DNA of 37,606 bases from Gammaproteobacteria bacterium. GTDB lineage: Bacteria > Pseudomonadota > Gammaproteobacteria > Steroidobacterales > Steroidobacteraceae. How positions within the stretch are numbered: the stretch's first letter is position 1; the number at the start of each line of letters is the position of its first letter. A program made the position numbers and the translations under genes. A model generated the notes under the pieces. That model did no database searches. It saw only the letters and a program-made list of their open reading frames with translations, and was not told the DNA's origin. Location of the stretch: positions 1-37,606 of the forward strand of contig VEPJ01000085.1 of assembly GCA_012026925.1 (NCBI GenBank), in the 5' to 3' direction. Shown here one piece after another: positions 1 through 37,606 of the stretch.

Positions 1-403
1 CGAACCAGCGCACCGGGCGCAGGCAGACGTACAGGTCGAGCATCTGGCGCAGCGCGACGTTCAGCGAGCGGATGCCGCCGCCGATCGGCGTGGTGAGCGG
101 GCCCTTGATCGAGACGAGGTATTCGCGGCACGCCTCGACCGTCTCGTCCGGCAGCCAGGTGTTGAACAGGTCGTTCGCCTTCTGGCCCGCGTACACCTCC
201 ATCCAGTGGATCTTGCGCTTGCCGCCGTAGGCCTTGGCGACCGCGGCGTCGAGCACGCGCACCGACGCCCGCCAGATGTCGGGGCCGGTGCCGTCGCCCT
301 CGATGAAGGGGATGATCGGCTGGTCGGGAACCTGCAGGCGGCCGTTGGCGATGGCGATCTTCTGGCCCTGGGCGGGCACGTTCAGCTTGAGCGCGCTTGA
401 CAT
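1..403 (-). CDS. icd: NADP-dependent isocitrate dehydrogenase, N-terminal part (cut by window edge)
   Basis: Oxidative decarboxylation of isocitrate to 2-oxoglutarate in the TCA cycle, cytoplasmic. Translating the minus strand from the ATG at 403 gives [14 protein letters not shown], then [27 protein letters not shown] and [20 protein letters not shown], closely matching the homodimeric E. coli-type enzyme. The serine in GGGIRSLN is the site phosphorylated by IDH kinase/phosphatase in E. coli, so that control is possible here. A GGAG ribosome site lies about 8 bases before the ATG. Only about 134 codons are present; the rest lies left of the window. The ORF track missed it because no stop is included. 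Its 5' end faces the copper operon, leaving about 180 bases between it and that operon's promoter. Confidence 0.95.
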
Positions 404-587
404 GTGTCGAGCTCCAGTTATTCGCGGAAACCGGGAAAAATCGGGGGTGAAATCCTAACACACGGCCGCGCCGGCGACCGAGCCGGACGTCCTTCCTGCG
501 CCGCCCGTGCATGGCCCGAGGGTCGCGGCCCGGGCCCTCGACCGTGACGGAATCCTAGGCATTTTCCGTCGCCCGGCCGGCGGTTCC

Positions 588-616
588 TTGCCACACCGCC
601 GATATCGGGATAGTTT
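588..616 (+). promoter_or_regulatory. Predicted sigma-70 promoter of the copper operon
   Basis: A -35 hexamer TTGCCA (588-593) and a -10 hexamer TAGTTT (611-616) are 17 bases apart, about 50 bases before the first gene of the efflux operon. The spacer holds a perfect palindrome ccgatatcgg (599-608), a possible operator. The 17-base spacer differs from the 19-20 bases typical of CueR/MerR-activated promoters, so a CueR-type mechanism is not favoured. The remaining stretch 404-587 shows no gene that I can support; it must also contain the icd promoter, which I could not place. Confidence 0.45.
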
Positions 617-665
617 GCCGCGACTGCATCGAGAGGCACGGCCCCTGGACCAGGCATTGCATTGG

Positions 666-1043
666 GTGAGACGGCGTCAGCGCGCCCTGGCACGGGCGAT
701 GCTGGCACTGTTCTGCCTGGCGTGGCTGCAGACCGCCGCCCTGCCGTGCGCCATGGCCCACTCGGGACCGATGCCGACCGGCGCCCAGGCGGAGCATTGC
801 CCGTACTGTCCGCCGGCGGACTCGCCCGCAACGACGTGCCATGACGGCGCCGACTGCGCCTATCCGCACGAGCCGCAGGTGGACGCCCGCGTCGCCGCGT
901 CGCTGTTCGTCGCGATCGCGCCAGTCCAGTTTCTTCCGCCTGCCTTGGCGTCGGCGAGTATGCGGTCGGTGGTGGAGAACGCCGCGCCCGAGCCCGTGCC
1001 CCGGGTTCCTCTCTCGGTCAGTTACTGCCGCTTCATCGAGTAG
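666..1043 (+). CDS. Small exported Cys/His-containing protein, CopL/DUF2946-like (putative)
   Basis: From GTG 666 the product is about 125 residues. It starts with basic RRRQR, then a hydrophobic stretch (MLALFCLAWLQTAAL) typical of a signal peptide, then a periplasmic part with PCAMAHSG, HCPYCPP, TCHDGADC and YPHEP. Spaced Cys, His and Met suggest metal binding. It stands first in a copper-efflux operon, 62 bases before the CusC-like gene, as small CopL/DUF2946-type proteins often do; the family assignment is inference from context and composition. The start is uncertain: the ORF track opens at 507, but 507-665 would put a non-hydrophobic tail before the signal peptide and would start upstream of the predicted promoter. 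ATG 699 is an alternative. Confidence 0.6.
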   Translation: MRRRQRALARAMLALFCLAWLQTAALPCAMAHSGPMPTGAQAEHCPYCPPADSPATTCHDGADCAYPHEPQVDARVAASLFVAIAPVQFLPPALASASMRSVVENAAPEPVPRVPLSVSYCRFIE

Positions 1044-1105
1044 AGCCCTTCCCGGTCACGTCCGTCGAGGACGCGTATCCGTCTCGTTCTCCGGGAGGCT
1101 CACAC

Positions 1106-2413
1106 ATGGCACAGGTACGTCCGGCGCCTGCACAAGGCCGGTTGATCGACAGGCTTTCATCCCCGCTGCGAGTGCTCGTGGCCTGCGTCGTGTTCGGCGC
1201 CTGGGCGACCGCCCCGCGTGCGGAGCCAACGCTCTCGCTGGCCGACGCCGCGCGGCTCGCCATCGAGCGCGACGGCGTGCTTCAGCAACTCTCGGCCGAG
1301 GCTGCGGGCATGCGCGAACGGGCCATCGCCGAAGGCCAGCTCATGGACCCGAGGCTCCGGTTCGGCGCCGTCAACGTCCCGACCAACTCGTTCAGCCTCA
1401 CGGCCGAGGACATGACGATGGTCGAGATCGGCGTGACCCAGGAGTTCCCGTCGGGGCGTACCCGCGAACTCTCGCGCAAGCGCATGACCCAGGTCGCTAC
1501 CGCCTCGGAGGCGTCTGCCAGCGACCGGCGTCGCGTGGTGCAGCGGGAGGTGCGGCGCGTGTGGGTCGAACTCGCCTACCTTGCGGCCGCGCGCGAACTG
1601 CTGGCCAGCCAGGAGAGCTGGGTCGAGCAGATGCGCAACGCCGCCCGCGCGCGTTATGCGTCCGGCGAGGGCAAGCAGCTCGAGGTGCTTCAGGCCGGGC
1701 TCGACGTCGCGATGCTGCACGAGCAGCAGCTCGACCTCGACAAGGACGAGACCATGCAGCGCGCGAAGCTCGTCCGCTGGCTGGGCGAGGAGGATGCCGC
1801 GCGTGCCGGGCCTTTCAAGCTGCCGGCCCGCGCAGAGGTCGCGCCGCTTCCCGAACTCGAGGGCCGGCTCGCACAGCATCCCGCGCAACTCGACTACGAA
1901 CGCCGCATCGAGGCGGCGCGGACCGCGGTGGACCTCGCTCGCCAGTCGAACAAGCCCGGCTGGATGCTCGACCTCGGTTACGGCATCCGCGGTGGCCAGA
2001 TGGACGGCAAGGACCGGCCGGACATGCTGACGGCGATGGTCAGCATGGACCTGCCGCTGTTCCGCTCCAATCGCCAGGACCGCGAGATCGCGGCCGCGAG
2101 GGCGGAGGAGCAGGGGCTGCATGAAATGCACGCCGACCACCAGCGCGAGATGCGCGCGATGCTCGACGAGGCGTACGGCGTGGTGCGGCGCATCGGCGAC
2201 CTCGAGCACTTCTACGAGACCGATCTCCTGCCGCTCGCCGACCAGTCGGTGCAGGCGGCGCTGCTCGCCTATCGCAACAATCGCGCGATGGTGGACGAAG
2301 TCGTGGCGGCGCGCCGAACCGCACTCGAGACCAACATGAAGCACCTGCGGTTGTCCGCGGACCGTGCGCAGGCCCAGTACGAAGTGGACTACCTCGTGGG
2401 AGAACAGCCATGA
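1106..2413 (+). CDS. cusC: Outer-membrane efflux protein of the TolC family (CusC/CzcC-like)
   Basis: Outer-membrane channel of the tripartite copper/silver pump, 435 residues. An N-terminal signal peptide (LRVLVACVVFGAWATAPRAE) is followed by LSLADAARLAIERD, the usual start of an OEP repeat, and by helical, Ala/Glu/Arg-rich segments (LAYLAAARELLASQESWVEQM) of the periplasmic tunnel. DPRLRFGAVNVPTNSF is typical of the CzcC-like subgroup. No lipobox Cys is visible, unlike E. coli CusC. A GGGAGG site lies just before the ATG. Its stop overlaps the ATG of the adaptor gene as ATGA, indicating coupling. The cus name rests on the CusA-type transporter in the same operon. Confidence 0.85.
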   Translation: MAQVRPAPAQGRLIDRLSSPLRVLVACVVFGAWATAPRAEPTLSLADAARLAIERDGVLQQLSAEAAGMRERAIAEGQLMDPRLRFGAVNVPTNSFSLTAEDMTMVEIGVTQEFPSGRTRELSRKRMTQVATASEASASDRRRVVQREVRRVWVELAYLAAARELLASQESWVEQMRNAARARYASGEGKQLEVLQAGLDVAMLHEQQLDLDKDETMQRAKLVRWLGEEDAARAGPFKLPARAEVAPLPELEGRLAQHPAQLDYERRIEAARTAVDLARQSNKPGWMLDLGYGIRGGQMDGKDRPDMLTAMVSMDLPLFRSNRQDREIAAARAEEQGLHEMHADHQREMRAMLDEAYGVVRRIGDLEHFYETDLLPLADQSVQAALLAYRNNRAMVDEVVAARRTALETNMKHLRLSADRAQAQYEVDYLVGEQP

Positions 2414-3681
2414 GCGCCGACCGGAAAGTGACGTGTGGGCAGGGAGCGGGCGGCCGCGGGTCTCGCATGGTGGCGGTGGGGCTGGTGCTGCTGGCATCGC
2501 TCTTGGCGGGCTGTTCGAAGCAGCCGACGTCCGAGCCCGCCAGCGTCGCCGCGAAAGCCCGGAAGCCGCTTTACTACCGCAATCCGATGGACCCGGCCCG
2601 CACCTCGCCGGTACCGATGAAGGACGAGATGGGCATGGACTACGTTCCCGTGTACGCCGAGGCGGCGGGGGCCGAAGTCCGGATCTCCCCGACGGTCGTC
2701 AATAACCTCGGTGTGCGCACCGAACCTGCCGTGCTCGGCAGCCTGCCGCGCCGCGCCGATACGGTCGGGTACGTGGGCTTCGACCAGCACAAGGTGCAGC
2801 AGGTGCGCCCGCGGGCCGAAGGCTGGGTCGAAGGCCTCACGGTGCGCAGCATGGGTGAGAGCGTGCGCGCCGGGCAGGTGCTGTTCACCCTCTACTCGCC
2901 GATGCTGGAAAGCGCGCAGCAGGAGTACCTCGATGCGCTCAAGGTCGGCAATCGCGACCTGATCGAGGCATCGAAGGATCGCCTGCGCGCGCTCGGCCTC
3001 GATGCCGGCACCGCCGCCCGGATTGCGAAGACCGGCCGGCCTTCCGGCCGGGTTGCGTACACGGCGCCGATCTCGGGCGTCGTGACCGAGCTCGAACTCA
3101 AGGAGGGGTCGATGGTGACGCCGGAGATGGTTGCGCTGACCATCACGGAACTCGGCAGCCTGTGGGTGATCGCCGAGGTGCCGGAGGCGCAGGCCGGCTG
3201 GGTCGTCGCAGGGACGGCGGCCGAGATGCGCTTCCCGTCATTGCCGGGCGAGCGGGTGACGGGCCACGTCGAGTACGTCTATCCGGAGCTCGACATGGAA
3301 ACCCGGACGCTCGAGGCGAGGATCGTTCTCGACCGCCCGCCGGGGGCGATTCGACCCAACATGCTCGCATCGGTGAGCCTCGTCGGTGCCGGTGGTCCCG
3401 AGATCGTGAACATCCCGCGCAGCGCCCTCATACGCAGCGGCACGGAGGACCGCGTGGTGGTCGCCCTGGGCGAGGGGCGGTTCGAGCCGCGTCGAGTCGT
3501 CGCCGGCGCCGAGAGCGGCGAGCGCGTTGCGATCAGGGAAGGCCTCGCCGCGGGCGAGAACGTCGTCGTCGCGGGGCAGTTCCTGCTCGACTCGGAGGCG
3601 AACCTGCGGGCCGGTCTCGGCCGGCTCGGCAGCGAGTCGCCACCGGCAACGACGAGCCCGCCCAAAGAGGCCCACGACTGA
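2410..3681 (+). CDS. cusB: Copper/silver efflux periplasmic adaptor (CusB-like) with heavy-metal-binding domain
   Basis: Membrane-fusion protein joining CusA to CusC, 423 residues. A lipobox LLAGC places the acylated Cys at residue 35. Residues 54-82 form the heavy-metal-binding domain found in CusB-type adaptors: YYRNPMD, then PVPMKDEMGMDYVPVY, rich in Met. Next come the barrel/lipoyl halves (GYVGFDQHKVQQVRPRAEGW; GRVAYTAPISGVVTELELKEG) and the membrane-proximal domain ending near GQFLLDSEANLRAGL. The ATG overlaps the cusC stop, and GGGAGA inside cusC is well placed for it; a second Met at residue 20 would give a more compact signal peptide. A 15-base gap leads to cusA. Confidence 0.88.
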   Translation: MSADRKVTCGQGAGGRGSRMVAVGLVLLASLLAGCSKQPTSEPASVAAKARKPLYYRNPMDPARTSPVPMKDEMGMDYVPVYAEAAGAEVRISPTVVNNLGVRTEPAVLGSLPRRADTVGYVGFDQHKVQQVRPRAEGWVEGLTVRSMGESVRAGQVLFTLYSPMLESAQQEYLDALKVGNRDLIEASKDRLRALGLDAGTAARIAKTGRPSGRVAYTAPISGVVTELELKEGSMVTPEMVALTITELGSLWVIAEVPEAQAGWVVAGTAAEMRFPSLPGERVTGHVEYVYPELDMETRTLEARIVLDRPPGAIRPNMLASVSLVGAGGPEIVNIPRSALIRSGTEDRVVVALGEGRFEPRRVVAGAESGERVAIREGLAAGENVVVAGQFLLDSEANLRAGLGRLGSESPPATTSPPKEAHD

Positions 3682-3696
3682 CCGGAGGCGATCCCC

Positions 3697-6600
3697 ATGA
3701 TCAACGCGATCATTCGCGCATCGCTCGAGAACCGGCCGCTCGTGCTGCTGCTCGCGGCGATGCTCACGGCCATCGGCGCCTACTCGTTCGTCAGGACGCC
3801 GGTGGACGCGCTGCCCGACCTCTCGGACGTCCAGGTGATCGTGCGCACGCCGTATCCGGGCCAGGCCCCGCGAGTCGTCGAGGACCAGGTCACCTACCCG
3901 CTCACGACGGCGCTGCTCTCGGTGCCGGGCGCGACGACCGTGCGCGGCTACTCGTTCTACGGCGACTCGTTCGTGAACGTCCTGTTCGCGGATGGCACCG
4001 ACCCGTACTGGGCGCGCTCCCGCGTGCTCGAGTACCTGAGCCAGGCGACCGCGCGGCTGCCCGAAGGCGTGCGACCGGAACTCGGCCCGGACGCCACGGG
4101 CGTCGGCTGGATCTATCAGTACGCGCTCGTGGATCGCACGGGAAAGCACGACCTCGCCGAGTTGCGCTCGATCCAGGACTGGTTCCTCAAGTTCGAGCTG
4201 CAGGCGCTCGACGGCGTGGCCGAAGTCGCGACCGTCGGCGGCATGGTGAAGCAGTACCAGGTGGTCGTGGACCCGCTGCGGCTGCGCGGCTACGGGCTGT
4301 CGCTCATGATGATCGAGCAGGCGATCCGCGCAGGCAACCGGGAAGCGGGCGGCTCGGTCGTCGAGATGGCCGAAGCCGAGTACATGGTCCGCGCGACGGG
4401 CTACGTGAAGAGCATCGAGGACCTCGAGCGGATCCCGGTCATGTCCACGAAGCAGGGGACGCCCGTGCTGCTGCGCGACGTCGCCGAAGTGCGCCTCGGA
4501 CCCGAGATGCGCCGCGGCATCGGCGAACTCGACGGGCAGGGCGAGGCCGTCGGCGGCGTGATCGTCATGCGCAACGGCGACAACGCCCGCGCGACGATCG
4601 AGCGCGTCAAGGCGAAGCTCGACGAACTCGAGGCCGGCCTGCCGCAGGGCGTCGAGATCGTCACGACCTACGACCGCTCCGCGCTGATCCAGCGTGCCGT
4701 GGACAACCTGAAGCTGAAGCTCGTCGACGAATTCATCGTCGTCGCGCTCGTCTGCTTCGTGTTCCTCAACCACCTGCGCTCGGCCCTGATCGTGGTGATC
4801 GTGACGCCGATCGCGGTGCTCGCCGCCTTCATCGTCATGCACCTGCAGGGCATCAACGCGAACATCATGTCGCTCGGCGGCATCGCGATTGCGATCGGCA
4901 CCCTCGTGGACGCCGCGGTCGTCATGATCGAGAACGTGCACAGGAAGCTCGAGCACGCCGCGGCCGAGGGCTTCGACCGCATGCGGGCGGTCTACGACGG
5001 CTGCCGCGAGGTGGGGTCATCGCTCTTCTTCTCGCTGATGATCGTGGCGCTGTCCTTCCTGCCGGTATTCACGCTCGAGGCCCAGGAAGGGCGGCTCTTC
5101 GCGCCGCTCGCCTATACGAAGACGTACTCGATGGTGTGGGCGTCGTTCCTGTCCATCACGCTGGTGCCGGTGCTGATCTTCTGGCTCGTGCGCGGCACGA
5201 TCCGGCCCGAGTCGGCGAACCCCGTCAACCGCGCCGCCACGGCCGCTTACCGGCCGTTCCTCGAACTCGCGCTGCGGGCGCCCTGGGCGGTGACCCTCGT
5301 CGCCACGGTGCTGGTCCTCGCGACCCTGTGGCCGGCGTCCCGGCTCGGCACGGAGTTCATGCCCGAGCTCGACGAAGGCGACTTCCTCTACATGCCGACC
5401 ACGCTGCCGGGGCTCTCCACGGACGCGGCGCGGGCGCTGCTGCAGCAGACGGACAAGCTCATTCGCACGGTGCCCGAGGTCGAGCACGTGTTCGGCAAGG
5501 CAGGCCGGGCCGAGACGGCGACCGACCCGGCGCCGATCGAGATGTTCGAGACCACGATCAAGCTGAAGCCGCGCAGCGAGTGGCGGCCCGGCATGACCCC
5601 GCAGAAGCTCAAGGCGGAGCTCGATGCGGCAGTGAAGTTCCCGGGCCTGTCGAACGCCTGGGGCTACCCGATCAAGACGCGCATCGACATGCTCGCCACG
5701 GGCATCCGCACGCCGGTCGGCATCAAGATCATGGGACCCGACCTCGCGACGATCCAGCGCCTCGGACGCGAGATCGAGGACATCCTGCGGCCGGTGCCTG
5801 GCACCACCTCCGTCTATGCGGAACGGACCGCGACCGGGCGCTACATCGACGTGGACATCGACCGCGTCGCGGCCGCGCGCTACGGGCTCAACGTCAAGGA
5901 CGTGCAGGACGTCGTCGGCAGCGCGGTCGGCGGCATGACGGTGAGTTATACCGTCGAGGGGCTCGAGCGCTACCCGATCAACCTGCGCTACCCGCAGGAT
6001 TTCCGCGACTCGCTGGAGAAGCTGCGGGCACTGCCGCTCGTTACGCCGACCGGTGCGAACGTGACGCTGGCGGACGTCGCGCGCGTCGAGGTCGCCAACG
6101 GACCCGCGATGATCCGGAGCGAGAACGCCCGTCCGTCGGGCTGGGTGTTCGTGGACATCCAGGGCCGGGACCTCGGCGGGTACGTGCACGAAGCCAGGCA
6201 GAAGATCGCGGCCGACCTCAAGCTGCCGCCGGGCTACAGCCTCGGATGGTCGGGGCAGTACGAGTACCTGGAGCGCGCCGTCGAGCGGCTCAAGGTCGTC
6301 ATGCCGCTGACGCTCGGGATCATAGTCCTGCTGCTGTACCTCAATTTCCGCAACGCACGCGACGTGCTGCTGATCCTCGGCGCCCTGCCGTTCGCGCTCG
6401 TGGGTGGCGTGTGGCTGCTGTACCTGCTCGGCTACGAACTTTCGATCGCCGCCGCGGTCGGATTCATTGCGCTCGCCGGGGTGGCGGCCGAGACCGGCGT
6501 CGTCATGGTGATGTACCTCGACCACGCCTGGGCGGAACGGCAGCGCCGCGCCGAGGCCGAAGGACGCGCGCCGACCCGCGAGGAGCTGACGGCGTCCATC

Positions 6601-6828
6601 GTCGAAGGCGCGCTGCTGCGGCTCCGTCCGAAGCTCATGACCGTGATCACGATCATCGTCGGCTTGTTGCCCATCATGTGGGGCACGGGCACCGGTTCGG
6701 AGGTCATGCGGCGCATCGCGGCGCCGATGGTGGGCGGCATGGTGTCGGCGACCGTCCTGACGCTCGTCATCATCCCCTCCCTTTACCTCATCGTGAACGG
6801 ATGGCGGTTGCGGCGGGCGGTAAACTAG
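3697..6828 (+). CDS. cusA: Cu(I)/Ag(I) RND efflux transporter CusA
   Basis: Inner-membrane proton-driven pump that exports Cu(I)/Ag(I) from periplasm (and possibly cytoplasm) through CusB and CusC; 1043 residues against 1047 in E. coli. HME-RND hallmarks: [18 protein letters not shown] near the N-terminus, twelve expected helices, [20 protein letters not shown] in TM4, and [20 protein letters not shown] in the C-terminal half. The three methionines that bind Cu(I) in E. coli (573, 623, 672) align with M566 (DFLYMPTT), M616 (PIEMFETT) and M665 (RIDMLATG), each offset by seven. This argues for copper/silver rather than Zn/Co/Cd. It ends four bases before the Cu-ATPase gene. Confidence 0.95.
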
Positions 6829-6832
6829 CGCC

Positions 6833-9196
6833 ATGGACGACTCGAACACACACGCCAGCAGCTGTTGTCACCCGGAGCCGAAGGCGGCCCCGCCGCCGGC
6901 GCCCGTGCACGATTGCTGTCACGGCGCCGTCAAAGCGGTGCCCGTCACCGGGCCTGCCCAGGACTGCTGTCATGCCGCCGCCACGCCGCCGGCGGCACCC
7001 GCGCCAGAACACGAGTGCTGTCATGCAGCCGGGGCAGCTGTGCACGCCGCTCCGCTGGCTCGGGTGTTGCGGCCGGGCGAGGCGCTCTACGTCTGCCCCA
7101 TGTGCCCGGGTGTCGAAAGCCCGGAGCCGGGCGCCTGCCCGAAGTGCGGCATGGCACTCGAGCCGGCGGTGCCGGTGATTGCGCAGGGCGAGGATCCCGA
7201 ACTCCGCGACATGCGCCGCCGCTTCGTCGTGTCGCTGGCGCTCACGATTCCCCTGTTCCTGCTGTCGATGGCAGGCATGGCGGGGTGGCTGCCGCCCGGC
7301 CTCGGTGGGAGCGCGTCGGCCTGGCTGCAGTTGCTGCTCGCAACGCCCGTGGTGCTGTGGTGCGGCTGGCCGCTGCTCGAGCGCGGGGCCCGCTCGATCG
7401 CGACCCGCAACCTCAACATGTTCACTCTGATCGGTCTTGGCGTCGCCGTTGCGTACGGATACAGCGTCGTTGCGACGCTCGCGCCGCAGGCCGTGCCGCA
7501 TGCATTCCGGCACGGCGGGCAGGCCGCGCTCTATTTCGAGTCCGCGGCCATGATCGTCACCCTGGTGCTGCTCGGGCAGGTGCTCGAGCTGCGGGCGCGC
7601 GGGAGGACCGGTGCCGCGCTGCGTGCATTGCTGGATCTCGCGCCGAAGACGGCGCAGCGCATCGGGCCCGACGGCCAGGAGCGCGAGGTGCCGCTGGCGG
7701 ACATCCGGGTCGGCGACCAGCTTCGCGTGCGGCCGGGCGAGAAGATCCCGGTCGACGGCATCGTCGTCGAAGGGCGCGGTGCGGTGGACGAGTCGATGGT
7801 CACCGGCGAGTCCATCCCGGTCGACAAGGCCGCCGGAGCCGCGCTGATCGGCGGAACGCTGAACGGGCCGGCGTCGCTCGTGATGCGCGCCGAACGAGTC
7901 GGGTCCGACACCGTCCTGGCCCGCATCGTGCAGACGGTGGCCGAGGCGCAACGCAGCCGCGCCCCGGTGCAGGCGCTTGCCGACCGCGTGTCCGCCTGGT
8001 TCGTGCCGGCGGTCGTACTGGTCGCGGTAGTGGCCGCGATCGTGTGGGCTCTCGTCGGTCCCGAGCCGCGGCTCGCCAACGCGTTGCTCGTGGCCGTGAG
8101 CACGCTCATCGTCGCATGCCCTTGCGCGCTCGGCCTCGCGACGCCGATGTCCATGACCGTCGCGATGGGTCGCGGTGCTCAGGCCGGCGTGCTGTTCAGG
8201 AGCGCGGAGTCCCTGGAGCGACTCGAGGAAATCGACACGCTCGTGCTCGACAAGACCGGCACCCTGACCGCCGGGCGTCCCGAGGTCGTGAGTGTCGTCC
8301 CGGTGGACGAGATTGCGGAGGCCGAGCTGCTGCGTTTCGCGGCCAGCCTCGAGCAGGCGAGCGAGCATCCGATCGCGGCGGCCGTCGTGCGCTTCGCGCA
8401 GTCCCGCGGGCTCCGGCTCGGTCGCAGCTACGGCTTCAAGGCCACACCGGGCGCCGGGGCAACCGGCGTCGTGCAACTGCGCAACATGGCCGTGGGCAAT
8501 GCGCGGCTCATGGCGGAGGCGGGCGTGGACGTGGGTTCGCTCGAGCCCGAAGCCGATCGCCTGCGAGCGCTCGGGCAGACGACGGTGTTCGTCGCCATGG
8601 ACAGGGTCCCGATCGGCGTGCTCGGCATTGCCGACCCGCTCAAGCCCGACGCCTGGGACGCGGTTCAGGAGTTCAAGCGCGAGGGACTGCGGGTCGTCCT
8701 GCTGTCGGGAGATCACGAAGCCTCGGTCCGGGCCGTCGCCCAGCAGCTCGGCATAGACGAAGTGCACGCGGGCGTGCTGCCGGACGAGAAGGCCGCAGTG
8801 ATCCGCCGGCTGCGCAGCGAAGGTCGCAAGGTAGCGATGGCCGGGGACGGCATCAACGACGCGCCGGCGCTCGCGGAGGCCGACGTCGGCATCGCGATGG
8901 GAGCGGGTGCGGACATCGCCAAGCAGACGGCCGGCGTGACGCTCATGAGCGGCGACCTGCGCGCGATCGGCCGTGCCATGCGGCTGAGCGAAGCCACGAT
9001 GTCGAACATCCGGCAGAACCTGCTGTTCGCGTTCGGCTACAACTCGCTCGGCGTGCCGGTCGCCGCCGGCGTCCTCTTCCCGCTCACCGGCATGCTGCTG
9101 GCGCCCGCGGTGGCGGCGGCGGCCATGTCGTTCAGCTCGGTGAGCGTGATCACGAACGCGCTGCGACTGCGCCGCGTCCCGCTCGCGGGCTCCTGA
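6833..9196 (+). CDS. copA: Cu(I)-exporting P1B-1 ATPase with CCH-repeat N-terminus
   Basis: ATP-driven export of Cu(I) from cytoplasm to periplasm, 787 residues. All P-type motifs are visible: VTGES (actuator), [11 protein letters not shown] with Cys429-Pro-Cys431 in the transport helix, DKTGT with phosphorylated Asp473, the SEHPI of the nucleotide domain, and GDGINDAP from residue 671. YNSLGVP and MSFSS in the last two helices are the Cu(I)-specific P1B-1 signatures. Instead of classical HMA domains with GMTCxxC, the N-terminus has four CCH motifs at residues 11, 28, 45 and 62, then a zinc-ribbon-like heavy-metal-binding domain (YVCPMCPG...[11 protein letters not shown], 86-111) also found in CusB in degenerate form. 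It follows cusA by four bases, so it is almost surely cotranscribed. Confidence 0.95.
6863..7024 (+). repeat. Coding tandem repeat: four CCH motifs at 51-base period
   Basis: Codons for Cys-Cys-His begin at 6863, 6914, 6965 and 7016, exactly 51 bases (17 residues) apart. The three downstream copies share tgctgtca and an acidic residue before the Cys pair (DCCH, DCCH, ECCH); the first is SCCH. The linkers are Pro/Ala-rich and not conserved, so selection seems to act on the motif and its spacing. Probable cytoplasmic metal-binding tail of the ATPase. Confidence 0.85.
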
Positions 9197-9212
9197 CCAA
9201 CGCAGGCAAACG

Positions 9213-10340
9213 ATGACCCGCACATTCTCGACGGATCCCCGCCGCGACGGCTATCGCATGCCGGGCGAGTTCGAGCCGCACGACGGCTGCTGGATGCTCT
9301 GGCCTGAGCGGCCCGACAACTGGCGACTCGGCGGCAAGCCCGCGCAGCAGGCATTCGTGGCCGTGGCGACGGCAATCTCGGCGAGCGAGCCCGTCTCGGT
9401 CGGCGTGTCGGCCGGCCAGTTCGCGAATGCGCGGCGCCTGCTGCCGGCGTCCGTGCGGGTGGTCGAAATCTCGAGCAACGACGCGTGGATGCGCGACGTC
9501 GGGCCGACATTCGTCGTCGACGACCGGGGCGGTGTCCGCGGCGTGGACTGGCAGTTCAACGCGTGGGGCGGGCTCGACGGCGGACTCTACTTCCCCTGGG
9601 AGAAGGACGACGCCGTCGCGCAGAAGGTGCTCGAGATCGAGGGTCGCGACCGGTACCGCGCGCCGTTCGTGCTCGAGGGCGGGGCCATCCACGTGGACGG
9701 GCAGGGGACGCTGATCACCACCGAGGAGTGCCTGCTCAACCGCAACCGCAATCCGCACCTCACGCGCAACGACATCGAGCGGCTGTTGCAGCGGTACCTC
9801 GGCGTCGAGGTCGTCTTGTGGCTCGGGCGGGGCGTGTATCGCGACGAGACCGACGGCCACGTGGACAACCTGTGCGCGTACGTGCGCCCGGGCGAGGTCG
9901 TGCTCACCTGGACCGACGACCCGCGCGATCCGCAGTACGAGATCTCGCGCGATGCCTGCGAGCGCCTGATGCAGGCGCGCGATGCGCGCGGTCGTCGCTT
10001 CAAGGTGCACAAGCTGATCCAGCCGGGGCCGCTCCGGATGACGAAGAGCGAGGCGGAGGGCGTGGATTCAGCCGAAGGTACTGCGCCGCGCGAAGCGGGC
10101 GCACGACTCGCGGGTTCGTACGTCAATTTCTACATCGGGACGCGCCGGGTCGTCGTGCCGCTGCTCGACGCGAAGCGGGACGGGCCCGCGCTGCGCAAGA
10201 TCAGTTCGCTCTTTCCGGGCCGCGAGGTCGTCGGCGTGCCGGGCCGGGAGATTCTGCTGGGGGGAGGCAACATCCATTGCATCACGCAGCAGGTGCCTTC
10301 CGGGAGGCGGCGGGCGCGCAGGGCGGAGCCTGCGCGGTAA
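9213..10340 (+). CDS. aguA: Agmatine deiminase
   Basis: Hydrolyses agmatine to N-carbamoylputrescine and ammonia in the arginine decarboxylase route to putrescine; cytoplasmic, 375 residues. Guanidine-modifying-enzyme (peptidyl-arginine deiminase-like) motifs: [42 protein letters not shown] and the C-terminal [11 protein letters not shown] with nucleophile Cys356. After that the Arg-rich tail [12 protein letters not shown] looks non-essential. It starts 16 bases after copA in the same direction and may be read through from the copper operon, though no functional link is evident. The usual partner aguB (N-carbamoylputrescine amidase) is not next to it; the amidase at 21260 belongs to a different superfamily. 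Confidence 0.95.
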
Positions 10341-10358
10341 GCCGGAAGAGCCGACTCC

Positions 10359-11840
10359 ATGCTGCATGAGGTGCTTTCCGGGCGACGGCTGACGCAGCTC
10401 GAATACGAGCATGCATTGCCGAAACTGCAGGATCGCCTGCTCGATGCGCAATTCGAACTGCGCAAGAGCCGGCCGCGCGCGGTGGCCGTGATCGTCACGG
10501 GCATCCCGGGCGCGGGGCGGAGCGAGGTGGTCAACGAGCTGCTCGGGTGGCTCGACCCGAAGTTCGTGACGGTCTACGGGTTCAGGACGTCGAACGACGT
10601 CGAGCGGCAGCGGCCGCCGCTGTGGCGCTATTGGCGCGTCATGCCGCCGAAGGGGCGCATGGCCATCCTGCACTCGGGCTGGTACCAGGATTTCCTGCAC
10701 GCGTCGGTTCGCGATCCCGGGCGTCCGCGCGCAATGGTCCGGCGCGAGGTGGAGCGCATCCGGAACCTGGAGGGCATGCTCGTCGCCGACGGGGTCGCAG
10801 TCGTCAAGATCCACCTGCACATCGGGCCCGAGCTGCAGGAGAAGCGGTTGCGCAAGCTCCTCGCGGACAAGAGCACGCGCTGGCGGGTGACGCCCGAGGA
10901 CCTCTGGGAATTGCGCCGCTACCGCCGGGTCGAGCGCGCCATGGAGCACTGCCTCAAGGCCACCGACAGCCGCGCCGCACCGTGGCACCTGGTGGACGGC
11001 ACGGATCACCAGCATCGTGCGCTGGAAGTGGGCAAGGTCCTGCTCGCAGGCATCGAGGGCAGGGTTGGCCGCGGCAGTTCCGCGCGCCAGGCAGGACCGG
11101 CCCCCCGGTTGCGACGTCGTGCCGTGCGTGCGGGATCGTTGACGACGCACCGCGGCCCGCGCGTGGCCGAGGAAGAGTACGACCGCGAACTGGAGGAGCT
11201 GCAGGGGCGCCTGGCGCTGCTCTCGCGTCGCGGGAAGTTCGCGAAGCACGCGGTCGTCGTGGCCTTCGAAGGCATGGACGCGGCGGGCAAGGGCGGGGCG
11301 ATCCGCCGCATCACGGCGGCGCTGGACGCGCGGCAGTACCGGGTCGTGCCCATCTCCGCGCCGACAGCCGAGGAGATCGCGCGACCCTACCTGTGGCGTT
11401 TCTGGTTTCAACTGCCGCCGCGGGGCAACTACACGATCTTCGATCGCTCGTGGTACGGACGGGTGCTGGTCGAGCGCGTGCGCGGCCTCGCGGCGCAACG
11501 CGACTGGCAGCGGGCGTACGCCGAGATCAACGAGTTCGAGCGCCAGCTCGCCGAGCACCGGATCATCGTGGCGAAGTACTGGCTGTCGGTGAGCCCGGGC
11601 GAGCAGCTGGCCCGCTTCAAGGAGCGCGACCGAAATCCGCTCAAGCGCTTCAAGGTGGACCGCGAGGACTGGCTCAACCGCGAGCACTGGGCTGCCTACG
11701 AGAAGGCGGCCCGGCACATGCTGACGCTGACCCATACGGCGCAGGCGCCGTGGTACGTCGTACCCGCCGACGACAAGCGTTACGCGCGGCTGCTGGTGCT
11801 GCGGCGACTCTGCGAGCGGATCGAATCCGTCCTCGCCTGA
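10359..11840 (+). CDS. pap: Polyphosphate:AMP phosphotransferase, two-domain PPK2
   Basis: Transfers phosphate from polyphosphate to AMP, forming ADP; cytoplasmic, 493 residues, the length of fused class II PPK2. The C-terminal half is intact: P-loop GMDAAGKGG (305-313), lid-region LWRFWFQLPPRGNYTIFDRSWYGRVLVERV, and KYWLSVSPGEQLARFKERD. The N-terminal half has the same fold signals but a changed P-loop (GIPGAGRSEVVN, Lys to Arg) and HSGWYQDF where the C-domain has DRSWYGRV, so it is probably a structural, non-catalytic copy, as expected for this fused type. GGAAGAG precedes the ATG. It follows aguA by 18 bases and converges on the TonB receptor gene six bases away, with no obvious terminator between. 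Confidence 0.9.
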   Translation: MLHEVLSGRRLTQLEYEHALPKLQDRLLDAQFELRKSRPRAVAVIVTGIPGAGRSEVVNELLGWLDPKFVTVYGFRTSNDVERQRPPLWRYWRVMPPKGRMAILHSGWYQDFLHASVRDPGRPRAMVRREVERIRNLEGMLVADGVAVVKIHLHIGPELQEKRLRKLLADKSTRWRVTPEDLWELRRYRRVERAMEHCLKATDSRAAPWHLVDGTDHQHRALEVGKVLLAGIEGRVGRGSSARQAGPAPRLRRRAVRAGSLTTHRGPRVAEEEYDRELEELQGRLALLSRRGKFAKHAVVVAFEGMDAAGKGGAIRRITAALDARQYRVVPISAPTAEEIARPYLWRFWFQLPPRGNYTIFDRSWYGRVLVERVRGLAAQRDWQRAYAEINEFERQLAEHRIIVAKYWLSVSPGEQLARFKERDRNPLKRFKVDREDWLNREHWAAYEKAARHMLTLTHTAQAPWYVVPADDKRYARLLVLRRLCERIESVLA

Positions 11841-11846
11841 CCGGGC

Positions 11847-13967
11847 TCACATTTCCCAGGCGATCTCGGCGAAGAGCGCGCGCGGCCGGCCCGGAAAGTA
11901 GCGATACGTGCCGAAGCCATAGTCCGCGCGATCCGCGTAGCGCCGGTCGAGCGCGTTGTCGAGCCGCGCCGCGACGGACCAGCGCGGCGCAAAGCGCCAC
12001 ATTCCGCGCAGGTTCAGGAGCTCGTGCCCTGCGTAACGGTGCAGGTTGGCGGCGTCGAGCCAGTAGTCGCCGACGACCAGCCACTCCGCCTCGAACTCGA
12101 ACGGCGGGGACGGCCGCCACGCAAGGCCGAGCCGGTGGACGTCGCGCGGCGCCGTGTCGATGTCGTTGCCCGCCTTTATCGATTCACCACCGTCCACCTG
12201 CCTCGAGAATTCATAGCGGTGGCGCGCGTAGGTGCCCGCGACGTCGAGCTCGAGCGACGGCAGCATGCGCCAGCGCAGTTCGTACTCCACGCCCTTGTGC
12301 GACGTGCGGCCGTTCGCGACGTTGTAGCCGTTCGCCTCGCGCAGGATGACGCCGCTCTTGTCCATGTCGAAGAGGGCGACCGCGAAGCTGGCGTCGCGCC
12401 AGGCGCCCTTGAGCCCGAGCTCGAGCGAGTCGAGCTGCTCCGGTTTCAGGTCGGCCACCTGCTGGCCCCGCTGCAGACGATACAGCTCGGTCATCTCGGG
12501 CGGGCGGAAGCCCTGCGACGCATTCACGTAGGCGACGAGTCGCGGCGTCACGTCGAACATGAGCGCGAGCTTTGGCGCCCAGTCGTGGAAGTGATCCGTC
12601 CGGTCGGCGGGGCGGGAGTACAGGCAACCGGTGTAACCGCAAGGGACGCCGTTCTCGTCCGTGTTGCCGTCGAGCATGCGGTTGTCGTACGCGTAGGTGA
12701 CGTACTCGCCGCGCAGGCCGGCCACGATCCGCCAGCGGTCGAGGAAGCGTCGTTCGCCCTGGGCGTAGGCCGAGACGACGCGGGAGTGCACGTCGTAGTC
12801 GTAGTGCCTGCCCGCGGGCCGGATTGCGTTCGCAATCGGCGTCCCGCCGGTGGTGGGATTCTCCTGGTCCTCGACGAGCGTCGAGTAGCCGAGTTCGAGG
12901 TCGATCCCGGTGATGAGCGACCAGTGCTCGACGTCGCCCCACGCGGCGCTGGCCAGGAGCCCGCCGCTCTCCTGGCCATTGCGCTCGATGGGCTGGCCGA
13001 GCAGGAAGTGCTGCAGGAACTCGGTGCGCGAGGTGCGCAGGAAGGGGCGCAACTCGAGCTGCGCGCCGCCCGGGAGGGCCGGCTCGATCAGGCCCGTGAG
13101 CCGCACTGCGCTCGCGTCGCGATAGGCGCCCGGGGTCGGGTTCGACTCGCTCAGCTTCAGGCTCTCGTAAGCGTTCTTGCCGGTGATGAAGCCCGCGGTC
13201 TGCTGGTCGAGCGTCGTGGCGGCGAGGTCGAATCGCATCGGGACGTCGCTGGCGCGTCCGGTAAGTGCTGCATTGAATTTCCCCTGGTGGTAGCCGGACT
13301 CGGCGCGCCAGCCGCCATCGTTGGCATAGAGTCCCGCGACGCCCAAATTCCAGTCGTCGCCCTCGTGACGGCCGGCGACCTTGACCCGCCAGTAGTTCGA
13401 CGGGCCGCCGTCCAGACTGATGCCGAGCGGCGGTCGTTCCAGGGGCGAGGGCTGGAGCACGTTGACGGTGCCGTGCATGGCGTTCGATCCGTAAAGGGCG
13501 CTGCCCGGCCCGCGCAGGACTTCGATCGCGCGCGCCTGCTCGGTGTTGACCTCATAGAGCACGTTCACGTTGCAGAAGCCGACCGGGCGCACGGGCACGC
13601 CGTTCTCGAGGAACAGGAAGGCGCCGCAGGAACCGGCGCCGGTCAGCACGGGCGAACGGATCGCCGTCAGGCTCTCCTGGCCGCTGCCCTGCTGGATCAT
13701 CACGCCGGCGACGCGGTTCAGCAGTTGCGCGTGATGCGTGGAGCCGACGAGCGTGATCGCGTCCGGCCCGACCTGCCCGATGCTGAGCGGGACCTGCAGC
13801 GCCGGCTCCGGGCGCCGCGTTGCAGTCACGAGTATTTCCTCGAGGCCGTCGGCTGCGGCGACCGACGCCACAAGGGCGAGCAACAGCAGCGCCGACGTCG
13901 CGAGTGACGTGTGCCGGGGAGCGCTACGGGACTGTTCTCGGCGCTCGGCGTCGCAGGCGTCAGGCAT
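11847..13967 (-). CDS. TonB-dependent outer-membrane receptor (substrate unknown)
   Basis: Outer-membrane active importer, 706 residues. Signal peptide around 21-39 (LATSALLLLALVASVAAAD), TonB box EEILVTATRR (43-52), plug with VGPDAITLVGS, VMIQQGSGQES, IEVLRGPGSALYGSNAMHGTVNVL, and a barrel ending in ALFAEIAWEM. The plug holds a Cys pair (C114 in GAGSCGAFLF and C132 in PVGFCNVNV), and a CGYTGC occurs in a predicted loop. The ORF track begins at 14294; I choose ATG 13967 because the signal peptide follows it and the upstream frame would run across the divergent promoter region. I cannot name the ligand: siderophore, cobalamin, copper and organic molecules are all possible. Confidence 0.88.
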   Translation of the reverse strand: MPDACDAERREQSRSAPRHTSLATSALLLLALVASVAAADGLEEILVTATRRPEPALQVPLSIGQVGPDAITLVGSTHHAQLLNRVAGVMIQQGSGQESLTAIRSPVLTGAGSCGAFLFLENGVPVRPVGFCNVNVLYEVNTEQARAIEVLRGPGSALYGSNAMHGTVNVLQPSPLERPPLGISLDGGPSNYWRVKVAGRHEGDDWNLGVAGLYANDGGWRAESGYHQGKFNAALTGRASDVPMRFDLAATTLDQQTAGFITGKNAYESLKLSESNPTPGAYRDASAVRLTGLIEPALPGGAQLELRPFLRTSRTEFLQHFLLGQPIERNGQESGGLLASAAWGDVEHWSLITGIDLELGYSTLVEDQENPTTGGTPIANAIRPAGRHYDYDVHSRVVSAYAQGERRFLDRWRIVAGLRGEYVTYAYDNRMLDGNTDENGVPCGYTGCLYSRPADRTDHFHDWAPKLALMFDVTPRLVAYVNASQGFRPPEMTELYRLQRGQQVADLKPEQLDSLELGLKGAWRDASFAVALFDMDKSGVILREANGYNVANGRTSHKGVEYELRWRMLPSLELDVAGTYARHRYEFSRQVDGGESIKAGNDIDTAPRDVHRLGLAWRPSPPFEFEAEWLVVGDYWLDAANLHRYAGHELLNLRGMWRFAPRWSVAARLDNALDRRYADRADYGFGTYRYFPGRPRALFAEIAWEM

Positions 13968-13990
13968 CGGAACCACGGTTGCTCTGGGAC

Positions 13991-14005
13991 GTCGGATTAT
14001 CCGAC
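13991..14005. promoter_or_regulatory. Perfect palindrome between divergent genes, possible operator
   Basis: gtcggat-t-atccgac is a 7+7 base perfect inverted repeat around one base. It lies 24 bases before the TonB receptor start and about 69 before the patatin-family start. On the minus strand it contains gataat, a five-of-six match to a -10 box, so a bound protein would mask that promoter. A tagtat -10-like hexamer for the plus-strand gene is at 14040-14045, with no convincing -35. Confidence 0.4.
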
Positions 14006-14073
14006 ATCGGCGCAGCCCGGGGTGCCCGGCCGCGTTTGTTAGTATCGCGCGCAGGTTGTCCGGAGCCATGCAG

Positions 14074-16302
14074 ATGCATATCCGACGGATATTGATGGCG
14101 GCGATTGCGGTCGGCCTCCTGGTTGGGACTGGACAGGCGCCTGCGGCCGGGCAGCCAGGGGATCCCGCCGCGGAGCGACCGCGCATCGGCCTCGTGCTGA
14201 GCGGCGGGGGAGCGCGCGGAGCGGCCCACATCGGCGTGATACAGGCGCTCGAGCAGATGCACGTTCCGATCGACGCCGTCGCCGGCACGAGCATGGGCGC
14301 CGTCGTGGGCGGCCTCTATGCCGCCGGCTTGAGCGGCGACGAGATCGCCCAGGTGTTCCGCAACCTCGACTGGCAGGACCTGCTGCGCGACCGGGCACCG
14401 CGCAAGGACCTCGTGTATGGCCGCAAGCAGGATGACCGCAGTTTCCTCGCGAGCGGCGGCCTCGGCGTGCGTGCCGACCAGGGCGTCGTGCTGCCGCTCG
14501 GCCTCGTGCAGGGACAGAAGATCACGCAGGTGCTCCGCAACTCGACGATGCGGGTCGCCGACGTGCGGGACTTCGACAGGCTGCCCACGCCGTTTCGCGC
14601 GCTCGCCACCGACCTCGAGACCGGTGACCCGGTCGTGCTGCGCTCGGGCGACCTCGCCACCGTGCTGCGCGCAAGCATGTCCGCGCCGGGCGTACTGGCG
14701 CCGGTCGAGATCGACGGCCGACTGCTGGTGGATGGCGGCCTCGTCGACAACCTGCCGGTGGAACTGGCCCGGGAAATGAAGGTGGACGTCATCATCGCCG
14801 TCGACGTGAGCTTCCCGCTCGCGCGGCGCAACGGCCTCGAGTCGCCTCTCGACGTGACGAACCAGATGATCGGCATCATGGTGCGGCGTGGGACGGCGGC
14901 CTCGCTCAAGCAGCTGTCGGCGCGGGACGTGCTGATCAAGCCGGAGCTCGGCCGCATGACGGCCATCGATTTCACGCGCATGCCGCAGGTCGTGACGGCC
15001 GGCGAGACGGCGGCGGCTCGGCAGTCCGCGCAACTGGCCTCGCTGGCGCTGCCGGAAACCGCGTATCGAGCCTACCTCGCGTCCCGCACCCGGACGACGG
15101 ACCCCTCGTTCACGGTGGCGTTCGTTCGCGCCGGACCGCGCTCGGAAGAGGATGCGAAACGCGTGGACGCGGTGTTCGGCTCGCTGGTCGGCCAGCCGTT
15201 CGATGCCGCCTCCCTGCAGCGGAAGGCAATCCGCCAGTACGGGCTCGACCGCTACGAGGCCGTGGATTACCGGGTCGTCGACGAGGACGGCGAGCGTGGC
15301 CTCGAGATCGACATGCGACGCAAGTCCTGGGGGCCGAATTTCCTGCGCATCGGCCTGAGCATCGACAGCGACTTCGAGGGAGGAACCACTGCGAACGCCG
15401 GGGCGCGTCTGCTCATGACGGGGGTCAACCGGCTCGACGGCGACGTCCTGATCGACACGCAGCTCGGCGAGGACCCGCGCTTCTACACGGAGCTGTTCCA
15501 GCCGCTGACGCTCACCAGCGACCTCTTCGTGGCGCCCGGGTTCCGCTACGAGATCCAGACGATGCAGATCGTGCAGGACGGGCACCGCGTCGCCCGGTAC
15601 CGCAACCGTGACACCGAAGTCTCGCTGGCCCTCGGCGCCGAGCTGTCGAACTGGGGCGAGGTTCGAGTGGGAGTGCGGCGTGGCGACGGCAGCAGCCGCG
15701 TGGTGATCGGGGAGCCGGTCGTGCCGAACAGCACGTTCGACATCGGGGCTGCGTACCTCGAGTTCGGCTACGACAGGCTCGACAGCGCGTACTTCCCGAA
15801 ACACGGGCAGGCGTTGCATGCGAGCTGGCAGTCGCAGAGCGAAGCGCTCGGCGCCTCGGCGAACGCGAACATCGTCGAGGCGTCGTGGATCTTCGCGCGC
15901 ACGCTCGGGCGCAACAGCCTCGTGCTCTCGATGGAGGGCGGCTCGGCGCTCGACGACCGCGTCGTGTCCCCGCAGGAACTGTTCACGCTCGGAGGCTTCC
16001 TGAACCTGTCCGGCCTCCCCGTGGACGCGTTGATCGGCACGCAGTACGGCATCGTGCGCACGATCTTCTATCGCCGCATCAGCCGCGGCGGCACCGGGCT
16101 CTTCGAGTTCCCGGCCTACCTCGGCGCGTCCTTCGAAGCCGGCAACGTCTGGCAGAACAAGGACGCCGTGGACCTCACGGACCTCAAGGCGGGTGGCAGC
16201 GTGTTCCTGGGCGCCGAGACGCCGTTCGGGCCGCTGTACCTCGCGGGCGGCTTTGCCGAGGGCGACGCCGCGTTCTATCTCATCCTGGGCAAGACGTTCT
16301 GA
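14074..16302 (+). CDS. Patatin-like phospholipase with POTRA and outer-membrane barrel (PlpD-type, type Vd secretion)
   Basis: About 742 residues. A signal peptide (IRRILMAAIAVGLLVGTGQAPAAG) precedes a patatin domain with oxyanion loop GGGARGAAH (44-52), nucleophile Ser73 in GTSMG and Asp220 in VDGGLVDNLPV, the Ser-Asp dyad of patatin lipases. Around residues 340-430 comes a POTRA-like segment (FVRAGPRSEEDAKRVDAVFGSLVGQPFDAASLQRKAI), then a C-terminal barrel of the bacterial surface antigen type ending in FGPLYLAGGFAEGDAAFYLILGKTF. This order is that of PlpD-type proteins, where the barrel carries the lipase to the surface. ATG 14068 is also possible, but GGAG is only two bases from it and eight from 14074. 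The ORF track start at 13738 overlaps the divergent receptor gene. Confidence 0.88.
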   Translation: MHIRRILMAAIAVGLLVGTGQAPAAGQPGDPAAERPRIGLVLSGGGARGAAHIGVIQALEQMHVPIDAVAGTSMGAVVGGLYAAGLSGDEIAQVFRNLDWQDLLRDRAPRKDLVYGRKQDDRSFLASGGLGVRADQGVVLPLGLVQGQKITQVLRNSTMRVADVRDFDRLPTPFRALATDLETGDPVVLRSGDLATVLRASMSAPGVLAPVEIDGRLLVDGGLVDNLPVELAREMKVDVIIAVDVSFPLARRNGLESPLDVTNQMIGIMVRRGTAASLKQLSARDVLIKPELGRMTAIDFTRMPQVVTAGETAAARQSAQLASLALPETAYRAYLASRTRTTDPSFTVAFVRAGPRSEEDAKRVDAVFGSLVGQPFDAASLQRKAIRQYGLDRYEAVDYRVVDEDGERGLEIDMRRKSWGPNFLRIGLSIDSDFEGGTTANAGARLLMTGVNRLDGDVLIDTQLGEDPRFYTELFQPLTLTSDLFVAPGFRYEIQTMQIVQDGHRVARYRNRDTEVSLALGAELSNWGEVRVGVRRGDGSSRVVIGEPVVPNSTFDIGAAYLEFGYDRLDSAYFPKHGQALHASWQSQSEALGASANANIVEASWIFARTLGRNSLVLSMEGGSALDDRVVSPQELFTLGGFLNLSGLPVDALIGTQYGIVRTIFYRRISRGGTGLFEFPAYLGASFEAGNVWQNKDAVDLTDLKAGGSVFLGAETPFGPLYLAGGFAEGDAAFYLILGKTF

Positions 16303-16358
16303 GCCGGGAAGGCGTCGATTCGCGCTAGAATTCCCGGGTTTCCCCGACCTCGACGATC

Positions 16359-16610
16359 ATGAACACCTGCCACGACCACAACCTGCGCGAGCCGCCGCCC
16401 GAATCCCGTCCGTACGGGATCCGCGTCCGGCTGCGCAAGGGCGACCCGTTCCGCAACCTGGTCGGCGACGACTGGGAGAAGCAGCACTGGTATGCGACGC
16501 GAGCCGAGCGCGAGCAGGCGCTCGCGCAGATGGACAGCCGCTACGTGTACTTCCGCCCGGGCGACCAGCCCGCGCTCGATTTCGAGCGAGTGGATCCTCA
16601 GGGAGCCTGA
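16359..16610 (+). CDS. Small conserved-looking hypothetical protein
   Basis: An 83-residue protein that I do not recognise. It is polar and probably cytoplasmic: YGIRVRLRKGDPFRNLVGDDWEKQHWYATRAEREQAL, followed by MDSRYVYFRPGDQPALDFERV. No signal peptide, transmembrane helix or metal motif. The evidence for a gene is its well-behaved composition, its position in an otherwise empty gap, and a tagaat -10-like hexamer at 16326-16331. Its last 13 bases overlap the end of the convergent kinase-like gene. Confidence 0.65.
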   Translation: MNTCHDHNLREPPPESRPYGIRVRLRKGDPFRNLVGDDWEKQHWYATRAEREQALAQMDSRYVYFRPGDQPALDFERVDPQGA

Positions 16611-17269
16611 CGGTCGCCGGCGCCTTCCCGGTCCGACCAGCCGAGGACGCGCCGGGTAACGAACCTGTACACGGGTTTGCCCGTGCGCGCCCAGAGCGCG
16701 GCAACCGTGGACCGGCGCGCGAGGATCGCGCGCTGCCGGGCGGTGAGGCACGCTGGAAAATACCTCCGTTTGTGCTTCAACAGGTGCCGCAGGTCGTCGT
16801 AGGCGAGCGCGCGGAACAGGCGCCCCCGCCGGCCCGGTCGCAGCGCGAGCTGGAAGTCCACGAGTGCGGGAGCGCCTTCGGGCGTCACGAGCCAGTTCGG
16901 TTCCTTGGCGAGGTCGTTGTGCACGACGCCGTGTGCGTGCAGGCGTCGCAGCAGTCGCAGTGCGTCGCGGAAGTAGCGCGGATCCGCTGGCGGCGAGCGG
17001 TGCATGGGCTCGCCCGCAATCCACGTGCGGCGCAGACGGACGCCGTCCCACGCCGATGCCCGCGGTACTCCCGGGACGCGCTCGAGCGCGCGCAATGCGA
17101 CGAACTCCCGCCGCGCCAGCCGGCGGGCGATCCAGCGCAGCCACCAGGCCGCGGACGTCGAATCCCGTTCCACGGCGAGCCCGCCGTCGGGCGAATCGGC
17201 GTCGCGCAGGGTCCAGACGCTGCCGAACGAGTCCCGCTTCAGCAGTCGTCGCTCGCGAGATGCATTCAC
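16598..17269 (-). CDS. Kinase-fold protein (RIO/LPS-kinase-like), possibly inactive
   Basis: 223 residues. The catalytic-loop pattern of protein-kinase-like folds is clear: HNDLAKEPN (H117, D119, N125), then LVDFQL (138-140) where DFG is normal. The expected ATP-anchoring Lys of strand 3 appears to be Glu34 in GLAVERDS; related proteins usually have KRD at this place (from memory). The rest (WWLRWIARRLARREFVALRAL) fits the helix-C region. It might phosphorylate a lipid-A or small-molecule substrate, or be a pseudokinase. Its ATG overlaps the stop of the methyltransferase-like gene upstream (ATGA), so the two are coupled. It converges on the 83-residue gene. Confidence 0.7.
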   Translation of the reverse strand: MNASRERRLLKRDSFGSVWTLRDADSPDGGLAVERDSTSAAWWLRWIARRLARREFVALRALERVPGVPRASAWDGVRLRRTWIAGEPMHRSPPADPRYFRDALRLLRRLHAHGVVHNDLAKEPNWLVTPEGAPALVDFQLALRPGRRGRLFRALAYDDLRHLLKHKRRYFPACLTARQRAILARRSTVAALWARTGKPVYRFVTRRVLGWSDREGAGDRQAP

Positions 17270-17868
17270 GGCAACGCGAACCAGGTCGGCGTGACGCCCT
17301 GCAGCTGCGCGAGGTCGGCGAGCCGCAGCAGCACGTAGATGCCCACGAGCGAACCGGCATCGAGGAAGGCCTTCCAGAAGATGCGCGGCCGGATCTCGAG
17401 GGCTTCCGGCACGTGGTATGCGGCGCCGTCCGGCAGGAACCCACGCACGCGACGAGCGTAGTCATTGAACGCCGCGCCGTGCTGCTCCGCGAGGAAGCGG
17501 TCCTCGCGGCGCGCCGCCGCCGAGTAGAGGGCGCCGAAGATCACGACGAGGCCCGCCGTGCTCGTGCTGCTGCGGGTCGCGAGCCCGACGCCGAGCATCG
17601 CCAGCATCGAGAGCGCATACAGCGGGTGGCGCAGGGCGGAGTAGGGGCCCTCGCGCACGAGGCTCGCGTCCTTGTGGCCGGCGACGAATGCCGACGACCA
17701 GATCCTGCCGAGCGCGGCGCAGCTGATGAACGCGAGTCCTGCGAGTTGCATCAGCTCGCCGCAGACGCCCGCGCACAGATGGCGTTCGGACACCGCGACG
17801 AGCAGCAGCGTCGCGCAGAGCAGCAGCGCGGTAAGCCGGAGTCGAGGCGTGCTGCGCGAGGCGGGCAT
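17266..17868 (-). CDS. Isoprenylcysteine carboxyl methyltransferase-like membrane protein
   Basis: 200 residues with several hydrophobic segments (LTALLLCATLLLVAV; LAGLAFISCAALGRI; ALSMLAMLGVGLA; AGLVVIFGALYSA). The signature REGPYSALRHPLY and the following EDRFLAEQHGAAFNDYARRVRGFLP match the SAM-binding end of the ICMT/PEMT-like family. Substrates of bacterial members are mostly unknown; phospholipid or small-molecule methylation is possible. It is the first gene of a pair with the kinase-fold gene. Only 33 bases separate its start from the divergent marC-like start; tagaat read on the minus strand (17875-17880) is six bases from its ATG, which would mean an almost leaderless mRNA. Confidence 0.8.
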   Translation of the reverse strand: MPASRSTPRLRLTALLLCATLLLVAVSERHLCAGVCGELMQLAGLAFISCAALGRIWSSAFVAGHKDASLVREGPYSALRHPLYALSMLAMLGVGLATRSSTSTAGLVVIFGALYSAAARREDRFLAEQHGAAFNDYARRVRGFLPDGAAYHVPEALEIRPRIFWKAFLDAGSLVGIYVLLRLADLAQLQGVTPTWFALP

Positions 17869-17901
17869 GCGCCGATTCTAGCTGCCGGTTAGAGTGCGCA
17901 C

Positions 17902-18600
17902 ATGGAATGGCTCACCTCGTACCTCGGCTACGCCGCCGGCGCGCTGCTCGCGATCCTGCCCATCGTCAATCCGCTCGGCGCCGTGCCGCTCGTGATGTCG
18001 GTCGCCGCCCACCTGCCGGAGCGGGAACGGCAGCGCCAGATCCGGCGCGCCTGTATCTACACCTTCGTGCTGTGCGTCAGTTTCCTGGCCGCCGGGAGCC
18101 TGATCATGAGCTTCTTCGGGATCTCGATCCCGGGCATGCGCATCGCGGGCGGCATGATCGTCGCGTTCCTCGGCTTCGGCATGCTGTTCCCGGGCGCCGA
18201 GCAGAAGGCGCCCAGCGCAGGTGACGCGGGAGTGATCCGGCACGACATCGCCTTCACGCCGCTCGCGATGCCGGGCCTGAGTGGGCCGGGGACGTTCGCG
18301 GTCGTCATGAGCCTCGGCTCACAGGCGAGCGCGCGCCAGGGTTGGGACCGCGTCGCCGACTTCCTCGGCGTCGCCACCGGCATCCTCGCCGTGGTCGTCA
18401 TCTCCTGGTTCGTCCTGCGCGGCGCCGAGAAATTCAACCGGGTGCTCGGCGCCACCGGCATGGTCGCGCTCACGCGCCTGATGGGGTTCCTGATGATCTG
18501 CATCGGCGTGCAGTTCATCATCAACGGGCTGAGCGTCGTGCTGGGCGACCCCGCGATCTGGGCCGGGCTGGCCGAGGCCTTGCGCCAGGCGCCGCGCTGA
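17902..18600 (+). CDS. MarC family integral membrane protein
   Basis: 232 residues, about six transmembrane helices, inner membrane. Family features: AILPIVNPLGAVPLVMSVAAHL at the N-terminus, FFGISIPGMRIAGGMIVAFLGFGMLF in the middle, FTPLAMPGLSGPGTFAVVMSLG, and RLMGFLMICIGVQFIINGL at the C-terminus. MarC/UPF0056 proteins resemble transporters; the NAAT annotation comes from one archaeal amino-acid transporter and the physiological role in most bacteria is unknown. The gene is convergent with the SRPBCC gene, seven bases apart. Confidence 0.88.
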   Translation: MEWLTSYLGYAAGALLAILPIVNPLGAVPLVMSVAAHLPERERQRQIRRACIYTFVLCVSFLAAGSLIMSFFGISIPGMRIAGGMIVAFLGFGMLFPGAEQKAPSAGDAGVIRHDIAFTPLAMPGLSGPGTFAVVMSLGSQASARQGWDRVADFLGVATGILAVVVISWFVLRGAEKFNRVLGATGMVALTRLMGFLMICIGVQFIINGLSVVLGDPAIWAGLAEALRQAPR

Positions 18601-18607
18601 CGCGCCG

Positions 18608-19180
18608 TCAGGGCGTGGGCGTGAGCGCGGGAGCGGCCGTGGCCGGCGCCTGGGATTCCGCCAGGACCTTGAGCCTGGCAAGGCCCTTCTCGTAATCGGG
18701 GCCTACCATGCGGTCGAAGAACGGGCCGAAGTAGCGCCCGAGGAAGTTGCCCTCGAAGCTGGTGTCGAGCGACCAGGTCACCCGGCTGCCTCCGGCGCTC
18801 GGCATGATGAGCATGTTCGACGTGGATTCGCCCTGGCCGGTGAACACGAGCTTCGTGGTCACGCTGCGGCCGGGCTCGACGGCGACGATTTCCTGGCTGC
18901 CGGATCCAACGCCGGGCTTCTCGCTCGTCCACTCCATCCTCGCGCCGACGCCGGTCGGCGGCCCGGAATAGGAATACCGTGTCTGCGGATCGAGGTCCGC
19001 CCAAGGGGACCATTCGTTGAAGTGGCCAAACCCGTCCACGAGGCCGTACACGACGTCCGGCTTCGCCGTAGTGCTCATCGAGCGCTCGACGTGTGCCGAC
19101 TTCGGCAGCAGGAAGCCGGCCAGCAGCAGCAGGCCGACCAGGCCGACGACTGCATACAGCAGTGCCTTCAGCAGCTTCAT
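18608..19180 (-). CDS. Membrane-anchored SRPBCC-fold protein
   Basis: About 190 residues. One N-terminal helix (LLKALLYAVVGLVGLLLLAGFLL) is followed by a START/SRPBCC domain: HVERSMSTTAKPDVVYGLVDGFGHFNEWSPW, YSGPPTGVGARMEWTS, GSGSQEIVAVEPGRSVTTKL, VTWSLDTSFEGNFLGRYFG, and an Ala/Pro-rich tail. The fold has a hydrophobic pocket for lipids or small molecules; no ligand can be named. ATG 19180 is preferred to GTG 19189 given in the ORF track, because it begins directly at the helix and is closer to a GGG stretch. It lies downstream of the SYLF gene in the same direction, 40 bases away. Confidence 0.8.
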   Translation of the reverse strand: MKLLKALLYAVVGLVGLLLLAGFLLPKSAHVERSMSTTAKPDVVYGLVDGFGHFNEWSPWADLDPQTRYSYSGPPTGVGARMEWTSEKPGVGSGSQEIVAVEPGRSVTTKLVFTGQGESTSNMLIMPSAGGSRVTWSLDTSFEGNFLGRYFGPFFDRMVGPDYEKGLARLKVLAESQAPATAAPALTPTP

Positions 19181-19220
19181 CCCGTTCACTCAGGTGACGA
19201 CCGGAGCGCTTCCCGGGTGG

Positions 19221-20051
19221 TCAAGGGGGCGGCGGCGCGCCCGGCTGCGGGTCTTCCATCGGGTAGGTCTTGGCCGCCTCGCCCTCCTTGGGCGCGGCCG
19301 GCTTCGGCGGCGGCACGGCGGCGGGCTTTTCGCCCGGCAGCGTGACCGGTGCGGCCGCGGCCTCGACCGCCTGGGTCGCGCGGTTGAGCGCCGCGGTGAA
19401 TTCGACCGCGCCCGGCGGAGGATTGGTGATCTTGCCGTCGAGGATCTGCGACGCAAGGATGTCGCTCACGCCGTAGGCGCTGGCGTTCGACTTGTCGTCG
19501 ATCGAGATGACGCTGCCGTCGAGCGCAACGCCGAAGAACAGCCCTTCGCTGCGGGAGTAGGAGAGGACCTGCGCCTTCAGGGTCGCATCCGTCTCGGCCG
19601 ACGCGGTACGACCGAGCGGGCCCGCGGCCACGCTGGCATCGGCACCGAGCGTGACCTTGCCGCCACTGATGCCTTCGACGCTCTTCCGCGACATGAGCAC
19701 CAGCACGACGTCCGAGGCCTGCACGCCGAACTGGAAGCCCCAGCTGCCGCCTGCAAGCGTGACGAAGACCGGGTTGGACCAGCTGCCGTCCGGATTGCGC
19801 ACCGACATGACGCCGCGACCGCCCCGGCCGCCGAAGAATACCGCGCCCTTCACGACCTGCGGCACCACGACGATGCCGTAGGCCCGCTCGAGGAGCCACG
19901 TCGGCACGGTCTGCTCGGAGAGGTCGGTGAAAGACTCGAACACCTTGCGCGAGCTCTCGAGCCGCTTGTCGGTCTTGGCGTCTGCGATCGCGGCGCCACT
20001 GCCGAGCGCGAGGGCGAGGAACAGGGTCAGGAGTGCGGTGAATCTCTGCAT
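19221..20051 (-). CDS. SYLF (Ysc84-like) lipid-binding domain protein, exported
   Basis: 276 residues. Signal peptide FTALLTLFLALALGSGAAIADA, then a full SYLF domain: SRKVFESFTDLSEQTVPTWLLERAYGIVVVPQVVKGAVFFGGRGGRGVM, GGSWGFQFGVQASDVVLVLMS, and KVTLGADASVAAGPLGRTASAETD. The C-terminal tail is rich in Pro, Ala and Lys and ends in four prolines. SYLF proteins bind membrane lipids in eukaryotes; bacterial exported members have no settled role. ATG 20051 is chosen because the signal peptide starts there; the ORF track extends to 20465 across the divergent gene. AGAGAG before the ATG is a plausible ribosome site. Confidence 0.85.
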   Translation of the reverse strand: MQRFTALLTLFLALALGSGAAIADAKTDKRLESSRKVFESFTDLSEQTVPTWLLERAYGIVVVPQVVKGAVFFGGRGGRGVMSVRNPDGSWSNPVFVTLAGGSWGFQFGVQASDVVLVLMSRKSVEGISGGKVTLGADASVAAGPLGRTASAETDATLKAQVLSYSRSEGLFFGVALDGSVISIDDKSNASAYGVSDILASQILDGKITNPPPGAVEFTAALNRATQAVEAAAAPVTLPGEKPAAVPPPKPAAPKEGEAAKTYPMEDPQPGAPPPP

Positions 20052-20166
20052 TTGCTCTCTGTGGTGCGGGTTCGTCGGCGAGGGGAACTCTAACAGAATA
20101 CGGGTGGGCGTGGCCGGGGCGACCACGCTATGCTCGGACCGCCCAGGTCGTCGTCGGTTCCCTACG

Positions 20167-21048
20167 ATGCAATTCACTCGCGGTCCGGCACTTTTCGCGG
20201 TCCTGCACCTCGCCGTTGCGACGGCGGGCACTCCGGTCGCGCTGGACGGCGTGATGGCTACCGATGCGGCGTTCGCAGCGCTCTCGGTCGAGCGTGGCCA
20301 GCAGCGCGCGTTCGAGGACAATCTTGCGCGCGACGGCGTGATCTTCAGGCCGACTGCGGTGAACGGCCTCGAGTGGCTCGCGACGCACGAACCGGCGAGC
20401 GGCCGGCTCGGGTGGACGCCTGCGGGCGGGGCGATCGGCTGCGACGGCCGACTCGCGGTCACCACGGGGCGGTGGACCTACGCCAGTCCGGACGGCGGTG
20501 ACGCGGCTTCGGGTCACTACCTTTCCGTCTGGAGACGCGAACCCGACGGACACTGGCGACTCGCGCTCGATCATGGCATCGACCACGCCCCCGGCGCGGC
20601 GCCATCGATCGTGCTGTCCGACGCGCTGGGGGCACTGTGGCCGAACGCTGGCGAGAAGGCCTGTCGCGCCAGTCGCTGGCGGGCGTCGCTCGACGAGGAG
20701 GAGCAGCGGCTCGACGAGGCGATCCGTGCCAGGGGCCTCATCGAGGCCCTGCGTCGCGCGGCGGCAGAGGGTGCGCTCGCCTATCGCGACGACCAGCCGC
20801 CGGGACCGCTCGCGGCCTCGGGCGCGGCGAACGACCGGTCGTTCGGCGTCGGCAGCGAGGCCCGTGCCCAGTTCGTGGCGGCGGACCCGGCCTCGAACAT
20901 GGGGTACAGCTACGGCGAAATCGCGTCGCCCGCGAATGGCTCGACTCCCGCAGCGCGCGCCATCTACGTGCGGATCTGGCGCAACGACGGCAAGCACTGG
21001 TTGGTGGCGCTGGACATGACGACGCTGATTCCTCCGGCGGGGACCTGA
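20167..21048 (+). CDS. Exported protein with two NTF2/SnoaL-like domains
   Basis: 293 residues. A short hydrophobic N-terminus (GPALFAVLHLAVATAG) may be a signal peptide. Two similar halves follow: one with MATDAAFAALSVERGQQRAF and later YLSVWRREPDGHWRLALDHG, the other ending in IYVRIWRNDGKHWLVALDMTTLIPP. The repeated W-R/N-x-DG-x-HW-x-x-ALD block is the last strands of an NTF2/DUF4440-like domain. Such domains are often small-molecule binding or isomerase-like; no catalytic residue can be assigned. The ATG 20167 start is 116 bases from the divergent SYLF gene. Its stop overlaps the next ATG as TGATG. Confidence 0.72.
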   Translation: MQFTRGPALFAVLHLAVATAGTPVALDGVMATDAAFAALSVERGQQRAFEDNLARDGVIFRPTAVNGLEWLATHEPASGRLGWTPAGGAIGCDGRLAVTTGRWTYASPDGGDAASGHYLSVWRREPDGHWRLALDHGIDHAPGAAPSIVLSDALGALWPNAGEKACRASRWRASLDEEEQRLDEAIRARGLIEALRRAAAEGALAYRDDQPPGPLAASGAANDRSFGVGSEARAQFVAADPASNMGYSYGEIASPANGSTPAARAIYVRIWRNDGKHWLVALDMTTLIPPAGT

Positions 21049-21263
21049 TGCCTGGTCCGGACACGAAGACGGTCCTGGATCTCGCGCAGCTCCAGCAGCA
21101 GGCTTGGGTCGACGAGGCCGCGGCGCAGCGCATTGCCGCGGGTGCTGCGGCGGCGATCGAGGCGGTCCATGCCGCGCTCGCCGATTTCGAGGCCGGCCTG
21201 CAAGGTGGCGACGCGGCCGACTTCCTCGCTGCGCTCGAGGCGCTCGCCGGGGACGAGCCGTGA
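21048..21263 (+). CDS. 71-residue protein coupled to the amidase, possible AtzG/GatC-like partner
   Basis: MPGPDTKTVLDL, then WVDEAAAQRIAAGAAAAIEAVHAALADFEAGL and FLAALEALAGDEP: mostly helical, acidic, no signal peptide. It is locked between two genes by overlaps, TGATG with the gene before and GTGA with the amidase after. Two-subunit amidases such as AtzE-AtzG and GatCAB have a small helical partner of about 70-100 residues encoded directly before the amidase, and this protein fits the size, position and helicity. Sequence similarity to AtzG or GatC is not clear to me, so the role is inference. The ORF track shows it only inside a 208-residue frame opening at 20637. Confidence 0.65.
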   Translation: MPGPDTKTVLDLAQLQQQAWVDEAAAQRIAAGAAAAIEAVHAALADFEAGLQGGDAADFLAALEALAGDEP

Positions 21264-22666
21264 GCGTCGTCGACTGGACGCTCACCGAGACCGCGTCGGC
21301 GATTGCGGAACGCAGGATTTCGAGCGTCGAGGTTGTTGCCGAGCACCTGCGGGCCATCGAGGCGTGGCAGCCGCACGTGAATGCCTTCGTGAGCGTCTTC
21401 GCGGAGCAGGCGCTCGATGCGGCGCGTCGCGCCGATGATGCCCTGTCGACGGGGCGAGGCGTCGGGCCGCTGCACGGCGTGCCGCTCGCTCACAAGGACA
21501 TGTTCCAGCGGCCGGGACGGCGCAGCACGTGCGGCTCGCGCGCATCGCCGCCTCCATTCACGGCATCGACCCTGCTCGAGAGGTTCGATGCGGCCGGGGC
21601 GATCGAGGTGGGTGCGTTGAAAATGGCGGAGTTCGCGCTCGGTCCCACCGGTCACAACGCGTTCCTCGGCGATTGCCGCAATCCCTGGAATGCGGCCCAT
21701 GTGTCGGGCGGTTCATCGAGCGGCGGCGGAGTCGCGGTCGCCGCGCGTCTCGTGTGCAGCAGCCTGGGTTCGGACACGGGAGGGTCCGTGCGCCTGCCCG
21801 CGAGCGCTACCGGGGTGCTGGGGCTGAAGCCGACCAACGGCCGCGTCACCCGCGCGGGGATGATGCCACTCGCTCCGTCGGTGGATGTCCCCGGCATCTT
21901 CGCGCGCTCGGCCCGGGACGCAGCTGTCGTGCTCCGGATCGCGGCGGGTCACGATCCTCGTGATGCTCGCTCGAGCTCGCGACCGGTGCCCGACTATGCG
22001 CTCGCATTCGCGCGTGGCATCGAGGGACTGCGCGTCGGCGTCCCGGAGAACTTCTTCCTGGAGGATGTGGAACCCGATGTCGAGGTGGCGCTCGCCGAGT
22101 CGAGGCGCGTGCTCGAATCACTCGGGGCGCGACTCGTGACGGTGCGAGTGCCCCGACCGGAGCCGCTGACCGAGCTGAGTCGCGCGCTCGTCTACGCCGA
22201 AGCCTCGGCGGTTCATTCGACCTGGCTGCGCGATCACGCGGCCGGTTATTCGCCACAGGTCCGCGTTCGGGCCGCCACTGGATTCGCCATTCCCGCGCCC
22301 ATCTATCTCCAGGCGCAGGCCCTCCGGCCGCTCCTGTTGTGGCGGTTCGTGCAGGCCGTGTTCGACGACTGCGACGTGCTGCACCTGCCGACGCTCGGAA
22401 TGGCGGTGCCGACGCGGGCCGAGACGGACGTGGGCAGCGCCGCAGCGATGTGGGACAAGATCGCGCGTCTCGTGCGGTGCACGGCCCCGTTCAATTACCT
22501 CGGATTGCCGGCCATCTCCGTGCCCTGTGGGTTCACGCGCAACGGTCTGCCGACCAGCTTCCAGGTCGTGGCGCGGCCGTTCGCGGAGTCGACGCTGCTG
22601 CGGGTCGCGCACGCGTTCGAGGGCGCGACGGACTGGCATCGGCGCGCGCCGCCGTTGCCGACCTAG
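21260..22666 (+). CDS. Amidase of the amidase-signature family
   Basis: 468 residues from GTG 21260. The Ser-cisSer-Lys triad is intact: K79 in PLAHKD, S152 in SGGSSSGGG, and nucleophile S176 in GSDTGGSVRLPA. GVLGLKPTNGRVTRAGMMPLAPSVDVPG follows, and the C-terminal YLGLPAISVPCGFTRNGLPTSFQVVARP is typical. It hydrolyses an amide, possibly a ureido or carbamoyl compound; the substrate cannot be told from sequence. It is not a confident GatA, since no gatB is near. The GTGA overlap with the small upstream gene makes a two-subunit enzyme plausible. The ORF track frame extends upstream to 21104 without support. Confidence 0.9.
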   Translation: MSVVDWTLTETASAIAERRISSVEVVAEHLRAIEAWQPHVNAFVSVFAEQALDAARRADDALSTGRGVGPLHGVPLAHKDMFQRPGRRSTCGSRASPPPFTASTLLERFDAAGAIEVGALKMAEFALGPTGHNAFLGDCRNPWNAAHVSGGSSSGGGVAVAARLVCSSLGSDTGGSVRLPASATGVLGLKPTNGRVTRAGMMPLAPSVDVPGIFARSARDAAVVLRIAAGHDPRDARSSSRPVPDYALAFARGIEGLRVGVPENFFLEDVEPDVEVALAESRRVLESLGARLVTVRVPRPEPLTELSRALVYAEASAVHSTWLRDHAAGYSPQVRVRAATGFAIPAPIYLQAQALRPLLLWRFVQAVFDDCDVLHLPTLGMAVPTRAETDVGSAAAMWDKIARLVRCTAPFNYLGLPAISVPCGFTRNGLPTSFQVVARPFAESTLLRVAHAFEGATDWHRRAPPLPT

Positions 22667-22706
22667 GGCGGTGGCGCGCTCTAGCCGCGCGTTGCGCGTG
22701 CCTGGC

Positions 22707-22819
22707 GCCTTGCCGTCCGGAGGAGGACGACAGGGCGTCGCGCCACATGGACGTGGCGCGCGAGCCCCCAGGGATCCGGGTTCACGGCGTCCCTGTCGTC
22801 CTCCTCCGGACGGCAAGGC
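22707..22819. repeat. Long palindromic intergenic element (29-base perfect arms, internal hairpin)
   Basis: The arms 22707-22735 and 22791-22819 are perfect reverse complements over 29 bases (gccttgccgtccggaggagg...). The 55-base interior contains a second hairpin, cgcgccac-atggac-gtggcgcg (22739-22760), then agcccccagggatccggg and ttcacggcgt. Beyond the arms, weaker complementarity continues (gcgttgcgcg on the left against gcgtcgcgtg from the right). It sits between the convergent amidase and CoA-transferase genes, so bidirectional termination is likely, but the structure is far larger than a terminator needs and has no T run. I recall palindromes with a similar catgga...ttcacggcgtc core in other gammaproteobacterial intergenic regions; that is memory, not a search. 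No other copy is in this window. The flanks 22667-22706 and 22820-22838 hold no gene. Confidence 0.85.
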
Positions 22820-22838
22820 ACCGAGCTGACACGCGACG

Positions 22839-23999
22839 CTAGTACGCGCCTTCGCGCTTGAGTCGCGCGAGCGCGGCGTCGTCGTAGCCGACGCTGCGCA
22901 GCACTTCCTCTGTGTGCGCGCCGAGCGCGGGAACGTGGAAATCGGCGCGGCCGGGCTCCTCTGCGAACTTGATCGGGAGCCCGATGTGTTCCTGCCCGAG
23001 ATCGTCCACGAGGCGCATGCCGCGAGCGTTGGCCTGGGGATCGTCGAAGGCCTCGCGCAGGTTCTTTACGGGCGCGAAGCAGATGTCGCGTCCCTCGAAC
23101 CATTCGACCCACTCGGCCTGCGTCCGCGTCGCGAAGACGCCCTGCAGGAAGTCGATGACCGGCTGCTGGTGCGGGCCCGGTCCGCGCGCGCAGAGATCGA
23201 TGAGGTCGGGGCGGCCCCATTCGGTGAGCAGGTTGCGCACGAACTTGGGTTCCTGTCCGCCGAGCACGACGTGCCGGCCGTCCCGCGTGCGGTAGATGCG
23301 GTAGAACGCGCCGCCGCCCCAGGTGCGCTCGTGCTGCGGGACCGGCGCGCGTTTCTCGACGAACACCGGTCCGAGCACGTTCGGCAGCCAGGCCAGCGCC
23401 GCGTCGTGCATGCTGATGTCGAGGCGGTCGCCATGCCCGGTCTTCTCGCGCCGGTAGAGCGACATCAGCACCCCGGCGAGGCCCATCGAGGCGGCGGCGA
23501 AGTCTGCCACCGGGACGTGAGGCATTGCCGGCTGGCCGTCCTGTCCCAGGTTGACGCTGATCGTTCCCGCGTACGCCTCGCAGGCGAGGTTGTGGGCGGG
23601 AACGTCGCGATAGGGGCCGGTCTGCCCGAAGGCCGTGAGCGAGCAATAGATGACGCGCGGATTGCGCCTGCTCACGGTCTCGTAATCGAAGCCGAGCTTC
23701 GCCGCGACGCCCGGGCGGAACGCCTCGATGAACACGTCCACGGTCCCGGCGATCCTGAGCAGCGCCTCGCGCCCGGCCTCCGACTTCAGGTTGAGGCTCA
23801 CGCTCTTCTTGCCGCGATTGAGATTGCGGAAGAAGACGCTGTGCCCGCGTTCGCCGAGGCCGATGTGGCGCCCGGGGTCGCCCTCGCCGGGCGGCTCGAG
23901 CTTGATCACCTCAGCGCCGTGGTCGGCCATGAGCTGCGACAGGTGCGGTCCCGGCAGGAACAGCGCAAGGTCGAGCACGCGCACGCCTTCGAGCTTCAT
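22839..23999 (-). CDS. Class III (CaiB/BaiF) CoA-transferase, copy 1
   Basis: Moves CoA between carboxylic acids, cytoplasmic, 386 residues. Family features: GVRVLDLALFLPGPHLSQLMADHGAEVIKLE at the N-terminus, VFFRNLNRGKKSVSLNLKS, VFIEAFRPGVAAKLGFDYE, and catalytic Asp166 in HVPVADFAAASMG (Asp169 in formyl-CoA transferase). The C-terminal half has FYRIYRTRDGRHVVLGGQEPKFV and LGAHTEEVLRSVGYDD. Its ATG overlaps the stop of CoA-transferase copy 2 (TGATG), so it is the last gene of the four-gene minus-strand operon. Substrates unknown; GTISVNLG rather than the glycine loop of oxalate-specific members argues against a simple oxalyl role. Confidence 0.92.
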   Translation of the reverse strand: MKLEGVRVLDLALFLPGPHLSQLMADHGAEVIKLEPPGEGDPGRHIGLGERGHSVFFRNLNRGKKSVSLNLKSEAGREALLRIAGTVDVFIEAFRPGVAAKLGFDYETVSRRNPRVIYCSLTAFGQTGPYRDVPAHNLACEAYAGTISVNLGQDGQPAMPHVPVADFAAASMGLAGVLMSLYRREKTGHGDRLDISMHDAALAWLPNVLGPVFVEKRAPVPQHERTWGGGAFYRIYRTRDGRHVVLGGQEPKFVRNLLTEWGRPDLIDLCARGPGPHQQPVIDFLQGVFATRTQAEWVEWFEGRDICFAPVKNLREAFDDPQANARGMRLVDDLGQEHIGLPIKFAEEPGRADFHVPALGAHTEEVLRSVGYDDAALARLKREGAY

Positions 24000-25195
24000 C
24001 AGGCGGCGCCCTTCTCACGGAGCGAGGCGACTTCCGCCTCGGAGTAGCCGACCTCGCGCAACAGTTCGTCCGTGTGCTGCCCGAGCCCGGGCGCGAGGCG
24101 CGACGGCAGGCGCTCGCCATCGAGCTTGATCGGGTTGGCCAGCACGCGGAAATCCGCGCGTGCGGGATGGGGCAGGGAGCGCACCATCCCGATCGCGTGC
24201 GCGTAGGGATTGTCGAGCGCCTGTGGCAGGTCGTACACGGGCGCGGCCGGCAGGAGGCCCTGGAGGCGGCCGAGCCAGTGCGCGGTCGTCTCACGCTCGA
24301 ACTCGGCGTCGAGCACGACGGTGAGCTGGTCCCGATTCGCGCGTCGTGCCCTGGCGTCGGCGCAGAGCGGATCCGTCGCGAGGTCCTCGCGACCGAGCAC
24401 GCCGAGCAGCGCCTGCCAGAACTTCTCCGTCATGCACATCACGAAGATCCAGCCGTCGCGCGTCCTGAAGAGCTGCACCGGCACCGCGGACGGGTGCGAA
24501 CTGCGCGGCAGGCGCACGGTGCGCAGCCCCTCGTTCAGGTACCAGTTGCCGGGATAGCTGAGCTGATGGAGTGCAACGTCGAACAGCGAGACGTCGATGT
24601 CGCGGCCACGACCGGATTTCATGACGCCGATCAGGGCGGAAAGGATCGCCACCGCCGTCGTGATGCCGGTCATGTAGTCGATGATCGAGAGTCCCATGCG
24701 CGAGGGCGGCGTGCCGGGCTCGCCGGTGAGGTGCAGGAACCCTGCTTCTGCCTGCATGAGGTAATCGTAGCCCGGCCACCCGCGTCGCTCGTTGTCGCGC
24801 CCGTACGCGGAGAGGTGCGCGCAGAGGATGCGCGGGTTGACGCCGCCGAGCGCCGCGTAGTCGAGGCCGAGCTTGCCGGGCTGGTCGCCGCGCAGGTTGT
24901 TCATCACGACGTCCGCCGTGCGCACGACGCGGCGGAACGCTTCCTGGCCCTCGGGCAGCTTCAGGTTGAGCGTCACGCTCTTCTTGTTCAGGTTGAACGT
25001 CTGGAAGAAGTGGCTGTCGTGCGGGCCGAGGAAATACGGGCCCATGCCGCGCGTCGCGTCACCGCCCTGCTCGCGGTTCTCGATCTTGATCACCTCGGCG
25101 CCGAGGTCCGCGAGGTACATCGAGCCGAACGGGCCGGCGCCGAAGTTCTCGAACGTCAGGACGCGGATGCCCGCGAGGGGCAGGGCGGGGCTCAC
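23999..25195 (-). CDS. Class III (CaiB/BaiF) CoA-transferase, copy 2
   Basis: 398 residues from GTG 25195: VSPALPLAGIRVLTFENFGAG, then YLADLGAEVIKIENREQGGDATRGMGPYF, KKSVTLNLKLPEGQEAF, and catalytic Asp173 in LSIIDYMTG. The C-terminus LGQHTDELLREVGYSEAEV is typical. The start is fixed by GTGA overlap with the acyl-CoA dehydrogenase stop; the ORF track runs to 26173 because the dehydrogenase gene is open in this frame too. It is clearly different from copy 1 (GDATRGMGPYFLG against GDPGRHIGLG), so the two may act on different acids, or together as a heteromer. Confidence 0.92.
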   Translation of the reverse strand: MSPALPLAGIRVLTFENFGAGPFGSMYLADLGAEVIKIENREQGGDATRGMGPYFLGPHDSHFFQTFNLNKKSVTLNLKLPEGQEAFRRVVRTADVVMNNLRGDQPGKLGLDYAALGGVNPRILCAHLSAYGRDNERRGWPGYDYLMQAEAGFLHLTGEPGTPPSRMGLSIIDYMTGITTAVAILSALIGVMKSGRGRDIDVSLFDVALHQLSYPGNWYLNEGLRTVRLPRSSHPSAVPVQLFRTRDGWIFVMCMTEKFWQALLGVLGREDLATDPLCADARARRANRDQLTVVLDAEFERETTAHWLGRLQGLLPAAPVYDLPQALDNPYAHAIGMVRSLPHPARADFRVLANPIKLDGERLPSRLAPGLGQHTDELLREVGYSEAEVASLREKGAA

Positions 25196-26370
25196 ACCGG
25201 GTTCCTCTCGACGAGCTGGCGCGCAATGATGATCCGCTGCATCTCGTTCGTGCCCTCGCCGATGCACATCAGCGGGGAATCGCGGTAGTAGCGCTCCACG
25301 TCGAAGTCCACCGAGTAACTGTAGCCCCCGAAGATGCGCATTGCCTCGAGGCTGTTCTCGACCGCCGTCTCGGAGGCGAAGAGCTTGGCCATGCCCGCCT
25401 CGAGGTCGCAGCGCTCGCCGGTGTCGTACTTGCGGGCGGCCTGTTCGACGAGCAGGCGCGCTGCCTCGGCCTTCGTGGCCATCTCGGCCAGCTTGAGCTG
25501 GATGGCCTGGTGCTGGCAGATCGGCTTGCCGAAGGCCTGGCGCTGCTGCGAGTAGCGCAGCGCGTCGTTCAGGGCACCGGTCGCGAGGCCGACGCCGCGC
25601 GCCGCGACGTTGATGCGCCCGAGCTCGAGGCCGCCGACGGCGTGGTGGAAGCCGCGCCCCTCGGCTCCGCCCACGAGGTTCGCGGCGGGAGCCCGGAAAT
25701 TCTCGAACACCAGTTCGGCGCTGTCGATCGCGCGATAGCCGAGCTTGCGGATCTTGCGGCCGACGGTGAAGCCCGGGCCCTTCTCCGCGATGAACATGCT
25801 CATGCCCGCGTGCCGCGGCTGGGCGTCGGGCTTCGTCTTCGTCAGCACGGCGAAGCACGTGCCGTACACGCCGTTCGTGATCCAGGTCTTCGTGCCGTCG
25901 ATCACGTAGTCGTCGCCGTCGCGGCGCGCCACGGTCCGGATCGCCTGCAGGTCGGTCCCGGCGTTGGGCTCGGTGAGGCCGATGCCACCGCGCAGCTCGC
26001 CGGTCGCGAAGCGCGGCAGGTAACGCTGCTTCTGCTCCTCCGTGCCGTTGCGCTCCACGCAGGCGGCCATGATGAGGTGCGAGTTGAATATGCCGGTGGG
26101 CGCCATCCAGGCCTGCGAGATCCGGGCGACGAGCCGGGCGTACGTCGTTGCGGAAAGGCCGAGGCCGCCCCATTCCTGGCCGATGGTCGCCCCGAACAAC
26201 CCGAGCTCCTTCATCTGCTCGACGAGCTCGTGCGGATATTCGTCGGCCTGGTCGTACTTGCGCGCGATCGGGCGCACGTCCTTTTCGACCCAGCGTTCGA
26301 TCGTGTCCAGGACCTGCGCTTCCTCGTCGGGTGACGCGGTAGCGCGGCGTTGCGTCAGCTCGGTGCTCAT
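25192..26370 (-). CDS. Acyl-CoA dehydrogenase
   Basis: FAD-dependent alpha,beta-desaturation of an acyl-CoA thioester, cytoplasmic, 392 residues. Motifs in order: GLFGATIGQEWGGLGLS, GGIGLTEPNAGTDLQAI (flavin and substrate binding), YVIDGTKTWITNG, RQAFGKPICQHQAIQLKLAEM, AMRIFGGYSYSVDFDVERYYRD and IGEGTNEMQRIIIARQL; the Glu before GTNE is the usual catalytic base of the family. GAGAGGCAGG is upstream of the ATG. Second gene of the minus-strand operon, 22 bases after the MaoC gene. Chain length or substrate cannot be read; glutaryl-CoA or short branched acyl-CoA are candidates. Confidence 0.93.
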   Translation of the reverse strand: MSTELTQRRATASPDEEAQVLDTIERWVEKDVRPIARKYDQADEYPHELVEQMKELGLFGATIGQEWGGLGLSATTYARLVARISQAWMAPTGIFNSHLIMAACVERNGTEEQKQRYLPRFATGELRGGIGLTEPNAGTDLQAIRTVARRDGDDYVIDGTKTWITNGVYGTCFAVLTKTKPDAQPRHAGMSMFIAEKGPGFTVGRKIRKLGYRAIDSAELVFENFRAPAANLVGGAEGRGFHHAVGGLELGRINVAARGVGLATGALNDALRYSQQRQAFGKPICQHQAIQLKLAEMATKAEAARLLVEQAARKYDTGERCDLEAGMAKLFASETAVENSLEAMRIFGGYSYSVDFDVERYYRDSPLMCIGEGTNEMQRIIIARQLVERNPV

Positions 26371-26392
26371 GCGCGTTGCCTGCCTCTCGAAC

Positions 26393-26911
26393 TCAGTAGC
26401 CGATCCGGTCCTCGACGCTCCTGCCCCGCTTCGCGACGAGGATGGTGCGCTCGAACGTGCAGACGACGACCCCGGCCTGGTTGCGGCCGATGGTCCGCAC
26501 GGTGACGATGCCGGCGTCCGGCCGGCTCTTCGACTCGCGCACCTCGAGCACCTCGCTCTCGGAGTAGATCGTGTCGCCCACGAACAGCGGGTGCGTGAGG
26601 CGGATCTCCTTCCAGCCGAGGTTGGCGATCGCCTTCTGGCTCACGTCGCTCACGCTCATGCCAACCATGATCGCGACGGTGAGCGGGCTCGCGACCAGGC
26701 AGCGTCCGAACTCGGTGGCCTTCGCGTACTCCTCGTCGAAGTGCAGCGGGTGCGTGTTCATCGTGAGGAGCGTGAACCAGACGTTGTCGGCCTGCGTGAT
26801 CGTGCGGCCGGGCCGGTGTTCGTAGACGTCGCCGACCTGGAAGTCCTCGAAGCTGCGGCCGAAGGTCTCGCGATAACGCTGGCCGCCGAGGTGCTTGACG
26901 TTCTGGACCAT
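26393..26911 (-). CDS. MaoC-family (hotdog) dehydratase, mesaconyl-CoA hydratase-like
   Basis: 172 residues. Reads YRETFGRSFEDFQVGDVYEHRPGRTITQADNVWFTLLTMNTHPLHFDEEYAK, TEFGRCLVASPLTVAIMVGMSVSD, HPLFVGDTIYSESEVLEVRESKSRPD and IVTVRTIGRNQAGVVVCTFERTILVAKRG. The ITQADNVWFTLLTMNTHPLHFD block with the conserved Asp and His resembles the mesaconyl-CoA/beta-methylmalyl-CoA hydratase branch of MaoC proteins; this sub-family call is from memory. It would hydrate an enoyl-CoA or dehydrate a hydroxyacyl-CoA. First gene of the operon with the dehydrogenase and two CoA-transferases. The start ATG 26911 has GGGAGA at good distance. The ORF track frame running to 28303 is an artefact. Confidence 0.88.
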   Translation of the reverse strand: MVQNVKHLGGQRYRETFGRSFEDFQVGDVYEHRPGRTITQADNVWFTLLTMNTHPLHFDEEYAKATEFGRCLVASPLTVAIMVGMSVSDVSQKAIANLGWKEIRLTHPLFVGDTIYSESEVLEVRESKSRPDAGIVTVRTIGRNQAGVVVCTFERTILVAKRGRSVEDRIGY

Positions 26912-26955
26912 GGGTTCTCCCTGGGACCGGCGCCGATCGGGCCGGGCAGGCGGCC

Positions 26956-26984
26956 TGTATAGCAGCGCGCCCCATTGCGGACAA
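26956..26984 (-). promoter_or_regulatory. Predicted sigma-70 promoter of the MaoC operon
   Basis: On the minus strand TTGTCC (26984-26979) and TATACA (26961-26956) are 17 bases apart, four of six matches each. The -10 lies 44 bases before the MaoC start. It is back to back with the promoter predicted for the divergent CoA-transferase. Confidence 0.45.
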
Positions 26985-26989
26985 TGCGC

Positions 26990-27019
26990 TTGCCGGTCCG
27001 GAGAAGCGGCGGTTAGGCT
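26990..27019 (+). promoter_or_regulatory. Predicted promoter of the divergent CoA-transferase gene
   Basis: TTGCCG (26990-26995) and TAGGCT (27014-27019) with an 18-base spacer, 33 bases before ATG 27053, which has a GAGGA ribosome site. Match is weaker than for the opposite promoter. Confidence 0.35.
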
Positions 27020-27052
27020 GCCGCGGTCTGGGTGGACCACGAGGACCGTCGC

Positions 27053-28255
27053 ATGGCCGGGCCGCTGGAGGGTGTGAAAGTCGTCGAGTTGACCAGCGTC
27101 GTGCTGGGGCCGTGGGCGTGCCAGATCCTCGCGGACATGGGCGCCGACGTCGTCAAGATCGAGGCCCCGGGCGGGGACAGCAACCGGCAGCTGGGTGCGT
27201 ACCGCCACAAGGGCATGGCGGCCCTTTACCTCACCTGCAACCGCAACAAGCGCAGCATCGTGCTCGACGTGAAGCAGCCGGCGGCGAAGCAGGCGGTGCT
27301 CGACCTCGTGAAGACGGCGGACGTATTCGTCCACAACAACCGGCCGCAGGTCATGACCAAGCTCGGGCTCGACTATGAGGCCCTGAGCGCCGTCAACCCG
27401 CGACTCATCTACTGCGGCTCCTACGGCTATGCGCGGAAGGGCCCCTACGGCTCGAAAGGCGCGCTCGACGACTCGATCCAGTCCATCGCGGGCGTCGCGA
27501 TGCTGAACAAGCTCGTGCTGGGCGAGCCGCGTTACCTGCCGACCGTGGTCGCCGACAAGACGACGGCGATCACCGTCGTCTACGGCGTCCTCGCCGCGCT
27601 CTACAACCGGGAGCGGACCGGTCGCGGCCAGGAGGTCGAGGTCCCGATGTTCGAGACCATGGTCTCGTTCGTGATGGCCGAGCACCTGTGGGGCATGGCC
27701 TTCGAGCCGCCGCTCGGCCCGCCGGGGTACGTGCGGCTCATGAGCGTCCATCGGCGGCCCTACAGGACGCAGGATGGCTACGTCGCCATCCTGCCGTACA
27801 TGAACGCGCACTGGGAGACGTTCTGCGACGTGGTAGGGCGGCCGGACCTGAAGACCGACCCGCGCTTCGTCACCATGGCCGACCGCACGAAGAACATCGA
27901 CGACACGTACGCCGAGACGGCGAAGATCATGGCGACGCGCACCACGTCCGAGTGGCTCGGCCTGTTCGCGTCGACCAGCGTGCCCATCAATCGCGTCAAT
28001 ACGCTCGAGGACCTCGCGCAGGATCCGCACCTCGTCGAGACCGGCTTCTGGAAGACAGTGGATCACCCGACCGAGGGGAAGCTGCGCACCACGGCGTTCC
28101 CGGTGAACTTCTCCGGCACGCCGGCCGAGGTCACGCGCCGCCACGCGCCGCGGCTCGGCGAGCACACGCGCGAGGTGCTGCGCGAGATCGGCTACGCGCC
28201 GCAGCAGATCGACTCGATGCTGGCCTCGGGCGCGGCGCTCACGGCTGGCGAATGA
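27053..28255 (+). CDS. Class III (CaiB/BaiF) CoA-transferase, copy 3
   Basis: 400 residues: MAGPLEGVKVVELTSVVLGPWACQILADMGADVVKIEAPGG, NRNKRSIVLDVKQPAAKQAV, VFVHNNRPQVMTKLGLDYE, GSYGYARKGPYG, and catalytic Asp168 in PTVVADKTTAITVVYG. The C-terminus PRLGEHTREVLREIGYAPQQ fits the family. ATG 27053 is chosen over GTG 27032 of the ORF track because GAGGA (27041-27045) is at ideal distance. It is divergent from the MaoC operon and 17 bases before the amidohydrolase-like gene. The VVADK active-site block differs from copies 1 and 2, so this is a third sub-type, not a recent duplicate. Confidence 0.92.
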   Translation: MAGPLEGVKVVELTSVVLGPWACQILADMGADVVKIEAPGGDSNRQLGAYRHKGMAALYLTCNRNKRSIVLDVKQPAAKQAVLDLVKTADVFVHNNRPQVMTKLGLDYEALSAVNPRLIYCGSYGYARKGPYGSKGALDDSIQSIAGVAMLNKLVLGEPRYLPTVVADKTTAITVVYGVLAALYNRERTGRGQEVEVPMFETMVSFVMAEHLWGMAFEPPLGPPGYVRLMSVHRRPYRTQDGYVAILPYMNAHWETFCDVVGRPDLKTDPRFVTMADRTKNIDDTYAETAKIMATRTTSEWLGLFASTSVPINRVNTLEDLAQDPHLVETGFWKTVDHPTEGKLRTTAFPVNFSGTPAEVTRRHAPRLGEHTREVLREIGYAPQQIDSMLASGAALTAGE

Positions 28256-28272
28256 CACGCGGGGGTTGAACG

Positions 28273-29145
28273 ATGGGACTCGCTGAAGTGGACGTGAAGG
28301 CAATCGATGCGGTCGTCAACATCTGGACGGCCGAGGCGCTTTCGCATCGGCCCGACTGGAAGGACGGATTCTTCCAGGGCAAGGTCAAGGCCCGGAGCCC
28401 GATGTCGGCGCTGACGCTGGAGCAGACGCTCGAGCGCATGGCGGACGCCGGCATCGAGCGCGGCTTCCTCGTCGCGGCGCGCACGGGACGACTCGGGCTG
28501 CCGGGTTCGTATCACATGCCCTACGAAGTCGTGGCGAGGGCGTGCCAGAAATTCCCCGGCCGCTTCTACGGTCTCGCGGGCGTGGACCCGACGCAGGGCA
28601 TGGAAGGCTTGCGGGCGTTCGAGGACGCCGTGAAGAACATGGGCTTCATCGGCGCGCACGCGTATCCGCACTGGTTCGAGCTCGCACCCGACCACGCGAA
28701 GTGGTATCCGTTCTACGCCAAGTGCTGCGAGCTCGGCGTGCCGTTCATGACGCAGGTGGGCCAGTCGCTCATCTATTCGCCCGACCAGCGGCTCAGGAGC
28801 GTCGGCCGTCCCATCGCGCTCGATGCCGTCGCGTGCGATTTCCCGGAACTCAAGCTGCTCGGGATCCACGTCGGCATCCCCTGGCACGACGAGATGATCG
28901 CCATGGCGTGGAAGCACGAGAACGTGTTCATCGTCGCCGATGCGCACAGCCCGAAGTACTGGCCGGAGAGCTTCGTGAAGTACATCGGCAGCTACGGGCG
29001 TAGCAAAGTTCTCTTCGGCACCGATTTCCCCGTGCTCGACTTCAAGCGCACCGTCGAGGAGATCGCCGCACTCGGCTTCAAGCCGGAGGTTCGGAAGGCG
29101 CTGCTGCGCGACAACGCGCTGCGCGTCTTCGGCATCGCCGAGTAG
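28273..29145 (+). CDS. Amidohydrolase_2-family protein lacking the N-terminal HxH motif
   Basis: 290 residues of the ACMSD-like TIM-barrel family: ADAGIERGFLVAARTGRLG, RFYGLAGVDPTQGMEGLRAFEDAVKNMGFIGAHAYPHW, YAKCCELGVPFMTQVGQS, LGIHVGIPWHDEMIAMAWKHENVFIVADAHSPKYWP and VLFGTDFPVLD with Asp251. Members normally begin with IDxHxH, two metal ligands; here the same place reads IDAVVNIWT, so both His are absent. The middle His residues and the final Asp remain. It may bind metal differently, act without metal as a hydratase or decarboxylase-like enzyme, or be non-catalytic. It forms a pair with CoA-transferase copy 3, 17 bases upstream, so it probably belongs to the same pathway. Confidence 0.85.
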   Translation: MGLAEVDVKAIDAVVNIWTAEALSHRPDWKDGFFQGKVKARSPMSALTLEQTLERMADAGIERGFLVAARTGRLGLPGSYHMPYEVVARACQKFPGRFYGLAGVDPTQGMEGLRAFEDAVKNMGFIGAHAYPHWFELAPDHAKWYPFYAKCCELGVPFMTQVGQSLIYSPDQRLRSVGRPIALDAVACDFPELKLLGIHVGIPWHDEMIAMAWKHENVFIVADAHSPKYWPESFVKYIGSYGRSKVLFGTDFPVLDFKRTVEEIAALGFKPEVRKALLRDNALRVFGIAE

Positions 29146-29147
29146 AA

Positions 29148-29177
29148 GGGGACAGTCCCCGATAGGGGACTGTCCCC
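29148..29177. terminator. 13-base perfect hairpin between convergent genes
   Basis: ggggacagtcccc and ggggactgtcccc are perfect reverse complements around gata, two bases after the amidohydrolase stop and nine before the TonB receptor stop. Each arm is itself nearly palindromic (gggga...tcccc). Position suggests a bidirectional terminator, but there is no T run. ggggacagtcccc is a motif I remember as dispersed repeats in many proteobacteria, so it may be a REP-like element used as a terminator. Confidence 0.7.
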
Positions 29178-29186
29178 GGTTTGCCA

Positions 29187-31721
29187 TCAGAACTTGTAGG
29201 TGACGTCCACGCCGTAGGAGTCGCCGGGCGACTGGTGGATGAACGACCCGCCGAACTCCGGCGCCGGGATGATCTCCTGCAGGTAGTCCGAGTTGCCGAC
29301 GTTCCGGCCCCAGCCCGTGACGCTCCAGTTGGCCCCCGACACGCCGAGGCGGACGTTGACCGCCGCGTACGCGTCGCGCTTCTGCTTCGCGAAATTGCCG
29401 TTGCCGAAGCCGTAGCCGGTGAACAGGTTGGGCAGCGTCTCGTTCTGCACCGGGCTGAACCACGTCTCGCCGACGAACTCGCCGTCCACGCGCGCCAGCA
29501 GCTGCAGGGCGCTGGTCATCGGGTAGTTCCACTCGATGCCGAGGTTGCCGGTGTAGTCGGGCGCGTACGGCACGCTGTTGTTCTTCGTGTACGGGCGCCC
29601 GCTGTACTTGTCGATGTTGCTGTCGTTGTACGAGTAGCCGCCGTAGATGCTGACGGTGTCGAGCACGTTCCAGTGGAAGTCGAACTCGGCGCCCTTGATG
29701 GTCACCTCGTCGAGGTTCGTGACGACGCGCAGCAGGCCGAACGGGCCCGCGAAGAAGTTGAAGTACAGCATGTCGCTGACGCTGGTGTAGAACAGCGCGC
29801 CGTTCAGGCTCACGCGGCGGTCCATCAGCACCGACTTGAAGCCGACTTCCGCGGCCTTCGACACTTCCTTCTTGTAGTTGTCCTTGACGTCCGTGATGTT
29901 CTTGATGCCCTCGGCCTGGTTGTAATACAGGTTGCCGTAGTACTGGTTGATCGTCGCCTCGCTGCCCGACGAATTGAAGCCGCCGCTGCGGAACCCGTAA
30001 CCGTAGGAGGCGAACAGCGACCAATCTTCGTCGACCTTCCAGTTCGCCGAGAACTTCGGCTGCAGCTGGGAGAACGTCCTGCTGCGGTCCGGGATGCCGT
30101 CGGTCGCGTAGGACGGGGTGGCCGTGTACGCCGGGTTGATGTACGGGTTCTGCGCGAAATTGAAGAGCGGCGTCTGCGCGCGGCACGCGGTCGGGTTATT
30201 CGCGTTGCAGACCGGCACGTTGTTGTTCACGTCGCGCTTCTCGGTGTCGTAACGCAGCGCGAGCGCGAGCTCGACGTTGTCCACGACGTCGTAGGCGATC
30301 TGCCCGAAGATCGAGTAGACGTCGGTCTTGAACGTATCGTCGTAGAGCAGGTCGGTCGGGTTCTTCCCGCTCGTGGGCACGAACGCCCTGGCCGTGAATC
30401 CCTGGTTCAGGTCGGCGCCCTGCGATACCACGACGTCGCGGTTGATGTACGCGTAGTACAGGCCGCCCAGCCAGCGGAGGCGCTCCTGCCCGGGCGAGGT
30501 GAGGCGCACTTCGATGCTGGTGTCCTGCTGGTTGCGCTGCTGGTACTGGTAGCCGTCGCAGGTCGCCGGGCTGTAGGGCGGCAGGAAGCTGCCGAGGTTG
30601 TTCTGGTACCAGATGTTCGACGGCAGCAGGAAGAACGGCGAGGGCAGCTGGAAGCCGTCCGCGATCAGCTGGTCGTTCGACGCGCGGCAGGTCGGGTTAA
30701 GGCCGTAGAGGCCGAACGCGGCGCTCGTGCCGTCGGTCAGGAAGTAGTTCTCCTGGTCGTTGTACGCGATGTAGCTCGTGAGCGTCGCGAAATCGAGGTC
30801 CCAGTCGCCCTTCAGCGAGAAGTTGTAGTTGGTCTGCTCGTTGCGCGGCTTGATGTTGTTGATGTACTCGAACTTGTGGTTGTTCGGGTTCTCGTAGAAC
30901 GACGGCGTGTTGAGGAACGCCGCGGCATCCACGAGGGCGAGCGATGCGTTGAAGTTGATCGCGCCCGAACTGAGCTGCGAGTACTTCGCCTTGAAGTCCA
31001 TCTGGCCGCCGGCGGCGTCGAACAGCAGGCGACCCGTGACGCCGTCCTCCGAGAAGAAGTCCACGCAGCCGTCGCAGCCGCGGAAGATGTTCTTGAACTG
31101 GCCGTCGGTGCTGCGCGTGTAGGCCGACAGCGAACCGCGCACGTCGCCGGCCAGGGGTCCGCCGAGGTACAGGCTCGCGTTGTAGGTCGTGTCGGTGCCG
31201 TATCCGGCGTTGACCTGCGCCTCGAACGTGTCGCCCGGCTTGCGCGTCGTGACGATGAACGCACCGGCGACAGCATTGCGGCCGTACAACGCGCCCTGCG
31301 GACCCTTCAGCACCTCGATCTGGGTGACGTTGGCGAGTTCCTGGTTCAACGCGTTCGGGTTCGTCTGCAGCACGCCGTCCACGACGAGCGCGAAGTTCGT
31401 CTCCGTGTCGCGCCCGGTGTTGATGCCGCGGATGCTGACCTGCATGTCGCCGACTTCCGCGCTGTGCACCACCGACACGCCCGGCGTGAGCGCGATGAAA
31501 TCCTCCGGCCGCTGGATGCCGGCGTTCTTGATTTCGTTCTGCGTGAAGGCCGTGATGGTGACCGGGACGTCCTGGATGTTCTCCGCGCGCTGGCGCGCGG
31601 TCACCACGATTTCCTCGATCTGGCCGGAGGTCTCTGCTGCCTGCAGGACCGCCGGAACCGCGAGCAGGGACGCGCCGTGCGCCGCTGCAAGAGCAAACAG
31701 ACGAGACTTGCCGAACTTCAT
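29187..31721 (-). CDS. TonB-dependent receptor next to the acyl-CoA locus
   Basis: 844 residues. Signal peptide up to about residue 29 (FALAAAHGASLLAVPAVLQAAE), TonB box IEEIVVTARQR (35-45), plug AENIQDVPVTITAFTQNEIKNAG, VSIRGINTGRDTETNFALVVDGV, IEVLKGPQGALYGRNAVAGAFIV, and a barrel ending GDSYGVDVTYKF. VVTARQR...QDVPVTI is the plug style common in receptors for organic substrates in sphingomonads and some gammaproteobacteria rather than classic siderophore receptors. An RGCDGCVD stretch is an unusual CxxC in a predicted loop. GGGGG precedes the ATG. Convergent with the amidohydrolase gene; import of that pathway's substrate is possible but unproved. Confidence 0.93.
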   Translation of the reverse strand: MKFGKSRLFALAAAHGASLLAVPAVLQAAETSGQIEEIVVTARQRAENIQDVPVTITAFTQNEIKNAGIQRPEDFIALTPGVSVVHSAEVGDMQVSIRGINTGRDTETNFALVVDGVLQTNPNALNQELANVTQIEVLKGPQGALYGRNAVAGAFIVTTRKPGDTFEAQVNAGYGTDTTYNASLYLGGPLAGDVRGSLSAYTRSTDGQFKNIFRGCDGCVDFFSEDGVTGRLLFDAAGGQMDFKAKYSQLSSGAINFNASLALVDAAAFLNTPSFYENPNNHKFEYINNIKPRNEQTNYNFSLKGDWDLDFATLTSYIAYNDQENYFLTDGTSAAFGLYGLNPTCRASNDQLIADGFQLPSPFFLLPSNIWYQNNLGSFLPPYSPATCDGYQYQQRNQQDTSIEVRLTSPGQERLRWLGGLYYAYINRDVVVSQGADLNQGFTARAFVPTSGKNPTDLLYDDTFKTDVYSIFGQIAYDVVDNVELALALRYDTEKRDVNNNVPVCNANNPTACRAQTPLFNFAQNPYINPAYTATPSYATDGIPDRSRTFSQLQPKFSANWKVDEDWSLFASYGYGFRSGGFNSSGSEATINQYYGNLYYNQAEGIKNITDVKDNYKKEVSKAAEVGFKSVLMDRRVSLNGALFYTSVSDMLYFNFFAGPFGLLRVVTNLDEVTIKGAEFDFHWNVLDTVSIYGGYSYNDSNIDKYSGRPYTKNNSVPYAPDYTGNLGIEWNYPMTSALQLLARVDGEFVGETWFSPVQNETLPNLFTGYGFGNGNFAKQKRDAYAAVNVRLGVSGANWSVTGWGRNVGNSDYLQEIIPAPEFGGSFIHQSPGDSYGVDVTYKF

Positions 31722-31778
31722 GTAATCCCCCTGCCTTGGTTGACCACGCCCGTTCGAGCGGGCGATTGACTCGTTGCG

Positions 31779-31808
31779 AACATACCACCGGCTACGGACC
31801 GCTCACAA
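31779..31808 (-). promoter_or_regulatory. Predicted sigma-70 promoter of the second TonB receptor
   Basis: On the minus strand TTGTGA (31808-31803) and TATGTT (31784-31779), spacer 18, 58 bases before the ATG. In the leader lies an imperfect palindrome gcccgttcgagcgggc (31748-31763), a possible operator or small hairpin. Confidence 0.42.
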
Positions 31809-31866
31809 TTCAAAACTGAACGCGACTTGGCCGTTCGAGAAAGCCGGTACCCCAGGCACCGACGGA

Positions 31867-31890
31867 CCGTGTTGCATTGCGGCAACATGG
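31867..31890. promoter_or_regulatory. Inverted repeat upstream of PEP carboxylase
   Basis: ccgtgttgc and gcaacatgg pair over nine bases with one mismatch around a six-base loop, about 105 bases before the PEP carboxylase ATG. A taggat -10-like hexamer follows at 31910-31915 without a clear -35. It may be an operator. The rest of 31722-31995 has no gene I can support; the upstream extension of the ORF track frame to 31774 is not protein-like. Confidence 0.3.
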
Positions 31891-31995
31891 ACGGGCGCAC
31901 GGGGTCTGCTAGGATTCGCATCAGCAACGGCAGCCGATTCAAGCGACCCACCGGGCGCACGACCCCCAGAAGAGCTCCAACCGGTCCACGCGGCC

Positions 31996-34716
31996 ATGGC
32001 CCGCAAAGGCATCTATTTCCCCATCAAGGACGCGGCGCTGCGCGACGACGTGCATGCGCTCGGCCAGCTGGTCGGCGAAGTCATCCGCGACCAGTGCGGC
32101 GACGACCTGTTCGAGGTCGTCGAAGGCGACCGGCAGGCGGCGATCGGGCGCCGCCAGGGCGACGCCGAGGAAACTGTGCAACTGGTCGTGCGCACCCAGG
32201 GTCGCTCCCCGGCCGAGGCGCTCGAGATCATTCGGGCGTTCTCTGCCTGGTTCCAGATGGTCAACACCGCCGAGAAGGTGCACCGCGTGCGCCGGCGCCG
32301 GCAGTACATGAACGACAGCAGCACGCCGCAGCCCGGCGGGCTGGAGGAATGTTTCGCGCGGCTGCGTTCCCGTGGCGTCACCCTGCAGCAGGTCGCAGCC
32401 GTGCTCGGGCAGGTGAGCATCGAGCCGGTCTTTACCGCCCACCCGACCGAGTCCACCCGGCGTACGCTGCTCCGGCAGCAGCAGCGCATCGCCCGCCTGC
32501 TGATCGACCGGCTCGATCCGTCCCAGACGCCCGCCGAGCGGCACGCCACTGTGGAGCGCGTGCGCACGGAGCTCACCACGGCGTGGCAGACGGCGGACAA
32601 CTCGCGGGAGCGCCTGACGGTGGCGGACGAACGCGAGCACGTGCTGTTCTTCCTGGTCGAAGTGATCTACGAGGTCATCCCGGCGTTCTACGAGGAGCTC
32701 GAGCGCGCGCTCGGCCGCGTCTTCGGCGAGGCTGCGTCCGGCGTCCACGTACCGGAGGTGCTGCACTTCGGCTCCTGGGTCGGCGGCGACATGGACGGAC
32801 ACCCGGACGTGCACGCGAAGACCATCCGGGAGAGCTGCAACCGGCACCACCAGCTCATCGTCAACCGCTATTTCGTCGAGGCGCAGGTGCTCGCCGAGAA
32901 GCTGAGCCAGAGTGAAAGCCGCGTCGACGTGTCGCCGCAGGTCAACGCGCGGATCGAGGCGTACCGGAGCCTGGTGCCCGGGGCACGGGCGACGACGCCC
33001 GCAAGCCACGATCGCATGCCGTACCGGGTGTTCCTCGGCCAGATCGCAGAGCGCCTGCGCGCGACCTATGACGGGCGCTCGGGCCAGTACGACCGCGTGG
33101 AGCAGTTGATCGACGACCTCGAGCTGATCGCCGGGAGCCTCGCCCAGCACCACGGCGGGAACGCCGGTCTCTTCCACGTGCGGCGCATGTTGCGCAGGGT
33201 GCGGACCTTCGGGTTCCATCTCGCCACGCTCGACGTCCGCCAGACGTCGCTGATGCACCGTGAGATCGTCGGCAAGGCGCTCGGCGATCCGGAGTGGATG
33301 AGCCGCGCAGCGGCCGAGCGCGCTGCGCGCCTGTCCGAGGCGATCGCGACCGATGAATCGCCGGCCGAAGACCTCGGGCCGGCCGGCAAGCGCGCCCTGT
33401 GGGTCTTCGAGGCGATGGAATTCTGCCGCAACCGCTTCGGCACACCGGCGGTCGGGACCTACGTCGTGAGTCGCGCCCGCGACATCGACGACGTGCTCTC
33501 GGTGCTGCTGCTCGCGCGCTGGGCAGGGATGGCCGATGGGCCGGGTGGTCAGGTCCCGCTCGACGTGGCGCCGCTCTTCGAATCGGTCGCCGCCCTCGAG
33601 GAGGCCGGTGACATCGTCGGCCGGTTGCTCGCCAACCCGGTCTATCGTGCGCACCTGGCCGAGCGGGGCAATCGCCAGGTGGTGATGCTCGGCTACTGGG
33701 ACAGCAACAAGTCGGCGGGGATGGTCGCGGCGCGCTGGTTGCTGCGAACCGCGCAGGAGGCGATGGTCGCCGCCTGCGATGCCGCGGGCGTGCAGCTCGT
33801 CGTGTTCCACGGCCGCGGCAGCTCGCTCAGCCGCAGCGGGGGGCGTACCGAGGCGCTGGTGCGGAGCGTGCCGCCGGGAGCCATGCGCGGCGTGCTCCGC
33901 GTGACGCAGCAGGGCGAGAGCATCAACGAGCGCTTCGGCCTGCGACCGATCGCGCTCCGCAGCTTCGAGCAGACCGTGAGCTCGGTGACCCTGGCGGCTT
34001 CCGGCTTCCACGGCCCGGAACTCGTGGACACGCGCTGGCGCGAGGCCATGACGCTGCTCGGTCGCGAGAGCAAGCGGTGCTACCGCGAATTGGTCCACGA
34101 CGAGCCGGCGTTTGCCGAGTTCTTCGCGGCTGCCACGCCCGTGGACGTCATCGAGCGCATGCAGATCGGCTCGCGGCCGGTCTCGCGGAGCGAGCGTCGG
34201 GACGTCGACTCGCTCAGGGCGGTGCCGTGGATGTTCGCGTGGTCGCAGAGCCGTCACATGCTGCCGGGCTGGTTCGCGACCGGGACTGCGCTGGCCGCCG
34301 TCGTCGAGCAGTTCGGGGCATCGATGGTCGGCGAGATGTACGGGCGCTGGCCGTTCTTCGAGGGGCTGGTGGACGACGTCGAGGTCATGCTGGCCCGGGC
34401 CGACATGGGTATCGCGGCGTTCTACGACCAGCTCGCCCGGCCGGAGCACGCCCGGTTTGCCGCAGCCATCGAGGCGGAGTTCGAGAAGAGCTGCGAGCGG
34501 GTGCTGGCGATCAAGGGCTGCGCCCGGTTGCTCGACTCCGAGCCGACGCTGCAGCGCTCGATCCGCCTCCGCAATCCCTACGTCGACCCCATCCATCTCA
34601 CCCAGGTCGACCTGCTGAGGCGCTGGCGGGAAACGGACCGCCAGGATCGCGAGATCTTCGAAGCCCTGGTCGCTTCGGTGAACGGGATTTCGCAGGGCCT
34701 GCAGGGTTCGGGCTGA
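31996..34716 (+). CDS. ppc: Phosphoenolpyruvate carboxylase, divergent type
   Basis: Carboxylates PEP to oxaloacetate to refill the TCA cycle; cytoplasmic, 906 residues. Catalytic elements: His149 in FTAHPTEST (His138 in E. coli), GSWVGGDMDGHP (259-270; usually GGDRDGNP), DSNKSAGMVAARW with the conserved Lys (usually DSNKDAG), and FHGRGSSLSRSGGR (604-617; usually FHGRGGSxGRGG) with Arg613 matching E. coli Arg587. QGESINERFGLRPIALRSFE and YVDPIHLTQVDLLRRWRE follow. The C-terminus is GLQGSG instead of the canonical RNTG end, whose Asn (881) binds the inhibitor aspartate in E. coli. Start ATG 31996 gives MARKGIYFPIKDAALRDDV, a natural beginning, but has no clear ribosome site. Confidence 0.93.
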   Translation: MARKGIYFPIKDAALRDDVHALGQLVGEVIRDQCGDDLFEVVEGDRQAAIGRRQGDAEETVQLVVRTQGRSPAEALEIIRAFSAWFQMVNTAEKVHRVRRRRQYMNDSSTPQPGGLEECFARLRSRGVTLQQVAAVLGQVSIEPVFTAHPTESTRRTLLRQQQRIARLLIDRLDPSQTPAERHATVERVRTELTTAWQTADNSRERLTVADEREHVLFFLVEVIYEVIPAFYEELERALGRVFGEAASGVHVPEVLHFGSWVGGDMDGHPDVHAKTIRESCNRHHQLIVNRYFVEAQVLAEKLSQSESRVDVSPQVNARIEAYRSLVPGARATTPASHDRMPYRVFLGQIAERLRATYDGRSGQYDRVEQLIDDLELIAGSLAQHHGGNAGLFHVRRMLRRVRTFGFHLATLDVRQTSLMHREIVGKALGDPEWMSRAAAERAARLSEAIATDESPAEDLGPAGKRALWVFEAMEFCRNRFGTPAVGTYVVSRARDIDDVLSVLLLARWAGMADGPGGQVPLDVAPLFESVAALEEAGDIVGRLLANPVYRAHLAERGNRQVVMLGYWDSNKSAGMVAARWLLRTAQEAMVAACDAAGVQLVVFHGRGSSLSRSGGRTEALVRSVPPGAMRGVLRVTQQGESINERFGLRPIALRSFEQTVSSVTLAASGFHGPELVDTRWREAMTLLGRESKRCYRELVHDEPAFAEFFAAATPVDVIERMQIGSRPVSRSERRDVDSLRAVPWMFAWSQSRHMLPGWFATGTALAAVVEQFGASMVGEMYGRWPFFEGLVDDVEVMLARADMGIAAFYDQLARPEHARFAAAIEAEFEKSCERVLAIKGCARLLDSEPTLQRSIRLRNPYVDPIHLTQVDLLRRWRETDRQDREIFEALVASVNGISQGLQGSG

Positions 34717-34732
34717 CTGCACGTTTCCCTTG

Positions 34733-34761
34733 TTGACTCCCGTGTGACGCTGCACTAGCGT
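34733..34761 (+). promoter_or_regulatory. Predicted promoter of the Lys/Ala-rich protein gene
   Basis: TTGACT (34733-34738) and TAGCGT (34756-34761), spacer 17, about 60 bases before ATG 34822. The -35 matches five of six, the -10 three of six. Confidence 0.4.
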
Positions 34762-34821
34762 CGATCGCGGGCAAGGGCATGCGCGGCCTTCGCCGCGCCC
34801 CGGTACACACGAGGGTTCTCC

Positions 34822-35496
34822 ATGGCAGCGAAGAAAAAGGCGCGGCGCACGACGATGCGCAGCAGCAAGGGCACGAAGCTCTACGTCAAGCGTGACGCCA
34901 AGGGGCGCATCACCGATGTCCAGACCTACAAGCGCGCGCACGCCGCCGACATGAGGCGCAAGTCGAAGGCCGAGCTCGCGGCAGCCGGGAAGAAGAAGGC
35001 CAAGGCCAAGGCGAAGAAGAAGGCCGCGGTGAAGGCCAAGGCGAAGGGCGTGGCAGCGACGCTGCGTGGCCGTCTCGCGAAGGCCCGGGCCGCGATTCGC
35101 AAGGCCGTGAAGAAGGCGCCGGCGCGCGCCTCGAAGCAGGTCGCTGCGGCGCGCATGGCTGCCCGCAAGGCGCCCAGGCAGGCGCAGGCGGCCGTGAAGA
35201 AGGCCGTCAAGAAGCTGCCGCCGAAGGCGCAGAAGGCCGTCGCCAAGGCCGAAACGCAGATCCAGAAGACGGCGGCCAAGGCCGAGAAGCAGGTCAAGAA
35301 GACGGTGAAGGCGGTGCAGCAGCAGGCTGCCGCCACGACGAAGCAGGCCGAAGCGGTCGTCGCCAAGGTACAGGAGACGGCCGAGAAGTCGGCCGCAACC
35401 GCGGTGGAGCAGGCCAAGGACCTGTTCGAGAAGGCGAGCGAGGCGGTCTCGAACGTCGTCGAGAACGTGATTCCGGGCCAGACGCCGGCGAAGTAG
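34822..35496 (+). CDS. Lys/Ala-rich histone H1-like protein with phasin-like C-terminus
   Basis: 224 residues, strongly basic. The first about 55 residues form a small conserved-looking module (TKLYVKRDAKGRITDVQTYKRAHAADMRRKSK). Residues 55-150 are Ala/Lys repeats (KKAKAKAKKKAAVKAKAKG; VKKAVKKLPPKAQKAVAK) like bacterial histone H1-like and AlgP-type tails that bind DNA. The C-terminal about 60 residues (AVVAKVQETAEKSAATAVEQAKDLFEKASEAVSNVVENVIPG) are an amphipathic, less basic helix resembling phasins. Probable nucleoid-associated protein, or a link between DNA and polyhydroxyalkanoate granules as known for PhaF-type proteins; the second idea is inference. GAGGG precedes the ATG. Confidence 0.82.
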   Translation: MAAKKKARRTTMRSSKGTKLYVKRDAKGRITDVQTYKRAHAADMRRKSKAELAAAGKKKAKAKAKKKAAVKAKAKGVAATLRGRLAKARAAIRKAVKKAPARASKQVAAARMAARKAPRQAQAAVKKAVKKLPPKAQKAVAKAETQIQKTAAKAEKQVKKTVKAVQQQAAATTKQAEAVVAKVQETAEKSAATAVEQAKDLFEKASEAVSNVVENVIPGQTPAK

Positions 35497-35539
35497 CCAG
35501 TGACCGTCTGAGCCTGCCGTCCGCGGGGCGGCGGGCCGG

Positions 35540-35564
35540 GCCCCGGGGCTCAATGCCCCGGGGC
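35540..35564. terminator. GC hairpin between convergent genes
   Basis: ccccggggc (35541-35549) and gccccgggg (35555-35563) pair perfectly around tcaat, 45 bases after the Lys/Ala-rich gene and just before the NUDIX gene stop. No strong T run follows on either strand, so it may be rho-assisted or a bidirectional transcript-end hairpin. Confidence 0.6.
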
Positions 35565-35571
35565 GTTCGCG

Positions 35572-36468
35572 TCACTGGCGGACGTCGCGCTTCATGTTGA
35601 CCGTCACGGTCGAACGACGCGCCGTGAAGTGGCGCGGATAGTCGGCCCCCATGCTGCAGCCTTCACCGGCGACGCTGCCGTAGCCGGGGTCCCACGGCAT
35701 TACGACGCTGACCGAGCCCGGGTGCACGTCGATCTTCGGCATGACGGGCGGCGTGGCCCGGCCGCGCTCGGCCCCGAGCATCTCCGCGAGGCCGCCGTGG
35801 CGCGCATGACTCTCGGCGAGGTCCTCGAGCGTCAGCAGCGTCGGCGGGACCACCTTGATCTCCCCGCGCTCGATCGCCTGCGCGACCCCTGCGACGTTGA
35901 TCCACGCGTGCTCGGTGAGTTCGGACAGATCCGCGCTTGCGTCCTGTCCCGGCGGCACAGGAGCGACGAAAAACCGCGTGTCGAACCGCTTCGGCTCGAG
36001 CGACGGCGTGATCCAGTGCGACCAGTACACGAGCTGGTCGACGTCGAGGCGCAGGTCCTCGTCTTCGAGCATGCGAGCGAGGGCGCTGGCATCGGCGGTG
36101 ATGTCCGCGCGACGCGACCTGAGTCGTTCGACCTGCGCCGGGTCCGCCGGTGCACCGGATGACTGCACGGCGAGCAGCACCCCGGCTTCCTCGAATGCCT
36201 CACGGCACGCAGCCACGTGCAGGCCGATCGCAGTGGCGGGGTCGAGCGATTCGCCTCGCGGCGTCTTCAGCTGCACGGCCTGCTGCATGGCGCGATCGGC
36301 CCGTGCGCGCGCGAGCGCTCCGGGCGAACTGTCGGCCGGGTCGAGGCGTCCGCCGGGGAAGACCCACATGCCGCCCATGAACGCGACCGCCGAGGCCCGA
36401 CGCATCATGAGGACCTCGAGCCCGGCGGGCTGCTCCCGCAGCAGCAGTACGGTCGCCGCCGGGTGCAT
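35572..36468 (-). CDS. NUDIX hydrolase, NUDT19-like long form
   Basis: 298 residues. ATVLLLREQPAGLEVLMMRRASAVAFMGGMWVFPGGRLDPAD is a NUDIX start, but about 45 residues separate the Gly of the box from HVAACREAFEEAGVLL; this insertion within the NUDIX box is typical of the NUDT19-like group, which in animals hydrolyses CoA and acyl-CoA. LVYWSHWITPSLEPKRFDTRFFVAPVP also fits. A CoA-pyrophosphatase-type role would suit the acyl-CoA genes nearby, but this is inference. The C-terminal 60 residues (VMPWDPGYGSVAGEGCSMGADYPRHF) are an extension I do not recognise. ATG 36468 overlaps the stop of the reductase gene (TGATG). The ORF track frame to 36930 is artefactual. Confidence 0.87.
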   Translation of the reverse strand: MHPAATVLLLREQPAGLEVLMMRRASAVAFMGGMWVFPGGRLDPADSSPGALARARADRAMQQAVQLKTPRGESLDPATAIGLHVAACREAFEEAGVLLAVQSSGAPADPAQVERLRSRRADITADASALARMLEDEDLRLDVDQLVYWSHWITPSLEPKRFDTRFFVAPVPPGQDASADLSELTEHAWINVAGVAQAIERGEIKVVPPTLLTLEDLAESHARHGGLAEMLGAERGRATPPVMPKIDVHPGSVSVVMPWDPGYGSVAGEGCSMGADYPRHFTARRSTVTVNMKRDVRQ

Positions 36469-37478
36469 CAGACGAGCTTCACGAGCTGCTTGCCGAAATT
36501 CTTCCCGGCCAGCATGCCGATGAAGGCTTCGGGCGCGGCCGCGAGCCCTTCCGCCACGGTCTCGCGGTACTTGATCCGTCCGCTCGCGACGCCCGCGGCG
36601 AGCTCCTGCAGGGCCTGTGGCCAGACGTCGAGGTGCTCGCTCACGATGAAGCCCTGCATGCGCAGGCGCATCACGAGCAGGTTGCGGACGTTGTGGATCG
36701 GGATGTCCTCGCCGTTGTAACCGGCGATCAGGCCGCACAGCGCGATGCGGCCGAAGGGGTTCATGTTCGCGATTGCGCCATCGAGGCAGACGCCTCCGAC
36801 GTTTTCGAACACGCAGTCGACGCCGTTCGGTGCGGCGGCGCGGATCGCGCGAGCCATGGACCTGGGATCGGTGTGCTGCCGGTGATCGATGCACGCGTCG
36901 AAGCCGAGTCCGGCCGTGACGTATTCGCACTTCTCCCGACCGCCGGCGATGCCGAGCGCGCGGCAGCCCGCGAGCTTCGCGAGTTGGCCGACGACGCTAC
37001 CGACCGCGCCGCTCGCCGCCGACACGAGCACCGTCTCGCCCGGCTTCGGCTCGCAGATGCGGTTGATGCCGTACCAGGCCGTGACGCCCGGCATGCCGAC
37101 CGAGCCCAGGTACGCCGACATGGGAATCGCGCGGGTGTCGACTTTCATGAGCCCGCGCCCATCCGAGAGGCCGTACTCAGTCCAGCCGAGCGGTCCGACC
37201 ACGGTGTCGCCGGCGGCGAACCTCGGGTTGCGGGACTGCTCGACGATGCCGACCGTGCCGCCGATCATGGTCTCGCCGAGCTTCTGTGGCTCCGCGTAGG
37301 AGCGCATGTCCATCATTCGGCTGCGCATGTACGGATCGAGCGACAGGTAGTGCACGCGCACCAGCACCTGGCCGTCGGCGGGTTCCGGGACCGGGACGGT
37401 CTCCAGGCGGAAATTGTCGGGCGTGACTGGCCCGGTCGGACGGCTCGCGAGCACGACGCGCTGGCAGGTTGCTGTCAT
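36468..37478 (-). CDS. NADP-dependent medium-chain reductase (leukotriene B4 dehydrogenase/CurA-like)
   Basis: 336 residues, zinc-free MDR superfamily. CQRVVLASRPTGPVTPDNFRLETVPVPEPADGQVLVRVHYLSLDPYMRSRM is the characteristic N-terminus of this group. PGVTAWYGINRICEPKPGETVLVSAASGAVGSVVGQLAKLAGCRALGIAGG is the NADP-binding region (AASGAVGS loop), and FENVGGVCLDGAIANMNPFGRIALCGLIAGYN follows. It reduces double bonds of enones or enals. ATG 37478 has AAGGTGA at good spacing; the ORF track extends to 37586 over the tRNA. The stop overlaps the NUDIX start, so the two genes form an operon. Confidence 0.92.
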   Translation of the reverse strand: MTATCQRVVLASRPTGPVTPDNFRLETVPVPEPADGQVLVRVHYLSLDPYMRSRMMDMRSYAEPQKLGETMIGGTVGIVEQSRNPRFAAGDTVVGPLGWTEYGLSDGRGLMKVDTRAIPMSAYLGSVGMPGVTAWYGINRICEPKPGETVLVSAASGAVGSVVGQLAKLAGCRALGIAGGREKCEYVTAGLGFDACIDHRQHTDPRSMARAIRAAAPNGVDCVFENVGGVCLDGAIANMNPFGRIALCGLIAGYNGEDIPIHNVRNLLVMRLRMQGFIVSEHLDVWPQALQELAAGVASGRIKYRETVAEGLAAAPEAFIGMLAGKNFGKQLVKLV

Positions 37479-37553
37479 GGAATCACCTTGGGCGATGGGA
37501 CGGGCAGGTAGACGCGCCAGAATTGCGCCGCTCCAGGAGCCCGTATCGGTGGG

Positions 37554-37606
37554 TGGTCGGGATGAGAGGATTTGAACCTCCGACACCTACGTCCCGAACG
37601 TAGTGC
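37554..37606 (-). tRNA. tRNA-Pro(CGG), 3' part (cut by window edge)
   Basis: On the minus strand the sequence reads an anticodon arm ctacg-ttcggga-cgtag, anticodon CGG, then ggagg-ttcaaat-cctct (T arm), an acceptor strand catcccg and the encoded ACCA end at 37554. This closely follows the bacterial proK-type tRNA. The D arm and 5' acceptor strand lie beyond the window. It stands 75 bases upstream of the reductase gene in the same direction. Confidence 0.93.

Follow-up and report, generated by a model that had tools for sequence, protein, structure and literature searches.

The question raised by this locus is whether the long palindrome lying between two convergent genes is peculiar to the site or one copy of a more widespread element and, if the latter, what such an element might do. 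In the window, by which we mean the whole 37,606-nucleotide stretch of DNA analysed, the palindrome consists of perfect 29-bp arms (P1) flanking an ordered core (Table 1). The two-level palindrome described by a sequence-only reading is real: the arms, the 8-bp hairpin and the loop ATGGAC are all found in the sequence, and the window holds no other perfect inverted repeat of at least 14 bp with a span of at most 150 bp. Between the P1 arms the core reads CGTCGCGCCAC-ATGGAC-GTGGCGCGCG-A-GCCCCC-AGGGATCC-GGGTTCACGGC-GT, and its part 3' of the 8-bp hairpin (22763-22790) is AGCCCCC-AGGGATCC-GGG-TTCACGGC-GT. For positions 22690-22840, RNAfold gave -116.6 kcal/mol against a mean of -71.2 for shuffled sequences (z = -10.3).

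Table 1. Parts of the palindromic element and its immediate setting, in window coordinates
Feature	Position	Strand	Basis
P1 left arm, 29 bp, perfect complement of 22791-22819	22707-22735	+	sequence
P2 hairpin, pairs 22736-22762 and 22737-22761, stem 22739-22746/22753-22760	22736-22762	+	RNAfold; compensatory changes at all variable pairs (family alignment)
P2 hexaloop ATGGAC (ANGGAY, CsrA-type), closing pair C22746-G22753	22747-22752	+	loop profile
Invariant A, linker P2/P3	22763	+	family alignment
P3 hairpin, GCC 22764-22766/GGC 22786-22788, CCC 22767-22769/GGG 22778-22780	22764-22788	+	consensus structure
P3 loop AGGGATCC (AGGGA, CsrA-type), family hexaloop plus 2 nt	22770-22777	+	sequence
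P3 5-nt bulge TTCAC (family consensus YYNRC)	22781-22785	+	consensus alignment
Invariant GT, linker P3/P1	22789-22790	+	family alignment
P1 right arm	22791-22819	+	sequence
Covariance model R1 match, 70.3 bits, E 6.8e-16 (291-kb search)	22728-22799	+	covariance model
172-bp intergenic stretch with element, missing from G006 orthologous site	22667-22838		comparison
Left neighbour, amidase (PF01425), end 40 bp before P1	21260-22666	+	domain match
Right neighbour, CoA-transferase family III (PF02515), convergent, end 19 bp after P1	22839-23999	-	domain match

The core that the earlier reading had given for palindromes of gammaproteobacterial intergenic regions, catgga(t/c)g...cagggat...ttcacggcgtc with variable arms, exists and is class-wide. 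By pattern and by covariance model, further copies are present in the genome of origin and in relatives from its genus and family, while the reversed control pattern gave 0 matches. A scan of GTDB genomes returned at least 119 stretches with the core; nearly all of the matches listed are from Gammaproteobacteria, and they include Xanthomonas, Stenotrophomonas, Luteimonas, Marinobacter, Microbulbifer, Methylotuvimicrobium, Ectothiorhodospira, Pantoea and Alteromonas. One match in Caldithrix (L039) has an odd spacing and looks like chance. Among 377 Gammaproteobacteria genomes drawn, 34 carried the strict core and none the control. Whole-genome counts of a short exact core were 14 in Marinobacter guineae, 87 in a Luteimonas and 405 in Methylotuvimicrobium buryatense, whose congeners have 73-259 each; xanthomonads hold about 25-90 copies each. 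The covariance model found 24 copies in the genome of origin, the assembly of which is incomplete, and 8-33 in each of eight congeners, so that the whole genus is positive, while other families of the order gave at most one weak match. It also matched 100 times in 400 kb of M. buryatense, a sample picked around known copies whose density is not the genome average. No copies were found in E. coli, and a phage-borne element was rejected because IMG/VR contained none, its phage matches being chance only.

As far as seen, the family is confined to Gammaproteobacteria. Three plasmids carry the element. A related copy (L271:2501-2556) lies about 110 bp 3' of, and antisense to, a haloalkane dehalogenase gene on pDCA, a conjugative plasmid of the alphaproteobacterium Ancylobacter; it is near ISAs1 and Tn3 transposases and may have travelled together with the dehalogenase gene. 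A known RNA family was rejected, as no family in Rfam 15 reached the gathering score for the window or for 18 further loci; weak matches of the window to micro-RNA, SRP and RAGATH-31 families fell below gathering and are ascribed to the long stem. The core sequences were absent from the full-text literature searched, the coverage of which is partial and leaves absence from print unproven.

RNAalifold, applied to 33 copies from about 25 genera, shows the conserved form to be a single-strand three-way junction, composed of the long variable stem P1 and the hairpins P2 and P3. The consensus has 36 pairs, 31 of them with compensatory changes on both sides; in the trimmed alignment 90.2% of cells are paired under the named structure, and the covariation score is 0.681 as compared to 0.196 for shuffled alignments and at most 0.157 with slid partners. 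P1 is followed without a linker by P2, then by an invariant A, P3, an invariant GU and the return of P1. P3 itself comprises an invariant GCC/GGC, a 5-nt YYNRC bulge, three apical pairs that co-vary between TA and CG and between CG and AT, and a loop, which in the window is 8 nt long because of a 2-nt insert. The sequence-only reading had called agcccccaggga...ttcacggcgt unpaired, and here it must be corrected, as this segment makes up P3 in the family consensus; its expectation of a conserved core with co-varying arms agrees with the family alignment. What look like two sequence classes, ..GACCG..CGAGCC..GTC and ..GGGUG..CAAGCC..CCC, reduce to co-variation of the pairs 28-87, 29-86, 30-57 and 31-56. 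The bulge reads TTCAC, TTTAC, CTTGC or CTCGC in orthologous copies. Three Pseudomonas loci (L074, L097, L098) have a variant with a long P3 stem in which CCGTGA pairs with TTCACGG, the latter sequence being kept while its pairing differs.

These results bear directly on the alternative that no family exists and that the palindrome is a rho-independent terminator, imperfect or long, or else an inverted duplication of local origin. Its place between convergent genes would suit such a reading; however, the class-wide core and the compensatory changes refute it, and around the window element we found neither promoter-like nor terminator-like sites, and no T run or T tract. The terminator was rejected for want of a T run after the G+C-rich hairpin, and we consider this whole explanation highly improbable, in line with the earlier view that the element is more than a terminator.

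Which strand matters was addressed through mismatched pairs of the outer arms, counted per copy beyond the inner ten pairs. On the + strand, G.T exceeded A.C by 40:17 in other gammaproteobacteria (p = 0.0016), and by 33:14 in M. buryatense and 49:9 in Xanthomonas, where copies are not mutually independent; the excess was not significant in the window genus (27:21) or in Stenotrophomonas (14:11). A looser count of 172:48 took in inner pairs and related copies, and the stricter per-copy test is weaker. The excess favours a folded + strand, as RNA or as single-stranded DNA (ssDNA) alike.

Within that strand, both P2 and P3 are capped by a C-G-closed ANGGAY hexaloop with N free. The P3 profile, anchored solely on AGCC(12)TTCACGGC, has A-N-G-G-A in M. 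buryatense, with each fixed position in 45-47 of 47 copies and N being T in 26, G in 11, C in 6 and A in 4; a common reading there is UACANGGACGUA. For the window genus, the fixed letters of this loop (A, G, G, A) are each present in 21/21 copies with N variable, and the P2 loop has A in 32/36, a free N, then G in 31, G in 29 and A in 32. The two GGA motifs are separated by 23-24 nt. CsrA selects by SELEX the consensus RUACARGGAUGU, with ACA and GGA conserved in 100% of ligands, which are mostly hexaloops with mostly four or fewer contiguous pairs, and the protein can span two sites that are separated by 10 to 63 nt, most effectively by more than 18 (PMC7652899). The loops of the element correspond to this SELEX site: it has ANGGA in hairpin loops and two sites within 10-63 nt, a distance open to bridging by a CsrA dimer. 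The genome of origin has csrA, as do 33 of the 34 element-positive and 297 of the 343 element-negative genomes of the same draw, a co-occurrence that fits CsrA, though weakly, the gene being common in any case; the one exception, G229 (98% complete), is a fragmented assembly of 270 contigs and gave no csrA match. CsrA does not explain the YYNRC bulge, the AGCC or the GU.

Two observations touch on the same subject. A family relative (G019) has ten CsrA-family matches, an unusually high number. Furthermore, M. buryatense contains a second abundant repeat (L158-L177, e.g. L159:1637-1715 and L171:3564-3660), which reads GCC-ANGGAT-GGC-GTGAAT followed by a hairpin with an AGGA loop, forms mosaics with the first and likewise has GGA in hairpin loops.

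Among RNAs that bind CsrA or RsmA, the element resembles CsrB/C, RsmX/Y/Z and RsmU in carrying GGA within hairpin loops, at two or more sites per RNA and with a spacing suited to the dimer. It differs from them in that its two sites are held in a fixed junction and that tens to hundreds of copies are dispersed, with no promoter of its own seen and no Rfam match. The TwoAYGGAY RNA motif of Rfam also has two hairpins with GGA-type loops; it gave no match at the gathering threshold in the 18 loci and the window, nor any to the window copy at E<=10. In Xanthomonas, RsmU is reported to be a single conserved sRNA derived from an mRNA, and no homologues of CsrB or RsmX/Y/Z were found there (PMC7694677).

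The genomic setting was examined with a trained, home-made gene caller, for which some gene starts are doubtful. Copies are intergenic and near gene 3' ends and stop codons, with 0/52 inside genes in M. buryatense and 3/134 elsewhere, and they favour convergent contexts, a point that the sequence-only reading had proposed to check (43 convergent versus 9 divergent, background 104:107). This distribution, together with the very stable stem, would suit the explanation that a long hairpin alone acts at 3' ends, as a bidirectional transcription barrier, as protection of mRNA 3' ends or as a gyrase-type DNA site in the manner of BIMEs, the core mattering little. Such a function would, however, leave unexplained the strict core, the two identical degenerate loops, the invariant A and GU and the strand asymmetry, and the window copy lacks a T tract or terminator-like site; we regard it as unlikely.

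Neighbouring copies are ordered. Adjacent copies stand in (-,+) order in 24/24 clusters of the window genus, 9:0 in Stenotrophomonas and 13:2 in others; in Xanthomonas the ratio is 28:15 inside alternating arrays, and M. buryatense has no order preference. Seven Xanthomonas loci (L028, L031, L058, L062, L075, L078, L108) are BIME-like arrays of 4-6 copies in strict alternation, with a unit that recurs at intervals of roughly 300-490 bp. The copy nearest to a stop codon is, in the window genus, antisense to its gene; single copies in tandem context are so by 9:1, as are nearly all members of pairs. Outside this genus orientation has no consistent bias (30:29). It follows that in the window genus the gene's own 3' UTR has the complement, without GGA, which complicates a simple 3'-UTR decoy model, and that, from order and antisense rule together, read-through from one of two convergent genes would run through an antisense copy before reaching a sense one. 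Promoter signals were not enriched in the spacers of paired copies.

In its organisation the element resembles the REP/BIME/REPIN repeats of the GTAG and CGTC superfamilies (Di Nocera et al., 2013, PMC3733652): it is a dispersed intergenic palindrome of uneven copy number, with opposite-orientation dimers and arrays, at gene 3' ends and between convergent genes. It differs in size and shape, being a three-way junction of about 110-150 bp where a REP is a single hairpin of 20-40 bp, and in having ANGGAY hexaloops, freely variable arms and no conserved unpaired GTAG or CGTC tag. No GTAG tag is conserved in the 33-sequence alignment; CGTC does precede P2 in the window genus, but conservation does not extend beyond that genus, and the first two bases of the motif are paired and co-vary (columns 30-57 and 31-56). 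CGTC REPs combine an unpaired CGTC tag with a stem of 8-9 bp, a loop of 4-5 nt and a CCA tail, a description that the element, with its hexaloops, does not fit. CGTC REPs, too, have no linked transposase, and in Halothiobacillus neapolitanus REP dimers lie inside 41-bp palindromes whose consensus contains attcacg (PMC3733652); these palindromes are possibly a relative of the element. A subset of M. buryatense copies resembles MITEs in having terminal inverted repeats and TA-like ends, although outside this species no terminal repeats are shared, and no transposase was identified. Integron attC sites offer an analogy, as they too are palindromes at gene ends that fold in a strand-specific way and have variable arms, except that the conserved part is the apex in the element and the base in attC. 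Our leading interpretation, held at somewhat less than even confidence, is that the window palindrome represents a REP/BIME-like element dispersed between genes across Gammaproteobacteria, the selected form of which is a folded single strand, probably RNA, holding two candidate CsrA sites.

How copies arise and change can be read in part from orthologous sites. In one relative (G006) the two convergent genes directly adjoin each other and neither the element nor a comparable palindrome is present, which implies that the arms came with the insertion or arose after it, unless the entire stretch was lost from G006. That the element inserted into a terminator already in place was rejected, for want of such a palindrome at the empty site. 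The empty site has CTAG, as do both ends of the 172-bp insert (window 22663-22842); the motif overlaps the two stop codons and may thus be due to chance, and one case cannot establish a target duplication. Between orthologous copies in the genus, the core is 90% identical and the first 20 nt of the arms 63%, and diverged arms still pair, out of register beyond the edge of the covariance model. In one orthologous couple (L234:2931-3000 and L235:3326-3395, genes 93% identical) the arm segments are largely different yet complementary. Complementarity could persist because pairing is selected for, or because template switching copies one arm from the other. In M. buryatense, 22/71 copies are embedded in units of some 160 bp with TATAC(C/T)..(A/G)GGTATA at their boundaries, each motif having a background of about 1%, and the other copies fall into several unrelated arm families on one core.

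These features are also what would be expected of a selfish or mobility signal, that is, a folded + strand of ssDNA recognised by some recombinase or transposase, as RAYTs recognise REPs and REPINs, with loops, bulge and GU as protein contacts and gene-end effects incidental. The very high copy number (405 exact cores in M. buryatense) and patchy presence, the alternating Xanthomonas arrays and REP-like (-,+) dimers, the unrelated arm families and TA-bounded units, and the empty site in G006 would all fit, as would the strand asymmetry, which suits ssDNA too. A search with PF01797, however, placed no core within about 1.5 kb of any of 30 Y1 transposase loci, and the Luteimonas genome with 87 copies (G069) and a Marinobacter genome (G065) had no Y1 match at all; a RAYT-linked REP was rejected for this lack of association. 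Two outcomes had been named as fatal to the original proposal, a lack of further copies in relatives and a tie to a described transposon or RAYT-linked family, and neither was found. In the window genus, moreover, the arms of paired copies differ and their spacers are alike only at orthologous sites, so that the pair is not a transposed unit and this candidate was rejected, and orthologous sites keep the core while the arms diverge. We view a mobility signal as possible but doubtful.

The data show the family, its junction structure and its loop consensus. As judged from sequence, predicted CsrA binding is the best-supported function, though a tentative one, ahead of the ssDNA mobility signal and then of a hairpin-only 3'-end element. 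Of the options left open by the sequence-only reading, namely a dispersed element, a structured RNA or a protein-bound site, the best fit is a structured nucleic acid whose loops would bind protein, carried on a REP-like dispersed element. The working molecule would be the + strand, most likely as RNA, in which the junction may set the two GGA loops at a distance where one CsrA/RsmA dimer grips both, with P1 serving as a sequence-indifferent clamp that shields the junction. Such RNA, whether from neighbour read-through or as antisense RNA entering a gene end, might titrate CsrA or be regulated by it. The copies presumably spread by some non-RAYT route, about a third of the M. buryatense copies examined being in a MITE-like unit. 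The broader proposal, that these are class-wide bidentate CsrA/RsmA sites copied by a REP/MITE-like process and setting the free CsrA pool or marking read-through and antisense RNA at gene ends, is one we regard as conceivable rather than probable.

A junction with strong covariation, found class-wide and at very high copy number in a model methanotroph, and absent from Rfam 15 and from the literature searched, is worth naming in its own right. Should its loops bind CsrA, a global regulatory circuit would have in this repeat family a major component that is itself evolving, and lineages without known CsrB/RsmZ-type sponges, such as Xanthomonas, would gain a candidate. If they do not, it would still provide a test case of a palindrome that replaces its arms, continues to pair and keeps its core.
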